A stretch of DNA of 64,000 bases. Origin: Roseiflexus sp. RS-1. Lineage in GTDB: Bacteria > Chloroflexota > Chloroflexia > Chloroflexales > Roseiflexaceae. The position numbers and the translations under genes were made by a program. The notes under the pieces are model-generated. The model worked only from the letters and a program-made list of their open reading frames with translations. It was not told the origin of the DNA and did no database searches. The stretch spans positions 3,409,501 to 3,473,500 of the forward strand of contig NC_009523.1 of assembly GCF_000016665.1 (NCBI RefSeq), given 5' to 3'. Positions 1 to 64,000 of the stretch are shown one piece after another. Positions within the stretch are counted from its first letter, which is position 1. Every line of letters begins with the position of its first letter.

Positions 1-3000
1 AAGTGCCGCAGGAACACTGGTTCTATATCGGGCGCAAGATTTCGCCAGCGGTGGCAACCCCGACGTTGCTCGCCTGGAGCGGCACGATGTTCGAGTACCT
101 TATGCCGCTGCTGGTGATGCGCAATTTTCCCGAAACCCTGCTCGACTCGACCTATCGCGGGGCGGTTGAACGTCAGATCGCCTACGCCGCCGGGCGCGGT
201 ATTCCGTGGGGCATCTCCGAATCGGCGTTCAATCTGCGCGATTCGCAGATGAACTACCAGTATCGCGCATTCGGCGTGCCAGGGTTGGGATTGCAGAGCG
301 GACTGGCAAACGATCTGGTCGTTGCGCCATATGCGACGCTGCTGGCATTGCAGGTCGCACCCAACGAAGCCATCGCCAACCTCCGTACTCTGATGGAGTA
401 CGGCGCATTCGGCGCGTATGGCTTCTACGAGGCGATCGACTTTACGCCCGAACGCCTGCCGCCTGGCGTCAGGCACGCCATCGTTCAAACCTATATGGTG
501 CATCACCAGGGGATGGGACTGCTGGCGCTCGATAATTTGTTGCACGACAACATCATGCAGCGTCGCTTCCATGCCGAGCCAATCGTGCAGGCCACTGAAT
601 TGCTGCTCCAGGAGAAGATCCCTGCCGACCGGCCCCTGCCGTTGCCGCAGGAGAGCGCCGTCAGCGAAATCACAACCACACCGGACGTCGCGCTCGAACG
701 TCACTTCACAACGCCGCATACTGCAGCACCATATGCCTACATCCTCTCCAACGGCGTCCTGACCACGATAGTCACCAACGCTGGCGGCGGCGGGAGTCGC
801 TTTACCCTGCCCGAACGCACAACGACCGTTGCGCTTACCCGCTGGCGACCCGACCCGACCCGCGATGCGTCCGGCAGTTTCGTCTATGTGCGCGATGTAC
901 GCAGCGGCGTCACCTGGTCGCCGACGTACCAGCCGCTCCGAACACTTGGCGACGATTACCGCGTCACCTGCGGCGCCGGACGGGTCGAGTTCCGCCAGCA
1001 CTACGCTGGCGTCGACACGCGCCTGGAGATGACCGTATCGCCCGAAGACCACGTCGAGGTGCGGGTTCTGACTCTGGTGAACACGACGGCGCAACCACGC
1101 GAACTGGAAATTACCACCTATGCCGAGATTGTGCTTGCGCCCGACGCCGCCGACGCCGCCCATCCGGTCTTCTCGAACCTGTTCGTCGAGACATCGTTCG
1201 ATCCCACAAGCGAAGCGTTGCTGGCGACACGCCGACCGCGCGCGCCGAACGATGAACGCCTGTGGGTTGCTCAGACGATCGGCGTGCGTGGGCGCGCCCT
1301 GGGTGAGCCGGAGTACGAAACCGACCGCATGACTTTCATCGGGCGCGGGCGCGATCCTTCACGTCCACAGGCGCTCGACCGCCCGCTGAACGGTCGCATT
1401 GGCGCAGTGCTCGACCCGATCTTCAGCCAGCGACGCCGGGTGCGGATCGTGCCGGGCGGACAGGCGCAGGTCATCATGACGATGGCGGTTGCGGCGACAC
1501 GCGAGGATGCGATCCGCCTGGCGGATCACTACCGCGATGCTGTCATTGCAATGCGTGCCTTCGATATGGCGCGCATCCAGGCGCAGGTCGAACTGATGCA
1601 TCTGGGCATCAACGCCGACCAGGCGCACCAGTTCCAGCGCCTGGCATCACTCACTCTCCTCCCCGATCCGGTGCGCCGCGCCGCATCTGAGGCGCTGCTG
1701 CGCAACACCAAAGGGCAGCCAGGTCTGTGGGCATACGGCGTCTCCGGTGATTACCCGATTGTTGTCGGGCGCATTGCGCCCACTTCTGATACATCACTGG
1801 CGCGCTCGCTGATCCAGGCGCACGAGTACTGGCGCCTGAAGGGGGTGCTCATCGATCTGGTGCTGCTGGTCGAGGATGGCGCCGATTATCGCCAGGAGCG
1901 GTATGAGCAGATCATGGCGCTGGTGCGCAGCAGCCGGTCGAGTCGCTGGCTCAACCAGCGTGGCGGGGTCTTCGTGCTGCGCACCGGGATCATGCCTGAA
2001 GCCGATCAGATTCTCTTCGAGGCGGTGAGCCGCATCACACTCCACAGTCGGCGTGGCGACCTGTCCTACCATCTGCGCCGTCGCCTGCCCGATAAAGCGC
2101 CACCTCCGCCGCCGCTCACGATGCCGCCGTTCGATGACGCTCCGCTGCCTGCAGAGAATCTGATGCTGACCACGGAGTATGGCGGGTTTACCGTTGATGG
2201 ACGTGAGTTCGTCATCGAGGTTGCACCCGGCAACTCCACGCCATTGCCGTGGGTCAATGTCGTTGCCAACCCACGCGCCGGTTTCATCGTCTCAGAGAGT
2301 GGCTGCGGCTACACCTGGGCGGAAAACAGTCGCGAGAACCGTCTGACCCCCTGGTCGAACGATCCGGTCAGCGATCCGCCCGGCGAGGCGATCTACCTGC
2401 GCGACGAAGCCAGCGGCGTGATCTGGTCGCCGCTGCCGCGTCCGTGCGCAAGCGGGCGCGTTCGCGTTTACCACGGGATGGGATACTCCCGCTTCCTGCA
2501 ACAGTCCAATGGCATCGAGAGCGAAACCACCCTCAGCATTGCGCCTGACGATCCGGTGAAAATCATTCGCCTGCGCCTGCGCAACCGCTCCGCTCACGAG
2601 CGTCGCCTGAGCGCGACCATGTATGTTGAGTGGGTGCTTGGCGTGCTGCGCGAACAAACGGCGCTCTTCATCGTCACATCGACGGCGCCGGAGCGGAGCG
2701 CATTGCTGGCGCGCAACGCCTACAGCCACGATTTCGTCGGTCGGGTTGCATTCCTGGCGTGCAGCGAACCAGAGGTCGCATTCTGTGGCGATCGCGCAGC
2801 ATTCATCGGGCGCAACGGCGATCTGGCGCGCCCGATTGCGCTGGCGGGCGCACACGATGGCGCCTTCGACAATCGGATCGGCGCAGGTCTTGACCCATGC
2901 GGCGTTGTTACAACGACATTCACCCTCAACCCTGGTGAAACACGCGACCTGTTCTTCCTGCTGGGTCAGGGAACAGATGAGGCTGAGGCGCTTACCCTGA

Positions 3001-4619
3001 TTGACCGCTACCGTGATCCTGCCGCTGCGACCGGCGCCATCGAAGAGACCATCGCACGCTGGCGCACCCTGGTCAGCACGCTGCGGGTGCGCACCCCCGA
3101 CCCGGCGCTCGATGTGTTGCTCAACGGATGGCTGATCTACCAGACCCTCGTCTGCCGTATCTGGGGGCGCTCGGCATTCTACCAGTCGGGCGGCGCCTAC
3201 GGCTTCCGCGATCAGTTGCAGGATGTGATGGCACTGACCATGATCGAGCCATCGATTGCACGTGACCATATCCTGCGCGCCGCAGCGCGCCAGTTCGTCG
3301 AAGGCGATGTGCAACATTGGTGGCACCCGCCGCTCGGTCGCGGCATCCGTACCGCATTCTCCGATGATTACCTGTGGCTGCCCTTCGTTGTGTGTCACTA
3401 TGTCGAAACGACCGGCGACCGGGCATTGCTCGATGCAGTTGCGCCGTACATCAAAGGGCGACCGCTCGCGGAGGACGAAGCCGAATACTATGATCTCCCC
3501 GAGCAGGCGAACGAGGCGGGCAGTATCTACGACCACTGCATTCGCGCGATTGATCGTGCGTTGAGGCGCACAGGCGCGCATGGGCTGCCACTGATGGGAT
3601 CGGGGGATTGGAATGATGGTATGAACCTGGTAGGACACGGCGGACGCGGCGAGAGCGTGTGGGTCGCCTGGTTTTTGATTGTTATCCTGAACCGCTTCGC
3701 TCCGATTGCCGAACAGCGGCGCGACATCGAGCGCGCAGCGCGCTATCGCGCCGAAGCGCGCCGGTTGAGCGAGGCGATTGATCGCCACGCCTGGGATGGC
3801 GACTGGTATCTGCGCGCCTTCTACGACGACGGCACGCCGCTCGGCTCGGCGCGTGACGATGAGTGCCGCATCGATTCCCTGAGTCAGTCGTGGGCGGTCA
3901 TTGCCGGCGCCGCCGATCCGACGCGGGCGCGGCAGGCGATGGAGGCAGTCGACCGCCACCTGGTTGACCGTGACAATGGCATTATCAAACTGTTCACGCC
4001 GCCGTTCGACCAGACGCCGCGCAATCCCGGCTATATCAAAGGGTATGTGCCCGGTGTCCGTGAAAACGGCGGGCAGTACACCCACGCTGCAATCTGGGTC
4101 GCCTGGGCATGGACAATGCTGGGTGAATACGCGCGCGCGGGTGAACTGCTGCGGATGCTCAATCCAGTTCACCACGCACAATCCCGTGGTCGCGTCTACG
4201 CCGTCGAGCCGTATGTCATCGCGGCAGACATCTACAGCGCGCCGCAGCACCTGGGGCGCGGCGGATGGACGTGGTACACCGGCTCGGCGGCATGGTTCTA
4301 CCGGCTTGGCATCGAGCGTATCCTGGGTATCCAGCGCCACGGCGATCACCTGACTCTGACGCCCTGCCTGCCGCCCGACTGGCCAGGTTATGAGGCGTGG
4401 TACCGCTACGGTTCGAGTGAGTGCCATATCGTCGTCGAGCGCGGCAGCGATGGGTATGCGCTGACAATCGACGGCGTTCCTGCGCGCGAACTGACCATCC
4501 CGCTGCACGACGACGGGCTGCGGCACGAGGTGCGCCTGTTCCTGCCAGCAACGGAAGTGAGCGCGCCTGGCAGCGATGGCGCAGGCACAATCCAGGAGCG
4601 CAGCGCTGCACCGCAATGA
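1..4619 (+). CDS. Cyclic beta-1,2-glucan synthase (NdvB/ChvB-like), C-terminal part, cut by left edge
   Basis: About 1,539 residues of a much longer membrane protein; the frame is already open at the window edge and the GTG at base 3 is probably an internal codon. Visible order: glycoamylase-like domain (residues 1-200, with GISESAFNLRD and FGVPGLGL), then two beta-sandwich carbohydrate-binding regions (about 245-540 and 725-1000) and a GH94-type (alpha/alpha)6 catalytic domain (about 1010-1450). The GH94 phosphorylase signature GSGDWNDGMN has its putative acid Asp near residue 1202, and YGFRDQLQDV precedes it. In proteobacterial NdvB the N-terminal glycosyltransferase makes the chain and the GH94 domain sets its length; the GT part would lie outside this window. 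An annotation as a GH94-only protein cannot be excluded without the upstream sequence. Confidence 0.88.
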   Translation, partial: VPQEHWFYIGRKISPAVATPTLLAWSGTMFEYLMPLLVMRNFPETLLDSTYRGAVERQIAYAAGRGIPWGISESAFNLRDSQMNYQYRAFGVPGLGLQSGLANDLVVAPYATLLALQVAPNEAIANLRTLMEYGAFGAYGFYEAIDFTPERLPPGVRHAIVQTYMVHHQGMGLLALDNLLHDNIMQRRFHAEPIVQATELLLQEKIPADRPLPLPQESAVSEITTTPDVALERHFTTPHTAAPYAYILSNGVLTTIVTNAGGGGSRFTLPERTTTVALTRWRPDPTRDASGSFVYVRDVRSGVTWSPTYQPLRTLGDDYRVTCGAGRVEFRQHYAGVDTRLEMTVSPEDHVEVRVLTLVNTTAQPRELEITTYAEIVLAPDAADAAHPVFSNLFVETSFDPTSEALLATRRPRAPNDERLWVAQTIGVRGRALGEPEYETDRMTFIGRGRDPSRPQALDRPLNGRIGAVLDPIFSQRRRVRIVPGGQAQVIMTMAVAATREDAIRLADHYRDAVIAMRAFDMARIQAQVELMHLGINADQAHQFQRLASLTLLPDPVRRAASEALLRNTKGQPGLWAYGVSGDYPIVVGRIAPTSDTSLARSLIQAHEYWRLKGVLIDLVLLVEDGADYRQERYEQIMALVRSSRSSRWLNQRGGVFVLRTGIMPEADQILFEAVSRITLHSRRGDLSYHLRRRLPDKAPPPPPLTMPPFDDAPLPAENLMLTTEYGGFTVDGREFVIEVAPGNSTPLPWVNVVANPRAGFIVSESGCGYTWAENSRENRLTPWSNDPVSDPPGEAIYLRDEASGVIWSPLPRPCASGRVRVYHGMGYSRFLQQSNGIESETTLSIAPDDPVKIIRLRLRNRSAHERRLSATMYVEWVLGVLREQTALFIVTSTAPERSALLARNAYSHDFVGRVAFLACSEPEVAFCGDRAAFIGRNGDLARPIALAGAHDGAFDNRIGAGLDPCGVVTTTFTLNPGETRDLFFLLGQGTDEAEALTLIDRYRDPAAATGAIEETIARWRTLVSTLRVRTPDPALDVLLNGWLIYQTLVCRIWGRSAFYQSGGAYGFRDQLQDVMALTMIEPSIARDHILRAAARQFVEGDVQHWWHPPLGRGIRTAFSDDYLWLPFVVCHYVETTGDRALLDAVAPYIKGRPLAEDEAEYYDLPEQANEAGSIYDHCIRAIDRALRRTGAHGLPLMGSGDWNDGMNLVGHGGRGESVWVAWFLIVILNRFAPIAEQRRDIERAARYRAEARRLSEAIDRHAWDGDWYLRAFYDDGTPLGSARDDECRIDSLSQSWAVIAGAADPTRARQAMEAVDRHLVDRDNGIIKLFTPPFDQTPRNPGYIKGYVPGVRENGGQYTHAAIWVAWAWTMLGEYARAGELLRMLNPVHHAQSRGRVYAVEPYVIAADIYSAPQHLGRGGWTWYTGSAAWFYRLGIERILGIQRHGDHLTLTPCLPPDWPGYEAWYRYGSSECHIVVERGSDGYALTIDGVPARELTIPLHDDGLRHEVRLFLPATEVSAPGSDGAGTIQERSAAPQ

Positions 4620-4694
4620 TGGGGAACGCTACACCATTGCCACATCTGTTACCAATGCATCCGGCAAAACAATCCTGAATGCGAATACTGAAGT

Positions 4695-4724
4695 TTGACA
4701 GTCCTTATCACAGTGCGCTAAGAT
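4695..4724 (+). promoter_or_regulatory. Sigma-70-type promoter for the metallo-hydrolase
   Basis: Consensus -35 TTGACA at 4695-4700 and -10 TAAGAT at 4719-4724, separated by 18 bases, in the 204-base gap after the glucan synthase gene. It predicts a start near 4731, about 90 bases before the next gene. Confidence 0.6.
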
Positions 4725-4823
4725 GCAAACAGAAGCTCACAAACGGCAGTATGCCGGTGCACGACGCACATCGAACGCTTGCGAGAGCGCGAGGCTCAAT
4801 CACCGGGGAGCGAATGAGCGCCC

Positions 4824-5441
4824 ATGGAACTACGCATGCGATCTGTTGGTCCCTGGCCCATGAACAGTTATGCGCTGGTCTGCCCGACGACCCGCCATAG
4901 CGTCCTGATCGATCCAGGGGCAGAGCCAGACGAACTGATAGCAATGCTCGACGGTACAACGCCGGTTGCCATTCTCCTCACCCACACCCATCCAGACCAT
5001 ATAGGCGCACTCGACGAGATGCGCAACCGGCTCGGTGTCCCGGTGTTCGCCCATGCCGGACCGCACGCCAGCGGCGTTGTGCTGCCAGTTGATCGCACAC
5101 TGGCGCATAGAGAGGTTATCACAGTGGGCGCTTCGACGCTCCGCGCCTGGCATACGCCCGGTCATACCGCAGACATGATCTCCTACCTGGTCGACGGTGC
5201 ACCAATTGCAATTGTGGGTGATACGCTGTTCGATGGGGGACCGGGGCGCACCTGGTCGGCGGAGGATTTTCGCACCACCCTGACGACGCTGCGCACCATC
5301 ACGCTGACCTGGAGCGACGCCACGATCTGTTACCCCGGCCATGGTCCTTCCTTCCGCCTGGGAGACCGCCGCGCGGCGATTGAACGCTTTCTGGCGCACG
5401 CGCCGGCTGATTTCTTCGGTGATGCTACGTGGGATATGTAA
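4824..5441 (+). CDS. MBL-fold metallo-hydrolase (glyoxalase II-like)
   Basis: A 205-residue metallo-beta-lactamase fold hydrolase. Metal ligands are all present: HTHPDH (H54, H56, D58, H59), H114 in TPGHT, D133 in GDTLF and H173 in PGHG. This is the set expected for a dinuclear Zn/Fe hydrolase of the glyoxalase II/YcbL type, which typically cleaves thioesters; the substrate here is not known. No signal peptide, so probably cytosolic. ATG 4824 is kept although the ribosome-binding site is weak; an in-frame ATG at 4836 is an alternative. It is followed 9 bases later by the PrsW-like gene. Confidence 0.85.
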   Translation: MELRMRSVGPWPMNSYALVCPTTRHSVLIDPGAEPDELIAMLDGTTPVAILLTHTHPDHIGALDEMRNRLGVPVFAHAGPHASGVVLPVDRTLAHREVITVGASTLRAWHTPGHTADMISYLVDGAPIAIVGDTLFDGGPGRTWSAEDFRTTLTTLRTITLTWSDATICYPGHGPSFRLGDRRAAIERFLAHAPADFFGDATWDM

Positions 5442-5450
5442 GAGGTTGCT

Positions 5451-6677
5451 ATGCCTGCTTCGGCAAAACTGGTCGCGCGTGCCATGGTCGGGTCGCCAAT
5501 TGCGCGCCCTTTCGGCGGATGTCTGTTCGTCGGCGGCATGCTGCTGCTCCTTGGCTTTGCGTTTCTGGGGCATCTGGCGCTCTGGGTCCTGGAGCCAGCT
5601 GCGCGTATCGGCATCTTCCTGACCGCTGCATTGATCGGTACGGTCGCATCACTGCCGCTCCTGGCGTTGCTGCGCTGGCTGGATCGGCGCGAGCGCGAGT
5701 CGCTCTGGCTGGCGATCGGCGCCGTGGTATGGGGGGCGGTGATCAGCACCGGTCTTTCCGCCATTTTCAACGCGCTTGGCTTCGGGTTCGTCGCTGTCAG
5801 CCTGGAGATCGTCGGCGGCGTCGATAGCGAACTCATCGGGCAATTGCTCGCTGCTGCGCTGATCGCGCCGCCGGTCGAGGAAGCCTTCAAGGGGCTTGCC
5901 GTTCTGGTGCTGTTCTGGTTTCTGCGCGCCGAGTTCGATAATGTGCGCGACGGAATCATCTACGGGGCGCTGGTCGGCATCGGCTTCAACATCGCTGAGT
6001 ATGCGCTGTACGTGATGCAGGGGTACGCCGAAACCGGCGTTGCTCCGTTCGCTCAGCAGTTTGCCGGGCGTTTCGTCTTTCTGGGATTCAACGGGCATAT
6101 GCTCTGGAGCGCAATCTGCGGCGCCGGCGTTGGCTTTGCCCGTCAGTCGCGCGAAGGATGCACCCGGCTCGGTGCACCGGTTGCCGGGTACCTGGCGGCA
6201 ACCTTCGGACACGCGCTCAACAATTCGGTCGGGGTGTTCCTGCTCGGCATTTTCGTGGTGCTTATGGGGTATGATGTCGAGCGCGGACTGGAGAGCATCC
6301 CGCCGCTTGCGCTATGGGGAGCGGCAGCGGCAATGAATATCGTGGTGCAGGGTGTGCTGTATATTGCCCTGCTGGTGCTGCTGGCGCTCAGTTCGCGCTG
6401 GGAACGTGATGTGATCCGCACCTATCTGGCGGACGAAGTCGGGATCAGCATTACCCCTGAGGAGTATGCCGCGATTGTGAACGACCGCATGTTTGGTGCG
6501 CTCGGCAGCCGTGGCATACCCTGGCGTCTCGCGCTGGCGCAGAACGAACTGGCGTTTCGCAAATGGCACGTCGCGCGCGAAGGCGGCAACCCGGCAACCG
6601 ACTCGCTGGTGGCGGCGTGGCGCCAGGATATTGCAACGCTGCGCGATGAGTGGCTTCGCTCCAGACAAACGAGGTAG
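5451..6677 (+). CDS. PrsW-family intramembrane protease-like protein
   Basis: A 408-residue polytopic membrane protein with hydrophobic segments near residues 20-50, 55-75, 88-110, 130-160, 185-215, 240-255 and 280-315. The PrsW/CPBP-like signature EExxK occurs as PVEEAFKG (E143, E144, K147) at the start of a membrane helix, followed by further conserved polar positions in FNIAEY and FGHALNN. PrsW of Bacillus cleaves an anti-sigma factor; no anti-sigma gene lies nearby, so the substrate is unknown. The C-terminal ~90 residues are soluble and charged. An AAGAGG site sits 5 bases before ATG 5451. Confidence 0.8.
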   Translation: MPASAKLVARAMVGSPIARPFGGCLFVGGMLLLLGFAFLGHLALWVLEPAARIGIFLTAALIGTVASLPLLALLRWLDRRERESLWLAIGAVVWGAVISTGLSAIFNALGFGFVAVSLEIVGGVDSELIGQLLAAALIAPPVEEAFKGLAVLVLFWFLRAEFDNVRDGIIYGALVGIGFNIAEYALYVMQGYAETGVAPFAQQFAGRFVFLGFNGHMLWSAICGAGVGFARQSREGCTRLGAPVAGYLAATFGHALNNSVGVFLLGIFVVLMGYDVERGLESIPPLALWGAAAAMNIVVQGVLYIALLVLLALSSRWERDVIRTYLADEVGISITPEEYAAIVNDRMFGALGSRGIPWRLALAQNELAFRKWHVAREGGNPATDSLVAAWRQDIATLRDEWLRSRQTR

Positions 6678-6680
6678 GTT

Positions 6681-7295
6681 ATGGCAATCGATACCGATCA
6701 GCGTCTTGCGCTGGCAATGACCATTCCAGGCGCACCGGTCTGGCGGTTGAGTCTCGAACAGTACCACCGGATGATCCAGACCGGCATTCTGACCGACGAT
6801 GATCCTGTCGAGTTTCTCGAAGGGTTGCTGGTGACAAAAATGCCCAAGAATCCGCCGCACAGCCTTGCGACCCATCTGACACGCGACGCGCTTGCGCGGG
6901 TTGTGCCAGCGCAGTGGTATGTCGATGCGCAGGAACCATTCACCACCGCCGACAGCGAGCCAGAACCGGATGTCCTGGTAGTCCGCGGCGAGCGCCGTCA
7001 GTATCACGACCGCCACCCGCAGGCGCAGGATGTTGCACTGGTTGTGGAGGTGGCTGATACGACGCTCCAGCGTGACCGAACACTGAAGAAGCGGATGTAT
7101 GCCCGCGCAATGATTCCGGTCTACTGGATCATCAACCTTGTCGAGCGTACGATCGAATGGTACGCGCAGCCTTTCGCGGCTGAAGGGGAAGCCGATTATG
7201 CACAGCGTCAGGAAGTCGCTGAAGACGGCACGATCCCGGTTGTGCTCGATGGCGTGGAGGTTGCCTGTCTCCCGGTGCGCGACCTGTTGCCCTGA
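6681..7295 (+). CDS. Uma2-family (DUF820) putative restriction endonuclease-fold protein
   Basis: A 204-residue protein of the Uma2/DUF820 family, a PD-(D/E)XK nuclease fold that is expanded in cyanobacteria and Chloroflexota. Visible are the N-terminal DDPVEFLEGLLV strand-helix, the EPDVLVVRG strand carrying the catalytic acid, then ALVVEVADTT and a Lys-rich helix (LKKRMYARA), ending in YWIINL. The biological role of the family is not settled; many copies are associated with mobile DNA. Here it follows the PrsW gene by 3 bases with GAGGT upstream of ATG, so the two are probably co-transcribed. Confidence 0.85.
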   Translation: MAIDTDQRLALAMTIPGAPVWRLSLEQYHRMIQTGILTDDDPVEFLEGLLVTKMPKNPPHSLATHLTRDALARVVPAQWYVDAQEPFTTADSEPEPDVLVVRGERRQYHDRHPQAQDVALVVEVADTTLQRDRTLKKRMYARAMIPVYWIINLVERTIEWYAQPFAAEGEADYAQRQEVAEDGTIPVVLDGVEVACLPVRDLLP

Positions 7296-7322
7296 ACATC
7301 ATTCCACGAAAGTGAGCATTCA

Positions 7323-8207
7323 ATGTCACGTATTGTTTCTCTCGGTCTCGTACAAATGCGAATGACCGACAACCCGCAGCGGAACTTCGCTGTTGCCGTC
7401 GAGGGTATCCGTGAAGCGGCAAAACGTGGCGCGCAGATTGTCTGCCTGCCTGAACTGTTTCGGTCACTCTACTTCTGCCAGAGCGAGGATCACCGGCATT
7501 TCGCACTGGCGGAACCAATCCCCGGTCCTTCAACCGAGGCGCTGGGCGCACTGGCGCGCGAACTCGGCGTTGTAATCATTGCCAGTCTGTTCGAGAAGCG
7601 CGCCGAAGGGTTGTACCACAACACCGCCGCAGTACTCGACGCCGATGGGCGCTATCTGGGCAAGTACCGCAAGATGCACATCCCCGACGATCCGCTCTAC
7701 TATGAGAAGTTCTATTTCACACCTGGCGATCTGGGGTTCAAAGTGTTCGCCACGCGCTATGCGCGGGTCGGTGTGCTTATCTGCTGGGATCAGTGGTACC
7801 CCGAAGCGGCGCGTCTCACCGCACTGCGCGGCGCCGATATTCTCTTCTACCCGACAGCCATCGGCTGGCATCCCGCAGAAAAGGAGAAGTACGGCACGGC
7901 GCAGCATGCGAGTTGGGAGATCATCCAGCGTTCTCATGGTATCGCCAACGGGTGCTACGTCGTCAGCGTCAATCGCACCGGTCACGAAGGCGATCCCGAT
8001 GGCGGCATCGAGTTTTGGGGGCAGAGTTTCGTTTCCGATCCAGGGGGAACAATTCTGGCAAAGGCGGCCGTCGATCAACCGGAGATCCTGGTTGTGCCGA
8101 TCGATCTGGCACGCATCGACGAGCAACGCACCCACTGGCCCTTCCTGCGCGACCGACGGATCGATGCGTATGGCGAGATCACCCGCCGCTACATTGATGA
8201 AGAGTGA
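7323..8207 (+). CDS. aguB: N-carbamoylputrescine amidase
   Basis: A 294-residue nitrilase-superfamily enzyme with the catalytic triad E44 (CLPELF), K117 (YRKMHIP) and C154 (LICWDQWYPE). The CWDQWYPE sequence around the nucleophile and the length are those of N-carbamoylputrescine amidohydrolase, which converts N-carbamoylputrescine to putrescine, CO2 and ammonia. The neighbouring agmatine deiminase, 9 bases downstream, supplies the substrate, which strongly supports this assignment over a generic nitrilase. Together they form the arginine-decarboxylase-dependent route to polyamines; the decarboxylase is not in this window. Cytosolic. Confidence 0.93.
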   Translation: MSRIVSLGLVQMRMTDNPQRNFAVAVEGIREAAKRGAQIVCLPELFRSLYFCQSEDHRHFALAEPIPGPSTEALGALARELGVVIIASLFEKRAEGLYHNTAAVLDADGRYLGKYRKMHIPDDPLYYEKFYFTPGDLGFKVFATRYARVGVLICWDQWYPEAARLTALRGADILFYPTAIGWHPAEKEKYGTAQHASWEIIQRSHGIANGCYVVSVNRTGHEGDPDGGIEFWGQSFVSDPGGTILAKAAVDQPEILVVPIDLARIDEQRTHWPFLRDRRIDAYGEITRRYIDEE

Positions 8208-8216
8208 TAGAGCAGT

Positions 8217-9263
8217 ATGACAACGCCCCAACCAACACCGACGCAACTCGGATACCGCATGCCCGCAGAATGGGCGCCGCACCAGGCCACCTGGCTCTCC
8301 TGGCCCCACAACGAGGAGTCATGGCCCGGCAAACTGCATATCATCCTGCCGATCTATGCCCGCATGGTCGCGGCGCTGGCATGCTCCGAAACCGTGCATA
8401 TCAATGTCAACGATGAAGCAATGGAAGAACAGGCGCGTCGGTTGCTGCACGCAGCCGGGGCGCAGGGCGACATTCGCTTCCACCATGTTCCAACCAACGA
8501 TGCCTGGTGCCGTGATCACGGTGCGATCTTCGTCGTGCGCGCAGGCGATGATCCCCTGGCTGCAATCAATTGGGAATACAACGCATGGGGCGGCAAATAT
8601 CCGCCGTACGACCTGGATAACCAGATACCGCAGCGCATGGCGGAGGCGCTGGGCGTGCCCTGTTTCGACGGCGGCATGGTGTTGGAGGGCGGCTCGATCG
8701 ACGTCAACGGTGAAGGGTTGCTGCTCACCACCGAGGCATGCCTGCTCAACCCCAACCGTAACCCGCATCTGACCCGTGAACAGATCGAGCAGCGCCTGTG
8801 CGATTACCTTGGTGTCTCGAACATCCTCTGGCTTGGCGATGGCATCGTGGGTGACGATACCGACGGGCACATCGACGATCTGGCGCGCTTCGTCGCTCCC
8901 GATACTGTTGTGACCGTTGTTGAAAGCGATCCCACCGACGAAAACTACGACGCACTCCAGGAGAATCTGCGCCGTCTGAAGCGGATGACCGATCTACGCG
9001 GCGGCGCGCTGCGGATCGTCGAACTGCCGATGCCGCCGGCGATTGTGTATGAAGGACGGCGTCTGCCAGCGTCCTACGCCAATTTCTATATCGCCAATCG
9101 CGTTGTGCTGCTGCCCACCTTCAACCATCCGAATGACGAACGCGCAGCGGCAATCCTGGCGGAACTGTTTCCAACCCGTGACATCGTGGGTATCGATTGC
9201 ACCGACATGGTGTGGGGACTTGGCGCCTGGCACTGTCTGACGCAGCAGGTTCCGGCGGTATAG
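8217..9263 (+). CDS. aguA: Agmatine deiminase
   Basis: A 348-residue peptidyl-arginine-deiminase-fold enzyme that hydrolyses agmatine to N-carbamoylputrescine and ammonia. It begins with GYRMPAEWAPHQATWLSWP, typical of the family, carries NDAWCRDHG, GGSIDVNGEG and DDTDGHIDD for substrate guanidinium binding, and ends with GAWHCLTQQ, in which C340 is the expected nucleophile. The length is normal. It lies directly downstream of aguB, forming a complete two-step agmatine-to-putrescine unit. Confidence 0.94.
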   Translation: MTTPQPTPTQLGYRMPAEWAPHQATWLSWPHNEESWPGKLHIILPIYARMVAALACSETVHINVNDEAMEEQARRLLHAAGAQGDIRFHHVPTNDAWCRDHGAIFVVRAGDDPLAAINWEYNAWGGKYPPYDLDNQIPQRMAEALGVPCFDGGMVLEGGSIDVNGEGLLLTTEACLLNPNRNPHLTREQIEQRLCDYLGVSNILWLGDGIVGDDTDGHIDDLARFVAPDTVVTVVESDPTDENYDALQENLRRLKRMTDLRGGALRIVELPMPPAIVYEGRRLPASYANFYIANRVVLLPTFNHPNDERAAAILAELFPTRDIVGIDCTDMVWGLGAWHCLTQQVPAV

Positions 9264-9266
9264 TGC

Positions 9267-10124
9267 TTACCCGCCACTCGTCAGAGCATACACGCCGAAA
9301 GCAGCGGCGCCGCCCGCCAGTGAACTGAGGAAGTTGACCGTATCGTTGTTCATCCAGCGCCAGCCGCGCAGCAGCGGATAGCGCACCCCATCGCGGGAGG
9401 CGCGCTTTTCGGTTTCGCCGGTCGGCGACAGGTACATCGCCTGCACCGTCGCCCCCAAAAGACTATCGACCAGGCTTCCGACAACCCCGCCGACGAGTGC
9501 GGCTGGCAGCAGCGCAACCAGCCAGACCCCGCGTTCAGCAACCATGAACAGCAGGGTTGTAGCGCCAATCAGGAGTGCGCCGCCAGCCGATGCGCCAATC
9601 CCGTACAGCGTCACCCCGCCCGATGTGCCCGGCGCGACGATCCTGCCGGAGGTGATCAGGCGCGGCGGATGCGGACTGAGAACCCCGATTTCGGTTGCCC
9701 ACGTATCGGCAGTGACCGTCGCCATCACACCGACATACGCCGCTAACAGCATCACCGGCTCACCGGTCAACCCATAGACCAGGGCAAGCGCCGCACCTGC
9801 GCCGCCATTGGCAAGCGCCTGCCAGAGATCGCGTCGCCCACCCTTCTCGAACTTCTCACCGGCAATGCGCTGCTTCTGCGCCTGACGAAAATGAGAAAGC
9901 GCACTGGACGTCACAAAAAAGACGATCAGTACGCTTCCCCAGGTCCAACCACCAAAACCGAAGGTCGCCGTCCCGGTGATGATGGCGCCCAGCCATCCGC
10001 TCCGATCAAGCGAATGGCGTCGGTATGCCACAGCCCCAATGAAGGCGCTCAACACCAATCCGGCAGCAATACGAGGAATATCAACCATAACGACAGATGG
10101 CAGGATCGAGACGCCATCCATCAT
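9267..10124 (-). CDS. DUF92/TMEM19-family integral membrane protein
   Basis: A 285-residue protein with about seven hydrophobic segments. It shows the family pattern: GWLGAIITGTATFGFGGWTW near the N-terminus, a conserved ALANGGAGA, then TADTWATEIGVLS and GTSGGVTLYG, and a terminal NNDTVNFLSSL. In plants the DUF92 member VTE6 acts as a phytyl-phosphate kinase in phytol salvage; whether the bacterial protein phosphorylates an isoprenyl phosphate is inference. The start is uncertain: ATG 10124 or the in-frame ATG 10088, neither with a clear ribosome site. It converges on aguA with a 3-base gap. Confidence 0.8.
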   Translation of the reverse strand: MMDGVSILPSVVMVDIPRIAAGLVLSAFIGAVAYRRHSLDRSGWLGAIITGTATFGFGGWTWGSVLIVFFVTSSALSHFRQAQKQRIAGEKFEKGGRRDLWQALANGGAGAALALVYGLTGEPVMLLAAYVGVMATVTADTWATEIGVLSPHPPRLITSGRIVAPGTSGGVTLYGIGASAGGALLIGATTLLFMVAERGVWLVALLPAALVGGVVGSLVDSLLGATVQAMYLSPTGETEKRASRDGVRYPLLRGWRWMNNDTVNFLSSLAGGAAAFGVYALTSGG

Positions 10125-10133
10125 ACCACAGGA

Positions 10134-10646
10134 TCAGCGCATTCCCTCGATCCGCCGGGCAATCGCAGTCAAAGCCTGGTCGAGGTCCGGTCCGATCATT
10201 GCAGCGACCTGATCTGACGGAACCATTGCCGCGAACGGTCCAAGCATCGGTGCAAGATCGATGGTCAACATCACCCGCAGATCGGTTCCTTTGCCATCCG
10301 GCACAAACGACCAGCGCGACTCGACACTGACCGGATGGCGCGAGGTGAAGACTACTTCCTGGTCCTGCTGCCAGAACACATCTCCCTCAGAGCGAATGGT
10401 AGCGAACGGACCCATCGCCATATGGGTAGCGACGCGCGCACTGGACTCACCACGCTGCAACACCTCGACTCTCTTCACGCGCGGCAACAACCCCGCCAGA
10501 GTCTGCGGATCGGAAAGCGTCGCAAAAACGCGACTCGCGCTCGCTGCAATGTGTCGGCTCCGCTCGACAGTCACCACCAGACTGCCTCTGGTCGCTGCTT
10601 CTTTCGTCTTGTTCCATGTCAGATCACCGGGTCGAACCATGCTCAT
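10134..10646 (-). CDS. SRPBCC-family (polyketide cyclase/dehydrase-like) protein
   Basis: The frame is open to 10856 but the gene most likely starts at ATG 10646, which has GGAGG six bases upstream; this gives 170 residues. The START/SRPBCC fold pattern is visible: VTVERSRHIAASASRVFATLSDPQTLAGLLP at the N-terminus, a central strand region (QEVVFTSRHPVSVESRWSFVP), and a long C-terminal helix (GPDLDQALTAIARRIEGM). Such proteins bind hydrophobic ligands in a deep cavity; no ligand can be inferred. It is upstream of and same-strand with the DUF92 gene, 10 bases away, suggesting one transcript. Confidence 0.78.
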   Translation of the reverse strand: MSMVRPGDLTWNKTKEAATRGSLVVTVERSRHIAASASRVFATLSDPQTLAGLLPRVKRVEVLQRGESSARVATHMAMGPFATIRSEGDVFWQQDQEVVFTSRHPVSVESRWSFVPDGKGTDLRVMLTIDLAPMLGPFAAMVPSDQVAAMIGPDLDQALTAIARRIEGMR

Positions 10647-10857
10647 TGTGCGCCTCCATGCGGCGGGCTGCCGCCATCGCCACGAATACGACGAGCGTTG
10701 CACGTAGTGAGGTTGCAAAGGGTGTGTATCTGCAACATACCATACATTACGATTCTGTGCAAGTAATGGATGTAACCCGTGCAAAGACCTGGCAAGATGA
10801 CGAGCAGCAGGTTGCCGACGTCCGTTCAATACGCGAAACGGCGCGCACCGATGCAAG

Positions 10858-10869
10858 GTATGCTATAAT
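10858..10869 (+). promoter_or_regulatory. Extended -10 promoter for the zinc-ribbon microgene
   Basis: TATAAT at 10864-10869 is preceded by TGC, giving an extended -10 (TATGCTATAAT). No convincing -35. The predicted start near 10876 leaves a ~50-base leader before ATG 10928. The same TATGCTATAAT string precedes rplS at 58223. Confidence 0.6.
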
Positions 10870-10927
10870 ACGCACAGGAACAGCAACAATCCACAACCTG
10901 GCATCAGGCAACGGAGAGACCAGAATC

Positions 10928-11113
10928 ATGGCAGAGAAGAAATCGAAAACCGACGTTACGGCGCGCGATAAGAGCGGCAAGCCGACCAACCACAACTGCG
11001 CAAACTGCGGAGAGCGCATCATGAATGACCGCGAGATGGTGGTTGTGATGGATGGGCGGCGGCGCAACAAGACGTACCATCATCGCGCATGCTTTCAGAA
11101 GTCTATCGCTTGA
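10928..11113 (+). CDS. Small zinc-binding protein, 61 residues
   Basis: ATG 10928 with GGAGAG about ten bases upstream gives a 61-residue basic protein. After a charged N-terminus it carries CANC (C24, C27), and near the end HHRAC (H52, C55), a treble-clef or zinc-ribbon-like CxxC...HxxC ligand set. The longer reading frame starting at 10616 runs through the promoter and is rejected. No close family recognised. It could bind nucleic acid or protein. It is a single-gene unit, divergent from the SRPBCC gene. Confidence 0.7.
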   Translation: MAEKKSKTDVTARDKSGKPTNHNCANCGERIMNDREMVVVMDGRRRNKTYHHRACFQKSIA

Positions 11114-11201
11114 GCATCGCTTGCTTGTCTGAGTCCGAAGGGGTTGTGTCGGCTCATCCGTCGCGCGCGGGTGAGCCGATCTGTTCTTCTGAACCGCAGG
11201 T

Positions 11202-12089
11202 ATGGTCGAGGATCGCACCCAGATCGAATTTCCGCCGCAAGGCGTCACCACAATCGCGTTGTGTGAGCCATTTGGCGTTCTGTGCTGCCGCGCATCCGGT
11301 CCCGGCGGTCACCCGTTGCGCGTCCTGATCGACACCGGCACCGACCCGTCGGCCGTTGATGCCCGGCTCGCGCGTCGTCTGGCGCTGCGCACCGGCGGCA
11401 GCGGCGTCGGGCATGGCGCTGCCAGCGATACCGTCGCTTTTACCGAGACCATCTTCCCCTGGTTGCGCCTGGGCAACCCGGACGCCCCTGGCAATCAGGC
11501 GCTGACCATCCGCGATCTCTACGCTCCGGCTCTCGACCTCAGCAGCCTCCCCTTTGCGGTCGACGTGGTGATCGGCTACAGCGTGCTCCGCCACCTGACC
11601 CTGCGGATCGATGTCCGGGCGCGCACGCTGACACTGGCGCATCCCGACCTGGGGTTTCCGCCGGTTGGCGATTCAGGCGCCATCATTCCTGTCTCATTCT
11701 TCGAACACTTCCCGGCAATCGGCGATCTGGTCATCGACGGTGTGACGCTTCCCACGGCGGTGATCGACACCGGCTCGAACACTGCTATCACCGTCGGACC
11801 AGACCTGGCGATGCGTCTGGGGTTGCATCGGGATGGGACTGATGTGCGGATTGTGCACGGAGAAGGATTTGGCGGCGGCGGAGAAGTCGTGCGTCGTCGT
11901 TTCGATCAGGTGCGGTTGGGACCGTTTACGCTGAAGGATGTCGATATCGATGCGCCGCTGACGTGGGCTGGCGATCTGGGGCGACGCTCGCGCGCAACGA
12001 TCGGGATGCAACTCCTCTCCCGTTTTGCCACTGTTATCATCGATTATGGGAGGGAACAGGCGGCTCTCGAACCCGTCGAGTTAACCTGA
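11202..12089 (+). CDS. Aspartic protease-like protein with two DTG lobes
   Basis: A 295-residue protein with two retropepsin/pepsin-type active-site motifs: LIDTGTD (D44-T45-G46) and VIDTGSN (D189-T190-G191). The halves have similar layouts: a DTG strand, a stretch with a hydrophobic-hydrophobic-Gly (VVIGYSVL; ATIGMQLLSRF), so it looks like an intragenic duplication forming a single-chain two-lobed protease, as in eukaryotic pepsins. No signal peptide or membrane segment is evident, so it may act in the cytosol. The substrate is unknown. ATG 11202 is used; no strong ribosome site is visible. Confidence 0.72.
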   Translation: MVEDRTQIEFPPQGVTTIALCEPFGVLCCRASGPGGHPLRVLIDTGTDPSAVDARLARRLALRTGGSGVGHGAASDTVAFTETIFPWLRLGNPDAPGNQALTIRDLYAPALDLSSLPFAVDVVIGYSVLRHLTLRIDVRARTLTLAHPDLGFPPVGDSGAIIPVSFFEHFPAIGDLVIDGVTLPTAVIDTGSNTAITVGPDLAMRLGLHRDGTDVRIVHGEGFGGGGEVVRRRFDQVRLGPFTLKDVDIDAPLTWAGDLGRRSRATIGMQLLSRFATVIIDYGREQAALEPVELT

Positions 12090-12169
12090 GGAAGTATCCT
12101 CATCGAAGAGCATCCGCCGCTATGCGCCTTTGCCGGTCATTCCCCGCGTCCCACGCGGCGACCGAAATA

Positions 12170-12232
12170 ATGGAGATTGAGAAATACATCCGGTATGCGC
12201 CGCGTGCCGTCGGGCTAATGGAGATTGAAAAT
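12170..12232 (-). repeat. Dispersed ~62-bp intergenic element, copy 1
   Basis: Read on the minus strand it is bounded by CAATCTCCAT at both ends and contains AGCCCGACGGCACG and GCGCATACCGGAT. A nearly identical copy lies at 53041-53103 on the plus strand. Confidence 0.75.
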
Positions 12233-12253
12233 TAAATCCGCTATACTGCGCTA

Positions 12254-12450
12254 GCCGTGGGGCTGAAGCCCTCGGCTAACCAGGGCAAAGCCCGCCTGCG
12301 CGGGCTATACCGGATTATTTATTCAAAGACCATAAGCCCTCGGCCAGGCAAGGCGAAGCCCGCCTGCGCGGGCTATGGCGGATTATTTATTCAAAGACCA
12401 TAAGCCCTCGGCCAGGCAAGGCGAAGCCCGCCTGCGCGGGCGAGAGCTGT
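12254..12450 (+). repeat. Three tandem GC-hairpin units (about 60-68 bp)
   Basis: A partial unit (12254-12310) and two near-identical 68-bp units starting at 12311 and 12379. Each carries the hairpin AGCCCGC-CTGC-GCGGGCT preceded by GATTATTTATTCAAAGACCA. The same unit occurs inverted at 51430-51501 beside the IS630 relic. Confidence 0.8.
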
Positions 12451-12539
12451 ATTGCACTCGTCCAACACAGCCAACATCCTCCTTCCACCCGCCTGCGTAT
12501 AGTTCACACGAATGATAACCATACATTCCGGGATCGATC

Positions 12540-12950
12540 ATGAACGCTCGATTACTTCTCGTGTTCCTGGCGCTTGTGTTGGCTGCGTGCGGCAGCGCGC
12601 CACTGGCGGAACCGCCTGTCTATCCTGATGCCACACCTGCCGCGCGCGGCGAGTCGCCGCTGGCAGATGCGATGATGAGCGGCTTCACAACCGAAATCGT
12701 CGGCGAGCGCAACGCTTCCGCAATCCGGCTCTTCCGGGCGCCGGGCAGCATCGCCTGGGATCAGGTCAAACAGTTCTACGCCGGACGCCTCGAACCCAAC
12801 GGGTGGCGCGCCGACGCCCGCTTGCTGGTCGAAGGAGATACGATCAGTTACGCCGGGTGGCGCAACGGTGATCAACTCCTCGCAATCGCCCATACCGAGG
12901 ATGCCGCTGCTGGCGCAACCTTTCTGGCGGTTGCCGTTGTGCGGCGATAA
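12540..12950 (+). CDS. Small lipoprotein of unknown function
   Basis: A 136-residue secreted lipoprotein: a short hydrophobic signal ending in the lipobox LAAC, with C17 as the lipidated residue. The mature part is a compact domain of about 90 residues in which a strand/helix region (ASAIRLFRAPGSIAWDQVKQFYAGRLEPNGW) is followed by several strands. This WxxVxxFYxxxLxxxGW layout recalls small anchored extracytoplasmic proteins that measure difference between residues and time points, but I cannot name the family with confidence. It stands alone, 42 bases before the flippase gene. Confidence 0.7.
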   Translation: MNARLLLVFLALVLAACGSAPLAEPPVYPDATPAARGESPLADAMMSGFTTEIVGERNASAIRLFRAPGSIAWDQVKQFYAGRLEPNGWRADARLLVEGDTISYAGWRNGDQLLAIAHTEDAAAGATFLAVAVVRR

Positions 12951-12992
12951 TGCTATCGGGGGCAGGCGCACGGGTGTGGTATCATATGCCGC

Positions 12993-14573
12993 ATGCTGAG
13001 TGCAAATGCACGGATTTTTTTGGTCGTCGTCGCCGCCCTGATCCCTCTGCTGCTGATTGCAGCCTGGCTATGGCGTCGATTCTACCGGGATGATCACACC
13101 GACCCCGCGCGCACGGTTGCTAAAAACAGCCTGCTGCCCATCGCCGCAAATCTGATCAACAAGGTCGTCGACTTTGGCTTTGCGGTCGTCGCACTCCGCT
13201 TTCTGGGACCGGAAGGGAATGGCGCGTATGCGTTCGTCGCCCTGATAGCCGGTCTCTATTTTTTGACCATCACCAACTGGGGGTTGAACGACCTGGCGGT
13301 GCGCGAGGCAGCCCCTGATCTTGCACGCGCGCCGCGTCTGTTCAGCATCACGCTCCTCCTCCGCCTTGGCATCGCCACGCTGCTGATGCCGGTTGCTGCG
13401 ATCCTGGTGATCGGATACTCGCTGATCGAACGCCCGTTAAGCAGTGCTGAAATGCTCGCACTGGCGCTGCTGATGATCCACCTCTACCCGGCAGCGCTCG
13501 CCGCAGCGTGTTCGGCGTCATTTCAGGCATATCAGCGAATGGAAGTGACGGCGCTGGTTCTGCTGTTGACGAACGTGGTGAAGACGCTCGTCGGCGTCGG
13601 AGCGTTGATCATCGCGCCCGACATCCCCGCGCGGGTGGTGGCGCTGGCAGCAGTGGCGCTGGGAACGACAACCCTGAATGCTGCGGTGTTCTTCGTCCTG
13701 CAACGGCGCATGCTGTTTCGCACGTCGCTGGTGTGGGACTGGCCCACCGGACGCGAACTGCTGCGCGAGGGGTTTCCACTACTGTTGAACAGCCTGCTGC
13801 TGGCGGTTTTTTTTCGTTTCGATGTCGTGCTGCTCCGGGCGCAGGCTGGCGCCGAAGCGCTCGGTTTATACGATGCAGCCTATAAAGTCATCAATATGAC
13901 CCAGATCATTCCGCCATACTTCGTGGCAGCACTGTTTCCGCTGCTGGCGCGGTATGCGGTGATGGATCGCGCTGCACTCGAACGAATGTATCACCGCGCG
14001 CTCAGTTTCCTGCAACTCCTCGCCTGGCCCGGCGCAGTCGGCGGAACGCTGCTGGCGCCAACGATTATCACCATTATCGGCGGGCAGGCGTTCCTGCCGG
14101 GGGCGGCGCTGGCGCTGGCGATCCTCATCTGGTACCTGCCGCTTTCGTATGCCAACGGCGTAACTCAGTACGTCCTGATCGCCCTCCGACGCCAGCAATC
14201 GATCACGGTTGCATTTGCGACCGGCGCGCTGTTCAATCTGGGCATGAACCTGGCGCTTATCCCCGTGTATGGCTACCTGGCGGCTGCGACGGTCACAGTG
14301 GCAACCGAGGCAGTCCTGTTGTTGCCGTTTTTGCGCACATTGCGACGCGAAGGCGTTGCACTGCCACTGCTGCGCCTTGCCTGGCGCCCGGCAGTTGCCT
14401 CTTGCGTCATGGGGGCATCAATGTGGGTGACGCTCCCCTTTTCGCCAGTAGCGGCGATCGTAGTCGGGATGCCGGTCTACTTCGCGGCGCTCTGGGCGCT
14501 TGGTGCGTTTGGACCTGAAGAGCGGGCGCTTATGCGACGAATGATGGGAAGAAGCGTGACATCTTCCAGTTAA
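12993..14573 (+). CDS. Polysaccharide/lipid flippase of the MATE/MOP superfamily (Wzx-like)
   Basis: A 526-residue membrane protein with about 14 hydrophobic helices. After a short N-terminal membrane segment it shows the Wzx/RfbX entry pattern NSLLPIAANLINKVVDFGF and LGPEGNGAYAFVALIAG, and an internal repeat of the helix pattern in the second half (FPLLLNSLLLAVFFRFDVVLL). Members flip undecaprenyl-linked or other lipid-linked oligosaccharides across the inner membrane. No glycosyltransferases are adjacent, so the cargo is open. A possible -10 (TGG-TATCAT, 12980-12985) ends 7 bases before ATG 12993, suggesting a leaderless mRNA. Confidence 0.85.
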   Translation: MLSANARIFLVVVAALIPLLLIAAWLWRRFYRDDHTDPARTVAKNSLLPIAANLINKVVDFGFAVVALRFLGPEGNGAYAFVALIAGLYFLTITNWGLNDLAVREAAPDLARAPRLFSITLLLRLGIATLLMPVAAILVIGYSLIERPLSSAEMLALALLMIHLYPAALAAACSASFQAYQRMEVTALVLLLTNVVKTLVGVGALIIAPDIPARVVALAAVALGTTTLNAAVFFVLQRRMLFRTSLVWDWPTGRELLREGFPLLLNSLLLAVFFRFDVVLLRAQAGAEALGLYDAAYKVINMTQIIPPYFVAALFPLLARYAVMDRAALERMYHRALSFLQLLAWPGAVGGTLLAPTIITIIGGQAFLPGAALALAILIWYLPLSYANGVTQYVLIALRRQQSITVAFATGALFNLGMNLALIPVYGYLAAATVTVATEAVLLLPFLRTLRREGVALPLLRLAWRPAVASCVMGASMWVTLPFSPVAAIVVGMPVYFAALWALGAFGPEERALMRRMMGRSVTSSS

Positions 14574-14580
14574 CCACCAT

Positions 14581-14624
14581 TAATCTTCCTGTCATGTCCT
14601 GATAATCTTCCGGTCATGTCCTGA
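14581..14624 (+). repeat. 22-bp direct repeat, two copies
   Basis: Two head-to-tail copies (14581-14602, 14603-14624) of a 22-base unit differing at one position, sharing GTCATGTCCTGA. They lie just upstream of a putative promoter and could be an operator. Confidence 0.6.
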
Positions 14625-14626
14625 TC

Positions 14627-14656
14627 TTGGTCGTAATCCTCCCCGGCGCGTATGGT
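14627..14656 (+). promoter_or_regulatory. Putative promoter for the 31-residue microgene
   Basis: TTGGTC at 14627-14632 and TATGGT at 14651-14656, 18 bases apart, directly after a 22-bp direct repeat. It predicts a start near 14663, about 33 bases before ATG 14696. Confidence 0.45.
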
Positions 14657-14695
14657 ACTCCCACATGTGATTAGTCAAAGGGAGGACTCAGCGCC

Positions 14696-14791
14696 ATGGA
14701 CTACGACGATCTGCCAGACGATGCACCGGGTGGCGATTGCCCCGATCACGGACCATACGCCGACGAAGAATGCCCGAAATGTTCGTTGTGA
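14696..14791 (+). CDS. 31-residue acidic Cys-rich microprotein
   Basis: ATG 14696 is preceded by a strong GGGAGGA ribosome site at good spacing. The product is very acidic and ends with a CPDH...CPKC arrangement (C15, H18, C26, C29), the ligand pattern of a minimal zinc knuckle or ribbon. Both the ribosome site and a plausible promoter support it as a real gene. It sits between the flippase gene and the 86-bp repeat array. No family recognised. Confidence 0.55.
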   Translation: MDYDDLPDDAPGGDCPDHGPYADEECPKCSL

Positions 14792-14910
14792 CATCACAGG
14801 GCGTCCGGCATGCCGCCGGATGTAGTGTGCCGGATCACACAATCTCAACCCCCCCTGAGAACACGAGCGTCGCACCGCTTCTACCACAATCTGAACCTAT
14901 CGCCCCAGAG

Positions 14911-15680
14911 AACATCACCGCCTGGGAGCGCGGGCGTCTCGCCCGCATGCCGGGTGCACAGGCATTGCGCCCGCATACAGCGATACACCCCATCACCCCT
15001 GCACCGCCTGGGTGCGCGGGCGTCGCGCCCGCATGCCGGGTGCGGGTGCACAGGCATTGCGCCCGCATACAGCGATACACCCCATCACCCCTGCACCGCC
15101 TGGGTGCGCGGGCGTCGCGCCCGCATGCAGCGATACACTCCATCACCCCTGCACCGCCTGGGTGCGCGGGCTTCCAGCCCGCATGCCGGGTGTACAGGCA
15201 TTGCGCCCGCATGCCGGGTGCACAGGCATTGCGCCCGCATACGGCGTACACTCCATCACCTCTGCACCGCCTGGGTGCGCGGGCGTCGCGCCCGTATACG
15301 GCGATACACCCCATCACCCCTGCACCGCCTGGGTGCGCGGGCGTCGCGCCCGCATGCCGGGTGTACAGGCATTGCGCCCGTATACGGCGATACACCCCAT
15401 CACCCCTGCACCGCCTGGGTGCGCGGGCTTCCAGCCCGCATGCCGGGTGCACAGGCATTGCGCCCGTATACGGCGATACACTCCATCACCCCTGCACCGC
15501 CTGGGTGCGCGGGCTTCCAGCCCGCATGCCGGGTGTACAGGCATTGCGCCCGCATACAGCAATACACCCCATCACCCCTGCACCGCCTGGGTGCGCGGGC
15601 TTCCAGCCCGCATGCCGGGTGCGCAGGCGTCGTGCCCGCATGCCGGGTGCGCAGGCGTCGCGCCTGCACACAGCGGTGCA
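14911..15680 (+). repeat. Modular ~86-bp repeat array, about nine copies
   Basis: Copies anchored on CACCGCCTGGG start near 14919, 15001, 15093, 15151, 15263, 15322, 15408, 15494 and 15580. Spacings after the degenerate first copy are 92, 58, 112, 59, 86, 86 and 86. The base unit is 86 bp; 58-59-bp units lack a ~28-bp module containing GGCATTGCGCCCGCAT, and the 112-bp unit has it twice. Each unit holds short inverted repeats (GGGCGTCGCGCCC or GGGCTTCCAGCCC). Reading frames across it in all phases are artefacts of composition. Confidence 0.9.
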
Positions 15681-15758
15681 ACCCATCAGAGGGCGGGACG
15701 CCCTCATCCCGAAGCGCGTGTGTTCCCCCAGGTGTGAACAGTTACACAACCTGTCCTA

Positions 15759-15787
15759 TTGTTTCACTGCCGGGATCGTGCTATACT
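15759..15787 (+). promoter_or_regulatory. Sigma-70-type promoter for the TPR protein gene
   Basis: TTGTTT at 15759-15764 and TATACT at 15782-15787 with 17-base spacing, plus a TGC extension before the -10. Predicted start near 15794, so the leader to ATG 15811 is short. Confidence 0.65.
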
Positions 15788-15810
15788 GCGATCCGATCCT
15801 GGGCTGAAGC

Positions 15811-17658
15811 ATGCCCGCTGTTGTCCGAACGACCATGAGTGAACCTGCGAACCCCCGCCAACGCGCCGCGCAGTTGATCGACGAAGGAATTGCGGCGATC
15901 CGCGCTGGCGACCAGACGCGCGCCCGCCAGTTGCTCAGCCAGGCAGTGCAACTCGACCCACAGAACGAACGTGGATGGTTATGGCTTTCCGGTGCACTGC
16001 CGGATGCCGCCCAGCGCCGCTATTGCCTGGAGCGCGTGCTTGCCATTAATCCGCAGAACGAAGTGGCAAAACGCGGATTGGCAAGCCTTACGTCCGCCGC
16101 TCCACCGGCAGCGCCGTCTGCAGGTGCACCGAAACCGGTCACGCCTCCGCGCTCACAACCCGTCTTCGACCCGCTCGCGCCAGATGTTACGGCGAAACGC
16201 GACCGACCAACCAGTGCGCCCTCGCCAGCTGCATCCGTTGCTTCGTCGCCTCCCCCCGCGCCGCGACCATCTGCTCAGGCAACCGGCAGCGCTGCAACCG
16301 GAACGCAAGAGTCGGCAGAAAGCGCCAGACGCGCTGCCAGCACGCACCCCCTTCCTGGCAGCGCTCCCCCTGCAACGCCGAAGCCAGCAGAACCACGGCA
16401 ACGCCTGCCAGAGTCGCCCCCTGCGGCGTCACCCGTCGATCCGCTGGCATCGCTGCGTCCCGGTTCAGGCGCAAAACGCAGCTCGCTGCTGCGTCGTCCC
16501 GGCGTACCCGGCAAGATTGAGACCAGCGCAACACCGACAGACACAACGACCGTTCAGCCGAAGAAACGCTCGCGCACACTTATCATCGCCCTTTTGGGTG
16601 TATTGGTGGTGGTTGCGCTCCTGATTGTCGGCAGTGTGTATCTGTATCCCGAACTGCTCGCGCTGTTGCGATCACCTGAAGAAGCGTCCGCACCAACTGC
16701 GGAACCCGAACCAGCCTCACCCACACCGGTTCCCACACCGACGAGCATTCCAACAGCAACGCCCCTTCCAACCCCAACGCCAGCGGACGTCCGCGAACTG
16801 ATCCGCGAAGCCAGCGAACTCGCTGCGATCGGCAGCCTTGGGCAGGCGGCTGAACGTTACACCGAGGCGATTCGCGCCGATCCATCCTCCTTCGAGGCAT
16901 ACTTCGGACGCGCTCAGGTCAACTTCAACCTGTCGCTCTTTCAGAGCGCCATCGATGACTTCACCAAAGCGCTTGCTCTCGATCCGGACAATGTCGAAGC
17001 GTACCATCAGCGTGCCCGCGCGTTCTACCGTCTGAACCAGTACGATGCAGCTATTCGCGACTTTACCGAGGCGCTGGAGCGTGACCCCAACAATGATGTC
17101 ATTCTGATGCGGCGTGGCGTTGCCTACCGCGACAATCGACAGTACGACGAGGCGCTGGCAGATTTTGATCAGTCGCTGCAACTGAACCCGGATGTCAGTT
17201 TTACCTACTACCACCGGGCGCTGCTGTTCCAGGCGACCGGCAAACTCGACCGCGCGCGCGCCGATTTCGACCGTGCACTGACCATCGCACCAGAGTATCG
17301 CCTGGCGTTCGTCGGTCGCGGACTGTTGCGGTTGGAACAGCGCGATGCACGCGGCGCGCTCAGCGATTGTTCGCGCGCTATCGAAATCGACGCCACCGAG
17401 ATCGACGCCTACCTCTGCCGCGCCAGAGCGGCGGTTGCCCTCAGAGATTATCGCACCGCCATCGCCGATCTCGATGTCGTCATTGCGCGCGACCCCGACA
17501 ACGCCGATGCCTATCGAGAACGGGGCAGAGCGCACCAGGCGCTGCGCGATGTCGCCAGGGCACGGGCGGATTATCAGCGTGCCGCCGAGTTGTACCGCAT
17601 ACAGGGGCGCACCGAAGACCTTGCGGAAGTGGAGAAGTTGCTTGCTGCATTAAGGTAG
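15811..17658 (+). CDS. Membrane-anchored TPR-repeat protein
   Basis: A 615-residue protein. Residues 15-95 hold N-terminal TPR-like helices (LLSQAVQLDPQNERGWLWLSG), 95-240 is a Pro/Ala/Ser-rich linker, 252-275 is a single membrane helix after KKRSR, 285-325 is a Pro/Thr-rich spacer, and 330-610 contains about eight canonical TPR units (for example AIDDFTKALALDPDNVEAYHQRA). The basic residues before the helix predict an N-terminal cytoplasmic part and exported TPR domain. TPRs mediate protein-protein contacts; partners are unknown. ATG 15811 is used; the in-frame ATG 15835 is possible. The amidohydrolase gene follows 2 bases after the stop. Confidence 0.88.
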   Translation: MPAVVRTTMSEPANPRQRAAQLIDEGIAAIRAGDQTRARQLLSQAVQLDPQNERGWLWLSGALPDAAQRRYCLERVLAINPQNEVAKRGLASLTSAAPPAAPSAGAPKPVTPPRSQPVFDPLAPDVTAKRDRPTSAPSPAASVASSPPPAPRPSAQATGSAATGTQESAESARRAASTHPLPGSAPPATPKPAEPRQRLPESPPAASPVDPLASLRPGSGAKRSSLLRRPGVPGKIETSATPTDTTTVQPKKRSRTLIIALLGVLVVVALLIVGSVYLYPELLALLRSPEEASAPTAEPEPASPTPVPTPTSIPTATPLPTPTPADVRELIREASELAAIGSLGQAAERYTEAIRADPSSFEAYFGRAQVNFNLSLFQSAIDDFTKALALDPDNVEAYHQRARAFYRLNQYDAAIRDFTEALERDPNNDVILMRRGVAYRDNRQYDEALADFDQSLQLNPDVSFTYYHRALLFQATGKLDRARADFDRALTIAPEYRLAFVGRGLLRLEQRDARGALSDCSRAIEIDATEIDAYLCRARAAVALRDYRTAIADLDVVIARDPDNADAYRERGRAHQALRDVARARADYQRAAELYRIQGRTEDLAEVEKLLAALR

Positions 17659-17660
17659 CC

Positions 17661-18824
17661 GTGCGCATCGACGTCCACATCCATTTTCAACCGCCTGAAT
17701 TGATCGCGTACCTGGCAACGCACGCAGGACGTGAACCCTACTGGGCGCTGTTGCTGGCGCCCGACCCGACAACGGGGCGCCCCCCTGTTGCTCCTGACGC
17801 CGATCGCATGCTCGTCGATATGGATCACGCTGGCATTGATCGTGCCGTGATCCAGGGCGAATACTACCGTCAGCATGAGTCGTGCGTTGCCGCCAACGAC
17901 CGCGCGCTGGCGCTGCAACGCCGATACCCTGAACGGTTGCTGGTCTTTGCAACCGTACAGCCCACCGATGAACGCGCGCTTGATGAAGTGCAACGCTGCG
18001 CTGCGGCAGGCGCAGTCGGCATTGGCGAACTCAACCCATACGCGCAGGGCTTCCGGCTCGACTCACCAGCGTTCCTGCGCCTGGCGGAACGTTGTATCGA
18101 CCTCAATCTGCCGATCCTGCTCCACGTGAACGAACCGGTTGGACGCTACTACCCCGGCAAAGCCGTCACGCCCCTGGTGCAGTACTACGACCTGGCGGTA
18201 CGCTATCCGGAACTCAAACTCATTCTGGCGCACTGGGGCGGCGGGCTGTTCTTCTACGAACTGATACCGTCGGTGCGCCGCGCACTGCGCAATGTCTGGT
18301 ACGATACGGCAGCATCGCCGCTTCTCTATCCGACTGCCGATGTTGTGGCGGTGGCGCTGCGATGCCTGTCGCCCCATAAAATCCTGTTTGGCAGTGATTA
18401 TCCGTTGCCGCTCTATCCGCGCCGATCGCGTGAACCCGATATGTCCGCCTTTCTCAACGAAATCATGGCACTGGACATCGCCCCTGACATCCGGGATGAT
18501 CTTCTTGGGCGCAATGCCGCCCGCCTGCTGGGATTGATGCCGCCTGCCGGCGGATCACCGGAAAACCCCGCACCACACCAGAAAACCCCAACCCTGCCGC
18601 ACCTTCCCGTCACAGCAACCACGCCGGTCGCCGCTATCGCCGCAGCCTGGCCCGCAACCCGCGCCGTCCTCGACGCATACGGCATCCCGTGGGAAACGGT
18701 GGAGGTTCCGTTCTGGGAGCCGCTGAATCAGGCAGCGGCAGCGCGCGGTGTCGGACCAGAAGGACTGGCGCGGTTGATCAACGACCTCGATACTGCCATC
18801 CGCTCTGAGAACGAGACGCCATGA
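17661..18824 (+). CDS. Amidohydrolase (metal-dependent TIM-barrel) with C-terminal DUF1858-like domain
   Basis: GTG 17661 gives 387 residues. The N-terminal ~290 residues form an amidohydrolase-2 barrel: DVHIHF at residues 4-9 (metal His pair), HVNEP, LAHWGGG and FGSDYPLP with the catalytic Asp. After a Pro-rich linker, the last ~75 residues (VAAIAAAWPATRAVLDAYGI ...) look like DUF1858, a small helical domain linked to redox or iron-sulfur proteins. The family includes decarboxylases and lactonases; the substrate is unknown. It overlaps the MFS gene by 4 bases (ATGA), so the transporter may import its substrate. Confidence 0.8.
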   Translation: MRIDVHIHFQPPELIAYLATHAGREPYWALLLAPDPTTGRPPVAPDADRMLVDMDHAGIDRAVIQGEYYRQHESCVAANDRALALQRRYPERLLVFATVQPTDERALDEVQRCAAAGAVGIGELNPYAQGFRLDSPAFLRLAERCIDLNLPILLHVNEPVGRYYPGKAVTPLVQYYDLAVRYPELKLILAHWGGGLFFYELIPSVRRALRNVWYDTAASPLLYPTADVVAVALRCLSPHKILFGSDYPLPLYPRRSREPDMSAFLNEIMALDIAPDIRDDLLGRNAARLLGLMPPAGGSPENPAPHQKTPTLPHLPVTATTPVAAIAAAWPATRAVLDAYGIPWETVEVPFWEPLNQAAAARGVGPEGLARLINDLDTAIRSENETP

Positions 18825-20044
18825 ATCGCGCACTTGCGGTCTTTATCCTCTTTGGCATCGGCTACTTCCTTTCGAACTTCTTCCGCGCCGCCAATGCGGT
18901 CATTGCTGGCGACCTCATGCGTGACCTGGGACTGAGCGCCGCTGACCTGGGAATGATGACCAGTCTGTTCTACGCCGGATTTGCTGCGGTTCAACTGCCC
19001 CTTGGCGTTGCTCTGGATCGCATCGGTCCGCGCATCGCTGTGCCCTCCCTGATGCTGATGACCGTCGTTGGATGCCTGTTATTCGCCACTGCAACGGCGC
19101 TGCCACAGGTGGCGGTCGGGCGCACCCTGATCGGTATCGGCATGGCAGGCAACCTGATGGGCGCTGTCAAGGCGTTTGGCGTCTGGTTCCCACCAAACCG
19201 GGTGGCGACATTCACCAGCCTGATGGTTGGCATTGGGGCGCTGGGTGCACTGGTGGCGGCAACGCCGCTCGCGTGGCTGAACCAGCAGTTTGGCTGGCGG
19301 GCTGTGTTTCTCGGTGGCGCTGGCGTCGTTCTGCTGAGTGCAGCAGGCATCGCCCTCGGCGCCCAAAATGCACCGCCAGGCGTGGTCTGGCGCGCAACGT
19401 CCGATGTCGCCGATGATGGATTTGGCCGGATTTTCCGAAACAGCCAGTTCTGGCGCATTGCACTGCTCAACTTTGTCTGGCTCGGCACGGTGCTCGCAGT
19501 CCAGACCCTATGGGCGGGACCCTACCTCTTCGATGTGTTGCGCCTGCCGCAGATCGAAACTGGCAACCTCCTGTTGCTCATCAGCGCCGGTGTGGCGACC
19601 GGGTATGCGAGTTGCGGCGCGCTGGCTGACACCTTTGGCGTGCGACGCACAGTGCAGGGGGGCATGGCGCTCTTTCTCGCATCGCAAACACCTCTGCTGT
19701 TACCCATACCACTGCCGCCGCCTGCGCTTGCGGTCGCGTTCTTCATGTTCGGGTTCACCGGAGCATTCAACCTGTTGATGCTCACCGAAGTACGCATCCT
19801 GTTTCCACCATCCATGGTCGGGCGCGCCGTGACGGCCGTCAACCTGTTCGGCTTCACCGGCGCCACGGCGATCCAGTGGGGGATGGGCGTCATTATCGGC
19901 GCATTCACGCCGGATGAGGCAGGACGCTATCCTGTGGAAGCCTACATCGCCGCCTTTGGTGCAGCCCTGGCGATTAACATCGCCGTCTTCATCTGGTACC
20001 TGACGCCAGCTCCGGTGCAGCAGGGGTTGAAGGCGGAAGGTTGA
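18821..20044 (+). CDS. MFS transporter
   Basis: A 407-residue, 12-helix major facilitator. Helix 2 to loop 2-3 shows the family signature as PLGVALDRIGPR, repeated more weakly in the second half as GALADTFGVRR. Many small residues line helices 4-5 (GIGMAGNLMGAVKAFG). Overlap of start and preceding stop codon (ATGA) indicates translational coupling to the amidohydrolase. The layout resembles organic-anion MFS carriers; the cargo cannot be read from sequence. Inner membrane. Confidence 0.87.
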   Translation: MNRALAVFILFGIGYFLSNFFRAANAVIAGDLMRDLGLSAADLGMMTSLFYAGFAAVQLPLGVALDRIGPRIAVPSLMLMTVVGCLLFATATALPQVAVGRTLIGIGMAGNLMGAVKAFGVWFPPNRVATFTSLMVGIGALGALVAATPLAWLNQQFGWRAVFLGGAGVVLLSAAGIALGAQNAPPGVVWRATSDVADDGFGRIFRNSQFWRIALLNFVWLGTVLAVQTLWAGPYLFDVLRLPQIETGNLLLLISAGVATGYASCGALADTFGVRRTVQGGMALFLASQTPLLLPIPLPPPALAVAFFMFGFTGAFNLLMLTEVRILFPPSMVGRAVTAVNLFGFTGATAIQWGMGVIIGAFTPDEAGRYPVEAYIAAFGAALAINIAVFIWYLTPAPVQQGLKAEG

Positions 20045-20053
20045 GGGTAAACG

Positions 20054-20875
20054 GTGAAACACAGCACGATGCCACTCCCACGCTACAGCGCATACGTCTT
20101 CGATCTTGATGGAACGATTTACCTGGGTGACGCGCTCCTGCCCGGCGCCGCCGAAACCATCGCCCGTCTGCGCACTGGCGGATCGAAGGTTCTGTTCCTC
20201 TCTAACAATCCGACCCGCACGCGCGCCCAATACGCGGCAAAATTGACCGCGCTCGGCATTCCGACAACGCCGGACGAGGTGATCAACTCATCGTATGTGA
20301 TGGTGCGCTGGTTACGCGCAGAAGCGCCAGGGAGCCGGATTTTCGTTATTGGAGAGCAACCGCTCTGCGACGAACTGGCTGCCGCCGGTTTCGACCTGGC
20401 GACAGATGCTGGCGGTGTTCAATTCGTCATTGCATCATTCGACCGCACCTTCACCTATCGCAAGTTGCAGATCGCATTCGATGCCATTCGCGCCGGAGCG
20501 CGCTTCGTCGCCACGAATCCCGACCGCTACTGTCCGACGCCAACCGGCGGCGAACCTGACGCTGCAGCAATCATTGCCGCCATTGAAGCGTGCACCTCAC
20601 ATCCGGTCGAAGTGGTGGTCGGCAAACCATCGCCGATCATGGCGCGAACCGTTGCCGATATCCTGCAACTGCCGCCTGAACGGTGCCTCATGGTTGGCGA
20701 CCGACTCGAAACCGATATTGTAATGGGGCGCACCGCCGGGATGGCAACGGCGCTGACCCTCACCGGCGCAACTGATCGCTGTGCGCTGATCAATTCGCCT
20801 GTTCAACCAGATTATGTCATCGAGTCGGTTGGCGAACTGATACGGCAAACAGAGTATAATGAGTTGCAGGCATGA
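20054..20875 (+). CDS. HAD-IIA family sugar phosphatase (NagD-like)
   Basis: A 273-residue HAD hydrolase with motif I DLDGTIYLGD (nucleophile and acid/base Asp), motif II SNNPTRTR, and motif III/IV as VVVGKPSP and MVGDRLETDI. The C2-type cap between motifs II and III, including NPDRYCPTP, places it in the HAD-IIA branch with NagD, p-nitrophenyl phosphatase and phosphoglycolate phosphatases. The likely reaction is hydrolysis of a small phosphoester; substrate not determined. It starts at GTG 20054 with GAGGG six bases upstream and follows the MFS gene by 9 bases. Confidence 0.88.
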   Translation: MKHSTMPLPRYSAYVFDLDGTIYLGDALLPGAAETIARLRTGGSKVLFLSNNPTRTRAQYAAKLTALGIPTTPDEVINSSYVMVRWLRAEAPGSRIFVIGEQPLCDELAAAGFDLATDAGGVQFVIASFDRTFTYRKLQIAFDAIRAGARFVATNPDRYCPTPTGGEPDAAAIIAAIEACTSHPVEVVVGKPSPIMARTVADILQLPPERCLMVGDRLETDIVMGRTAGMATALTLTGATDRCALINSPVQPDYVIESVGELIRQTEYNELQA

Positions 20876-20935
20876 CCCCGCCGCTTTAATTCCAGGCGCC
20901 ATCACCACCCCGCAGCATAGCCCAATGGATAGACT

Positions 20936-23794
20936 ATGTCACACGTGACCCGTCGTGAAAACGAGCGTCTTTCAGCAACGATCCGTTTTCTGGGAAACCT
21001 GCTCGGCGAAGTCATTCGCAACCAGGCAGGCGAAGAGGCGTTTCGATTGGTCGAACAGTTGCGGACGCTGGGGAAAGAACTGCGCAACGGCGAACCTGAT
21101 CGCGCCGACGCATCTCTCCGCGCACTGGCGTCGCAGATGACCGTCACCGATGTTCAGACAGTCATCAAGGCGTTCAACGCCTACTTTCTCCTCGTGAACC
21201 TTGCCGAACAGATGCAGCGCGTCTGGATTCTGCGCGACCGCGAGCAAGCAAGCCCGACGGCGCCACGCACCGAGTCGATTGCTGCCGCAATTGCGGAGAT
21301 CCACGCCCACAACGTGTCCGCAGTCACGGTGCAGGAGTGGCTCGAAACCGCGCGTATTCAGCCGGTATTCACCGCCCACCCGACCGAGGCGCGCCGCCGC
21401 ACCGCACTGGAAAAGGTTCGTCGCCTGGCAACCCTGCTCGACCGGCGATCAGGCGGTTTACAAGGGTTTGAACTTGAAGAGAACACGCTGCGCATTCGTG
21501 AAGAGATCGTCTCATTGTGGCAGACCGATGAGGTGCGGGTCGTGAAGCCAACCGTGATCGACGAAGTCAAGAACGGCCTGTTCTACTTTGAAAGCGGACT
21601 GTTCGATCTCATCCCGCGCCTCTACCGCGAACTGGAGTATGCGTTACGCACAGCGTACCCGGATCACGAGTGGCGTGTGCCGCCTCTGTTGCGCTACGGA
21701 GCGTGGATGGGCGGCGACCGTGACGGCAATCCGAACGTCACCCACGCCGTGACCCTTCAGACGGTTCGCCTGCTGCGCGCCGCCGCCGTGCAGCGCCACA
21801 TAACCACCATCGAAGAACTCAGCCATCGTCTTGGTCAATCGACGCGACAGGCGCCTGTCAGCGAGGAACTGCGCGCATCGCTGGCGAACGATGCCGCCCT
21901 CTTCCCCGATGTCGCCGATATGCTCACGCAACGCAATCCCTACGAACTCTACCGTCAGAAATGCACCTACATCCGCGAAAAACTGCTGCGCACCCTCAAT
22001 GACGCCAATACCGCTTCGCTCGATTGGGGACGATCAGATCCGCCGCCGAACGGCGCATATCTCAGAAGCGACGATCTGCTCGCCGATCTGCGGGTGATGG
22101 AACAGAGTCTGCGCGCCAATAATGCCGCAGTGGTCGCCGATGGCGCACTGCGCGACCTCATCCGCCAGGTTGAAGTCTTCGGTCTGCACACAGCCACCCT
22201 CGATATTCGCCAGCATAGTGAGCGGCATACCGCTGCGCTCGCCGAGGTGCTGGCATCCGCAGGCGTATGCGCCGACTACACAGCACTCAACGAGACTGAA
22301 CGGATCGATCTCCTGTCACGCGAGATCGGAAACCCGCGTCCACTCATTCCCGCTCATCTCGACTACTCACCCGACACGGTCGAAGTCATTCAAACATTCC
22401 GCACCATCGCAGCGATCCTCAACCGCCTCAGCCCGGAAGCCATCGAGACGTACATCGTGAGCATGACGCGCGGTGCGAGCGATCTGCTGGCGCCACTCCT
22501 GCTGGCAAAAGAGGCGGGATTGTTCCGCCCCTTCCGTTTCAGCCGATTGAACATCGCGCCACTCTTCGAGACCGGCGCCGACCTCACGTGTTGCGACACG
22601 ATACTTGAAGCATGTCTGAGTTTGCCGGTCTACCGCGATCATCTGGCGCTGCGCGGCAACCTGCAAGAAGTGATGATCGGCTACTCCGACAGCAACAAGG
22701 ACGTAGGCTATGTCGCCGCCAACTGGGCGCTTTACCAGGCGCAGCGCAAACTGCGTGATTTTGGGCGACGGTACGGCATCCACATGCGCCTGTTCCACGG
22801 GCGTGGCGGCGCCATTGGGCGCGGCGGCGGACCGGCGAACCACGCCATCCTGGCGCAACCGCCCGGCAGCATTGGCAACCAGATCAAAATCACCGAGCAG
22901 GGCGAAGTCATCGCCGACCGGTACGGATTGCCCCTGCTGGCGCACCGTCATATCGAACAGGTGATGAATGCCGTTCTGCGCGCTGGTCTGCTGCAGCGTG
23001 ACGACCCTCCGGCGGAGTGGATGCAGGCGCTCGAACGTCTGGCAGACCTGTCGCAGCGCCACTATCGCGCGCTTGTGTATGAACGGAACGATTTCGTTCC
23101 ATACTTCCACAACGTTACCCCGATCACCGAAATCAGCCGCCTCAACATTGGCAGTCGCCCGGCAAGCCGCCGCAATACCGGGCGCATCGAAGACCTGCGC
23201 GCCATTCCGTGGGTATTCAGCTGGATGCAGAGTCGCCACACCCTTCCGGGCTGGTACGGTATGGGGTTTGCACTCGAAACGTTCGTGTACAAAGGGGATG
23301 GCATCGATCTGGACATGAGCGGCGACAGCGGGAACGTGACCGGCGACGGAACGACCGACCACGTGGGGTCAGCCATCGACCGTCTCGCGCTGCTGCAGGA
23401 GATGTACGCCAGGTGGTCTTTTTTCCGGGTCATGATCGACAATGCCCAGATGATTCTGGGCAAAGCCGACCTCCATATTGCTGCACGTTACGCCGAACTT
23501 GCGCCGGATCGAGAAGCGGCGGCGTCCATTTTCGCCGCCATCCGCGACGAGTATGGACGCACCGACCGGATGATCCGCCAGATCGCCCGGATCGAACGCC
23601 TGCTCGACAATAGCCCGGTGCTGCAACACTCGATCCAGCGTCGCAACCCGTATATCGATCCGATGAGTTACCTGCAGATCGAACTGTTGCGCCGGTTGCG
23701 TGCCGCACCCGACGGACCGCAGCATGCCGCCATCGAGGATGCCATCCTGCTCAGCATCAGCGGGCTGGCGGCAGGGCTGATGAATACCGGGTAA
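20936..23794 (+). CDS. ppc: Phosphoenolpyruvate carboxylase
   Basis: A 952-residue PEP carboxylase, full length. It carries the two family signatures: FTAHPTEARRRT near residue 145 with the essential His, and GYSDSNKDVG with the loop FHGRGGAIGRGGGP around residue 620; the C-terminus is MNTG, close to the usual NTG. The enzyme adds bicarbonate to PEP to form oxaloacetate, replenishing the TCA cycle; in filamentous anoxygenic phototrophs it also provides one of the CO2-fixing steps of the 3-hydroxypropionate bicycle. Monocistronic by appearance; it converges on the next gene with a 2-base gap. Confidence 0.97.
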   Translation: MSHVTRRENERLSATIRFLGNLLGEVIRNQAGEEAFRLVEQLRTLGKELRNGEPDRADASLRALASQMTVTDVQTVIKAFNAYFLLVNLAEQMQRVWILRDREQASPTAPRTESIAAAIAEIHAHNVSAVTVQEWLETARIQPVFTAHPTEARRRTALEKVRRLATLLDRRSGGLQGFELEENTLRIREEIVSLWQTDEVRVVKPTVIDEVKNGLFYFESGLFDLIPRLYRELEYALRTAYPDHEWRVPPLLRYGAWMGGDRDGNPNVTHAVTLQTVRLLRAAAVQRHITTIEELSHRLGQSTRQAPVSEELRASLANDAALFPDVADMLTQRNPYELYRQKCTYIREKLLRTLNDANTASLDWGRSDPPPNGAYLRSDDLLADLRVMEQSLRANNAAVVADGALRDLIRQVEVFGLHTATLDIRQHSERHTAALAEVLASAGVCADYTALNETERIDLLSREIGNPRPLIPAHLDYSPDTVEVIQTFRTIAAILNRLSPEAIETYIVSMTRGASDLLAPLLLAKEAGLFRPFRFSRLNIAPLFETGADLTCCDTILEACLSLPVYRDHLALRGNLQEVMIGYSDSNKDVGYVAANWALYQAQRKLRDFGRRYGIHMRLFHGRGGAIGRGGGPANHAILAQPPGSIGNQIKITEQGEVIADRYGLPLLAHRHIEQVMNAVLRAGLLQRDDPPAEWMQALERLADLSQRHYRALVYERNDFVPYFHNVTPITEISRLNIGSRPASRRNTGRIEDLRAIPWVFSWMQSRHTLPGWYGMGFALETFVYKGDGIDLDMSGDSGNVTGDGTTDHVGSAIDRLALLQEMYARWSFFRVMIDNAQMILGKADLHIAARYAELAPDREAAASIFAAIRDEYGRTDRMIRQIARIERLLDNSPVLQHSIQRRNPYIDPMSYLQIELLRRLRAAPDGPQHAAIEDAILLSISGLAAGLMNTG

Positions 23795-23796
23795 GG

Positions 23797-24438
23797 CTAC
23801 CACACAATGATCGGCAAGCCATTTGCGACACTGACATCGGCAGCTTCGCGCAGGACGCTCAGACAACGCCGAACCGGGTGCCCGGGTTTGATGCCAGCCT
23901 GATCGATCATCGCCTCCAGATCCGTCAGTTCGCGCTGAAGCGCCGGTGACGAGCCGAAACTGACGACGGTCTCTTCGATCGGCTCGTCTTCATCACCTTC
24001 CGGTTCCTCCTCGATCCAGATCGGCTCGGGGAAATCGACCGGCAAATAGTACCCGCCCTCGCCCTGATGCTTGATCAGGTGCGGAAAACGTGTTGATTGC
24101 TCGTCCTCCCAGATGGCTGCCAGCAATGGGTCTGGTTCTTCATCGAACTCGAAATCGGGCGCCAGCAGGGGTTGAATATCCCGCCCCTGCTCCAGGTATG
24201 CAGCGATGAGACGCAGCAGAAAAAGATCGTGATAGCGCTCGATGCCCCCTTCCCAGATCTCGGCGCCTGGGTTGGCCAGCAGATCCACCTCGACACCTTC
24301 TTCTGCCAGCAGACGCTGCACATCGATCAACCATGCCCGCTCCGCTTCGTAGCGCTCACGGTCCTCGTCGGGCAGAGCGGTAAACATCGACCCAACCAGA
24401 AGGTCCAGTTCGGTCATTCCATTGTCAGGCATATCCAT
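23797..24438 (-). CDS. Acidic protein of unknown function
   Basis: About 213 residues, highly acidic, with no signal or membrane helix. The N-terminal half is helical (DEDRERYEAERAWLIDVQRLLAEEG), followed by an acidic middle (EIWEEEPEGDEDEPIEE-like region) and a C-terminal helix pair (LQRELTDLEAMIDQAGIKPGHPVRRCLSVLREA). The start is ATG 24438 or 24432; AAAGGA is 9 bases before the latter. I do not recognise a family. It converges with ppc, and a weak TATACT on the minus strand near 24659 could be its promoter. Confidence 0.6.
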   Translation of the reverse strand: MDMPDNGMTELDLLVGSMFTALPDEDRERYEAERAWLIDVQRLLAEEGVEVDLLANPGAEIWEGGIERYHDLFLLRLIAAYLEQGRDIQPLLAPDFEFDEEPDPLLAAIWEDEQSTRFPHLIKHQGEGGYYLPVDFPEPIWIEEEPEGDEDEPIEETVVSFGSSPALQRELTDLEAMIDQAGIKPGHPVRRCLSVLREAADVSVANGLPIIVW

Positions 24439-24459
24439 TCGTCCTTTACGATAATACAC

Positions 24460-24686
24460 GTCCAGGAGGCCATTTCACCACAGCAGCGCAGTGAGCGATT
24501 GATGGAAAACGCCGCGTTTCCGGGGAGCCAGCGGTGAGTTTTTGCAGTAGCGCCGCTCATGCATCCAGCAAGCGGATCCGCCGGTTGGAGTGAAGACGCA
24601 CCGCTCCTCACCGAACAACATGCTCCGCATCGCCCCTGTTTTTCCAGGTGTGCGAGGAGTATACCACATCTATCAGTCACTGATCA
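24460..24686. other. Divergent intergenic region, left part
   Basis: Between the acidic-protein gene and the VanW gene (24439-24835). Apart from the promoter described at 24687-24716 I see no gene or repeat here; frames on the minus strand lack ribosome sites. Confidence 0.5.
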
Positions 24687-24716
24687 TTGACAGCGCATAT
24701 CTGTTTGCAGTATAGT
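24687..24716 (+). promoter_or_regulatory. Strong sigma-70-type promoter for the VanW gene
   Basis: Perfect -35 TTGACA at 24687-24692 and -10 TATAGT at 24711-24716, spacing 18. Predicted start near 24723, leaving a leader of about 113 bases before GTG 24836. Confidence 0.75.
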
Positions 24717-24835
24717 GGTACAGCGTTGCTCTGAGATGTAATCACGCATCTCTTCGCGCATTCTAAACAGGTTCCTCAGACGTCCCATGCCGGGTTCTAT
24801 CCATTCCTGGCACCATTGTTGCGCTGGAGGTTTGC

Positions 24836-26848
24836 GTGTCGGCTGAACAGGTTCACTTTTCGTCGGTAGCCGATGCGGCGGAGCGTGAAGGTTTTCCGGT
24901 CACAGCACGTACACGCGTGCGACCGCCGCGCCGTCGTGGTGATGGGTGGCTCTGGTTTGCACTGGCAGTGATTACGCTTGTCGCACTGGGCGTTGCAGGC
25001 GGGATCACGTCCTTCTACCGGTCATACGAAGGGCGGATCTATCCCAATGTTTCGATCCAGGGCATTGCCGTTGGCGAAATGACGCCCGAACAGGCCGAGT
25101 CTGCGCTGCGCTCGCGCTATGCGGCATTCCTCCGTCAACCGGTGGTCATTACGTATGGTGACCGTCAGTGGACGCCGACGCTTGACGAGTTGGGGATGAC
25201 ATTCGATTTTCGTGGCGCGGTCGATGCGGCATACAATGCCGGTCGTGGTCGTGGAGTGGTCGATGACGTCCGTGAACTTGCCGCGATATGGCAGCACGGT
25301 CTCGATGTACCGCTGCACGTGTCCTACGATGAAACGCGCGCGCAGGCATACCTGACGCAACTGGCGCGTGAGATCGAGCGTGCGCCCGCCGATGCGCAGG
25401 TACGACTCGATGGCGCACAGATTGCGATTGTTGGCGCTGTCATTGGGCGGCAGGTGCTGGTCGACGCAACCCTGGCGCACGTGTCGCAGCAGTTACAAGC
25501 CTTCGTTCCCGCCACGATCCCGTTGCAAACCCGCGAGATCCCGCCCCGCCTCGACGATGCCACCGTCGCTGCGGCGCGTGCGCAGATCGAAACCATCCTG
25601 CAAGGTCCGTTGACATTGCGGGTGGGTAAGAATGAGTATGAGTGGACGGTCGCCGATCTTGCGGACATGATCATCATAAACCGTGTTCCTTCCGCAGAAG
25701 GGGACCGTATCGCGGTGACCCTCGACCAGGACATGATCGCGCGCCGTATTCGCCAGATTGCCGACGAGACGGAAAAACCGGGAACGCGACCACGGGTGGC
25801 ATGGAACAACGGGGATCTCAAGATCATAAAGCCCGGCAAGCCGGGGCTGCGCCTCGACGAAGTGCGCGCGCGCGATATGGTGATCGCCGCAGTGATGGGG
25901 CGTGATCGAACGCTCGAACTGCCAATGGTTCCTACCGATCCGCCGGTGACTGAAGCAAACCTCCATCAACTTGGCATTCGTGAACTGGTCAGCATTGGCA
26001 AAAGCGACTTTACCGGCTCAGCAGCCTATCGCATCCACAATATCGGCGTTGGGATGCAACTGCTGAACGGTTTGTTGATTGCGCCAGGCGAGGAGTTTTC
26101 CTTCAATAAGAATATCGGGCAGATCAACGCGGCCAATGGGTTCGTCGAAGGCGCGGCTATTATTCAGAACCGGACGCAACAGGAGTTCGGCGGCGGCATC
26201 TGCCAGGACTCAACGACCCTGTTCCGCGCTGCATTCTGGGCCGGATTACCGATTACCGAGCGATGGGGGCACTCGTTCTATATCAGCTGGTACGACAAGT
26301 ACGCGCTTGGTCCTCGCGGCAACGGTCCTGGACTCGATGCCACCATCTTCACCGGCGGACCAGACCTGAAGTTTATCAACGACACCGGTGCGTGGCTGTT
26401 GATCCAGGCATGGTCAAACCCGAAGACCGGTGTGGCGCAGATTGAGCTATACGGCACGAAGCCCAATCGCACGGTCGATCTGACGCATAAAGTGTACGAT
26501 CACACGCCTGCACCCTCGGAACCGGTATTCGTCGCCGATCCGAAAGTGCCACGCGGAACGATCAAACATACCGATAAAGCACGCGGTGGTATGACGATAG
26601 ATGTGTATCGTCTGGTTGTGGAAAATGGCGCTCCGCGCCCGCCGGAGTTGTTCCGCACCCGTTTTCGCCCGTGGCCTAACATCTATACCCTGAACCCTGC
26701 CGATATCGGTCCCGACGGTAAGCCGCTGATTCCGTTCCCACAGGGCGATCAACCGGCGCCCACACCCGCGCCGCCGCCAGAACAACCGACCGAACCGCCA
26801 CCACCGCCGGGTGTTGAACCCGCCACCGGTAATCAGATAAACCCGTAA
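24836..26848 (+). CDS. VanW-family cell-envelope protein with peptidoglycan-binding-like domains
   Basis: A 670-residue protein starting at GTG 24836 with TGGAGG five bases upstream. Residues 30-60 are a membrane helix after a basic patch (RPPRRRGD), so most of it is outside the cell. Two similar ~110-residue domains follow (about 65-180 and 200-330; PNVSIQGIAVGEMTPEQAESALRSRY), typical of the YoaR/PG_binding_4 unit, then the VanW domain (about 380-530) with GEEFSFNKNIG and GGGICQDSTTLFRAAF. A Pro-rich tail ends the protein. VanW is found in vancomycin-resistance clusters but its biochemical role is not settled; a wall-linked role is likely. Confidence 0.87.
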   Translation: MSAEQVHFSSVADAAEREGFPVTARTRVRPPRRRGDGWLWFALAVITLVALGVAGGITSFYRSYEGRIYPNVSIQGIAVGEMTPEQAESALRSRYAAFLRQPVVITYGDRQWTPTLDELGMTFDFRGAVDAAYNAGRGRGVVDDVRELAAIWQHGLDVPLHVSYDETRAQAYLTQLAREIERAPADAQVRLDGAQIAIVGAVIGRQVLVDATLAHVSQQLQAFVPATIPLQTREIPPRLDDATVAAARAQIETILQGPLTLRVGKNEYEWTVADLADMIIINRVPSAEGDRIAVTLDQDMIARRIRQIADETEKPGTRPRVAWNNGDLKIIKPGKPGLRLDEVRARDMVIAAVMGRDRTLELPMVPTDPPVTEANLHQLGIRELVSIGKSDFTGSAAYRIHNIGVGMQLLNGLLIAPGEEFSFNKNIGQINAANGFVEGAAIIQNRTQQEFGGGICQDSTTLFRAAFWAGLPITERWGHSFYISWYDKYALGPRGNGPGLDATIFTGGPDLKFINDTGAWLLIQAWSNPKTGVAQIELYGTKPNRTVDLTHKVYDHTPAPSEPVFVADPKVPRGTIKHTDKARGGMTIDVYRLVVENGAPRPPELFRTRFRPWPNIYTLNPADIGPDGKPLIPFPQGDQPAPTPAPPPEQPTEPPPPPGVEPATGNQINP

Positions 26849-27036
26849 GGGCGCAGCGCTGCTGCGCCCCTACTGCGCCCCTGCGCCCCTGCACCGTAGA
26901 ACCCGCCACCGGTAATCAGATAAACCCGTAAGGGCGCAGCAGCTGCGCCCCTACTGCGCCCCTGCGCCCCTGCACCGTAGAACCCGCCACCGGTGATCAG
27001 ATAAACCCGTAAGGGCGCAGCGCTGCTGCGCCCCTG
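26816..27036 (+). repeat. Tandem repeat of the VanW gene's 3' end
   Basis: About 2.7 copies of a unit that begins inside the gene (GAACCCGCCACCGG at 26816) and recurs at 26899 and 26978, spacings 83 and 79. Each copy includes the last eleven codons, the stop codon and a GC-rich inverted repeat (GGGCGCAGC ... GCTGCGCCC) that could be a transcription end site. It shows local duplication across a gene end. Confidence 0.85.
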
Positions 27037-27576
27037 CTAGCGTGCGGCGTTACCAGCACGACGACGCACGATTGCCCATCCCATGCTCTCCGGCGGCGCG
27101 CTCGCAGCCACCAGTTTCCCATCGCGCCAGGCTGCAAGACCGGCAGACACCAGCCATGCCGCCGCCGTGTGTGCACGCCGCCGCGCCGTGCTTTCCGCCA
27201 GCGGCGCCAGTTGCTGCAACACGCTGGCGATCCCATCATAATCGAGACCGCCACGCTCGCGAATTGCGCGTAAAACCGAGCGTGTCGGCTCCTGTTCGCG
27301 CAGCAGACGACGCAACGCAGTGCTTTGCGCCGAACGATCATACTGCGCAAACGCCCGACCGTAGGGCGTCAGCGGAACCGTTCCATCCGCCTCTGGCTCG
27401 CCAACCAGACCGAGCACACGCGCAGCCTGTGCATAGTACAGCCCCTGCCGTTGCCCTTTCGCACCAAGGTAGGCGCCGATTGCTTCGTGGGTAGCGTGCC
27501 CGCGCACAATTGCCTCCGGTACGCGCGCAACGTGCCACAGCACGTCCGCCTGGGGAATATCACTCGTCGCCAGCAT
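27037..27576 (-). CDS. Hypothetical protein, possible winged-helix DNA-binding
   Basis: A 179-residue protein with two similar helical halves. The first (EAIGAYLGAKGQRQGLYYAQAARVLGLVGEPEADGTVPLTPYGRAFAQYD) reads as a winged helix in which strands follow an HTH; the second (DGIASVLQQLAPLAESTARRRAHTAAAWLVSAGLAAWRDGKLVA) has the same order. Such modules occur at the ends of restriction-system proteins, but no partner is nearby, so the function is unknown. AGAGG lies 5 bases before ATG 27576. Its 3' end abuts the tandem repeat of the VanW gene. Confidence 0.6.
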   Translation of the reverse strand: MLATSDIPQADVLWHVARVPEAIVRGHATHEAIGAYLGAKGQRQGLYYAQAARVLGLVGEPEADGTVPLTPYGRAFAQYDRSAQSTALRRLLREQEPTRSVLRAIRERGGLDYDGIASVLQQLAPLAESTARRRAHTAAAWLVSAGLAAWRDGKLVAASAPPESMGWAIVRRRAGNAAR

Positions 27577-27691
27577 GCTCGCCTCTTACCTGTAAGAACC
27601 GGAGAACAGAGAACCAGGAATATGAACCCTCTATGTTCTGTATACCACATCGAAACATGTGTGTCAAGATCCATTGTTGCTGATTTGCGTC

Positions 27692-27697
27692 TATAAT
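27692..27697 (+). promoter_or_regulatory. -10 element placing the start of transcription at the RuvC-like ATG
   Basis: Perfect TATAAT with its end 6 bases before ATG 27704, so a start 7 bases downstream would be the A of the ATG. No ribosome site is present. This suggests a leaderless mRNA. Confidence 0.5.
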
Positions 27698-27703
27698 GTC
27701 GCC

Positions 27704-28174
27704 ATGCCTGCACTTCTGGCAGTCGATCTTGGGTTGCGAACCGGTCTGGCGTTGTATGGCGGCGATGGACGATTACGCCGTTACGGATCGCACAATTTTG
27801 GCAGCGCAGCCCGCCTGCGGCGCGGCGCCCCCGCCGTGCTGGCTGAACCAGGCGACCTGGAATGGGTCTATATCGAAGGCGGCGGACCGCTGGCGGATAT
27901 CTGGATGCGTGAAGCCGAACGACGCGGCATAACCGCCCGTCTGGTCAGCGCCGAAACATGGCGACGCGCCATCCTCTACGAGCGTGAGCAGCGGAACGGC
28001 GAGCAGGCGAAGCGTGTCGCGGATACACTGGCACGTCGGGTAATTGCGTGGTCGGGCGCGCCCCGCCCAACCGCGTTGCGTCACGATACAGCCGAGGCGA
28101 TCCTGATCGGCTTATGGGGCGTGCTGGAGATAGGCTGGCTTGAACGCCTGCCGGACGATCTGCGCCGCTGGTGA
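27704..28174 (+). CDS. RuvC-like (RNase H-fold) putative resolvase/nuclease
   Basis: A 156-residue protein with the RNase H-fold order of RuvC: DLGLRTG at residues 8-14 (catalytic D8), a second acid in YIEGGG (E58), and HDTAEAILIG (D128, E131) on the last helix. RuvC itself is normally similar in length and cuts Holliday junctions; this protein differs enough that a RuvC-related nuclease of unknown substrate is the safer call. It precedes endonuclease V by 10 bases on the same strand, consistent with a DNA-repair pair. ATG 27704 is chosen over 27659 because of the -10 element. Confidence 0.72.
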   Translation: MPALLAVDLGLRTGLALYGGDGRLRRYGSHNFGSAARLRRGAPAVLAEPGDLEWVYIEGGGPLADIWMREAERRGITARLVSAETWRRAILYEREQRNGEQAKRVADTLARRVIAWSGAPRPTALRHDTAEAILIGLWGVLEIGWLERLPDDLRRW

Positions 28175-28184
28175 TACCAGGCTC

Positions 28185-28853
28185 ATGGACCAATCATTCG
28201 ACCAACCGTGGCCCACAAGCCTGGCAGAGGCACGGGCCATTCAGCAACACATACGCACACGAATCATTACCCACGATGCCCACGGACCGATCCGCACGGT
28301 TGCCGGTGTCGATACCGGGTACAGTGGTGATAGCGCGCTCGCAGCCGTTGTCGTGCTGGCATTTCCGTCGCTGGAGGTGCTCGATTATGCAGTGGCGCGA
28401 CGGCAGATCGACTTCCCGTATGTCCCTGGCTACCTTTCGTTCCGTGAAGCGCCCGCAGTGCTCGATGCGCTTGCCAGCCTGCGCATTGCGCCTGATCTGC
28501 TGATCTGTGACGGCCACGGTCTTGCCCATCCCAGGCGTTGCGGTATTGCTTCCCATCTTGGCGTCCTCACCGATCTCCCCTCGATCGGATGCGCAAAATC
28601 GTTGCTGGTCGGCACGCACGAACCACCGCCCGATGTGCGTGGCGCCTGGACGCCGCTGCACGACCAGGGGGAAGTTGTCGGAGCAGCGCTGCGCACCCGT
28701 CCGGGAGTGCGCCCGGTGTACGTTTCCATTGGTCATCGCGTGGCGCTGGAGACGGCGATCCGCTTCGTGATGGCGTGTGTTACGCGCTATCGACTGCCGG
28801 AGACGACCCGCGCCGCTGATGCGCTTGCGTCGCATGGGCGCATCCCACGATAA
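28185..28853 (+). CDS. nfi: Endonuclease V (deoxyinosine 3' endonuclease)
   Basis: ATG 28185 gives 222 residues, the normal size. It has the EndoV signatures: VAGVDTGYSG with the first catalytic Asp near residue 43, RRQIDFPYVPGYLSFRE containing the PYIP-like wedge that pries the lesion (PYVPG), ICDGHGLAHPRRCGIASHLGV with the second Asp, and IGCAKS. The enzyme nicks DNA one base 3' of deoxyinosine and related lesions from base deamination; useful for a thermophile, if this is one. Cytosolic. Confidence 0.93.
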   Translation: MDQSFDQPWPTSLAEARAIQQHIRTRIITHDAHGPIRTVAGVDTGYSGDSALAAVVVLAFPSLEVLDYAVARRQIDFPYVPGYLSFREAPAVLDALASLRIAPDLLICDGHGLAHPRRCGIASHLGVLTDLPSIGCAKSLLVGTHEPPPDVRGAWTPLHDQGEVVGAALRTRPGVRPVYVSIGHRVALETAIRFVMACVTRYRLPETTRAADALASHGRIPR

Positions 28854-28869
28854 TGGGCATGTCATTTTC

Positions 28870-28898
28870 TTAACCAGTTTCTCACAAAGTAGTACTAT
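28870..28898 (+). promoter_or_regulatory. Putative promoter for the coiled-coil protein gene
   Basis: TTAACC at 28870-28875 and TACTAT at 28893-28898 with 17-base spacing, in the gap after nfi. The overlapping TATAGT (28896-28901) is an alternative -10. Confidence 0.45.
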
Positions 28899-28988
28899 AG
28901 TCACATTGTTATGCCCCGACAGGGGGTATATCCTACAGATGTAACGCCCTGGTGGGGCGCGTTTGCCCAATTTCCGCCGGAGCAGCCT

Positions 28989-29360
28989 ATGCAATCCGCA
29001 TCATCCTGCAACAGTCATCCACCCCGGTCTCACTCGTTGACCGACGACCAGATGAGCCTGATCGCATCTGCATTGCTCGACATGCAACGTGCGCTCAATC
29101 ATCAGACAATCCTCATCGCCCAGCTCCAGGACGAACTGGCGGAATTGCGGCGCCACAACGACTGGTACCACGCGCAATTTGCGCAAATGTTTCGCGTGGT
29201 CGCGCGTGATGTGCGTGAGTTACGGGCGACGCTGATCTGCTCGTTGCTTGAAGAAGGACCAATCACCGCCGACCGCCTGATAACGTTACTGCGCCAGACG
29301 CCCGACGAGGAACTGGAGCACAAGATCAGATCCGGGGCTATCGGGCGGCAGACAAATTAG
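28989..29360 (+). CDS. Hypothetical helical protein
   Basis: ATG 28989 with GGAG six bases upstream gives 123 residues; the in-frame ATG 28911 would add 26 residues but has no ribosome site. Residues 20-105 are predicted almost wholly helical, with a heptad-like stretch (LDMQRALNHQTILIAQLQDELAELRRHNDW), suggesting a coiled coil or four-helix bundle. No family recognised. It may pair with the small helical protein at 29403-29606 on the other strand, with which it converges. Confidence 0.55.
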   Translation: MQSASSCNSHPPRSHSLTDDQMSLIASALLDMQRALNHQTILIAQLQDELAELRRHNDWYHAQFAQMFRVVARDVRELRATLICSLLEEGPITADRLITLLRQTPDEELEHKIRSGAIGRQTN

Positions 29361-29402
29361 CGCGTGATCAGTCGACGTGTGGCAGAGGAGTGAGAGGAGA
29401 GG

Positions 29403-29606
29403 TCACGAGTTCGGCGCAGAGGTCGTGGTATTTTCACCGGACTGCTTTGTCTGTGATCCCTCGCGTTTTTGCCAGAGTTGCTCGACCTTCTGCCGTAGTC
29501 GCAGCAGCGCCTCACGCCTGTCATCCGGCAGATCGGCGCCCGACTGCACCATGCGACGCACAACGCTGGCTTTTTCTTTCTCATTGTCTTCCGCTTTCTG
29601 CGTCAC
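29403..29606 (-). CDS. Small helical hypothetical protein, 67 residues
   Basis: GTG 29606 has a strong GGAGG upstream. The product is 67 residues, charged, with a central helix (DDRREALLRLRQKVEQLWQKREG) and a polar, probably disordered tail. It lies 15 bases downstream of the DUF192 lipoprotein gene on the same strand and is probably co-transcribed. Function unknown. Confidence 0.55.
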   Translation of the reverse strand: MTQKAEDNEKEKASVVRRMVQSGADLPDDRREALLRLRQKVEQLWQKREGSQTKQSGENTTTSAPNS

Positions 29607-29621
29607 TGCTCCACCTCCGCT

Positions 29622-30275
29622 TCATCTGATCACCAGGTCTGGCGGCAACTCGAACATTACCTCGTCGCCGGGCTTGATGCCCCGCGCGGCAAACCACCCC
29701 TGGTTCACTTCGAGCGCGTAGAACGCCTCGCCGCGCGGGGCATGCTGCGTGATCTCATCAAACGGCTGCATATCTTCGATATTGAGAATACGCCGCTCTT
29801 TACTGATAAACGCAATCGAAAGCGGAATACGGGTGTTACGCATCCAGAACGTGCCGGTGTACGGACCGGCAAAAACGAAGAGCATGCCGCGATTTTCAGG
29901 GAGCGCATCCCGAAACATCAACCCGACACTGCGTTTCTCTGGCGTGGCAACAACCTCCGCCTCAAGGCGGTGCGTTCCAATCACGATATCGATCGTCGCA
30001 TCAGGAACAACGGTCGCTTCCGGCGCCCCCAACGTTGCAGCCGCCGTCGCAACCGGCGCAGGATATGCTTCTCCCGGCGTCGGATATGCTCCGCCCGGCG
30101 CCGGATATGGTTCCGGCGCAGCGACGATCACCGTCGGCGCAGGGGCGCCTGCACCTGCCGGCGTGGCGATGGGGCGGTCATTTCTCTGGGGCTGACCGCA
30201 CGCCATCGCAACGATCAGCAACAGAAACAAGGATACCACGCGCACGGAGTCGTTCACCCTTCGCCATCGACGCAT
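29622..30275 (-). CDS. Lipoprotein with C-terminal DUF192 domain
   Basis: A 217-residue lipoprotein: basic start, hydrophobic stretch and the lipobox VAMAC, then a Pro/Ala/Tyr-rich linker (residues 30-90, with PYPAPGGAYPTPGEAYPAP repeats), then a ~115-residue DUF192 domain with the patterns RSVGLMFRDALPENRGMLFVF and FWMRNTRIPLSIAFI. DUF192 proteins are small secreted beta-barrels of unknown function, widespread in archaea and bacteria. The tandem PYPAP-type linker likely holds the domain away from the membrane. Confidence 0.88.
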   Translation of the reverse strand: MRRWRRVNDSVRVVSLFLLLIVAMACGQPQRNDRPIATPAGAGAPAPTVIVAAPEPYPAPGGAYPTPGEAYPAPVATAAATLGAPEATVVPDATIDIVIGTHRLEAEVVATPEKRSVGLMFRDALPENRGMLFVFAGPYTGTFWMRNTRIPLSIAFISKERRILNIEDMQPFDEITQHAPRGEAFYALEVNQGWFAARGIKPGDEVMFELPPDLVIR

Positions 30276-30281
30276 AGCGCG

Positions 30282-31721
30282 TTATCCCCCCGCAGCGCGT
30301 GCACGCTCCGACGCATCGCCGGTGACAATGCACGCCAGACGTAAGAGATCGTTGAACTCGGTATGGAAGGCGGCAACAATCGTGTCCGGATCGGGAACCA
30401 GCCCCGCATCGACCGCAATACCGATCAACACATCACCGGCGTAACTGAAGATGCTGACCCCCAGACCCAGGTGACCCGCCTGCGGTACCCAGAACATGAT
30501 CTGGCGGATCGGGCTGCCGGCAAGATAGATACGCTGTCGCGGACCGGGAACATTGGTCATTACTGCGGTCGCCTTGCTGCCAAAGATATCAACGACCAGT
30601 TCCGCCATCTGCTGCGGCATGACGCCGATCGTATTCAGGATGCCAAAGGCGATCAGCGCTTCAGGCGAACTCTTGATCCCTTCCATCCGGCGCTTCAACT
30701 CCAGCAGCCGATCGAACGGATCCTCGATGCCGATCGGCAGATCAAGAAAGACCAGGCTGAAGCGGTTGCCCAGTTCGGTGATCGGTCCCGGCGGGCGGAG
30801 ATTCACCGGCACAACGGCGCGAATGTTGAGACCCTCGACGACCGCGCCACGGTTGATCATGTACCGTCGCAACGCTCCTGCAACCGCATTGAGCAGCACA
30901 TCGTTGATCGTGCAGCGAAACATGCCGCCAACCCGCTTGACGTCATCGAGCGGAATGGGTTCTGACCAGGCAGCGCGTTTCTGGACCCCCAGCGCCCCTT
31001 TGAAGAGCGTCAGCGGATCGGACGGCATGAAGAGCAGTTTGTTCAACGCCTGCGCCCCGCTCACTCCGGTGCGCGCCACATCGATCACGCGCGCTGGATC
31101 GCTGAGCAGTTCACGACCTTCATCGATGATCGTCCCTGCGCTCGTCAATGCATTGCTCAACGACCTGACTGCGGGAAGGAGGAAGGACTCGATCGGATTT
31201 GCAGCGCGCGTATCCTGCCTGACGCCACCGGCAGCCGACAGCGCATCCCGTTGTTCATCGGTCAGCGAGAGGAGCACCTGCACCAGCGCAATACCGTCGG
31301 CGATGGCGTGGTGCAACCTGCACAACGCAGCGCTGCCGCCGTTGTAATTTTCGACAATGTGAAAATGCCACAGCGGCTTGCTGAAATCGAGCGGCGTGCT
31401 CATCAGATCGCTGACGAGCGCCTGCAGTTCACGCTTGCCGCCGGGCGCCGGCAGTGCAATTCGATGAATGTGCGCGTTGAGATTGAAATACGGATCGATC
31501 TCCCATTCCGGCAGAACATTGGACGTTCGCCCTGGTTTCACCCGCATCCGAAAACGATCAAAGACCAGCAACCGCTCCTCGATGACCCGATGCAGCCGTG
31601 CGACGTTGATCGGCTCATCGAACATCAGGACGCCGGTGATCATCATGAGGTTGGTGGGGTCTTCCATCCGCAGCCACGCGGCATCGGCGCTGGTGAATGC
31701 CTCAGTTCGTCGTGCTGCCAT
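30282..31721 (-). CDS. Wax ester synthase / diacylglycerol acyltransferase (WS/DGAT)
   Basis: A 479-residue WS/DGAT-family O-acyltransferase. The catalytic HHxxxDG motif is LHHAIADG (H137, H138, D142), and the C-terminal NVPGPRQRIYLAGSPI is the second family signature. These enzymes join a fatty alcohol to acyl-CoA to make wax esters, or esterify diacylglycerol. Filamentous anoxygenic phototrophs are known for long-chain wax esters, which fits. No fatty-acyl reductase lies nearby. It is transcribed divergently from nothing close and is same-strand with the DUF192 lipoprotein gene, 6 bases upstream of it. Confidence 0.92.
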   Translation of the reverse strand: MAARRTEAFTSADAAWLRMEDPTNLMMITGVLMFDEPINVARLHRVIEERLLVFDRFRMRVKPGRTSNVLPEWEIDPYFNLNAHIHRIALPAPGGKRELQALVSDLMSTPLDFSKPLWHFHIVENYNGGSAALCRLHHAIADGIALVQVLLSLTDEQRDALSAAGGVRQDTRAANPIESFLLPAVRSLSNALTSAGTIIDEGRELLSDPARVIDVARTGVSGAQALNKLLFMPSDPLTLFKGALGVQKRAAWSEPIPLDDVKRVGGMFRCTINDVLLNAVAGALRRYMINRGAVVEGLNIRAVVPVNLRPPGPITELGNRFSLVFLDLPIGIEDPFDRLLELKRRMEGIKSSPEALIAFGILNTIGVMPQQMAELVVDIFGSKATAVMTNVPGPRQRIYLAGSPIRQIMFWVPQAGHLGLGVSIFSYAGDVLIGIAVDAGLVPDPDTIVAAFHTEFNDLLRLACIVTGDASERARAAGG

Positions 31722-31780
31722 AGTGCGCTCTGCTCGCTCGTTCGACTCAGCAATCCATCCACAGCGGTCATTGCTGCACT

Positions 31781-31810
31781 ATCCTACACTGAGGCGGGGA
31801 AAGTGTCAAC
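31781..31810 (-). promoter_or_regulatory. Sigma-70-type promoter for the WS/DGAT gene
   Basis: On the minus strand, TTGACA at 31810-31805 and TAGGAT at 31786-31781 with 18-base spacing. Predicted start near 31774, about 50 bases before the gene. Confidence 0.6.
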
Positions 31811-31841
31811 GATAATACATCGTGCACGCCAGGAAAGACTG

Positions 31842-31872
31842 GGGGTTTGCTCTTCTCCTTCACAAACCCCCG
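31842..31872 (-). terminator. Hairpin after ribY, possible terminator
   Basis: A 9-bp GGGGGTTTG/CAAACCCCC stem with a 13-base loop lies 16 bases after the ribY stop. It lacks a clean T-run on the minus strand, so it may act as a processing or weak termination site. Confidence 0.4.
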
Positions 31873-31887
31873 GGGTACGCCAGCTGT

Positions 31888-32931
31888 TCAATCCTTGAGA
31901 AACTGGTTCGTGAACGCTTTCATCACGTCCACATCGGTCGTCAGCAGTCCGCTTTCGCGCAGAAAGGTGTGGGTTTCACGCCAGTTCGCTTCGTCGCAGA
32001 AACCCAGCCCCTCGGTTTTGGTTTTGTCGCTCTGCCAGTAATCCAGCGTTGCCTGGAGCACGGCGCGTTGCAGATCGCGGGTGGGCTGATCGGCGCTCTT
32101 GAGTTCGGGAATGTAATCGAGCGCAACGGTAAAGGCTGTGTCGGGATCGGCGATGACTTCCGCCATGGCGCGCAGTGTTGCGCGCACGAAGCGGCGCACA
32201 ACATCCGGATTGCTGCCGATCAACTGCTCGCTCGCAATCACACTGTCGGAAGCGAGCGGGAAGTAATCGGAAACACGGATGACGTTCACCGGTATGCCCT
32301 GCCGTTCGAGCTGGATTGGCTCATTGTTGCCGTACCCGGCGGCAACCGTGACTTTCCCTTCGCTGATCGCCGCCACCTGGGTGAACCCGATCTCCTGGAC
32401 ATTCACCGCTTCGCGCGGGATGTTTTCTGCATACAGCAGCGCCAGCAGACCGATCCAGCTGGCGCCGAAGCGTCCGGGAATACCGACGGTCACTCCGTCG
32501 CGCGTCAGGTCCTTCGGCGTGGTGATATTCGCTTCGGTTTTACTGAAGAAGACAGTTGGAAAGCGCTGGCTATTGGTCATCACGGCGACAACCGGCAATC
32601 CCTGGGCACGCGCCAGCAACACCGAGTCGCCCGACGCCAGCGCGAACTGCAGGGTGCCCTGCGCCACCCGCTGAACGACATCGGTCTCAAAGTTGTAGTC
32701 GAAGGTCACGTCCAGCCCTTCGTCGGCATAGTACCCCCTGGCATGCGCTAGATAAAAGTGGGAGAACTGAACATTCGGAATGTACGGAAAGCCCATTATG
32801 ACCGGGCGCAGCCCCGTCGGCGCGGTTTGTCCGGGTCCGGCGGCAGGCGTCGGCGTTGCCGCCGGCGTCGCGCCGCATCCGGCGCCGATCAGGGCGGTCA
32901 GAAGCACGAGGAGTAGCGACAGACGACGCAT
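31888..32931 (-). CDS. ribY: Riboflavin ABC transporter substrate-binding lipoprotein (RibY-type)
   Basis: ATG 32931 is chosen because GGGAGG lies 7 bases upstream, at the end of ribX; the product has 347 residues. It starts with a lipoprotein signal and lipobox (IGAGC), then an NMT1/THI5-like type II binding fold (YIPNVQFSHFYLAHARGYYADEGLDV). Such proteins bind pyrimidine or riboflavin-type ligands. Because the operon is led by an FMN riboswitch, riboflavin uptake is the likely role; the RibX-RibY pair under FMN switches is an established Chloroflexota arrangement. A separate ATPase is not in the window. Confidence 0.88.
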   Translation of the reverse strand: MRRLSLLLVLLTALIGAGCGATPAATPTPAAGPGQTAPTGLRPVIMGFPYIPNVQFSHFYLAHARGYYADEGLDVTFDYNFETDVVQRVAQGTLQFALASGDSVLLARAQGLPVVAVMTNSQRFPTVFFSKTEANITTPKDLTRDGVTVGIPGRFGASWIGLLALLYAENIPREAVNVQEIGFTQVAAISEGKVTVAAGYGNNEPIQLERQGIPVNVIRVSDYFPLASDSVIASEQLIGSNPDVVRRFVRATLRAMAEVIADPDTAFTVALDYIPELKSADQPTRDLQRAVLQATLDYWQSDKTKTEGLGFCDEANWRETHTFLRESGLLTTDVDVMKAFTNQFLKD

Positions 32932-32933
32932 GG

Positions 32934-33761
32934 TTATGCCTCCCATGTGATCAGCAGACGTTCGATCAACAGGGCGAGAAGGAACAGGAGTAACGTGATT
33001 CCAGCCAGGACGGTCAGCGCCACAAACATCAGCGGCGTATCGAACAGACCGCGCGCGATGTTGATCAGCGCGCCAAGACCGTCGCGCCCGCCGATGAATT
33101 CACCAACCACGGCGCCGGTTGTTGCCAGCGCCAGCCCGGCTTTTACGCCGCCAAAGATGCCCGGCAGCGCCAGCGGCGCCTCAACATAGCGCAGCAGGTG
33201 CCAGCGGTTTGCCCCACTGATGCGCGCCATATCGATCAATTCACGCGGTACGCTGCGGAAGGCGACGATGGTAGCGCTCAGGATTGGAAAGAAGGTCACG
33301 AGTGTTGCCACCAGCACCCGCGACTCAAGCCCGACTCCTACCCACAGCACAATCAGCGGCGCAACCGCCACGATCGGCACCGCCTGACTCGCTGCCAGCA
33401 ACGGGGTCAGCACACGGTCGAACGTTCGTGTGCGCGCCAGCAGATAACCAAGCGACAGGCTCAGCGCGAGCGCGATGCTGAAGCCGCTCAAGGCGGCAGA
33501 TAGCGTTATCGTGATGTGACGTTGGAGTGTTTCACCGGCAAGTTCAGTCGCCAGGCGCTGGATCACCAGCGTTGGCGCAGGAAGAATGAACGGCGGGTAG
33601 TCCTGTACGATGACCACCGTCTGCCAGACGAGCAGCACCAGCGCCAGCGACACAGTCAGGCCTAGCCACGATGGCAGACGCAGTGAGAGGCGACGCACCG
33701 TTCTCCTGTATGGACGAATCGCCTGATTGGATCGGAGCGAAAAACCCTGTTCGTTGACCAT
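32934..33761 (-). CDS. ribX: Riboflavin ABC transporter permease (RibX-type)
   Basis: A 275-residue BPD-type permease with six predicted helices. The EAA loop, which contacts the ATPase, is RVSGANRWHLLRYVEAPLALPGIFGGVKAGLALATTGA-like (residues 175-215). It is the first gene after the FMN riboswitch, and ribY starts two bases after its stop. The family includes ThiX, TauC and SsuC permeases, so the riboswitch is what points to riboflavin. Inner membrane. The start codon ATG 33761 has AGGTG a few bases upstream. Confidence 0.87.
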   Translation of the reverse strand: MVNEQGFSLRSNQAIRPYRRTVRRLSLRLPSWLGLTVSLALVLLVWQTVVIVQDYPPFILPAPTLVIQRLATELAGETLQRHITITLSAALSGFSIALALSLSLGYLLARTRTFDRVLTPLLAASQAVPIVAVAPLIVLWVGVGLESRVLVATLVTFFPILSATIVAFRSVPRELIDMARISGANRWHLLRYVEAPLALPGIFGGVKAGLALATTGAVVGEFIGGRDGLGALINIARGLFDTPLMFVALTVLAGITLLLFLLALLIERLLITWEA

Positions 33762-33841
33762 AAGGCACCTCGCGTATTGACGCGAGGCAGGGGGGATGGG
33801 AGGCGATCATGCACGCAGCATGCCGGCCGGTCATGCCGCAC

Positions 33842-33869
33842 AAAAAACCCGAAGCCAGCAGGCTTCGGG
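33842..33869 (-). terminator. Intrinsic terminator of the FMN riboswitch
   Basis: On the minus strand, a perfect 9-bp stem CCCGAAGCC/GGCTTCGGG with a 4-base loop is followed by TTTTTT (33847-33842). It lies between the riboswitch and ribX, so FMN-dependent attenuation of transcription is expected. Confidence 0.88.
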
Positions 33870-33987
33870 GCATGTATGACAGCGAACAAGACGTTCACGC
33901 AGAGCGTGACGCCTATAACAACGCCTTGAAGAGGACGACTGCGATGACGCGCGCATCATCGCGATCAACCTCAGGCGCTATGCTCGC

Positions 33988-34118
33988 CGATCTTCTCCCA
34001 TCCGGACTGTAACCGTCGGCGCCGGCTTCGCACCGGTCTCCTGCCTTTCGGCTCGCGGGCTGGTGCAGCATGCTGCACATCACCGCCGATCGGGAATTTC
34101 ACCCTGCCCCGAAGATCG
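33988..34118 (-). promoter_or_regulatory. FMN riboswitch (RFN element)
   Basis: On the minus strand the conserved RFN blocks appear in order: GGGGCAGGGTGAAATTCCC, CGGCGGTGATG, AGCCCGCGAGC, GAGACCGGTGCGAAGCCGG, CCGACGGTTACAGTCCGGATG. The outer stem pairs CGATCTTC (5' end) with GAAGATCG (3' end). It precedes an intrinsic terminator and ribX. It binds FMN and switches off transcription, so riboflavin uptake is made when FMN is low. Confidence 0.95.
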
Positions 34119-34125
34119 TGCTCAT

Positions 34126-34154
34126 AGCATAGCATTATCGATGATGACTGTCAA
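34126..34154 (-). promoter_or_regulatory. Promoter of the riboflavin transporter operon
   Basis: On the minus strand, TTGACA at 34154-34149 and TATGCT at 34131-34126 with 17-base spacing and a TGC extension. Predicted start near 34119, so the riboswitch begins at the first bases of the transcript. Confidence 0.75.
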
Positions 34155-34182
34155 GAAACTGAGCGAGAACATGTCACAACCA

Positions 34183-35232
34183 TCATCCGGCATGGCGCGC
34201 GCGTTGCTGGTAGAGGATCGTCAACGCTGCCCCGATCGCCTGCGACAGATCGCCCAATGCTGCCGGAACAATCGTCAAAAAGCCACGCTGCGGCGACCAG
34301 AGATAGGGTTCGGCGGTCTCACGCACGATACGAAGGTAACGCTCGCGGAACGATGCTGTCGTCGCTTCGGGATCCATCAACCCGCCGCCGATAACGACGT
34401 ACTGCATATCCAGCGCCATTGCCAGCGTCGCCACGAGCAACCCCAGCGCCCGCGCCTGAAAGTCGAAAATCTCCAGCGCCAGTGGATCGCCCTTCTGCGC
34501 CAGACCGCGCAACCGAAACGCGCGCTCGCGCATGCTGAGAGGCGAGGTTGCCAGCTCGTGATCCGGATAGCGCGGCAATCGTTCCTCCAGCAGATAGGGC
34601 AGACCGGAGAGCGTCGTATAGACTTCGAAGCATCCCCACGTCCGACCACATCCGCAGGGGTACGGTTGTGCGCCGAGCAGATGCAGCGGCGCGGGCATAT
34701 GCCCGCCCTCCATGCCGTTCAGTGAATCACCGTCGAGCGGCAAGCCATCGCGCCCGACATACGCACAGCCAAGCCCGGTGCCCGGCGCCAGCATGACGAC
34801 GGTAGCGCTCTGATCGCCGCGCGCATGCTGCGCCTCGGCAACCCCTCCCATATTCCCATCGTTGCCGAATGCCAGCGGGATTGGACGACCGGCGCGATCG
34901 GCAAGCGCGTCGCAATAGGCGGTATAGAGGTCGAAGCCGGCAAAACTCTCCGGCAGGTTTGGCGAACGTCCAAGTACGCCAAAGCGTTCATAAGGACCAG
35001 GAATGGCGAGACCAACGCCCTGAACCTGATCCCATTCCAACCCGTGCAGCGCCAGATAATCGGTGATCGCGTCAACCCACCCGCGCACAACCGCGACCGG
35101 TCCGTTGAGCGCACCGGTCGGACGCTGCACCAATTGTGTGGAAATCACCGTTCCATCGTCCCATACGCCGCCGACTTTCGATGTGGTGGCGCCGCCATCG
35201 GTGCCAATGTAGACATGTCGCTTTGCACTCAT
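34183..35232 (-). CDS. ROK-family sugar kinase (glucokinase-like)
   Basis: ATG 35232 gives 349 residues; the longer frame to 35304 has no ribosome site. ROK features: IGTDGGATTSKVGGVWDDG (phosphate-1 loop), GVGLAIPGPYERFG, ATVVMLAPGTGLGCAYV (phosphate-2), and the ROK zinc ligands HMPAPLHLLGAQPYPCGCGRTWGCFEVYTT. ROK proteins phosphorylate hexoses such as glucose, or act as repressors; the absence of an N-terminal winged helix favours a kinase. The sugar is not known. It has divergent orientation to the phospho-signalling operon. Confidence 0.87.
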   Translation of the reverse strand: MSAKRHVYIGTDGGATTSKVGGVWDDGTVISTQLVQRPTGALNGPVAVVRGWVDAITDYLALHGLEWDQVQGVGLAIPGPYERFGVLGRSPNLPESFAGFDLYTAYCDALADRAGRPIPLAFGNDGNMGGVAEAQHARGDQSATVVMLAPGTGLGCAYVGRDGLPLDGDSLNGMEGGHMPAPLHLLGAQPYPCGCGRTWGCFEVYTTLSGLPYLLEERLPRYPDHELATSPLSMRERAFRLRGLAQKGDPLALEIFDFQARALGLLVATLAMALDMQYVVIGGGLMDPEATTASFRERYLRIVRETAEPYLWSPQRGFLTIVPAALGDLSQAIGAALTILYQQRARHAG

Positions 35233-35317
35233 ACTCAACCTGGCTTTCCTGTGATTCACCGAAAACAGGTTTCCCCATTGTAGCCGGTGCCCAAGAGATG
35301 TCAAAACCAGACCGACA

Positions 35318-35326
35318 TGCTATACT
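35318..35326 (+). promoter_or_regulatory. Extended -10 promoter of the phospho-signalling operon
   Basis: TATACT at 35321-35326 preceded by TGC. A weak ATGTCA at 35298-35303 is a possible -35 at 17 bases. Predicted start near 35333, about 30 bases before the TTG start codon of the first gene. Confidence 0.55.
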
Positions 35327-35362
35327 GGAGCCTGGACTGTATGCGTCAGGACGGAGGACGTA

Positions 35363-36661
35363 TTGAACACGCACTGTCCATTCTGCGGCGCACCAGTTGG
35401 GATGCGTTCACGCTTCTGCTCGATGTGCGGGCAGTTGCTGCCGCCATCTTCCCTGCCTGCTGCATCTCCGCCGCCACCTATCGACAACTGGCCAGTCGAG
35501 GGTGCATTAGCCAATGGAAAGCGATTGCAGGTCACCGGCGATGCACTTGATCTGCGTGAGCTGATAAACGTGGTAGAATCGAGTGTGCGATGGTGGCAGC
35601 GCGGGTTGAAGAGCAGCGACGCGATGACTCGCGATCAGGCGGCGCACGCGATTGACGAGTTGTCGCACATTCTGCGCAGCCTTTCTCAGCAACTGGCGCA
35701 TGGACGTTCGACCATCCGCATCACGAGAAGACTGCCGGCGCTGCGCCGATTCGATATCGCCTGTCCATCGTGTGGCAGCGGTAATCGGGCTGGCGCACGT
35801 TTCTGCCAGCGTTGCGGCGCGCTACTCAACACAGCGCCAGGGTATGGAGCCGGGCACGTGCAATCACGCACACTTACATTCACATTTGCAGCGCGCACCG
35901 ACACTGGTCGCGTGCGCCACCAGAATCAGGATTCGGTGTATACCGGCGTGATCCCGCTACCCGACGGTCAACAGGCGTATCTCTGCCTGGTTGCGGACGG
36001 AATGGGCGGCGCAGCCGCCGGTGAGTACGCCAGTCGACTGGCAGCCGATGTCAGTCGCGCCTACCTGGAACAGGAATCCGCCAGTCATCCGCCTGCGACC
36101 GATGCAGCCTGGCAGGCATTGCTGCGCGATGCAGTGCGTGCCGCCAACCGCCAGATCTACAATGCCGCGCGCACTGATGCGGCGCGACGCGGGATGGGAA
36201 CGACGCTGACCATTGCGCTGCTGGTCGGTGATCGCCTGCATATTGCATCGGTTGGCGACTCGCGGGCATATTTGCTGAATACCGACGGCGTGACCGACGA
36301 TGGCGCTCCTTCTGCCCAGTTGACATCAGACCATAGCCTGGTGGCGCGGCTGGTGGATATCGGCCAGTTGACGCCGGAGCAGGCGCGGGTGCACCCGCAA
36401 CGGAATATCCTGTATCGCTCGATTGGCACCGATCCGTCGGTCGATGTTGATACACGCTCGGAAGCGCTCGAACCGGGTGACATCGTTCTGCTCTGCTCCG
36501 ATGGATTGGTCAACCATGTCAGCGATGAAGAGATCGCTCAGATCGCACTTGGCGAAACCGACCTGGATCGTGCGGTGATGCGTCTCGTCAGCCTGGCAAA
36601 TGAGCGCGGCGGACGCGACAATATCAGCGTCGTGATGGTGCGCGTCTCGGGTGAACGGTAA
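35363..36661 (+). CDS. PP2C-type protein phosphatase with two zinc ribbons
   Basis: A 432-residue protein starting at TTG 35363 with GGAGG five bases upstream. Zinc ribbon 1 is at residues 5-22 (CPFC...CSMC), a helical linker runs 60-130, zinc ribbon 2 is at about 132-155 (CPSC...CQRC), and a PP2C Ser/Thr phosphatase domain fills 180-430. All metal-site motifs are present: RHQNQDSV, VADGMGG (near 212), VGDSRAYL, CSDGLVNH and GGRDNISV, so it should be active. It would dephosphorylate substrates of the kinase two genes on. No membrane helix. It is first in a five-gene same-strand cluster. Confidence 0.92.
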   Translation: MNTHCPFCGAPVGMRSRFCSMCGQLLPPSSLPAASPPPPIDNWPVEGALANGKRLQVTGDALDLRELINVVESSVRWWQRGLKSSDAMTRDQAAHAIDELSHILRSLSQQLAHGRSTIRITRRLPALRRFDIACPSCGSGNRAGARFCQRCGALLNTAPGYGAGHVQSRTLTFTFAARTDTGRVRHQNQDSVYTGVIPLPDGQQAYLCLVADGMGGAAAGEYASRLAADVSRAYLEQESASHPPATDAAWQALLRDAVRAANRQIYNAARTDAARRGMGTTLTIALLVGDRLHIASVGDSRAYLLNTDGVTDDGAPSAQLTSDHSLVARLVDIGQLTPEQARVHPQRNILYRSIGTDPSVDVDTRSEALEPGDIVLLCSDGLVNHVSDEEIAQIALGETDLDRAVMRLVSLANERGGRDNISVVMVRVSGER

Positions 36662-36703
36662 ATGCGTATTGGTTCGGCTTCTGCGTGTGATGGTAACGTA
36701 ACC

Positions 36704-38497
36704 ATGCCTGTCATTTGCCAGTCGTGCGGCGCAGTCAACCGTGATAACGCGCGTTACTGTCTGCACTGCGCGCAACCGCTTGCACCCGCCCGCCCGTCAC
36801 CCGATGATCAGGCCTGGCTGACGGCGCGATTGCTCGCCGATCCGTCCGTTTCAGTCTCACCGCCAGCGGATATGCCCACCCCTGGCGTAACGCTATCTTC
36901 CGCGCACGTGTACGATGTTCCAGTCCTCGCCGCTCCGGTGCGCTTAGATGAGGAGTCTGCTATGAATGCGCCGCCTGTTGACCCGAAAACGCCGTCGTTG
37001 TTTGCAGGACGGTACGAAATCATCGCTGCGTCCGGCGAAACGGTCGAGGCGCTGGATCGCCAGCCCTGGCGACGCTGCTGGTCGTGCGATACAACCTTGA
37101 ATGAACCAGGCGAGGCATACTGCACCCAGTGCGGCGCCGCGCTCGACGGTCGTCGTTATCGTGGTCTGCTGACAGGCGCCACGCCTGCCGGGCTTGCACT
37201 CGTTCCGCAGGTGACCGATCCTGCTGCGCGCGCCTTCCTCCCGCCGATCTGGGATCAGGTCAGCGACGGTGATCAAACGCTGACCCTCACCCCGGATATC
37301 CCTTCGACGCCTCCTTCGCTGCCACTCAGCGAACTTCAGGCGCTCGTCATCGGACGGGATCTGGCGCGGTTGCTGACCCTTCTGCACGGTCAGGGGCTTG
37401 CGCTTGGCGCGCTCGAACCGGACGATCTCGACATCTCACCGGCGCACACTGTGCGGCTGCGTAATGCCCCTGGATTGCACCGGGCCGCAGAAGGCGATAC
37501 GACCACCGATCTGATCCACCTGGCAACATTGCTCGAAGCGCTGACGGCAACGCCGCGCACGACCAGGCGGCTCGATGAGGAAGACATCACCCTGGACGTA
37601 ATGCCAAACCTTGCCGATCTGCTGCGCGAAGTACGCACAGGGCGCCTGACCGATCCGGCAGAACTGGCGCAACGGTTTGATCTCCTCATTGCGTACCATA
37701 CCGCGCCTGCGCCGCTGCGCGTCCGGTTTGGCGCAGCCACCGACACTGGCATGGTGCGTGATCTGAACGAAGATAGTCTGCTGGCGCTCGATCTCCGCCT
37801 GATCCGCCGCAACCAACCGCGTACCTGGAGTCTGTTCATTGTCGCCGATGGGATGGGCGGTCACAGCGCAGGCGAGGTAGCCTCGGATCTGGCGTTGCGC
37901 GGCGCGCTGGAAGTGGTGCAACGCGAATACCTGATGCCAACCGTTGATACCGATGCGCATGATGAAGAGGAGAATCTCCGCGACGTCGTTCGCCGCGCCA
38001 TTCTCCAGGCAAATGAGTATGTGGTGCGCGAGGCGCGCAGCCGCGGGAACGACATGGGCACGACGATAACGATGGCGCTGGTCGCAGGTGATCGCGCAAT
38101 CATCGGAAACGTTGGCGACAGTCGAACGTACCTGATGCGGGAAGGAAAACTGCGGCGCGTCAGTCGCGACCACTCGCTGGTGCAGCGCCTGGTTGATCTC
38201 GGTCAGATTACGCCTGACGACGTGTACACGCATCCGCAGCGCAATGCAATCCTCCGATCACTGGGCGACAAACGCGACATTGAGGTTGATATCTTCGTCG
38301 AACGGTTGCGTCCAGGCGATGCCCTGCTACTGATGAGCGACGGTTTGTGGGAAATGGTGCGCGATGAGCGGATGGCAGAGATCATCGCTGCGCACCACGA
38401 TCCGCAGGCGGCGTGCAAGGCGTTAATCGACGCTGCGAATGCCGCCGGCGGCGATGATAACATTACCGTGATTCTGGTGCATGTAGAAGCATACTGA
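36704..38497 (+). CDS. PP2C phosphatase fused to zinc ribbons and a degenerate kinase-like region
   Basis: ATG 36704 (MPVICQSCGAV) is preferred because the sister proteins begin directly with a zinc ribbon; ATG 36662 is an alternative. Residues 4-22 form zinc ribbon 1. Around residues 100-350 is a kinase-like region that starts with GRYEII, is interrupted by a second ribbon (CWSC...CTQC), and continues with helices like a kinase C-lobe (GRDLARLLTLLHGQGLALGALEPDDLDISP). The HRD and DFG motifs are absent, so it is probably a pseudokinase. The last ~250 residues are PP2C with DGMGG, VGDSRTYL, MSDGLWEM and GGDDNIT intact. Next gene 8 bases away. Confidence 0.85.
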   Translation: MPVICQSCGAVNRDNARYCLHCAQPLAPARPSPDDQAWLTARLLADPSVSVSPPADMPTPGVTLSSAHVYDVPVLAAPVRLDEESAMNAPPVDPKTPSLFAGRYEIIAASGETVEALDRQPWRRCWSCDTTLNEPGEAYCTQCGAALDGRRYRGLLTGATPAGLALVPQVTDPAARAFLPPIWDQVSDGDQTLTLTPDIPSTPPSLPLSELQALVIGRDLARLLTLLHGQGLALGALEPDDLDISPAHTVRLRNAPGLHRAAEGDTTTDLIHLATLLEALTATPRTTRRLDEEDITLDVMPNLADLLREVRTGRLTDPAELAQRFDLLIAYHTAPAPLRVRFGAATDTGMVRDLNEDSLLALDLRLIRRNQPRTWSLFIVADGMGGHSAGEVASDLALRGALEVVQREYLMPTVDTDAHDEEENLRDVVRRAILQANEYVVREARSRGNDMGTTITMALVAGDRAIIGNVGDSRTYLMREGKLRRVSRDHSLVQRLVDLGQITPDDVYTHPQRNAILRSLGDKRDIEVDIFVERLRPGDALLLMSDGLWEMVRDERMAEIIAAHHDPQAACKALIDAANAAGGDDNITVILVHVEAY

Positions 38498-38505
38498 GTA
38501 TCATT

Positions 38506-39879
38506 ATGCGGTGTCCTGTCTGCAACGCATCCAACCCCGACGGCGCTCCGTTCTGTGCTGAATGTGGCGTGCGCCTGACCGATACCCTCACGTCGCCATC
38601 GGTTGCACCACCCACTGGCACGCCTTTGCAGCAAACCATTCTGCAGGGTCGTTATATTATCGAGGAAAAACTCGGGCAGGGCGGCATGGGCGCCGTCTAT
38701 CGCGCCCGTGATCTGCGGCTCAGCACGGTGAACTGGGCGATCAAAGAGATGAGCCAGGCACAGATCACCGGATCGCTGGAACTCCAGCAGGCGCGCGCGG
38801 CATTCCGGCATGAAGCCGAACTGCTTGCCGGTCTTTCGCATCCGGGGCTGCCCAAAGTCGTCGATCATTTCGAGCAGGATGGAAAAGCCTACCTGGTGAT
38901 GGAGTTCGTGCCGGGTTCATCGCTGCTTGCGCTGGCGCGCCGTGAGGGTTTGCCCTTCCCCCTGCCGCGCGTCCTCGATTGGGCAAAACAGATCTGCGAG
39001 GTGCTGGACTACCTGCACAGCCGACCATCGCCCATCATCTTTCGCGACTTGAAACCGGCAAATGTGATGCTCACGCCTGAAGGACGCATCAAACTGGTCG
39101 ATTTTGGCATTGCGCGCCTGTTCAAGCCCGGCAAAGAGCGCGACACGCAGGCGTTCGGTACGCTCGGCTACAGCGCACCGGAGCAGTATGGGCAGAGTCA
39201 GACCGATCCGCGATCCGATATCTATTCACTCGGCGTCCTGCTGCATCAACTGTTGACCGGCTACGACCCGACCAGCACCCCCTTCCGCCTGCCGCCAGCC
39301 AACCAGGTGAACCCATCGATCCCGCAGCATATCTCCGACGCCATCGCCCGGGCGGTCAACCCGGACCCTGACGCTCGTTTCTCCAACGTGCGGGCCTTCC
39401 GTGATGCGCTGCTCGGCGGGCAACCGGTGATCCTTCAGACACCGGTGACAGAGGCAGTGCAATCCAGAATGGCGATTCCAGAGGCGATCGGGCAAACGAT
39501 TCCAGTGTCTTCCCCAATTTCCGGTTCAGCCGCAGTGCAACCGCCAGCCGTCCCTTCGCCGACAACCGGCGTTGCGAATGTCGGGCGCTGGATCGGCATC
39601 GCCAGTGTGCTTATGATGGGACTGGCTACCGTGATTGTGGTCGCCGGCGCTGCAACCGAAGATTCCGATAGCGCGCTTACAGGTTTTGGCGTTCTGATGG
39701 CGTTCCTGCCATTTGCAACGGGACCGATTGCCTTCCTGCTCGGTTTGATCGCGTTGTTCTCCCCTGCGACAGCACAAACGCTCAAGGGGCGGCAACACGC
39801 AACAATTGCTGTCGCTACTGGACTGGCGACCGGCTTGCTCTGCTGCGTCATTTTCATCGTTGGAGGGGGAAGCAGCTAA
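38506..39879 (+). CDS. Ser/Thr protein kinase with N-terminal zinc ribbon and C-terminal membrane helices
   Basis: A 457-residue protein. Residues 3-20 form a zinc ribbon (CPVC...CAEC). The Hanks-type kinase domain (about 48-310) has GQGGMGAVY, the Lys in NWAIKEM (about 79), FRDLKPAN (about 179; Phe replaces His of HRD), VDFGIAR (about 200) and the APEQYGQ of the activation segment end. Residues 360-455 contain three membrane helices resembling the DUF4190 small membrane domain. Thus the kinase is membrane-bound and opposed by two PP2C phosphatases. Substrates are likely to include the FHA and VWA proteins of the cluster. Confidence 0.93.
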   Translation: MRCPVCNASNPDGAPFCAECGVRLTDTLTSPSVAPPTGTPLQQTILQGRYIIEEKLGQGGMGAVYRARDLRLSTVNWAIKEMSQAQITGSLELQQARAAFRHEAELLAGLSHPGLPKVVDHFEQDGKAYLVMEFVPGSSLLALARREGLPFPLPRVLDWAKQICEVLDYLHSRPSPIIFRDLKPANVMLTPEGRIKLVDFGIARLFKPGKERDTQAFGTLGYSAPEQYGQSQTDPRSDIYSLGVLLHQLLTGYDPTSTPFRLPPANQVNPSIPQHISDAIARAVNPDPDARFSNVRAFRDALLGGQPVILQTPVTEAVQSRMAIPEAIGQTIPVSSPISGSAAVQPPAVPSPTTGVANVGRWIGIASVLMMGLATVIVVAGAATEDSDSALTGFGVLMAFLPFATGPIAFLLGLIALFSPATAQTLKGRQHATIAVATGLATGLLCCVIFIVGGGSS

Positions 39880-39963
39880 ACCGCACTCGATGGCTAGGGG
39901 TGCAACGATTCAGAATGGCATGGCGTCTAAGCGGTTAACGTTGCGGAGAGGGAGTGAAGGACG

Positions 39964-41202
39964 ATGAATACCGGCATAACGCTTACGTGCACCTGGGGAC
40001 GCGCACCGCTGGTTGCCAGCAAGGTTCCACAGGTCGCCTATCTGCTTATCGAAGCGCAGGCTGCGGCAATTGCCGAGAAAATGCCGCTCAATTTCTGCCT
40101 GGTGCTCGACCGCTCCGGGTCGATGCAGGGCGCCAAACTTGCGGCGCTGAAGGATGCCGTCAAACGGGTGATCGAAACCCTGACCCCGCAGGACATTGTT
40201 GCGATTGTGCTGTTCGACGACACCGTGCAAACGCTGGTTCCTGCGACGTTTGCCACCGACAAAGCGACGCTGATTGCACAGGTCGATGCCATCGAAGAAG
40301 CTGGCGGCACGGCGATGTCGGGCGGGATGGCGGCGGGTATTGTGGAACTGCGCAAGAACCATGACCCCGGACGTGTCGGGGCGATGCTGCTGCTGACCGA
40401 CGGGCAGACATGGGGTGATGAGGATCGTTGCCGCGCACTCGCCCAGGAACTCGCCCGTGATGGGGTGCGGATCACGGCCCTGGGTCTCGGCGCTGAATGG
40501 AACGAAGCGTTGCTCGACGATATTGCCGAAGCGACCGGCGGCATTTCAGACTACATCGCCGATCCGGCGCAGATCACGACGTTCTTCCAGCATGCAGTCC
40601 GCACAGCACAGGGAACGGTTGCCCGCGACGCACGTCTGTTGTTGCGTCTGGTGCGTGACGCAACGCCGCGCGCGGTTTATCGCGCCAGTCCTGTGATCGC
40701 CAATCTTGGCTACCAGCCAATCGGCGACAGTGAGATTGCCGTGCGGCTCGGCGCCATCGAGGCGGAGACACCGTCGAGCATCGTTGTCGATCTGATGGTT
40801 CCGGCGCGCGACGCGGGGAGTTTTCGCATCGCCCAGGCGGAACTTCACTACACGCCGGTTGGCGGCGCAGAACAGGTCGTCAAACAGGACCTGCTGCTCG
40901 AGTTCGTGACCGACCCGACTGCGTCGGCGTATGATCCGCGTGTGATGAATCTGGTCGAAAAGGTGACGGCGTTCAAATTGCAAACACGCGCGCTGGCTGA
41001 AGCAGAAGCCGGCAACCTGTCGGGCGCGACGCAAAAACTGCGCGCGGCTGCGACACGGTTGCTCGATCTTGGAGAACTTGAACTGGCGCAGAAAGTCTCC
41101 GAGCAGGCGGCGCATCTCGAACAGGGGCAGGCGATCAGCGCCGAAAATCAGAAAGAACTGCGCTATGCAACCCGTCGCCTGACGCAAAAACTCGAGGAAT
41201 AG
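39964..41202 (+). CDS. VWA-domain protein
   Basis: A 412-residue protein with a von Willebrand A domain at about 40-220. The MIDAS metal site is complete: DRSGS (D49, S51, S53), the Thr in GGTAMSG and the Asp in LTDGQTWGD. C-terminal half is beta-rich (about 225-330), then an all-helical tail (ATQKLRAAATRLLDLGELELAQK) . No signal peptide or zinc ribbon. VWA domains bind proteins in a metal- and sometimes phospho-dependent way; together with a kinase and PP2C this recalls the TerY-type VWA/PP2C/kinase triads. A strong GGAGAGGGAG ribosome site precedes ATG 39964. Confidence 0.88.
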   Translation: MNTGITLTCTWGRAPLVASKVPQVAYLLIEAQAAAIAEKMPLNFCLVLDRSGSMQGAKLAALKDAVKRVIETLTPQDIVAIVLFDDTVQTLVPATFATDKATLIAQVDAIEEAGGTAMSGGMAAGIVELRKNHDPGRVGAMLLLTDGQTWGDEDRCRALAQELARDGVRITALGLGAEWNEALLDDIAEATGGISDYIADPAQITTFFQHAVRTAQGTVARDARLLLRLVRDATPRAVYRASPVIANLGYQPIGDSEIAVRLGAIEAETPSSIVVDLMVPARDAGSFRIAQAELHYTPVGGAEQVVKQDLLLEFVTDPTASAYDPRVMNLVEKVTAFKLQTRALAEAEAGNLSGATQKLRAAATRLLDLGELELAQKVSEQAAHLEQGQAISAENQKELRYATRRLTQKLEE

Positions 41203-41228
41203 CCTCTTGAAGCATTCGGAGGATCGGT

Positions 41229-42809
41229 ATGATAACGTGTCCAACGTGCGGCGCTCTCAACGACCCGGTCAATCGTTTCTGTGACCAGTGTGGATCGCGG
41301 CTCGAACCGAGTGGTCCGATTCCGCAGGCATCAGCGCCCACGTTTCAGGCGCCACCCGTAGCGACAGCCCAGACCTGTCCCAACTGCGGTGCAACCGTCT
41401 TCCCCGGACAGGCGTTTTGTGAAGAGTGCGGCGCAGCCCTGACCGCAGTGGCGCCTCCTGCGGCAGCGGCGCCTCCTGTAGCAGCGCCGGTCAGTGTGGA
41501 TGCACCAACCATGATCGCGCCTGCGTCGATGCCGGTTGCGGGTTCGATCTGCCCATCCTGCGGTCATCAAACCATGCCGGGCGACCGGTTCTGTGATGCG
41601 TGCGGCGCAACGCTCGCACCGGCGCCATCAGTGGCAATCGCCGATGCACCGACCGCTGCGGCGCCTGAACCGCCGTGGTCGGTTCCTGCGCCCCCGCCTG
41701 CCGAGCCACCTGCGCCGCCGCCAACGCTGATCGAAGCAGCGCCCGCACCGATTCCACCCGCGCCGTCGGTCGAAGCAGCCCCTGCGCCGGTTCCACCTGC
41801 GCCGCCGGTCGAAGTGGCAGCGCCATCGCCTGCCCCCGCCGATGCGCAGGCGGAGTATGAAGCCAGACGCCAGGCGTTGCTCGACGAGATCGCAAAGCAG
41901 CAGAAGATTATCGAGCAATTGGAGCAGTTGCAGGCGACCTTCGGCGCTGCGACGCCCCACGCCGTCACCATTGCCCTGGCGGAAGCGCGTGAGGCGCTCG
42001 CCAGAGCGCAGACGGAACTCGACGCTCTGCAACCACCGCCGCCGCCCGTCGATCCGGCGGTCGTTGCGGCGCTCAACGATGAAATCGCAAAGCAGCAGAA
42101 GATTATCGAGCAACTGGAGCAGTTGCAGGCGACCTTCGGCGCTGCGACGCCCCACGCCGTCACGCTTGCCCTGGCGGAAGCGCGTGAGGCGCTCGCCAAA
42201 GCCGAAGCGGAACTGGCAGCGCTTGGCGTTTCACCTGCTGCTGCACCGGCGCCATCCGCTGCACCATCTGCGCCGGTTGCACCGCCTCCACCGGTTGCAC
42301 CGCCACCTCCGACGCCCATTGCGCCGCCTGCGCCAGCAGCAATGGAGATCGCCGCCCCGCCACCGTTCACCGCAGAACCGGTCGCTCCGCCGCCGGTTGC
42401 TCCCGCCGCCACACCCGATACGGCTGCAACGGTGACCTCGCCTCCGGCTGATTTTCTACCAGGCGCGACAATGCATATCCCTCCAGCCGGACCACGCCTC
42501 GTTTTCGATAACGGGGTAGGCGAAATTCCGGTTCCCATGGACAGACCGGAGATCACCATCGGGCGGGAAGACCCGATCAGCGGCATCCACCCGGAGATCG
42601 ACCTGACTCCGTTTGGCGGCGAGAGCGGCGGCGTAAGCCGTCAGCACGCGCGGCTGATCAGAAGCGGCGAACAGTGGTCCATTGTTGATCTCGGCAGCAC
42701 GAACTATACGCGGGTCGATGGCGTGCGGATCGAGCCGGGGGCGCCGCATCCGCTGAAAGATGGCGCACGCCTCCAGTTCGGACGCCTGACGGTGACGTTC
42801 AGGTTGTGA
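41229..42809 (+). CDS. FHA-domain protein with three zinc ribbons and duplicated coiled-coil
   Basis: A 526-residue protein. Three zinc ribbons occupy residues 4-22, 54-75 and 105-125. A Pro/Ala-rich region follows, then two copies of a ~48-residue helix pair (about 217-263 and 277-325) that share the string KQQKIIEQLEQLQATFGAAT, another Pro-rich linker, and an FHA domain at about 437-525 with IGRE, SRQHARL and DLGSTN, the motifs that bind phosphothreonine. It is expected to be the phospho-reader of the cluster, recruited by the kinase. The near-identical DNA of the helix repeats suggests recent duplication. Confidence 0.92.
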   Translation: MITCPTCGALNDPVNRFCDQCGSRLEPSGPIPQASAPTFQAPPVATAQTCPNCGATVFPGQAFCEECGAALTAVAPPAAAAPPVAAPVSVDAPTMIAPASMPVAGSICPSCGHQTMPGDRFCDACGATLAPAPSVAIADAPTAAAPEPPWSVPAPPPAEPPAPPPTLIEAAPAPIPPAPSVEAAPAPVPPAPPVEVAAPSPAPADAQAEYEARRQALLDEIAKQQKIIEQLEQLQATFGAATPHAVTIALAEAREALARAQTELDALQPPPPPVDPAVVAALNDEIAKQQKIIEQLEQLQATFGAATPHAVTLALAEAREALAKAEAELAALGVSPAAAPAPSAAPSAPVAPPPPVAPPPPTPIAPPAPAAMEIAAPPPFTAEPVAPPPVAPAATPDTAATVTSPPADFLPGATMHIPPAGPRLVFDNGVGEIPVPMDRPEITIGREDPISGIHPEIDLTPFGGESGGVSRQHARLIRSGEQWSIVDLGSTNYTRVDGVRIEPGAPHPLKDGARLQFGRLTVTFRL

Positions 42810-42811
42810 TT

Positions 42812-42842
42812 CTGGAAGGAATGCTTCCAGAGGCGGTTTTTT
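42812..42842 (+). terminator. Hairpin and T-run after the FHA gene
   Basis: A 7-bp stem CTGGAAG/CTTCCAG with a 5-base loop (42812-42830), then a short GC tract and TTTTTT at 42837-42842. It is placed where the five-gene operon should end. Confidence 0.6.
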
Positions 42843-43200
42843 CCGGCAGGCGCCTGCCTTTGTCTGAGATGAGCGGTTTTCTGCATTCCTATGCGCTTTT
42901 GCCTCTCATACCCCCAACCCCCTTCTCCCACACAGGGAGAAGGGGGCGTTTGTGCGTCCCGATGCCTGAAACGGGAGATGGCACGCAGGGGCTTCCAAAA
43001 AACCTGCCCCTGTGAGCATCCCCCAACCTCTTTCCCTCACAAGGGGAGAAGGGGGCGTTTGAGCGTCCTGAAGCCCAAAACGAAAGAAGAAACACAGGGA
43101 CTTCCCAAAAACCTGCTCCCGCAAGAGACAACAGCCTCCACAGTGGGGACTGGCAGGCGGTCTGCTGGCGTTCGACTCGAGAAACAATACATGCGCCTGC
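42843..43200. repeat. Intergenic region with two ~111-bp related units, no gene
   Basis: Two units starting at about 42909 and 43020 share CCCCCAACC, GGGAGAAGGGGGCGTTTG and a later CAAAAAACCTGC/CCAAAAACCTGC tract. No credible coding sequence. They resemble dispersed intergenic repeats containing GC hairpins. Confidence 0.65.
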
Positions 43201-45012
43201 TTACGGTATTCGCCTCCAGGAAGCAATATTCCAGAGACTGCTGTCAAAGGTGTTGAACGTTGGACCGGTCAGGTTCTTCAGCTTGACTGCTGGCGTATAC
43301 CGGTTGATCAACGGGATTTCTACGATGTCGTTCACCAACAGGTCGTTCATCTGAATAGCCAATTGCGCCCGACGTTGTGGATCGAACTCGGTCTTCAGTT
43401 GCTCAAAGAGCGCATCGTATGCCGGATTGCAATAGCGACTGACATTGTTACCGTTCCAGCGGTTAGCCGCCGATGAAACCTGGGCACAGATCCAACCCTC
43501 CAGATATGACTGCGGATCAGGTGAGGCTGGGCCAAAGGTATACATTTGGAGATCGGCGTAGAACTTGTTCAGGGTATCAGGATTACCCGGATCACCACTG
43601 AAGAAGACGGCAGGATCGATAGCCTTGAGGTAAACCTGAATCCCAATCTCAGCCAGATTCGCCTTAATGACTGATTGCGTGCTCTGACGCAAGGTATTAA
43701 CGCTGGTCTGGAAAGTAACGATCAGCCTGATACCATCCTTCTCGCGCACTGAACCCTTGAGCACCCAGCCAGCCTCATCCAGAATGCGCTTTGCTTCTTC
43801 GACATTGCGCTCACACGTCGTGTTGGGCGAATTGACACTTGCGGGTACAACGAGCAGGTTACAGGTCGGCGCACCGGTTGGACCGTAGAGCTGTTCGGCA
43901 ATCGCCTTGCGATCAATCGCCAGGGCAATCGCCCGCCGTACCGCCGGATCGGTCAAGAACGGATGGGGCTGATCAGGCTCGCTGCGCTTATCGCCCAACG
44001 CCGGATCGGGATTGGCAAAGTTGATCACAATCCGCTCCACACCGCCGGTCGAACCACCGGCAATCACATCACAGTTGCCACTGGCCAGGATCGGCTCCAG
44101 GACCGCCTTGGGAATTTGCAGGTTCAGGGCAAAATCGGCTTCCGCCGTCGTACAGACGGCACGCGCTGCCGAGGCGGCGTCGCCACCCCCTTTGATCTCG
44201 ACCGTATCAAAGAAGACGCTATCGGCATCGCGATAAAAGGGGTTGCGCTCGTAGATCACCGTATCACCGGGACGGAACTCGCGTAATTTCCAGGCATTGG
44301 TCCCAATCGGAGCGAGATTCGCCGCCTGACACTCGGCACTGGTATTCGCAGCAGAGCCGATACAGTTCGCAAATTGCTTCTGTTGCAGAATCATACCCGA
44401 CGAACCAACAAAGGAGATGTATGGATTGGGGTTCGGTTCCTTCCACGTGATCTTGAAGGTCGTAGCATCAATTGGCTCGATACTGGCAATCGAGTCAAAT
44501 GATGTTTTGTTGGTGCAGCCAGTCGCTTCATCAACACAGTAGCGCCAGGTGAAGATGATGTCGTCAATCGTGAAATCACTGCCGTCTGACCACTTCAAGC
44601 CCGGCTTGATCTTCCAGGTCACGCTGGTACCGTCGGCGGCAATACCACCATTCTCGATGGTCGGAATTTCAGCCGCCAGAAATGGAACCAGTTCGTCCCG
44701 CTCATTGTAGCGAGCCAGTGGTTCAAGCATAACCGTAGCGCCGTTAAAGTCCTTGACGCCGGTCGCCAGATGCGGGTTAAGCGTCGTTACCGCCTGCCAG
44801 GAGAGAATTGTGAGTTTCCCTCCAGTCCGGGGGGCTGCGGTTGGCGCGTTCGTTGGAGCCAGCGCTACAGTTGGTTGCGGTACATCGGTTGCCTGCACTG
44901 CTGGCGCCGTGGGTTGCTGAACCTGGGGCTGTTGAGAACCACCACACGCCACCAGCGCCACCACCATCACTACCGGAAGAATCGCCTGCATCAAAACCCA
45001 TCTGCGAAACAT
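43201..45012 (-). CDS. ABC transporter substrate-binding lipoprotein, peptide/nickel family (SBP_bac_5)
   Basis: ATG 45012 has a perfect AGGAGG 5 bases upstream and gives 603 residues. The signal region ends in a lipobox-like LVACGGS, followed by a Pro/Thr/Ala-rich linker, then the family-5 fold with GGKLTILSWQAVTTLNPHLATG, WKIKPGLKWSDGSDFTIDDI and FRPGDTVIYERNPFYRDA. Members bind oligopeptides, nickel or other solutes. No permease or ATPase is adjacent. It starts 18 bases after the CytX-like gene, so it is probably in the TPP-controlled transcript and may bind a thiamine-related ligand. Confidence 0.88.
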   Translation of the reverse strand: MFRRWVLMQAILPVVMVVALVACGGSQQPQVQQPTAPAVQATDVPQPTVALAPTNAPTAAPRTGGKLTILSWQAVTTLNPHLATGVKDFNGATVMLEPLARYNERDELVPFLAAEIPTIENGGIAADGTSVTWKIKPGLKWSDGSDFTIDDIIFTWRYCVDEATGCTNKTSFDSIASIEPIDATTFKITWKEPNPNPYISFVGSSGMILQQKQFANCIGSAANTSAECQAANLAPIGTNAWKLREFRPGDTVIYERNPFYRDADSVFFDTVEIKGGGDAASAARAVCTTAEADFALNLQIPKAVLEPILASGNCDVIAGGSTGGVERIVINFANPDPALGDKRSEPDQPHPFLTDPAVRRAIALAIDRKAIAEQLYGPTGAPTCNLLVVPASVNSPNTTCERNVEEAKRILDEAGWVLKGSVREKDGIRLIVTFQTSVNTLRQSTQSVIKANLAEIGIQVYLKAIDPAVFFSGDPGNPDTLNKFYADLQMYTFGPASPDPQSYLEGWICAQVSSAANRWNGNNVSRYCNPAYDALFEQLKTEFDPQRRAQLAIQMNDLLVNDIVEIPLINRYTPAVKLKNLTGPTFNTFDSSLWNIASWRRIP

Positions 45013-45030
45013 CCGAACCTCCTGTGCCAC

Positions 45031-46371
45031 TCAATAGGGGACGCGAGTCAGGCGCTGTTGTCGAACCAGGCGCAAACCCGTGTAAAGCAGAAAGGTAATG
45101 ACAAAACTCGGAATGCTTGCCCCGATCTGTGGTGCCCATTGTGTAATCGCCTGATAGACCAGTATCCCAACCAGCCACGCCGCCAATCCGCCCCCTTGCC
45201 ACTCCAGGCGCCGATCACCCACAAGGGCAGTCTGATCCGACGCCCGCTGGCGAATGACAAAATAGTCGGCCAGTACAACGCCAAACAGCGGCACAAAGAG
45301 CGAACCGATGAGGAGCAAGAAGTTGAAGTATTCACCCATTGTGAGAGATGTTGCAAATAAGAAGCCAACTGCACCAATAATCACGATCAAGAGACGTTGA
45401 CCGATTTGTGGGAAAATGTTCTGAATCGAAATAGCCGCCGAGTAGATGTCAGCAAACGCATTGTCGGTTTCATCAACCAGGATGACCGCAAGTGCTACAA
45501 TGCCACCGGTCATGGTCATAATTGCGGTGATGAGATGATCAGGCGTAGGTTCGCTTACATTCGCCGTTAACAAGAAGAGAGCGCCAAGCGTATAAAACCA
45601 GACATTGGTCAGGGCAAAGCCGAAATATGTGCCCCAAAAACTATCCCGCGAACGACGCACAAACCGGTTATAATCGGCAACGAGCGGGAGCCACGAGATT
45701 GGCATTGCCGCTACCAAATCCACTCCGAGCCAAAACGGCATCTCTCCCGTTCCTGGCCGATTAAGCAGCGCAATGATATCGTAGCGGGTAAAAAGGTAGA
45801 CTGTCATCCAAATGGTCACACTGTAGACGATCCAAATCCCAAATTTCTCGAGCCACTCCCGCACGACCACCAGCGGTCCGCCAAGGGCCAACAGAGTGCA
45901 CCAGACTGAGAAGACCGCCACCCAGAGATAATGGTTACTAAAACCAAATAGCGCCTGACCCACCTGATCGGCAGCCAAACCGATCACCCACAGCTCGAAG
46001 GCCGTCCAGCCAATTAACTGCACGATATTGAAAATTGTCGCCAGATAAGAACCTCGTCGCCCAAGCACGGGGCGGAGCAAAACCATTGTAGGCACGCCGT
46101 GATCACTCCCTAACACCCCAACTAATGCCAACAAGAGTGTGCCAATTGCGGTACCGACTAAAATAGCAAGTAGTGCTTGCGGCAAACTCAAGCCAGGAAC
46201 CAACAGTGCACCGGCTTCCAACACTAGCAATCCGACGCCAAGACTCGACCACAATACGAAGATGTCAAACCATCGCAGGCGACGATGTTCGGCAGGAACA
46301 GGATCAATTCCCCATGTTGGTGGAGCTTGCAGACGCGGTAGCCACTTGTAGAAACGAGTTTGTAGTGACAT
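45031..46371 (-). CDS. cytX: NCS1-family permease, CytX-like (thiamine-pyrimidine uptake)
   Basis: ATG 46371 with GGAAGAG upstream gives 446 residues and about 12 membrane helices; the frame extends back to 46506 only because it runs through the riboswitch. NCS1 family features are WGIDPVPAEHRRLRWFDIFVLW at the N-terminus, then a conserved helix-1 break (SSLGVGLLVLEAG) and PISWLPLVADYNRF. Members import cytosine, allantoin or hydroxymethylpyrimidine; being led by a TPP riboswitch makes a thiamine-pyrimidine (HMP) permease, CytX, the best call. Inner membrane. Confidence 0.87.
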   Translation of the reverse strand: MSLQTRFYKWLPRLQAPPTWGIDPVPAEHRRLRWFDIFVLWSSLGVGLLVLEAGALLVPGLSLPQALLAILVGTAIGTLLLALVGVLGSDHGVPTMVLLRPVLGRRGSYLATIFNIVQLIGWTAFELWVIGLAADQVGQALFGFSNHYLWVAVFSVWCTLLALGGPLVVVREWLEKFGIWIVYSVTIWMTVYLFTRYDIIALLNRPGTGEMPFWLGVDLVAAMPISWLPLVADYNRFVRRSRDSFWGTYFGFALTNVWFYTLGALFLLTANVSEPTPDHLITAIMTMTGGIVALAVILVDETDNAFADIYSAAISIQNIFPQIGQRLLIVIIGAVGFLFATSLTMGEYFNFLLLIGSLFVPLFGVVLADYFVIRQRASDQTALVGDRRLEWQGGGLAAWLVGILVYQAITQWAPQIGASIPSFVITFLLYTGLRLVRQQRLTRVPY

Positions 46372-46386
46372 ACTCTTCCTCCAACT

Positions 46387-46413
46387 AAAAACGCCACCTG
46401 CGAAGGGTGGCGT
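46387..46413 (-). terminator. Intrinsic terminator of the TPP riboswitch
   Basis: On the minus strand an 8-bp stem ACGCCACC/GGTGGCGT (loop of 7) is followed by a short T-run. It lies between the riboswitch and the cytX start, consistent with TPP-dependent transcription attenuation. Confidence 0.85.
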
Positions 46414-46442
46414 GAATGCCAGACATGAGCTGGCTTTACTAC

Positions 46443-46542
46443 CGTGTATTCCCTTCGCTGGTATTACCCAGATCAGGTTCATGAGGTCGATGGTGGATTT
46501 GACCATCCTCTCAGCCCGGTCCTCCGAGCTCCCTCATACACG
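46443..46542 (-). promoter_or_regulatory. TPP riboswitch (THI element)
   Basis: On the minus strand, closing stem CGTGTAT (5')/ATACACG (3'), then GGGCTGAGAGG, and further on the diagnostic TGAACCTGATCTGGGTAATA and CCAGCGAAGGGA. All core TPP-binding blocks are present in order. It controls the cytX gene through a following terminator. Confidence 0.96.
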
Positions 46543-46576
46543 CTTATTCAGTTGTGCCGGGGTCAGCGCGGTGTCT

Positions 46577-46606
46577 ACTATACACTGCTGCCTCTCTATC
46601 TGTCAA
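46577..46606 (-). promoter_or_regulatory. Promoter of the TPP-controlled operon
   Basis: On the minus strand, perfect TTGACA at 46606-46601 and TATAGT at 46582-46577, spacing 18. Predicted start near 46570, about 28 bases before the riboswitch stem. Confidence 0.78.
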
Positions 46607-46794
46607 GTCGCTCAACACGACGAAAGCAACCAGAAAAGCGACCCTCACCCCCTCGCCTCGGATAGAAGATCTCTCCCCTTGTAGGAGAAGGGTGCTGGAG
46701 AACAAGGGATACGGGCGCGGCAGAATACGGAACATTCATGGTAACAACGTGACTGGCTGATCGGATCGCATCTCATTAGGTGAATGATCCGACA
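46607..46794. other. Intergenic region, no gene
   Basis: Between the TPP operon promoter and the small lipoprotein ORF. Contains a purine/pyrimidine-rich stretch with CTCACCCCCTCGCC; I see no gene or clear regulatory site. Confidence 0.5.
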
Positions 46795-46902
46795 TTATCC
46801 TCTAACCGGCGCTGCGGTCGGTTGGGAGAGGGGCGATGGAAGCGATCCGCACGCACTGATACACAGAGCGATGCACACGACGAGAGCAGTGAGATGTTTC
46901 AT
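46795..46902 (-). CDS. 35-residue lipoprotein ORF
   Basis: ATG 46902, with AGGTG 5 bases upstream, starts a 35-codon frame with a Lys-led hydrophobic stretch, a lipobox ISAC (Cys 18) and a short Pro/Ser/Thr-rich tail before the stop. It lies 29 bases downstream of the TIM-barrel gene on the same strand. It may be a genuine small lipoprotein similar in size to entericidins, or the broken 5' end of a longer lipoprotein gene, since its tail looks like the linker of other lipoproteins in this window. Confidence 0.5.
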   Translation of the reverse strand: MKHLTALVVCIALCISACGSLPSPLSQPTAAPVRG

Positions 46903-46931
46903 TAATCACCTGCCGTTGGATTGAGCGTGTT

Positions 46932-47765
46932 TTACCGGGCAAGAGTCAGATGCTTGAACGCCTCGACCTGCGCGCGGATGGCGCGTTCCGTCGGCAGGCG
47001 CTCGATGCTCGAAGCGCCGAAGAATCCAGCAATCCCCGGCATGCGGCGCAGTGCCATGCCGACCTGTTCGGGTTCGTCGAACGGTCCGCCGTGACAGATC
47101 ACAATAATGTCGGATCGCACCTGACGGCCAGCCTCAGCGATCTCCATCACCCGCTCGATGGCTTCGTCGAGAGTCAGAGCAACGCCAGCGCCAATGCTTC
47201 CTGAAGTGGTCAACCCGACATGCGCCACCAGTTGATCAGCGCCGGCGCGCACCATCTCGCGCGCCTGATCGGGATCGAACACATACGGTGACGTAAACAG
47301 GTCCATCTGGTGCGCCAGATGGATCATTTCGATCTCTTTGTCGTATCCCATCCCGGTGGCTTCCAGGTTCGCGCGGAAATTGCCGTCGATAAGCCCGACG
47401 GTGGGGAAGTTCTGCACGCCCGAAAAGCCAATCTCACGCAACTGCTTGAGAAACACCGGCATCAGGCGAAACGGATCGGTGCCACACACCCCCGCAAGCA
47501 CAGGCGTATGCTTCACAACCGGCAACACCTCGTTTGCCATCTCAACCACAATGGCATTCGCATCACCATACGGCATCAGCCCTGCCAGTGATCCCCGTCC
47601 CGCCATGCGATAGCGCCCTGAGTTATAGATGATAATGATATCCGCGCCCCCTGCTTCTGCGAATTTGGCAGAAATCCCTGTACCAGCGCCTGCGCCGACA
47701 ATCGGTTTACCGGCAGCGATCTGTGCGCGCAAGCGCTGGAGAATTTCCTCACGTGTGAATGCCAT
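46932..47765 (-). CDS. TIM-barrel phosphoenolpyruvate hydrolase-family protein (Tm-1 C-terminal half)
   Basis: A 277-residue TIM-barrel protein of the PEP hydrolase/Tm-1 C-terminal family. It begins with an N-terminal helix ([50 protein letters not shown]) and carries barrel strands [13 protein letters not shown] and VICHGGPFD. Downstream of the UPF0261 gene with a 2-base gap. In tomato Tm-1, an antiviral protein, both halves are one chain; bacteria encode two genes. The bacterial reaction is unclear. Confidence 0.85.
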
Positions 47766-47767
47766 TA

Positions 47768-48994
47768 TTATGCCTCCTGACGGCTCTGTGCGATCAGGTC
47801 CAGCAGCGTTCGCGCGACCTGACCGGAAAACGCTGGATCGTTAATATTCGCATCGATTTCGATATACGGAATGTCGGGTCTGAGATTCTTCCTGATCGTC
47901 GCAAAACACGCCTGATCGGCGTCAGGATCCCAGAACTCGCCGCCGGGACTATCCAGCATCGAGACCCCTTTGAGCGGGATCAGGACTGCCACCGGGCCAC
48001 GCGACTCATTCGCGGCACGGGCAATCATGGCGCCAATGGCGACATTTTCTTCGACGCTGGTGCGCATCAGGGTAACGTTCGGGTTCCACCGGTAGAGTCT
48101 GCGCCCACGATACGTTTCAGGAACTGTGTCGATGCCCCAGAAGTTTGCCATATCGACGCACCCCGGAACCAGCACCGTCGGAATGCCAGCGTGCGCCGCA
48201 GCCAGGCAGCGCTGCGGTCCGGCGCTCAATACACCGCCGCAGACTTCATCGGCAAGCTCTGTCGTTGTTATGTCAAGTGATGCAGTAATATACCCATCAG
48301 TAATCAAACCTTCCATTGCTCTGCCGCCTGTGCCGGTCGCGTGGAAGACGAGGACTTCATACCCGGCTTCTTCGAGGAGGCTGCGGGCGTGATCCACTGC
48401 TGCGGTGGTGTTGCCGAACATCGACGCAACGATCAACGGCGCATCACGCTGCGTCTGCGGCGCTTCCATACTCACCATACCGCTGATGGCGCCGGCAGCG
48501 TTCGTGTAAATCGTGCGACTGATACGATTGATGCCTGCTACATCGACAACCGAGGGCATGAAGGTGATATCTTTCGTGCCCGCATACGCAGACACATCAC
48601 CGCCGCCGACGGTCGAAACCATCACCTTGGGCACGCCGACCGGCAAGGTACGCATTGCAGCCGTTGCAATCGATGTGCCGCCCGAGCCGCCCATGCTCAG
48701 CATACCGTGCAGCCGCCCTTCGTCATACAGACGCCGCACGATCTTTGCCAGCCCTTCCGCCATCACCCGCATGGCTTCATCTTTGTGGTTGCCATCCGCC
48801 AGCGTCGCCAGATCGCCATTCCCCGCCGCTGCTACTTCGGCGCGCGAAATATCAGGCGAACATGCCGGTTCACCCATGACGCCGAAATCGATCACCAGTG
48901 TCTGTAACCCGCGCTGCGCGATCAGGTCGCGCACGAATGCGAACTCTCTACCTTTGGTATCCAGTGCGCCTGCAAGTACGACGGTCCTGGTCAT
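47768..48994 (-). CDS. UPF0261-family Tm-1-like ATP-binding protein (Tm-1 N-terminal half)
   Basis: A 408-residue protein matching the UPF0261 family and the N-terminal half of plant Tm-1. Typical segments are [21 protein letters not shown] near the start, [55 protein letters not shown] and [15 protein letters not shown]. Glycine-rich loops suggest nucleotide or phosphate binding. It is 2 bases upstream of the TIM-barrel partner, so they form a translationally linked pair. Function in bacteria is not established. Confidence 0.9.
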
Positions 48995-49140
48995 AGGTCG
49001 AGCCTTTCCAGATCAGACGGAGATTAGGAAGACAGGTCTCTGTTCAAGGGGAGCGTTAGTTGGGAGCGATCAGCGACGTTCTGCGTTCCGGCGCGCCTTT
49101 GCCCGACCTGTAAACCCTGATCGGGCAAGGAACCAGTCGC

Positions 49141-49545
49141 TCAGGGCCAGATTCGCACCTGAAACGTAGCAATTTCGCGGGCATCGCTCCGGTCAATATA
49201 CACTTCGATCTGCCAGTCGCCATCCATCGAGAAGAGCAACCCCTCCGCCCGGTAGCGTCCGTCCGGCAACGGCTGCGCCACGACTTCCGGTGATGCCATG
49301 CCATGCTGACGCATCATTGGGACGATGCTGACCGATTCGATGGGACCGGGTTGCATTCCCTCACGACGCTCGATGGTGATGATGGCAGGATACTCGCCAA
49401 CCCGACGCTCGTCCAGGGTCAGCGTGACATTATAACTCAAGGTTTGAACGGTCGAAGGACCGCCAGAAGCGCATGCCGCGAGGATCAGCGTTGCGATGAG
49501 TGTGAGAGCGATGAATGTGCGACAGCGTGACAGACGGTGGATCAT
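49141..49545 (-). CDS. Lipoprotein with YtkA/FixH-like Ig fold
   Basis: ATG 49545 with AGGA upstream gives 134 residues (the frame is open to 49644). The signal ends in the lipobox ILAAC. The mature part has a beta-sandwich pattern typical of YtkA/FixH-like domains: VTLTLDERRVGEYPAIITI, PMMRQHGMASPEVVAQPLPDGRYRAEGLLFSMDGDWQIEVYI. The conserved HGM followed by a strand and GDWQ is characteristic and is often copper-linked. It lies 20 bases after the larger secreted protein at 49566, so they probably work together in periplasm or cell-surface space. Confidence 0.8.
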   Translation of the reverse strand: MIHRLSRCRTFIALTLIATLILAACASGGPSTVQTLSYNVTLTLDERRVGEYPAIITIERREGMQPGPIESVSIVPMMRQHGMASPEVVAQPLPDGRYRAEGLLFSMDGDWQIEVYIDRSDAREIATFQVRIWP

Positions 49546-49565
49546 GGGCAGTCCTGCTCCGTTCC

Positions 49566-50960
49566 TCAACGGCCCGGGTTTGCAGCCACATCCAGCGTCA
49601 CCGGCACGGTTATGACCCGACCGGCGCGGCGAAACTGGAACCACGCCTGATACACGCCAGCGCGCGGGAAACTGTGTACGAAGCGCAACTCGGGACCGTA
49701 GCGCACCCCGCTGCCCGGCGTCGCTATCGGCGCTGCGGCGTGGATATGGCTGAACAGCGCTGCTTCAGTGTGGCGCATCATCAGGTGCCCGCCCATGCCG
49801 AGCCAGGGTTCCAGATCGCGCACCGGACCGTTCGCATCGCTCACGATCAATGAGAGGGTCGTCAACTGACCGCTGCGCAACGGTGCCGGCTGCGCGTGCA
49901 CCTCGACCGTCAGATCATCCACGGTTCGCACCCCCAGCCCAGGCGCCCGGTCGTCGCGCACCTGCATCACCCCGCCAACCGCAAAACGCCCGGCGACGAC
50001 CTGCAAACTGCCGCCATGCCGCATCAATTCGGCATATGCCGTGTACGCACCGGGGCGATCAGGCGTTATCGTGACAACGTACAATCCCGGCGCGAGACGG
50101 GCAGGATGCACATGGGCAAAAAAGCCGCCGCTCTCATCAACTACCGCCAGGTGGAGCAGCGCATCGTGGTGCGGCGAGAGATCATCAGCAGGCAGACCGG
50201 TAGCGCCATCACGCAGATCGAGAGTGAGGATCATTGGCTCGCCTGCTGTCAACGTTGGCGGTTCCGTCGCCAGCAGGAGATTGACATGCGGAGCGCCGCC
50301 GCTGTACATGGGAACCGACGGGGATGACGCCTCAAGCGGTGTGAACTGCAACCAGGCGAGCACTGCCGACGCAACCGCCGACGCAAATGCAGTGTAATTC
50401 AGCAACCGCAGTGCTCCGGCGAAGCCAGGGCGGGTGTGGCGACCGCCAGCCCCGACTGCGGCGCCAGCCAGCAGGCTGATGATCAGCACGCCAAGCGCCA
50501 CCGCCAGCGGAATCGTTGTCGGCGGCAACGGCGGCTGAAAGACGGTGACGGGGATGCGCATCCTCCCCTCGCCAGGAACGCCTCGCGCAATGATTTCCAC
50601 TTCCCAATCACCGGGAGCGTCGATGTCGAGGCGCGTGGTTGCGCTGAGCACACCGGCGAACGACACTTGCGCGGCGGGTTGTTCAGGAAACGGACTGCCG
50701 TAGCGCGTCAGGCGCACCTCAGCCGTCTCCGGGAATGGTTCGCCGTCCGGCGCAATATCGACCAGCAACGGACCAGGAAGCGCCGGCGGAATGGTCATTG
50801 TGACTGCCAGTTCGTAGGGACCGGCATCCATCACAATCGTCTGCACCGGACCGGCGTCGCCGACGTGCGCCGAGGCGGGCGGCGCGACGGTCAATGCCAG
50901 GAGTGCGACGAGCGCACCGACTGCAAGCCACCGTTGAGCTTGTGAATGAAAGCACAACAT
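49566..50960 (-). CDS. Secreted YtkA/CopC-like protein with central membrane helices
   Basis: ATG 50960 gives 464 residues. A signal peptide (LVALLALTVAPPASAHVG) is cut after ASA, followed by beta-rich domain 1, then two membrane helices near 150-210 (LAVALGVLIISLLAGAAVGA; LLNYTAFASAVASAVLAWL), then two extracellular beta-sandwich units with the His-rich motifs GGFFAHVHPARLAPGLY and MMRHTEAALFSHIHAA. The His motifs suggest metal, perhaps copper. Same-strand with the smaller YtkA-like lipoprotein downstream, suggesting a shared role in metal handling or cytochrome oxidase assembly; this is inference. TACTAT upstream may be a -10. Confidence 0.72.
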   Translation of the reverse strand: MLCFHSQAQRWLAVGALVALLALTVAPPASAHVGDAGPVQTIVMDAGPYELAVTMTIPPALPGPLLVDIAPDGEPFPETAEVRLTRYGSPFPEQPAAQVSFAGVLSATTRLDIDAPGDWEVEIIARGVPGEGRMRIPVTVFQPPLPPTTIPLAVALGVLIISLLAGAAVGAGGRHTRPGFAGALRLLNYTAFASAVASAVLAWLQFTPLEASSPSVPMYSGGAPHVNLLLATEPPTLTAGEPMILTLDLRDGATGLPADDLSPHHDALLHLAVVDESGGFFAHVHPARLAPGLYVVTITPDRPGAYTAYAELMRHGGSLQVVAGRFAVGGVMQVRDDRAPGLGVRTVDDLTVEVHAQPAPLRSGQLTTLSLIVSDANGPVRDLEPWLGMGGHLMMRHTEAALFSHIHAAAPIATPGSGVRYGPELRFVHSFPRAGVYQAWFQFRRAGRVITVPVTLDVAANPGR

Positions 50961-51429
50961 AGTGCTGGTATAGTACCACAGACTCGCTGCGTTCGTCCAC
51001 ACAATGCGAAGGGGATGAGAACCGAGAACCAAGAACTACGAACCAAGAACCAAGAACTGAGAACTGAGAACCAAGAACTGAGAACTGAGAACTGAGAACC
51101 TGCGCATTGTGTGTCGCTGTGTGTTGCGCTGCGCCCGCTGTACTGCCGTAGCTGTGCCGGTTTCGCGCTGCAAGGGGGTGTTGATGGCAGAATAGAACAC
51201 GGATCGGCACGGATGCAACGGATGGGCGCGGATGTTGATAAGTTTTGTCTGGAATAGTCTGGGCCTGCCGTGTTGCGCGAGGCGTCCGCTTCCGGTTGCA
51301 GGTCGGGGCACGGCATGCCGTGCCCTAACGGCGCCGCTTCGGCGTGGCATCGCCGTGCCCCAATCCGGTCCGCGCAGGTCCCGGACGCCGGAATAGAACG
51401 CGGATCGGCGCGGATGACGGTTTGTCGGG
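50961..51429. other. Intergenic region with repeats, no gene
   Basis: Contains the heptamer array (51017-51100), two copies of a ~25-base AATAGAACRCGGATCGGC unit (near 51191 and 51392) and a perfect 20-base palindrome at 51306-51325 with half-site GGGCACGGCA. No credible gene. Confidence 0.65.
51017..51100 (+). repeat. Heptamer array, 12 units
   Basis: Exactly 84 bases made of twelve 7-mers of the form GAGAACC/GAGAACT/AAGAACC/AAGAACT, with one ACGAACC. The same family appears inverted at 62111-62201. Confidence 0.9.
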
Positions 51430-51501
51430 AATAGCCCGCGCAGGCGGGCTTTGCCTTGCCTGGCCGAGGGCTGATGGTCTTTGAATAAATAATCCGCTAT
51501 C
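51430..51501 (-). repeat. Left flanking repeat of the IS630 relic
   Basis: Read on the minus strand: GCGGATTATTTATTCAAAG, then ACCATCAGCCCTCGGCCAGG, ending in the AGCCCGC-CTGC-GCGGGCT hairpin. It nearly matches the units at 12311-12450 and is inverted relative to 52703-52745. Confidence 0.75.
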
Positions 51502-52663
51502 CGAGACCGACATACGGTACAAGCTTTGGCGAGCCGGTTGCAAACGACGCGAAGAAAGCATCCAGATGGCTGCGCACCTGATCGCGATCCGTCGCCCAGC
51601 GGTGCACGCGGGTGACCTCCTGACGCATCCACCGCCCCAGCTGCTCGCAATCAAGCGGCGCCACGACGCATACGTCGGCAACGGCATCAGTTGGATGGGC
51701 CGGCGGACATCTCCAGCCCGGCGCACGGCCCGCACACTGGGGGTGGCCGGCCAATTGCCAGGACGGGAAAACGCCCAGCGGGTTGTTTGCGGCTCAAGCG
51801 CCACCAGGACATCCGGATGACCATGGACCGGCCAATTATCCAGAATGACATCGATGCGCTCAGCCTCAGGATAGGCAGCGCGCCGGTCCGGGAAGCACGG
51901 CGCCAGCGTCGCCAGGCCCATCGTCGTCGCCCGCCGGGTGACCACTTGGCCCGTCACGACGTCCAAACTGCCCACGATGCGCAGGTCACCATCGGTCGCC
52001 CGACTCCGTTCCGCCCGCACCTGATCGGCGCCCGCCCGTCCATACCCGTTGGCCAGGGTCGGGCGCCGGGTGACCGTGACTTCATCCAGATACACGGTCA
52101 CCACCTGGTTGGGGTGCGCGCGGGCATCCTCCACCACGTCCGCAATCTCCTGCAGTTTGGCCTGATCGTGAGGATCAGGGCTAGGCCCATGACTGCGGGC
52201 GCGCTGCCAGGTGAGGCCCAACCGATCCAGGATGCGGGCGATCCCGCTCAGCGAGGCGTCGCGTCCCCACACCAACGGGCTGCGGATGGCGTCCAGGGTC
52301 CAGCGCGTCTGGGTCAGCCCGCACTGCCGCGGGTCACGGCGGACCAGATGCTCTCCCGCAGTAGCCGCCGTCTCAGGGTCATGGCGGTCAGGGGGAACAA
52401 GCGGGCGTGCGCCCGCGTCCGTCCCGGATGGGGAGGCTATCGATGCCCTCGGCTTCCCAGCGATTCAGCCAGCGAGAGACGGTTTCCGGATGGCGCGGAC
52501 GCAGCACGCGTGCGCGCGCCGTGACAGCGGGCGGCACGCCGGACGCGATGAGCAGGAACGCTGCCGCCCGTTCACGCACATAGGGCGTGGGGGCGTGATC
52601 GCGCAGGTCTTCGAGGGTCTCCCGCTCCTCGACGGACACGTGAAGGGTCCGGCGTGCCGGCAT
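51497..52663 (-). pseudogene. Frameshifted IS630-family transposase
   Basis: Three frames must be joined. The first runs from ATG 52663 (AGGAGG 5 bases upstream) to 52388 and encodes the N-terminal helix-turn-helix part, ending within a DGRGRTPACSP tail. The middle frame (about 52400-51660) continues with GLTQTRWTL, VYLDEVTV and VILDNWPVHGHP, which contain two DDE catalytic acids, up to LPTYASW. The last frame (from about 51690 to 51497) encodes EQLGRWMRQEVTRVHRWATD and ends in VPYVGLG. Two shifts (near 52400 and 51660) mean no intact transposase is made unless frameshifting occurs. Confidence 0.85.
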
Positions 52664-52702
52664 CGCAACCTCCTGAGAAAGGCTTGACACGGATGGATAT
52701 CA

Positions 52703-52745
52703 GTATAACGGAATATTTTTTCAAAGTCCATCAGCCCCACGGCTA
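52703..52745 (+). repeat. Right flanking repeat of the IS630 relic
   Basis: TATAACGGAATATTTTTTC, then AAAGTCCATCAGCCCCACGG: an inverted, imperfect copy of the left flank. Confidence 0.7.
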
Positions 52746-53216
52746 GCGCGGTGTAGCGGATTTAATGCTCAATCTCCATCAGTCCTGCGGCAGGCCGTCG
52801 CCCTGAAGGGCTCGGCTGCCAGGACGAAGGCCGCTGTCGCGGCCTGTTGGTCGCGCCTGCGCAGGCGGGCTTCGCATTCCATAGCCGAGGGCTTTCGCCT
52901 GACAGCACGAGGCGCGTACCGGATTTATAGCGAAGCGCAAAACAGTTGACCGCCGGAATTGCGCGCCTCATACGGTCATGCGAGCGGGACGCCCGCGCAC
53001 CCGGCATGCACGTGGCTCAATCATTTTGCATTTCGCTATAATTCTCAATCTCCATGAGCCCGACGGCACGAGACGCATACCGGATCCAATGCTCAATCTC
53101 TATGAGCGCGTGCCACGGAATGGCTGGCCAGGCTGATCGGCTCTTTAGACAATTGACGGCCCTCCATACCTGATAATGCGCACGGGCGTATGAGACAGAA
53201 CAAACCCTGCGTGCGC
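52746..53216. other. Repeat-rich intergenic region, no gene
   Basis: Between the IS relic and the serine hydrolase gene. It holds a GC-hairpin unit (near 52850-52890), TCAATCTCCAT motifs at 52769-52782, and the second copy of the 62-bp element at 53041-53103. No credible gene. Confidence 0.7.
53041..53103 (+). repeat. Dispersed ~62-bp intergenic element, copy 2
   Basis: Begins ATTCTCAATCTCCATGAGCC and ends in CTCAATCTC, with GACGGCACGAGACGCATACC between. It matches 12170-12232 (minus strand) closely. Confidence 0.75.
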
Positions 53217-54386
53217 TCAACCCAGTGCGCGGTACACTTCCGTCTCGAACGCCTCGAACAATGGCAATGATTTCGTGTCGGCAAACGGCAAGATCTGTGT
53301 CATGTACACACCGCCAATGCCCCGGACAGGATCGATCCAGAAGTACGAGTTCGCTATGCCAGCCCATTGCAGACTGCCCGCCGAACGACCGGTAGGCGCC
53401 GGTTCGAGATTGACCTGCCAGGTCACACCCCATCCCTTGGGCAGCCCTGGGAAGAACTCGGCATCATTCGAAAACTGCGGCATCACTGTTTTCATCGGTG
53501 TGACGCGCAGGTCGCCGATTGCATTCTGGCACATCAGATCAACCGTTTCGGCGTCGAGCACACGCACGCCATCGAGTTCGCCGCGGTTGAGCACCATCCG
53601 CACGAAGCGCGCGTAGTCGCCTGCCGTGCCGTACAGCCCGCCGCCACCCAGATCAAACTCGGGATCCTGCGGCAGCTCAAACTCTATCGGTGTGAGCGCG
53701 CCATCTTCGCCACGTGCGTGGATCGTCGCCAGGCGCGCGCGCATATCCGAACGAATCTTGAACGCCGTGTCGTTCATGCCGAGTGGACTGAGCAGGTGAT
53801 CCTGCATATATGCACTCAGTTTCTTGCCACTGACCGCTTCGACCGCCAGACCGGCAAAATCGATGCTGATGCCATACTCCCAGCGCTCGCCAGGGTCGAA
53901 GAGGAGCGGAGTCTTCAGCGCTGCGATCTTGCCACTGGCGATGTTGGGCATGCCCATCACTTCCTGGTATCGGAGAATATCCGCGTTCCAGAACTCGTAG
54001 GAAAACCCTGCCGTATGCGTCAGCAACTGGCGCAGCGTGATCGGACGCGTCGGCGGGCGCAGTTTTGGTTTGCCCTCGTCGTCCCAACCCTCCAGCACCT
54101 GTGCTTCCTTCAGCATGGGGACCCACTGTTCGGCGGGGGCGTCGAGGTCAAGCTTTCCCTGTTCGACCAGCTGCATGGTGCATGCGCCGGTGATCGCCTT
54201 GGTCATCGAAGCGATCCAGCAGACCGTATCAGGCGTCATCGGCGCGCCGGTCGTCAGGTTGCGCTTCCCAAACGCTCCTTCGTACAACACCCCTTTGCGG
54301 TCCACGACGACCGCCACAACTCCAGGCACATCGCCACGCTCGACGGCGGCGCCCAGGAGACCGTCCATACGTTCCTTCAACACCAT
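53217..54386 (-). CDS. Serine hydrolase of the class C beta-lactamase / EstB family
   Basis: A 389-residue protein with the SxxK motif as SMTK (S60, K63), in which S60 is the nucleophile. A second motif candidate Tyr occurs in GFSYEFWN, and the KTG-like region near the C-terminus is not obvious. No signal peptide, so probably cytosolic; class C beta-lactamases are secreted, making an EstB-type esterase or peptidase more likely. AAAGGAG lies 8 bases upstream of ATG 54386. Function is a hydrolase of unknown substrate. Confidence 0.87.
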   Translation of the reverse strand: MVLKERMDGLLGAAVERGDVPGVVAVVVDRKGVLYEGAFGKRNLTTGAPMTPDTVCWIASMTKAITGACTMQLVEQGKLDLDAPAEQWVPMLKEAQVLEGWDDEGKPKLRPPTRPITLRQLLTHTAGFSYEFWNADILRYQEVMGMPNIASGKIAALKTPLLFDPGERWEYGISIDFAGLAVEAVSGKKLSAYMQDHLLSPLGMNDTAFKIRSDMRARLATIHARGEDGALTPIEFELPQDPEFDLGGGGLYGTAGDYARFVRMVLNRGELDGVRVLDAETVDLMCQNAIGDLRVTPMKTVMPQFSNDAEFFPGLPKGWGVTWQVNLEPAPTGRSAGSLQWAGIANSYFWIDPVRGIGGVYMTQILPFADTKSLPLFEAFETEVYRALG

Positions 54387-54426
54387 TGTTGAGCTCCTTT
54401 CCAGTTCTCATTGGTGAAAGACACGT

Positions 54427-56835
54427 CTACGTCGTCTGCGCTGTTCCCATCCCATCGGCTGGCGTCAACTCGGGTTGGGTCGCTGGCTCGCTGCGGGGAT
54501 GGAGCACGTGCGGCAACACTTCGTCCATATGCTCGACGAGGATGATCTCGAGATGCTGACGGGTTTCTTCCGGAATTTCCCGCAGATCGGGCGCATTTGC
54601 CTTTGGCAGCAGCACAGTATGCACGCCAGCGCGTTGCGCCGCCAGCAGTTTCTCCTTGACGCCGCCGATTGGAAGCACTTTGCCGCGCAACGTGATTTCG
54701 CCCGTCATCGCCACGTGTTTACGGGCAGGACGCTCGGTAAGCGCCGAAATCAGGGCACTTGCCATAGTAATGCCAGCCGAAGGACCATCCTTTGGTACGG
54801 CGCCTGCCGGCACGTGGATGTGAATATCGCAGATCTGGGCAAAGTCGGTCGGGATGTTCAGCGAACGCGCCCGCGAACGCGCATAGGTCAGTGCGGCGCG
54901 CGCCGACTCCTTCATCACATCGCCGAGTTGCCCGGTCAGGGTCAACTGACCGTTGCCGGGCACCACACTCGCTTCGACAAAGAGCACATCACCGCCAGTC
55001 GGCGTCCAGGCAAGCCCGGTCACCACGCCGACTTCATCCTCACCGAGCAGCGTCTCACTGCGGAAGCGCGGCGGTCCCAGCAGATCGTCGAGATCGGGAG
55101 CATCCACCTGATCTGGCAGGGATTGACCTTCCGCAGCGCGCGTCGCCATTTTGCGGTAAATGGCGCCGATCCGTCGCTCCAGGTCGCGCACGCCCGCCTC
55201 GTGGGTGTATTCGCGGATGAGCCGGCGGAGCGCCGCTTCGGTGATCGTCGGACCACGTTCCGCCAGACCCTGCTCGCTCCGCTGGCGCTGGATCAGGTAG
55301 CGACGACAGATCTCGAGTTTTTCCATTTCGGTGTAGCCTGCCAGTTCCAGCAACTCCATCCGGTCGAGCAATGCTGGCGGAATGGTGTCGGAACGGTTGG
55401 CGGTACAGATGAAGAGCACACGGCTCAGATCGAACGGCACATCCAGGTAGCGGTCAACGAATGCGGCATTCTGTTCCGGGTCAAGCACTTCGAGCAGCGC
55501 AGCCGCCGGATCGCCCTGGAAGCCGACGCTGAGTTTATCCACCTCATCGAGCATGAAGACCGGATTGTTGCTGCCAGCGCGGTTGATCCCCTGGATGATG
55601 CGCCCCGGAAGTGCGCCGATATAGGTGCGGCGGTGACCGCGGATCTCCGCCTCGTCGCGCACGCCGCCAAGCGCCACGCGCACGAATTTCCGTCCCAGCG
55701 CGCGTGCAATTGAGGCGCCCAGGCTGGTTTTCCCCACCCCCGGCGGACCAACGAAGCAGAGGATCGGACCGCGAGCGCTGCCGGTGGCATTCTGCTCCAG
55801 TCGCAGTTTGCGCACCGCCAGGTATTCGATAATCCGCTCCTTGATGCGTTCCAGGTCGTAGTGATCCTCATCGAGCACCTGACGCGCCTGCGCCAGATCG
55901 AGGTTGTCTTCCGTACTTACGTTCCACGGCAGGTCGAGCAGCCAGTCCAGGTAGGTGCGCGAAACGACATACTCGGCAGCACCGGGGGGCATGCGTTCCA
56001 GACGGGAGATTTCGCGTTCCGCTTCTTTGCGGGCTTCTTCGGGCAGGTTCGCCGCTTCCAGGCGCCGCCGCAACTCGGCAATTTCGGCAGCATGTTCATC
56101 GGTCTCGCCCAGTTCGCGCCTGATTGCCTCTAGTTGCTGGCGCAGCACATACTCGCGCTGGCTCTTCGACATTTCTTCCTGCGCCTTGCGTCCAATCGTC
56201 AGGATTTCGCGTTCACGTTCGAGGAAACTGAGCACCTGACGCAGACGATCCTGCACATCGAGCGTATCGAGCACGAGTTGCTGATCTTCCGGTTTGAGAT
56301 TCAGGTTGGCAGCGATCAGGTCTGCCAGCATGCCCGGTTGTGCGGTATTGGCGGCGACGATTGCCAGTTCATCGGGAAGGGTTGGGCTGAGCTGGATGAT
56401 CTGCTGGAAGGCGGCGAGCGCCGCGCGCGCCAGACCGCTCACTTCGACCGACAGCACGGCGGGATCGCGATGGATGGACATGCGCGCCTGCGGGTATGGC
56501 TCGCTGACGATCAGTTGCATAATCTGGATGCGCGCCTGCCCCTGCACCAGGATCTGCACCGCCCCGTGCGGCAACCGCAGCATGCGCACAATGAGCGCTG
56601 CCGTTCCGGTACGCGCCAGCGCCAGCGGATCGAACCCCTCGCCAGGTTGGGTGCGCATAAAGACGCCGACCATCTTGGTCGAGAGAGCGGCTTCATCCAC
56701 CAGTTTGACCCACATGTCGCCGCTTACGACCAGCGGCAGGAACATGCCTGGAAAGAGCACGACGTTGTTCAGCGGCAGAACCGGCAGGATCTCCGGTATC
56801 TCCGGCGCATTCTGGGGCGGCGTTGGCGTGCTCAT
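54427..56835 (-). CDS. lon: ATP-dependent protease Lon
   Basis: A full-length 802-residue Lon. N-terminal substrate-binding domain (residues 12-205; [22 protein letters not shown]), long coiled-coil arm (210-310), AAA+ module with Walker [12 protein letters not shown] near residue 357 and Walker B FMLDEVDK, and C-terminal Ser-Lys protease domain with the catalytic Ser in KDGPSAG (about 684) and Lys about 43 residues later. Its start overlaps the stop of the Hsp20 gene, so they are co-expressed and likely serve in heat and protein quality control. Cytosolic. Confidence 0.97.
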
Positions 56836-57251
56836 GGCTCACCCTCCTGACGAACGTGAATCACAATCTGTCGTGTGCCGCGCCCGGCGAAGGGGAGCCA
56901 GATTTCCAGCAACCCGTTGTTAAAGCGGGCAGTTGTCCGATCCGGATCGATTGGACGGTCGAAGGGCGCCTCGATCTGAAATGCTCCCGAAGCGATCTCC
57001 ATCCGATGCAGGCGACGCAGATCGTGAGGCAACGCAATCTGCCGCACGCCTGTAATCCGCACGAATTGTGGATGCGCCTCGATCTGAACATTCGCCGGTT
57101 CGACGCCTGCCAGTTCGACAACCAACAGCATGGACTCGTCGGTCTCAAATATGTTCATTGCTGGCGACCATGGACGCATATCGAACGGCGCATACGGCAT
57201 ACGCGTCCGCAGGATGCGAATCGAGGCATGGGGATTATCATCGAAGATCAT
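56832..57251 (-). CDS. Hsp20 / alpha-crystallin family small heat-shock protein
   Basis: ATG 57251 with AGGAGAG upstream gives 139 residues. The alpha-crystallin domain spans roughly 45-135: MNIFETDESMLLVVELAGVE and VQIEAHPQFVRITG, and it ends in NNGLLEIWLPF. It lacks a clear C-terminal IxI motif, ending VRQEGEP instead. The last four bases overlap the start of lon, implying translational coupling. Small Hsps hold unfolding proteins until refolded or degraded, so pairing with Lon makes sense. Confidence 0.93.
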   Translation of the reverse strand: MIFDDNPHASIRILRTRMPYAPFDMRPWSPAMNIFETDESMLLVVELAGVEPANVQIEAHPQFVRITGVRQIALPHDLRRLHRMEIASGAFQIEAPFDRPIDPDRTTARFNNGLLEIWLPFAGRGTRQIVIHVRQEGEP

Positions 57252-57301
57252 GCGTTCTCTCCTGATGTTTTGGGCTGCGCTATCATAGTACCACAATGTC
57301 G

Positions 57302-58204
57302 CTACGCTGCGTCCGTCGCGCTTATTCCCAGCGTTTCAGCCGCGCGTTGCAGTACAGCAATATGCTGATCGACGCTCGTCAGCCCCATGCCCATCGTATT
57401 GAGACAGAGATAACGGGCGCCGAGCGCACGCCAACCGTCAACATACGCCTGCCAGCGATCTTCAGCGACCGATCGTAGACTCAACTGCGACTCGATCCCG
57501 ATCGTTGCCGGATCACGTCCGGCATCACGTGCATAGTCGGACAATCGCGCGATAGCGGCGCGCATGGTTTCATCCGGCGGGCGGAACGTGATCCAGCCAT
57601 CGCCGATACGCGCCACGCGCTTCAGGGTTGCCTCAGCGTAGCCGCCGATCCAGATCGGAATAGTGCGACGTGGCGGCAACGGATTGATCCCGGCTGCCTC
57701 GATGGTATGCCAGCGTCCGTGAAAGGTGATAACCGTTTCCGCCCACAGAGCGCGCAGAACCGCGATCTGCTCCTCGCTGCGCGCGCCGCGATCATGGAAG
57801 TGTTGCCCCAATGCCCGATATTCGACCTCATTCCATCCGATGCCAATGCCAAGACGCAACCGCCCGCCGCTCAACACATCCACTTCCGCCGCTTGTTTGG
57901 CGACGAGCGCCGTCTGTCGCTGCGGCAGAATGATGACCCCAGTCACCAGGCCGATTGCGGCTGTGATTCCTGCCAGGTAGCCGAACAAAACAAGCGGCTC
58001 GTGGAACATCGATTCGCTGGTGTACGGTCCACTCCATCCGGGGCGCACCGACACATCCGCTCCAAGCACATGGTCATACGCGAGAATGTAGCGATAACCA
58101 AGCGCTTCGACCGCCTGCGCATACGCGCGGATTGCGCCAGGGTCGGCGCCGATCTCCGTCTGCGGAAATGTAACGCCGATTTCGAGCGGTTCGTTCATGG
58201 TCAT
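57302..58204 (-). CDS. LLM-class F420-dependent oxidoreductase
   Basis: ATG 58204 (the frame continues to 58315 without support) gives 300 residues; ATG 58198 is also possible, both after GGAGG. The luciferase-like fold features include GVTFPQTEIGADPGAIRAYAQ, YRYILAYDHVLGAD, PLVLFGYLAGITAAIGLVTGVIILPQR, RLRLGIGIGWNEVEY and IPIWIGGYAEATLKR. These motifs fit the F420-dependent subgroup named by TIGR03619. The substrate is unknown; such enzymes often act in redox of secondary metabolites. It is divergent from rplS with a shared intergenic region. Confidence 0.85.
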   Translation of the reverse strand: MTMNEPLEIGVTFPQTEIGADPGAIRAYAQAVEALGYRYILAYDHVLGADVSVRPGWSGPYTSESMFHEPLVLFGYLAGITAAIGLVTGVIILPQRQTALVAKQAAEVDVLSGGRLRLGIGIGWNEVEYRALGQHFHDRGARSEEQIAVLRALWAETVITFHGRWHTIEAAGINPLPPRRTIPIWIGGYAEATLKRVARIGDGWITFRPPDETMRAAIARLSDYARDAGRDPATIGIESQLSLRSVAEDRWQAYVDGWRALGARYLCLNTMGMGLTSVDQHIAVLQRAAETLGISATDAA

Positions 58205-58233
58205 TTGCCTCCACTGCGAGCGTATGCTATAAT
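58205..58233 (+). promoter_or_regulatory. Sigma-70-type promoter of rplS
   Basis: TTGCCT at 58205-58210, TATAAT at 58228-58233, spacing 17, with the extended TGC at 58225-58227. Predicted start near 58240. It overlaps the 5' end of the divergent LLM gene. Confidence 0.75.
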
Positions 58234-58253
58234 CCGCATCAGTATTCAAGCAG

Positions 58254-58279
58254 GCAGGGCGTGAGCGGGTTCGCCCTGC
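58254..58279 (+). promoter_or_regulatory. Leader hairpin upstream of rplS
   Basis: A perfect 8-bp stem GCAGGGCG/CGCCCTGC with a 10-base loop, followed by TCTCTTT. It sits 20 bases before the rplS ribosome site (AAAGGTGA). It may be an attenuator or an L19-binding leader. Confidence 0.6.
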
Positions 58280-58302
58280 TCTCTTTGTGTGTACAAAGGT
58301 GA

Positions 58303-58659
58303 ATGGCGATGTCACAGCAGATTATAGAAGAGATCGAGCGCCGCTACATGAAGCAGGACGTACCCGAGTTCGATGTCGGCGACACGGTGCGCGTCGGTGT
58401 GCGCGTCGTTGAAGGCAACCGTGAGCGCGTGCAGGAGTTCGAGGGGGTCGTCATTCGGAAGCGCGGCAGCGGGCTGAACCAGAACTTTACCGTGCGGCGC
58501 ATCGCCTCGCACGGGATTGGCGTTGAGCGCACCTTCCTGGTCCATGCGCCGCGCGTCGAGAGCATCCAGGTCGTCCGCCGCGGCAAGGTGCGACGCGCGC
58601 GGCTGTTCTACCTGCGCGGGTTGACCGGCAAAGCAGCGCGGATCAAGGAGCGACGGTAA
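58303..58659 (+). CDS. rplS: 50S ribosomal protein L19
   Basis: A 118-residue L19 of normal length. It is an alpha-beta protein with the classic [37 protein letters not shown] and [27 protein letters not shown]. It binds 23S rRNA near the subunit interface. ATG 58303 has an AAAGGTGA site 1 base upstream. It is not in an rpsP-rimM-trmD-rplS operon here, since the next genes are a methyltransferase and rnhB. Confidence 0.97.
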
Positions 58660-58685
58660 ACGTCGAGAAACGGTTGACGTTCCCC

Positions 58686-59390
58686 ATGGCAGTCGGCGCG
58701 CCAGGTTCGCTCTACGCTCGTCTGATACGTTGGGGATTTGCGCGCTTCTACCATGAATTCGCCTGGACCTACGATACCGTTGCGGCGCTGGTATCGGCGG
58801 GGCAGTGGCGCAACTGGACGTTGACGGCGCTGAAGTTTGCACGCGGCGCAACACTGGAACTCGGTTGTGGCACAGGGTATGTGCAACTGGCGCTGGCACA
58901 GTGTCATACAGGCTCACGTGTCGGACTCGACCGTTCTCCTTCCATGATCCGGCTGACCCGTCGCCGGTTGCAACGGTCTGGCTTCCCCGCATCACTTGTG
59001 CGCGCCGATGCTGGCGCGCTCCCTTTCGCTTCGGCTTCGTTCGATACGGTTCTGGCAACTTTTCCGAGCGACTATATCGCCGCCGAAACGACGATCGTCG
59101 AAATCCGGCGTGTTCTTCGTCCCGGCGGCACGGTTGCCATTGCAGTCTGGGCGCGCTTCGCCGATGACTCCCCCTACGCCCGGCTCGTCGATGTGGCCTA
59201 TCGCCTGACGCTGCAACGGTCGCCGCGCAATCCCACGTCAGACGCTTCCATCGTCTTGCAACGTTTCGCCGCTCTGTTCGAGCGCGCCGGATTGGAAACG
59301 GCTTTCAGCGAAGTGCAGGCGCCCGGCGGTATCGTCCAGTATGTGATCGGTACGTATCAGAAGCATGATCCGCATCTGCCCGACAGTTGA
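58686..59390 (+). CDS. Class I SAM-dependent methyltransferase
   Basis: About 234 residues from ATG 58686; TTG 58674 is an alternative. The SAM-binding motif I is [14 protein letters not shown], motif post I is [10 protein letters not shown], followed by [21 protein letters not shown] and [13 protein letters not shown], the type-11 methyltransferase pattern. The substrate is unknown. Its 3' end overlaps the start of rnhB by 26 bases. Confidence 0.85.
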
Positions 59391-60048
59391 AGAAGAACGG
59401 GCGTTGCGCGCCGCAGGATACCGCGCAATTGCGGGACTCGACGAAGCCGGTCGCGGTTGCCTGGCAGGACCGGTGGTTGCTGCGGCGGTCATCCTGCCGG
59501 ATGCGGTGATCGATACACCGGACGTCCTCGATGGCGTCGCCGACTCGAAAATGTTGTCGCCGGCGCAGCGCGCAGACCTGTTCGAGCGGATCACGAGCCT
59601 CGCCGTCGCGTGGGCGGTCGGGGCAACACCAGCGCACATCATTGACAGTCACGGCATTCTGCCTGCCACACGCCTGGCGATGCAGGTCGCACTGTTGCGC
59701 CTGCCACGCCCGGCTGACGCGCTGCTGATCGACGCAGTCACCCTTGACAACTGGCCCCTGCCGCAACGTGCGCTGATCAAGGGGGATGCGCGCTGTCTGT
59801 CAATCGCGGCAGCGTCGATCATCGCCAAAGTCACCCGCGACCGATTAATGGATGCGCTGGATGCCTGCTGGCCCCAGTATGGCTTCGCGTCACACAAAGG
59901 GTACGGCACGGTGCAACATCAACAGGCGTTGCGCCGGTACGGTCCCACGCCGCACCACCGCCGAACCTTTCGCCCACTGTGCGACTGGCTGGCGACCGAT
60001 GCCGCTGATGAAGGATTGGCTGATGGAACAGGGAGAAGCATCCTATGA
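59365..60048 (+). CDS. rnhB: Ribonuclease HII
   Basis: A 227-residue RNase HII that cuts the RNA strand of RNA-DNA hybrids at ribonucleotides misincorporated in DNA. The motif [13 protein letters not shown] (D26, E27) holds the first catalytic acids; LLIDAVTLD and [13 protein letters not shown] carry the remaining Asp residues. Length is normal. It overlaps the preceding methyltransferase by 26 bases and the following gene by 4 (ATGA), so the cluster is co-translated. Confidence 0.95.
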
Positions 60049-60782
60049 GTCTCGAAACCACTGCCGGCAACTATGTCCGGCAACTGCAACACGCTGGATT
60101 GCGACCCGGCAGGCGTCTGGTTGATCTGATTCTTGCGAGCGGCGACGCAGCCGTCGATCCGCTGATCGACCTGGCAACCAGCATCCCGCTGCTCGACGAA
60201 AAGCCGCCGGTCGCATATGCACCGATCCATGCATTGCGCCTGCTTGGCGAACTACGTCCGCTGCGCATGGTCGAACCGTTGCTGAAGAGCACCGACGCTG
60301 CATTCGCAGGCCTGAGCCACGCGCGCGATATCTGGCAGCAAGACATGCCGCAGATGATCGGCAGATTAGGCGGTTCCGCAGTAGCGTTGCTCTGGACGTG
60401 CGTCGATGATCCCAACCGCAGTGACATCGAGCACGATATGGCGCTCCTGGCGCTGGCGTATGCAACGGTGATCGATGAGGACGTGCGCGAGCCGGTGGTT
60501 GCCGGATTGCACCAGCGACTGATGGCAGGCGATGACCGCGCGCTGAACGCCGGTATTGTGCGCGCGATGGCGTACCTCAAACTCGCCGACATGTATGGCG
60601 ATGTGATGGCGCGCTACCGCGCCGGTGCGGTCGATCAGGAGAGTATGCCAGCTGCTACGGCGCGTCAGATGTTGCTTACGACAGCAACATCCAGAGTCGC
60701 TGATGATGCGAAACTCTCATTGTGGGAACGTTACGACGAGTTTGGTCCCTTCCCAGAGCCCGAAGACACAGAATATCAATAA
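60045..60782 (+). CDS. HEAT-like repeat protein of unknown function
   Basis: A 245-residue all-helical protein that resembles HEAT repeats: paired helices with hydrophobic patterns ([56 protein letters not shown]). The C-terminus is acidic. No signal or membrane helix. Overlaps rnhB by four bases. HEAT-type scaffolds bind proteins; no partner can be named. Confidence 0.65.
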
Positions 60783-60801
60783 TAGCAAGGAGTACATTCA
60801 C

Positions 60802-61848
60802 GTGCGACCCGTCGATAACCTGCACGTTCTTGCCTTTGAAGCGCTGACGCCGCCGCGCGTCCTGCGCGAGCGTTACCCGATCACCGAAGCTGCCGCCCAG
60901 ACCGTCTACGAAACACGCGAGGCGATCAAGCGCATCATGCAGCGCGAAGACCGGCGCCTGCTGGCGGTCGTTGGTCCCTGTTCGATCCATGACACCGACG
61001 CCGCCCTCGACTACGCCCGTCGTCTGTTGCGCCTGGCGATCGAAATGCGCGACCGGATCGTCATCGTGATGCGCGCCTACTTCGAAAAACCACGCACGAC
61101 GGTTGGGTGGCGCGGGTTGATCAACGACCCGCACCTCGACGGTTCGTTCGACATGAACGAAGGATTGCGCCGTGCGCGCGAACTGCTGCTGCACATCAAT
61201 ACCATGGGACTGCCCACTGCCACCGAGATGCTCGACCCGATCAGCCCGCAGTACATCACCGACCTGATCAGTATGACCGCGATCGGCGCACGCACCGTTG
61301 AGTCGCAGACCCATCGCGCACTCGCCAGCGGTCTCTCGATGCCGGTCGGCTACAAGAACAGCACCGATGGCAATGTACAGGTGGCGATCAATGCGTTTCT
61401 GGCGGCGCGCCAGGCGCATTCCTTCCTCGGCATCGATCAGGAAGGGCGCAGTTGCGTCGTGCGCACGACCGGCAACCCGGATGGGATGATCATTCTGCGC
61501 GGCAGCAGCGCCGGACCGAACTACGATGCCGAAACCGTTACGCGCACCGAACAGGCAATGAGAGCAGCCGGTCTATCACCCGCAATCATGATCGATTGCA
61601 GCCATGCCAACGCTGGCGGCGACTACCGACGCCAGCCGCAGGTATGGCGCGACGTGCTGCGCGACCATATCGCCAGCAGCAACGCTGTGATCGGCATGAT
61701 GGTCGAGAGCAACCTGTACGAAGGAAAGCAACCCATTGCGGCTGATCTTACGCAATTGCGCTATGGTGTATCGGTTACCGATGCATGTGTCGGCTGGGAA
61801 ACGACCGAGCGCATGCTGATCGAAGCGTATGAGGCGGTGGGGCGTTGA
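60802..61848 (+). CDS. 3-deoxy-7-phosphoheptulonate (DAHP) synthase, type I (AroFGH-like)
   Basis: GTG 60802 with AAGGAG nine bases upstream gives 348 residues. The enzyme condenses PEP and erythrose-4-phosphate, the first step of the shikimate path to aromatic amino acids. Motifs: VVGPCSIHD near residue 55, YFEKPRTTVGWRGLIND, GARTVESQTHRALASGLSMPVGYKNSTDGN and IMIDCSHANAGGDYRRQP. All active-site residues known for type I are seen. The isozyme class (Tyr-, Phe- or Trp-controlled) cannot be told. The stop lies inside a 7-mer repeat. Confidence 0.95.
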   Translation: MRPVDNLHVLAFEALTPPRVLRERYPITEAAAQTVYETREAIKRIMQREDRRLLAVVGPCSIHDTDAALDYARRLLRLAIEMRDRIVIVMRAYFEKPRTTVGWRGLINDPHLDGSFDMNEGLRRARELLLHINTMGLPTATEMLDPISPQYITDLISMTAIGARTVESQTHRALASGLSMPVGYKNSTDGNVQVAINAFLAARQAHSFLGIDQEGRSCVVRTTGNPDGMIILRGSSAGPNYDAETVTRTEQAMRAAGLSPAIMIDCSHANAGGDYRRQPQVWRDVLRDHIASSNAVIGMMVESNLYEGKQPIAADLTQLRYGVSVTDACVGWETTERMLIEAYEAVGR

Positions 61849-61930
61849 AGGTTGTACGTTGAAGGTTGAAGGTGCAATGTTGTACGTTGAAGGTTGAACG
61901 TTCAACGTTGCACCTTCAACGTTGGAACCT
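61842..61930 (+). repeat. Period-7 sequence overlapping the DAHP synthase stop codon
   Basis: Units such as GTTGAAG, GTTGTAC, GTTGAAC, GTTCAAC and GTTGCAC run in phase for about twelve units. The stop TGA of the preceding gene lies in the first GTTGAAG. Within it, CGTTGAAGGT (61885-61894) and ACCTTCAACG (61912-61921) form a 10-bp stem that could aid termination. Confidence 0.8.
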
Positions 61931-62240
61931 CGAACGTTTGTCCTGTCCTGCGCCGCCCCGCATAGCGCTCGATGAATCATGCATGCGCGTCGGCACACCG
62001 GCGAAAGCCTGCACCACGGCGTGTGTCAGGCGCATCGTGCACCGCACGCCTCCCCTGCGTACTCACCGGAGCATACTTCCTCAGGTCACTGTCTCCAGCT
62101 CTCAGTCTTCAGTTCCCGGTTCCCGGTTCCCGGTTCCCGGTTCCTGGTTCCCGCTTCTCGGTTCTCGGCTCCCGGTTCTCGGTTCTCGGCTCCCGGTTCT
62201 CAACAATAAGGTACTATCTCTCGCCGGGATAAAAGGCGCA
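61931..62240. other. Intergenic region, no gene besides the heptamer array
   Basis: A stretch with several open frames lacking ribosome sites. Includes the 62111-62201 heptamer array and nothing else I can support. Confidence 0.6.
62111..62201 (+). repeat. Heptamer array, 13 units
   Basis: Thirteen 7-mers (91 bases): GGTTCCC, GGTTCTC and variants such as GGCTCCC, GGTTCCT, GCTTCTC. It is the reverse-complement family of the array at 51017-51100. Confidence 0.9.
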
Positions 62241-62269
62241 TTGAAATCCACATTGATGGACCGTATACT
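62241..62269 (+). promoter_or_regulatory. Sigma-70-type promoter of the beta-propeller-like gene
   Basis: TTGAAA at 62241-62246 and TATACT at 62264-62269, 17 bases apart. Predicted start near 62276; leaves a leader of about 255 bases before ATG 62531. Confidence 0.65.
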
Positions 62270-62530
62270 CAAGGCAGTTGTCGTCATATCCATCTTCCAG
62301 ATTGCTGATAATGCTCCCTGCAACTATCTCTCACACACCAGGCATCCCGGCAATCAACAGCAGGCAGCGCCGCTTCTCTCATTGTCACGTCGTCCAACCG
62401 CATTCTGGCAGTTCCACGCACCCCTGTCAGTTGCGCACCACCAATACACAAAGCAGCGAACCAGGCGCCCGACATCGCAGCGCGACACCGGTTGGCTCTG
62501 ATTCGTTTCTTGCTGATGGGGAGAACCACG

Positions 62531-64000
62531 ATGATCGTCATCCGTCCACTGCTCATCATCTGCTTCGTCATTGCCAGCGCCATCAACATCGGCATCGCCG
62601 CGCCAATCACCGTGATCACCGATCCGCCAGCGCCTGAGCCAACCCCGGACGCACCGGCAGATGACCCGCTCACGCCTGATAGCAGGCTGGACGTAGATGG
62701 ACACACCCACAGTCGCCTTGACCTCATCGGCAGAAACGTGACGCTCGACCCGCACGAAGAACCGATCGTCAGCCCGCAGAGTCAGAGCGGCGGCTGGCAG
62801 AACCTGGGAACAGGTCTGCAAGGATTGAACGGTTCCGTCTATGCCATTGCCGTGAGCGGCAGCGATGTCTACGTCGGCGGTCGGTTTACCAATGCGGGCG
62901 GCGTGAACGGCGCGAATAACCTCGCCCGCTGGGATGGCAGTCAGTGGCATGCCGTCGGCGGAACGAACGCGATTACCGGCACGGTCTACGCGATTGCCGT
63001 CAGCGGCGGCGACGTGTACATCGGCGGCAATTTCACCAATGTCGGCGGGGTTGACGGCGCCGACTACCTCGTCCGCTGGGACGGTCGCCGGTGGCATGCG
63101 GTTGGCGCCCCAGGGGCGATCAACGGACCGGTCAACGCCATTGCCGTCAGCGGCGCGAATGTCTATGTCGGCGGCGATTTCACCAACGCCGGGGGCATGC
63201 CGGGCGCAAACTATGTCGCCCGCTGGAATGGTACACAGTGGAGCGGACTGCTCAGCGGCACGTTCGGGATCAGCAACACAGTCAACACCATCGCCATCAG
63301 CGGCACGCACGTCTACGTTGGCGGCGACTTCACCGACGCCGGGGGCGTGCCGGGCGCGGACTATGTCGCCCGCTGGAATGGTACGCAGTGGAGCGGACTG
63401 CTCAGCGGCACGTTCGGGATCAGCAGCACGGTCAACACTACGGTCAACACCATCGCTATCAGTGGCACGCATATCTACGTCGGCGGCGACTTCACCGACG
63501 CCGGGGGCGTCAGCGGCGCCGATTATGTTGCCTGCGCCATTCTAAGCGGTACAACCAGCGTCACGTGGACCGATCTCCTCGATAGCACATTCGGGATCAG
63601 CGGCACAGTCAACGCCATCGCCATTAGCGGCGGCAATCTCTACGTCGGCGGCGCGTTTACGGACGCTGGGGGCGCTAGCAGCGCCGACCGCATCGCCCGA
63701 TGGGATGGCAGTCGGTGGCACGCCATTGGCACAGGAGTTGACAACCATGTTCGTGCACTCGTCGTCCGTGGAACAGGCGTGTATGTTGGCGGAGACTTTC
63801 CCGGCGCCGGAGGCATGCCTGGCACAAACCATCTTGCACGCTGGGATGGCGCCCGGTGGCGCCCTGTTGGAGATGAGATCGTTATATCCTCTATCGCCGT
63901 CAGTGGAACAGATGTCTATGTCGGCGGCGCCTTCACCAGGATCGGCGGCGTCAGCGGCGCGAATAGCCTTGCCCGCTGGGACGGCAGCCAGTGGCACGCT
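62531..64000 (+). CDS. Secreted repeat protein (beta-propeller-like), cut by right edge
   Basis: Open from ATG 62531 (GGGGAGA 6 bases upstream) to the window end, 490 codons without a stop. An N-terminal signal (residues 1-23) is followed by an Asp/Pro-rich stretch and then repeats beginning near residue 100, at least seven, of about 43-60 residues. Each reads like AIAVSGxxVYVGGxFTxAGG, then xGAxxxARWDGxxW. The YVGG-FT and RWDG-W strands look like blades of a beta-propeller exposed on the cell surface. Function is unknown; adhesion or sugar binding is possible. DNA of several repeats is very alike, a sign of recent expansion. Confidence 0.82.
   Translation, partial: MIVIRPLLIICFVIASAINIGIAAPITVITDPPAPEPTPDAPADDPLTPDSRLDVDGHTHSRLDLIGRNVTLDPHEEPIVSPQSQSGGWQNLGTGLQGLNGSVYAIAVSGSDVYVGGRFTNAGGVNGANNLARWDGSQWHAVGGTNAITGTVYAIAVSGGDVYIGGNFTNVGGVDGADYLVRWDGRRWHAVGAPGAINGPVNAIAVSGANVYVGGDFTNAGGMPGANYVARWNGTQWSGLLSGTFGISNTVNTIAISGTHVYVGGDFTDAGGVPGADYVARWNGTQWSGLLSGTFGISSTVNTTVNTIAISGTHIYVGGDFTDAGGVSGADYVACAILSGTTSVTWTDLLDSTFGISGTVNAIAISGGNLYVGGAFTDAGGASSADRIARWDGSRWHAIGTGVDNHVRALVVRGTGVYVGGDFPGAGGMPGTNHLARWDGARWRPVGDEIVISSIAVSGTDVYVGGAFTRIGGVSGANSLARWDGSQWHA

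Follow-up and report, generated by a model that had tools for sequence, protein, structure and literature searches.

A five-gene phospho-signalling operon of Roseiflexus sp. RS-1 resembling the archaeal ArnA-ArnB switch

The stretch of DNA analysed here (the window, 64,000 nucleotides from Roseiflexus sp. RS-1) contains an operon of five open reading frames, A to E, all of them on the forward strand. The features of the locus, in window positions, are the following:

35298-35326, + strand: weak promoter-like site upstream of A (ATGTCA-17-TATACT, extended -10)
35363-36661, + strand: A, PP2C phosphatase with two zinc ribbons, 432 aa, TTG start
35375-35428 and 35762-35815, + strand: ribbons of A
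36704-38497, + strand: B, zinc ribbon, pseudokinase with an inserted ribbon, and PP2C; start backed by orthologues
36983-37705, + strand: pseudokinase part of B, with the ribbon insert at 37076-37132
38506-39879, + strand: C, zinc ribbon, active Ser/Thr kinase and predicted transmembrane tail, 457 aa
38512-38565, + strand: ribbon of C
39580-39876, + strand: predicted transmembrane tail of C (residues 359-457)
39964-41202, + strand: D, ArnB-like VWA protein with split beta-sandwich, VWA and helical C-terminal domains, 412 aa
41164-41184, + strand: YATRRLT motif of D with Thr403, a candidate phosphosite for the FHA domain
41229-42809, + strand: E, three zinc ribbons, linker with a duplicated repeat and FHA domain, 526 aa
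41238-41291, 41376-41429 and 41550-41603, + strand: ribbons of E
42552-42782, + strand: FHA domain of E
42810-42842, + strand: plausible terminator-like hairpin (42810-42832) followed by a T run

Neighbouring genes are separated by 42, 8, 84 and 26 bases (A-B, B-C, C-D and D-E, respectively), the first of these gaps being reduced to 0 if B starts at its first ATG (36662) and not at the ATG at 36704, which is favoured by the orthologues. A preliminary description of the locus had proposed five same-strand genes with these domains, all of which are indeed present. It had also assigned them a shared promoter-like site and a terminator, and candidate sites do occur at both ends, but neither of them is statistically enriched: the promoter-like site is a 9/12 match of a kind found four times against 2.1 expected from shuffles, and the hairpin, apt in its position, gives a fold z of -1.6.

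Kinase C matches the Pkinase profile with 154 bits, and its catalytic residues Lys80, Glu103, Asp181 and Asp199 are invariant among 20 orthologues. The predicted transmembrane segments at its C-terminus were absent from the preliminary description. Both A and B are Stp1-type PP2C enzymes, with 250.6 and 241.5 bits, respectively, against NCBIfam NF033484 (Stp1/IreP PP2C; cut-off of 230 bits), and the metal-binding Asp residues of the PP2C domain are invariant in the orthologues of each. The label of pseudokinase previously given to part of B is borne out, as the predicted model of this region has a protein-kinase fold (VIA Z of 14.7 to YabT and of 13-14 to PknG/PknB), whereas across 23 orthologues the Asp residues of HRD and DFG are not retained.

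As already noticed in the preliminary description, four of the five proteins carry zinc ribbons (two in A, two in B, one in C and three in E), and only the VWA protein D lacks them. The whole 5.8-Mb genome contains 36 matches to Zn_Ribbon_1, eight of which fall within the 7.4 kb of the operon (0.13% of the genome). Protein E shows the layout of archaeal ArnA, with an N-terminal zinc ribbon and a C-terminal FHA domain with phosphothreonine-binding residues, and the ribbons of E and its relatives have the C-x2-C-x10-C-x2-C spacing reported for ArnA; the ArnA chain itself was not retrieved with the ribbon query, which is a short one.

The AlphaFold2 model of D (pLDDT of 90.8) superposes on ArnB, as seen in the ArnAB crystal structure (8S05), with a VIA Z of 32.2 over 370 of the 380 ArnB residues. 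In the structure ranking, 4fx5 comes first, ArnB second and ArnE (5a8j) third with a Z of 27.2, and a profile of D finds ArnB at an E-value of 2e-19. The MIDAS motif (DxSxS...T...D) is intact, its residues D49, S51, S53, T116 and D146 being invariant in 25 sequences. As Pfam ArnB_C (PF18677) has no match to D or anywhere in the genome at E <= 0.01, the protein is filed as ArnB-like and not as ArnB. The fold alone leaves its function unspecified, since 4fx5 and the ITIH proteins share much of it.

Within the C-terminal tail of D, Thr403 of the TRxL motif is kept in 91 of the 95 VWA proteins that are adjacent to an FHA gene, with Leu at position +3 in 92, while the remaining C-terminal Thr residues of these proteins are less constant (54-84%). 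Of 50 VWA proteins that have no FHA gene beside them, 33 retain the Thr of TRxL as well. This Thr may, for this reason, be structural, as may several other Thr-x-x-Leu in the helices of D; in the members from cyanobacteria and Deinococcus, the tail is not of the TRxL form (KTVKM, KTLKI). The conserved residues Thr121 of A and Thr301 of B lie in TRxL motifs too, and these are given no weight because Thr301 sits in the pseudokinase C-lobe and may have a structural role.

A search for the same gene order in relatives revealed that A-B-C-D-E recurs across the Chloroflexales. Kinase, PP2C, VWA and zinc ribbon-FHA genes are found together as a core in numerous other families of Chloroflexota and, on plasmids, in cyanobacteria and Deinococcus, so that versions of the module are present in three bacterial phyla. 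The genes are thus not scattered in relatives, and the earlier proposal of a single, co-inherited phospho-signalling circuit is supported. On the other hand, several lineages have no kinase C in the cluster, and another kinase must therefore act in them. Other Chloroflexota provide 57 loci with an FHA gene, of which 31 have modules in the order kinase, PP2C, VWA and FHA and 10 have the order PP2C, kinase, pseudokinase-PP2C, VWA and FHA. Ribbons in these loci are present on the FHA protein (50/57) and on the pseudokinase-PP2C (17/17), and never on the VWA protein (0/56); within the Chloroflexota, those on the kinase and the free PP2C are found mainly in the Chloroflexales. The plasmids of cyanobacteria and Deinococcus encode FHA proteins and kinases with N-terminal ribbons, again with none on the VWA protein. 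In the Roseiflexus genome, two of the five D-family VWA genes have kinase, PP2C and FHA genes within 4.5 kb, whereas random placement of the five gave at least two such cases in only 22 of 200,000 trials. Clustering of the flanking genes of related loci revealed no constant effector gene; the recurrent ones (an AI-2E-type transporter and an XRE-cupin regulator in Chloroflexaceae relatives) reflect lineage synteny only, and the Roseiflexus flanks differ from these.

We regard it as rather probable that the operon encodes a bacterial equivalent of the ArnA-ArnB switch of archaea, one that brings its own writer and erasers and has D as its hub. In the 8S05 structure, the zinc finger of ArnA binds the vWA protein ArnB, touching its beta-sandwich and helical domain at a docking site composed of the beta1-beta2 loop, the linker helix and the RHB, and the kinase ArnC phosphorylates Thr in the helical domain of ArnB, the phosphorylated form being then bound by the FHA domain (PMC12852372). 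The idea of zinc-ribbon docking has, therefore, an experimental precedent. Following this analogy, D would be the hub and main substrate of the circuit, a role more likely than its earlier designation as a metal-binding scaffold. The ribbons of E, and in the Chloroflexales those of A, B and C as well, would serve as docking tags, keeping the reader and the enzymes in loose contact with D. Kinase C, predicted to be membrane-anchored, would phosphorylate Thr residues of the C-terminal helical domain of D, with Thr403 (TRRL) as the best candidate, and the FHA domain of E would then bind the phosphothreonine, locking a tight D-E complex that could expose or hide surfaces for a downstream target. 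Finally, the PP2C enzymes A and B would reverse the phosphorylation, and the phosphatase of B is probably under the control of its pseudokinase half. The D segments that match the ArnA docking site (beta1-beta2 loop and linker) are no more conserved than average, so that ribbon docking on D is argued by analogy.

Kinases, PP2Cs and VWA proteins are also brought together in other systems. The operon could be a TerY-P-like triad with an FHA protein, acting as a metal- or stress-sensing unit with a possible role in anti-phage or tellurite-type defence; TerY-type triads were the comparison chosen in the preliminary description. TerY-P triads do share with it the adjacent VWA, PP2C and Ser/Thr kinase genes and a ribbon on the kinase (PMC11090510, PMC7159879), and PADLOC models for kinases, PD-T4-6 among them, give C a score, as they do generic Hanks kinases. 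However, the zinc ribbon or OB fold of the TerY-P kinase is C-terminal (PMC11090510), whereas the ribbon of C lies at the other end and its C-terminus is membrane-like, the architecture of D is that of ArnB, with three domains, an FHA protein constantly accompanies the module, and no tellurite, restriction or defence gene is recurrent among the flanks clustered from related loci. Ribbon position and VWA architecture led us to reject this filing, which we consider unlikely, ArnA-ArnB being the closer match. Still less likely is an analogue of the threonine phosphorylation pathway of type VI secretion (PpkA, PppA and Fha), in which the switch would drive the assembly of a membrane machine. The set of activities is equal (kinase, PP2C, FHA and VWA), C is predicted to be membrane-anchored, and PpkA has a C-terminal VWA domain (PMC1262709), but in that pathway the VWA is fused to the kinase and tied to secretion genes, whereas here it is a separate ArnB-like protein and the related loci have no constant machine genes nearby. 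Membership was rejected on the score of E against the TagH model TIGR03354, 27.3 bits for a cut-off of 120.25. To our knowledge, zinc-ribbon tags do not occur in that pathway.

Two other explanations concern the ribbons and the FHA domain themselves. The ribbons could be nucleic-acid binders, with D-E acting as a transcriptional regulator switched by phosphorylation, in line with a report that S. islandicus ArnA, together with ArnB, binds DNA and represses DNA-damage genes (PMC10470591). In the structural work, however, nothing suggests that ArnA or ArnB binds DNA directly, and the zinc finger is seen in contact with ArnB (PMC12852372). Ribbons are also found here on enzymes, where DNA binding is less sensible; we give this reading a low probability. 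Bacterial FHA proteins encoded beside a kinase and a PP2C can also act by folding on themselves, as established for GarA and OdhI, and kinase C might phosphorylate E so that its FHA domain folds back and a metabolic enzyme is released, with D, A and B playing other parts. Although the FHA domain of E weakly matches OdhI/GarA in sequence, no Thr of E outside this domain is at least 85% conserved in 32 orthologues, on which basis self-inhibition of E was rejected, and D is a constant neighbour, all of which makes this last explanation very improbable.

Beyond the likeness of the Roseiflexus operon to ArnA-ArnB, a broader reading is conceivable, although we hold it more tentatively: Chloroflexota, cyanobacteria and Deinococcus may possess a bacterial system of its own kind, related to ArnAB, in which a common ribbon docking code would bring kinase, phosphatase, pseudokinase-phosphatase and FHA reader to a ribbon-free vWA hub, the pairing of zinc ribbon-FHA and vWA proteins spanning bacteria and archaea. 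In the open-access literature, we found no description of a bacterial ArnAB or of a bacterial form with kinase and PP2C. ArnAB was presented by its authors as the first Ser/Thr/Tyr phosphorylation cascade of archaea for which some detail is known (PMC6509490), and the ArnB architecture is, according to them, found elsewhere mostly outside such multi-phosphorylation circuits (PMC12852372). Here, in three bacterial phyla, it is encoded beside genes for PP2Cs, a kinase and a zinc ribbon-FHA protein, and the proposed switch can therefore be tested in bacteria such as D. radiodurans. If ribbons do dock on the VWA protein, this would explain the puzzling presence of generic zinc ribbons in front of unrelated signalling enzymes, allow kinases and phosphatases of bacteria to be assigned to their hub by a simple rule based on sequence, and suggest a phospho-switch common to archaea and bacteria.

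The previous statement that no described system has this exact set was too strong, since an archaeal operon with phosphatase, zinc ribbon-FHA and vWA (vWA-beta-barrel) genes together has been published (PMC7016017); it differs in its calcineurin-like phosphatase, of another superfamily, and in that no kinase is mentioned. Among bacteria, DRA0331-DRA0334 of D. radiodurans seems to belong to this module: VWA, ribbon-bearing kinase, ribbon-bearing FHA and PP2C (with a kinase-like N-terminal half) genes are consecutive there, but in another order, with a ribbon-free PP2C and a different VWA tail. Our open-access search found no work on these genes as a unit, and DRA0331 (VWFA), DRA0333 (Zn-finger and FHA) and DRA0334 (PP2C) were jointly induced 3.7-4.3-fold in an oxyR mutant (PMC2225504). 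Sulfolobus ArnA-ArnB (8S05; PMC6509490, PMC12852372) shares with the Roseiflexus operon a vWA protein with a split beta-sandwich, an intact MIDAS and a Thr-bearing helical C-terminal domain, a partner that begins with a zinc ribbon and has its FHA domain at the C-terminus, and the involvement of a Ser/Thr kinase and a phosphatase. In Roseiflexus, by contrast, kinase and phosphatases are encoded in the same operon, PP2C takes the place of the archaeal PP2A, D has no Pfam ArnB_C match, and a pseudokinase-PP2C fusion and ribbons on the enzymes are added.

The five genes of the zinc-ribbon phospho-signalling module (A to E) lie in the window (G000:C1:3409501-3473500) of a Roseiflexus sp. RS-1 genome made of one 5.80 Mb contig, where, as the preliminary description had proposed, they share one strand and their ORFs fill the following stretch:

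35363-42809, plus strand, five-gene module A-E

Protein A is a PP2C carrying two zinc ribbons (ZnR), B is composed of a ribbon, a pseudokinase with an inserted ribbon and a PP2C, C shows a ribbon, a kinase and a predicted transmembrane tail, and E has an FHA domain preceded by three ribbons and by a linker in which a 65-residue repeat is duplicated. The VWA protein D is the only ribbon-free member, as already described. The catalytic residues of the A and B PP2Cs and of the C kinase are kept in all orthologues. The kinase-like half of B lacks catalytic residues and its predicted model has a kinase fold (Z 14.7 to YabT), which upholds its previous reading as a PP2C-pseudokinase. Within the E linker (41886-42230), both copies of the repeated segment (EIAKQQKIIEQLEQLQATFGAATPHAVT...) are near-identical, and the region between both ribbons of A (35516-35755, about residues 52-131) is well conserved and has no Pfam match. 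Just downstream of E (42911-43119), a 100-base element occurs twice (80% identical, 109-base spacing), and belongs to a dispersed repeat family, whose core GGGGAGAAGGGGGCG has 116 genome copies (one mismatch at most) versus 1 for the reversed control.

Genome-wide, 26 kinase, 28 FHA, 6 Stp1-like PP2C, 5 D-like VWA and 36 ribbon matches were found, and 8 of these 36 ribbons fall in the module, which represents 0.13% of the genome. The clustering observed, with two of the five D-like VWA genes having kinase, PP2C and FHA genes within 4.5 kb, is not due to chance; VWA genes placed at random reproduced it in 22 of 200,000 trials. The same genome contains a second, minimal kinase-PP2C-VWA-ZnR.FHA cluster (L092, G000:C1:1777250-1782450), of a type common in other Chloroflexota. 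A third phospho-signalling cluster is possible at L095 (G000:C1:4236000-4250000), where PP2C, a D-like VWA protein, FHA domains and several kinases are encoded close together, with ribbon motifs in some ORFs. At L093 (G000:C1:2276967-2279920), a D-like VWA gene lies in divergent orientation to a kinase gene, whose product bears an FHA domain and a zinc ribbon as well, and in the VWA tail (FGVQKTVRL) the TRxL motif no longer has its Thr.

With D as the query, 53 loci were read, mostly from Chloroflexales, the nearest D protein found, in a Roseiflexus MAG, being 98% identical. The five-gene order, which the preliminary description proposed to search for, recurs as A-B-C-D-E in Roseiflexus, Chloroflexus, Oscillochloris, Viridilinea and relatives, but C is absent in several lineages, with A-B-D-E in Candidatus Chloroploca and several others. 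Herpetosiphon shows VWA-B-D-VWA and no E; in H. aurantiacus (L078, 6894-12738), as in other Herpetosiphon, three VWA paralogues surround a pseudokinase-PP2C and the FHA gene is absent. Where the cluster lacks C (genomes G094, G190 and G201-G206, some of them incomplete), the best C matches are only about 45% identical, and those in C-bearing genomes of the same taxonomic order are 57-58% identical. Kinase-less rows are nested among the rest at several places of the D tree, which makes repeated loss of C probable. G094 and G190 hold a second cluster (L162, L166), and its own kinase might supply the missing activity.

More widely in the phylum, a D-like VWA was found in 64 of the 201 genomes sampled. 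Outside the five-gene Chloroflexales clusters, 31 of 57 FHA-bearing loci follow the order kinase-PP2C-VWA-FHA, and another 10 show PP2C-kinase-(pseudokinase-PP2C)-VWA-FHA, that is, the five gene types of A-E in a different order, with the pseudokinase assigned by length. In these loci ribbons occur in 50/57 FHA proteins and 17/17 long PP2Cs, and in 3/50 kinases, 2/53 free PP2Cs and 0/56 VWA proteins. Therefore, the FHA reader and the pseudokinase-PP2C generally bear a ribbon in Chloroflexota, and the kinase and free PP2C do so mainly in Chloroflexales.

Related clusters occur on plasmids of Gloeothece, Nostoc linckia and Tolypothrix (VWA - ZnR-FHA - PP2C - kinase), on a Trichormus plasmid where the kinase is absent, and in D. 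radiodurans DRR11 and Deinococcus sp. QL22 (VWA - ZnR-kinase - ZnR-FHA - PP2C). Cyanobacterial clusters with kinases have a ZnR-kinase inside, and kinase-like remnants precede the PP2C; judged by eye, the PP2C N-terminal halves in cyanobacteria and Deinococcus appear pseudokinase-like. Just upstream of the VWA-FHA-PP2C module, three cyanobacterial plasmid loci (L114, L178, L181) encode a serine hydrolase and more vWA proteins, together with an ARC6/PARC6 family protein in L114 and L178, possibly forming a larger unit. A two-gene pair of a MerR regulator and an ArnB-like VWA also recurs (L112, L113, L116, L177) in Deinococcus, Meiothermus and the cyanobacteria Picosynechococcus and Cyanobacterium sp. 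HL-69, including plasmids, with no annotated FHA neighbour within the stretches read.

Since no constant effector gene adjoins the module in its flanks, its output would probably be exerted in trans. Sulfolobales ArnA/ArnB act on motility and DNA-damage genes (PMC12852372, PMC10470591), and an oxyR mutant of D. radiodurans shows joint 3.7-4.3-fold induction of DRA0331, DRA0333 and DRA0334 (PMC2225504), which makes stress or nutrient signalling a likely field for the module.

Over almost its entire length, the D model (AlphaFold2, 25 sequences, pLDDT 90.8) matches three structures: 4fx5 of Catenulispora (Z 38.1 over 394 residues), ArnB from the ArnAB complex 8S05 (Z 32.2 over 370 residues) and ArnE 5a8j (Z 27.2). 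A D profile finds ArnB by sequence search (E 2e-19). Pfam ArnB_C does not match D, so the protein is ArnB-like and not an ArnB orthologue. Its tail reads YATRRLT, and among non-identical D-family proteins, split by the presence of an FHA gene within 700 bases, Thr403 is kept in 91/95 FHA-adjacent versus 33/50 other members, and Leu at +3 in 92/95 versus 27/50, although these counts are not independent and many cases without FHA are Herpetosiphon copies of true D. Among FHA-adjacent members, the remaining C-terminal Thr show 54-84% conservation, and the tail differs in cyanobacterial and Deinococcus members (KTVKM, KTLKI). A structural role for Thr403 is possible; this residue is the best candidate phosphosite.

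In Sulfolobus, ribbon docking, Thr phosphorylation and FHA capture have been published: the zinc finger of ArnA, a zinc-ribbon/FHA protein, binds the unphosphorylated vWA protein ArnB at its beta-sandwich and helical domain in a co-crystal, the ArnC kinase phosphorylates several Thr in this helical domain, and the ArnA FHA domain then binds the phosphorylated Thr in a tight complex (PMC12852372). Phosphatase PP2A counteracts this process (PMC12852372, PMC7472852). Beyond the established gene set, conservation, active sites, D fold and E layout, we infer a similar bacterial pathway, in which their ribbons would bring the reader E and the enzymes A, B and C onto D, membrane-located C would phosphorylate the D helical domain, the FHA of E would capture the phosphorylated protein, and A and B, the latter tuned by its pseudokinase part, would undo the modification. 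A docking platform is expected to be ribbon-free, as D alone is; conservation of the docking surface on D gave no support for ribbon docking, which is thus kept as a hypothesis.

The preliminary description knew of no such system, which held for the bacterial kinase-PP2C form and the multi-ribbon version, with no description found in the open-access literature, but not for archaea: the pieces are of known kinds, and an operon combining ZnR-FHA, vWA and calcineurin-like phosphatase proteins has been published (PMC7016017). ArnAB is the right comparison for the bacterial module, which is alike in reader and hub, whereas it has a PP2C where the archaeal operon has a calcineurin-like phosphatase, and carries its own kinase in the operon.

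Follow-up and report, generated by a model that had tools for sequence, protein, structure and literature searches.

Bacterial kinase-PP2C fusions, as described in the accessible part of PMC1262709, carry the PP2C domain N-terminal to the kinase domain; both domains lie in one chain, as in the protein considered here, but in the reverse order. The Acinetobacter plasmid 'bifunctional protein-serine/threonine kinase/phosphatase' likewise has PP2C N-terminal to the kinase, with no inserted ribbon. Pseudokinase domains and a phosphatase share one chain in the trypanosomatid 'kinatases', which differ in being eukaryotic and in carrying a dual-specificity phosphatase and leucine-rich repeats, a ribbon being unmentioned in the available portion of that source (PMC2175518). 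In actinobacteria, the GAP1-N2 systems show a gene theme of zinc-ribbon kinase, PP2C and vWA in which the kinase is active; the placing of a zinc-ribbon kinase beside PP2C and VWA genes is shared with the present locus, but no pseudokinase-PP2C fusion is described in the accessible text (PMC7159879). No GTPase is found by Pfam among the five operon genes studied here. The accessible part of PMC12599244 mentions neither PP2C, zinc nor Chloroflex, and no description of a ribbon pseudokinase-PP2C fusion was found in the open-access literature.

The NCBIfam model NF011149 / PRK14559, 'serine/threonine phosphatase' (642 positions, cut-off 374 bits), represents what is presumably a cyanobacterial family, and its PP2C is C-terminal like that of the protein described below. 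Seven of nine relatives of that protein align to PRK14559 continuously from model position 256-308 onward, running from the kinase-like C-lobe into PP2C, which hints at a comparable layout in this family, whose function is only vaguely defined; weak partial matches at its first ~55 positions are taken to be zinc ribbons. The cut-off of 374 is reached neither by the nine relatives (best 149.7) nor by the Roseiflexus protein itself (117.2), and it is exceeded in 0 of 61 Chloroflexota genomes and in 1 of 14 control genomes.

The window, meaning the whole 64,000-nucleotide stretch of Roseiflexus sp. RS-1 DNA that was analysed, comes from a genome of a single contig (5,801,598 bases); its features are collected in Table 1. 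In the 611-aa protein at its centre, Pfam recognizes a ribbon at residues 19-40, weak zinc-ribbon matches at ~133-165 and PP2C behind ~355. The first-pass annotation had, in its heading, set the kinase-like region inside the phosphatase; the region instead precedes it. A live phosphatase joined to a dead kinase would be the plain reading. The PP2C domain scores 241.5 bits against a cut-off of 230 for NCBIfam NF033484 (Stp1_PP2C_phos), and is therefore of the Stp1 type. The ATG at 36662 may precede the true start, M15 (36704, MPVICQSCG), by 14 codons, since two of four aligned relatives begin at M15 or two residues before it.

Of the 158 genomes in the class, 78 have a match to residues 112-353, and almost all of these belong to a single order, which we take to be the Chloroflexales; a Roseiflexus MAG supplies one relative, at 91% identity. 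A plasmid search with these residues alone gave no match. The family of 68 relatives was drawn from the fetched loci by taking ORFs of 400 residues or more, with shorter fragments and second copies of the same locus excluded, and its alignment (A1, 68 rows) covers residues 112-354 at identities down to 26%. The PP2C motif residues sampled are present in 66-68 of these 68, save the variable positions 467 and 598, and each cysteine of the N-terminal ribbon is found in 45, with gaps in 22, of the family alignment.

Table 1. Features of the locus, by position in the window (A3, alignment of the ribbon-lobe module)
Feature	Positions	Strand	Basis
Upstream neighbour: two zinc ribbons + PP2C (second phosphatase)	35363..36661	+	Pfam; conserved order
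Zinc ribbon - predicted pseudokinase - PP2C protein, 611 aa	36662..38497	+	ORF list, translation
N-terminal zinc ribbon, residues 19-40	36716..36781	+	Pfam Zn_Ribbon_1 1.1e-8
β1-β2-like strands FAGRYEII...EALDR, residues 114-133, without glycine loop	37001..37060	+	Weak alone; relatives' N-lobe, A3
GRYEII, residues 116-121	37007-37024	+	Translation
Inserted (predicted) zinc ribbon CWSC...CTQCGA, residues 135-162, β2-β3 loop	37064..37147	+	Cys counts, A3
Ribbon cysteines C139-x2-C142 ... C154-x2-C157	37076-37132	+	Translation
β3-like strand RYRGLLT, residues 164-170, catalytic Lys absent	37151..37171	+	A3, column counts
β4-β5-like segment FLPPIWDQVSDGDQTLTLTP, residues 192-211	37235..37294	+	HHalign to kinase profile
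αE-like helix, residues 222-243	37325..37390	+	HHalign; hmmsearch of PDB sequences
Degenerate catalytic loop GLALGALEPDDL (HRD to LGA), residues 245-256	37394..37429	+	HHalign, residue counts
LGALEPDDL, residues 248-256	37403-37429	+	Translation
Degenerate DFG stretch RLRNAPG, residues 265-271	37454-37474	+	HHalign, residue counts
αF-like helix DLIHLATLLEALTAT, residues 283-297	37508..37552	+	HHalign; Asp283 in 58/68
PP2C phosphatase domain, residues 355-609, metal-binding motifs intact	37724..38488	+	Pfam PP2C 9.1e-20
Downstream neighbour: zinc ribbon + protein kinase with Lys, RD, DFG residues	38506..39879	+	Pfam Pkinase 5.1e-45
VWA protein	39964..41202	+	Pfam VWA 4.5e-20
Three zinc ribbons + FHA (phosphothreonine-binding) protein	41229..42809	+	Pfam

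Kinase descent and loss of the active site

Taken alone, the 611-aa protein matches none of the kinase models of Pfam at E<=1, and a PDB sequence search with it returns no kinase; the rows that do appear there (GST kappa, FADD, E 0.34-1.4) are noise. Comparison of profiles gives a different kind of evidence. With the ribbon columns removed, A1 aligns to a kinase profile of 29 rows, collected from kinase loci at 27 places in the same genome, with an HHalign probability of 97.0% (E 8.5e-11, score 75.4, 106 columns), and the match spans β4 to αF only. Control scores are 14.2 for the reversed kinase profile and at most 17.6 for 40 column-shuffled profiles; the unrelated PP2C and VWA profiles reach 21.0 and 14.9, and the FHA and Lon control profiles produced no alignment. 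When the 13 most distant rows are left out the match holds at 95.0% (E 4e-8, 55 rows left), and those 13 rows alone give 98.2% (E 6e-14); the nine Roseiflexus-like rows alone give a weak 73% (E 3e-5).

Evidence independent of the own-genome kinase profile comes from an A1-based HMM search of the PDB sequences, in which the pseudokinases ROP5C (7e-4), VRK3 (1.3e-3) and ROP5B (3e-3) rank at the top. Among the best 60 of 219 matches, 52 are kinase-fold by name and the other 8 are of zinc-ribbon type or unclear. The Pfam models Pkinase and PK_Tyr_Ser-Thr each match 7 of the 68 members at E<=1 (best 1.8e-4), and in a small ORF set direct kinase-HMM matches occur in 17 family ORFs, two of which represent one gene, with a best E of 2.2e-6. 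At the level of sequence, these comparisons show region ~112-353 to be kinase-derived from β4 to αF. The first-pass annotation had proposed a pseudokinase before the phosphatase and a profile search of residues ~100-350 against kinases; that search is clearly positive, and together with the loss of catalytic residues described below it bears the proposal out. The C-lobe that was said to resume after the ribbon is indeed present, but in truncated form, from β4 to αF only.

AlphaFold models, one of the whole protein and one of residues 109-353, have mean pLDDT values of 52 and 47, probably owing to the few sequences supplied (five only), and are given no weight in the conclusions. In the low-confidence model of residues 109-353, strands are placed at 118-124, 127-132, 164-169, 199-202 and 205-211 and long helices at 222-243 and 280-295, an order of elements that fits a kinase, yet residues 260-267 form a helix in a place where kinases have strands. 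Foldseek returned no match at E<=0.001, with kinases first among the non-significant matches.

The three residues expected of an active Ser/Thr kinase, namely the VAIK Lys, HRD Asp and DFG Asp, appear as Leu, Ala and Asn in the 611-aa protein, in which the stretch from DFG to αF is also shortened. HHalign pairs LGAL with HRDV/L and RNAP with DFGI. Among the 68 relatives, the HRD His has given way to Leu in 66 and the Arg to Gly in 67, the HRD Asp position is occupied by 11 different residues and by Asp in 7, the Asn position of HRDxxxxN has Asn in 6 and Asp in 51, and the DFG positions keep Asp in 23 and Gly in 3. At the β3 position, Lys is found in none of 31 aligned rows. The earlier proposal that HRD has become LGALEPDDL and that DFG is lost is upheld by both the pairing and the counts. 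Kinase descent combined with the loss of catalytic residues indicates a predicted pseudokinase rather than an active Ser/Thr kinase. Even in relatives with only 26-30% identity, Leu241, Leu266, the Leu-Gly pair and the ribbon cysteines hardly vary.

The inserted ribbon and its fusion to PP2C

The four cysteines of the inserted ribbon are present in 67, 67, 68 and 68 of the 68 relatives, the sole pair of gaps belonging to L076, a frame that begins at its contig end. The ribbon-lobe module was aligned in 31 rows (A3, with a profile of 65 positions), and the four cysteines and the following Gly-Ala are invariant in all 31. Pfam DZR matches 59 of the 68 members at E<=1, many of them weakly. Over 400 Chloroflexota genomes, at least 82 have one near-full match each to the A3 profile (at least 54 of 65 positions, E <= 4.3e-9; counted by hand among the matches listed), and no relative was found in viral contigs.

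In the Chloroflexota families f30, f49, f46, f37, f60 and f23 the ribbon module is followed by PP2C with no detectable kinase C-lobe. The N-lobe of these lobe-only relatives is the better preserved, running from GRYEV... through VYxVxD, the ribbon and YxLHEY to a hairpin-like stretch. Once the ribbon is excised, the alignment of 15 such rows (L152 and L154 having been removed as ragged) to the kinase N-lobe has a probability of 92.6% (E 4.5e-7, score 38.8; shuffles at most 16.9). The Chloroflexales N-lobe rows alone give 14.9% over 20 columns, and all N-lobe rows pooled give 22.7%. The earlier suggestion that a ribbon splits the kinase N-lobe is thus sustained through the lobe of the relatives, but the N-lobe of the protein's own subfamily is weak (15-23%). 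The placing of the ribbon in the β2-β3 loop follows from the match of the lobe-only relatives together with A3; a conserved ribbon at this predicted loop is shown by these alignments, and zinc binding is predicted. No live kinase with the same inserted ribbon was seen: none of the 115 module ORFs has a kinase match above 25 bits, so no active parent was found in the 400 Chloroflexota genomes, among the matches listed.

The module is fused near-exclusively to PP2C. The fetched loci, which were mostly fetched for the module and not for PP2C, hold 115 distinct ORFs with the module (called at 45 or more of 65 columns and above 30 bits), and 112 of them also contain PP2C. L013 and L025 among the remaining three are cut by contig ends, and in L187 the PP2C lies in the next, overlapping ORF. 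In a PP2C tree of 66 chosen rows, the module-bearing PP2Cs fall in one 50-row fork (support 93/88), which also includes five second PP2Cs of family f23. Within this fork the C-lobe may have been lost or gained, in either direction.

At L187:797-2799, the module (405 aa) and PP2C (266 aa) occupy two overlapping frames, a natural split or a sequencing frameshift.

Gene neighbourhood and possible role

The order PP2C, module gene, kinase, VWA and FHA is repeated, with variations, in those Chloroflexales loci that are long enough; the survey covers 62 loci, many of them shortened by contig ends or chosen borders. Loci of families f3 and f4 contain VWA genes, and BLAST with the kinase at 38506-39879 found no kinase gene in them, so that docking to a kinase encoded next door may not apply throughout. 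In genus g9, several f1 loci have FHA only. In f30 and f49 loci, VWA and FHA are often seen downstream; a kinase lies upstream where the stretch reaches that far. Linkage to VWA is conserved, and in many families linkage to a kinase and FHA is conserved as well.

The second PP2C at 35363-36661 has a short region in place of the pseudokinase, and its relatives fall outside the module fork of the PP2C tree. The FHA protein carries a coiled-coil-like stretch, KQQKIIEQLEQLQATFGAATPHAVT, twice, between its ribbons and FHA.

It is fairly probable that an active PP2C phosphatase here uses the decayed, non-catalytic kinase domain as its regulatory or docking half. The ribbon would bind zinc and staple the β-sheet that once held ATP, the module would bind the operon's live kinase or its FHA/VWA partners, perhaps as a clamp, or else mimic that kinase as a lookalike, and the phosphatase would in this way act on the live kinase or on partners in their phosphorylated form. 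Within the module, the first lobe with its ribbon may matter most, as other Chloroflexota families keep it without the C-lobe. A more specific reading is offered tentatively, at somewhat under even chances for all its parts jointly: that the protein represents an apparently undescribed kind of PP2C regulator, a kinase N-lobe with a ribbon for its β2-β3 loop that is organised by metal and not by ATP, recognises the opposing kinase or its targets, is kept by the phosphatase even without the rest of the kinase, and belongs to a VWA-FHA-kinase-phosphatase operon.

The main rival would assign the region a sensor role, in which a zinc-stapled pseudokinase gates PP2C allosterically through a ligand, zinc or redox state, with no docking of a kinase. 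Its position directly before PP2C is consistent with this, CxxC-CxxC being a plausible metal or redox switch, and so are the presence of the ribbon in families without the C-lobe and the persistence of VWA or FHA partners where BLAST found no kinase. However, ligand binding is without support, and the neighbouring proteins are also rich in zinc ribbons, which makes a special sensing role unnecessary; allosteric sensing of this kind is regarded as rather unlikely.

Decay without any role is a further consideration, as the kinase half of a kinase-PP2C fusion could persist as an evolutionary leftover or spacer. Many sites in the motifs of the C-lobe are free to vary, among them the HRD Asp position with its 11 residues, and several families have no C-lobe, as such a history would predict; drift would nevertheless not be expected to keep the ribbon cysteines, the Leu-Gly pair, Leu241 and Leu266 near-invariant, and this account seems very improbable. 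Still harder to credit is that the region is no kinase at all but an unrelated helical linker with a zinc ribbon, its likeness coincidental. The single protein without a kinase match and the poor models would agree with such a coincidence, but the profile-profile E of 8.5e-11 with its clean controls, the direct kinase-HMM matches in 17 family ORFs and the colinearity of all motifs argue strongly against it. The regulatory or docking half of a phosphatase is the preferred reading. Bacterial Ser/Thr phosphatases have few known ways to choose their substrates, and a dead kinase domain that is part of the phosphatase and has its gene beside that of a live kinase would be a testable one.

Relatives with and without the ribbon

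Three Nostocales plasmids (L203-L205), among the best 60 of 262 plasmid records, encode a pseudokinase before PP2C, as in the 611-aa protein, but without a ribbon and with a longer C-lobe. These genes adjoin a kinase in all three cases and VWA and FHA in two. Their pseudokinase part matches kinases at 94.9% (E 4.4e-8, score 59.9, 151 aligned columns; shuffles at most 21.2), and Pfam Pkinase matches one of the three proteins (0.0014). Compared with A1 directly, the Nostocales pseudokinase profile gives no match (0.15%); a shared origin of the two pseudokinases is therefore not supported by profile. Pseudokinase-PP2C proteins without the ribbon are also present in two genomes of family f49, G296 (L196) and G409 (L157).

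A graded series is seen across these relatives, with a longer pseudokinase in cyanobacteria, a shortened one with a ribbon in Chloroflexales, and the first lobe only in other Chloroflexota; the impression is of a kinase domain cut back to a scaffold that metal holds together. Surveys relying on models of the whole kinase domain would overlook most such modules, given that just 7 of the 68 members match a given Pfam kinase model at E<=1.

Some details of the catalytic loops in these proteins can be added. The Nostocales proteins (L203:1-6840, L204:1-6840 and L205:637-4641) have WCFISLE-type loops in place of HRD and are annotated only as phosphatases. At L196:2618-4792 (+), and also in L157, the pseudokinase has HGNV in place of HRDL. 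The kinase-like protein at L156:1714-3843 (G044), which was matched by the A1 profile, has an HGD catalytic loop and LLGG for DFG and is apparently another pseudokinase.
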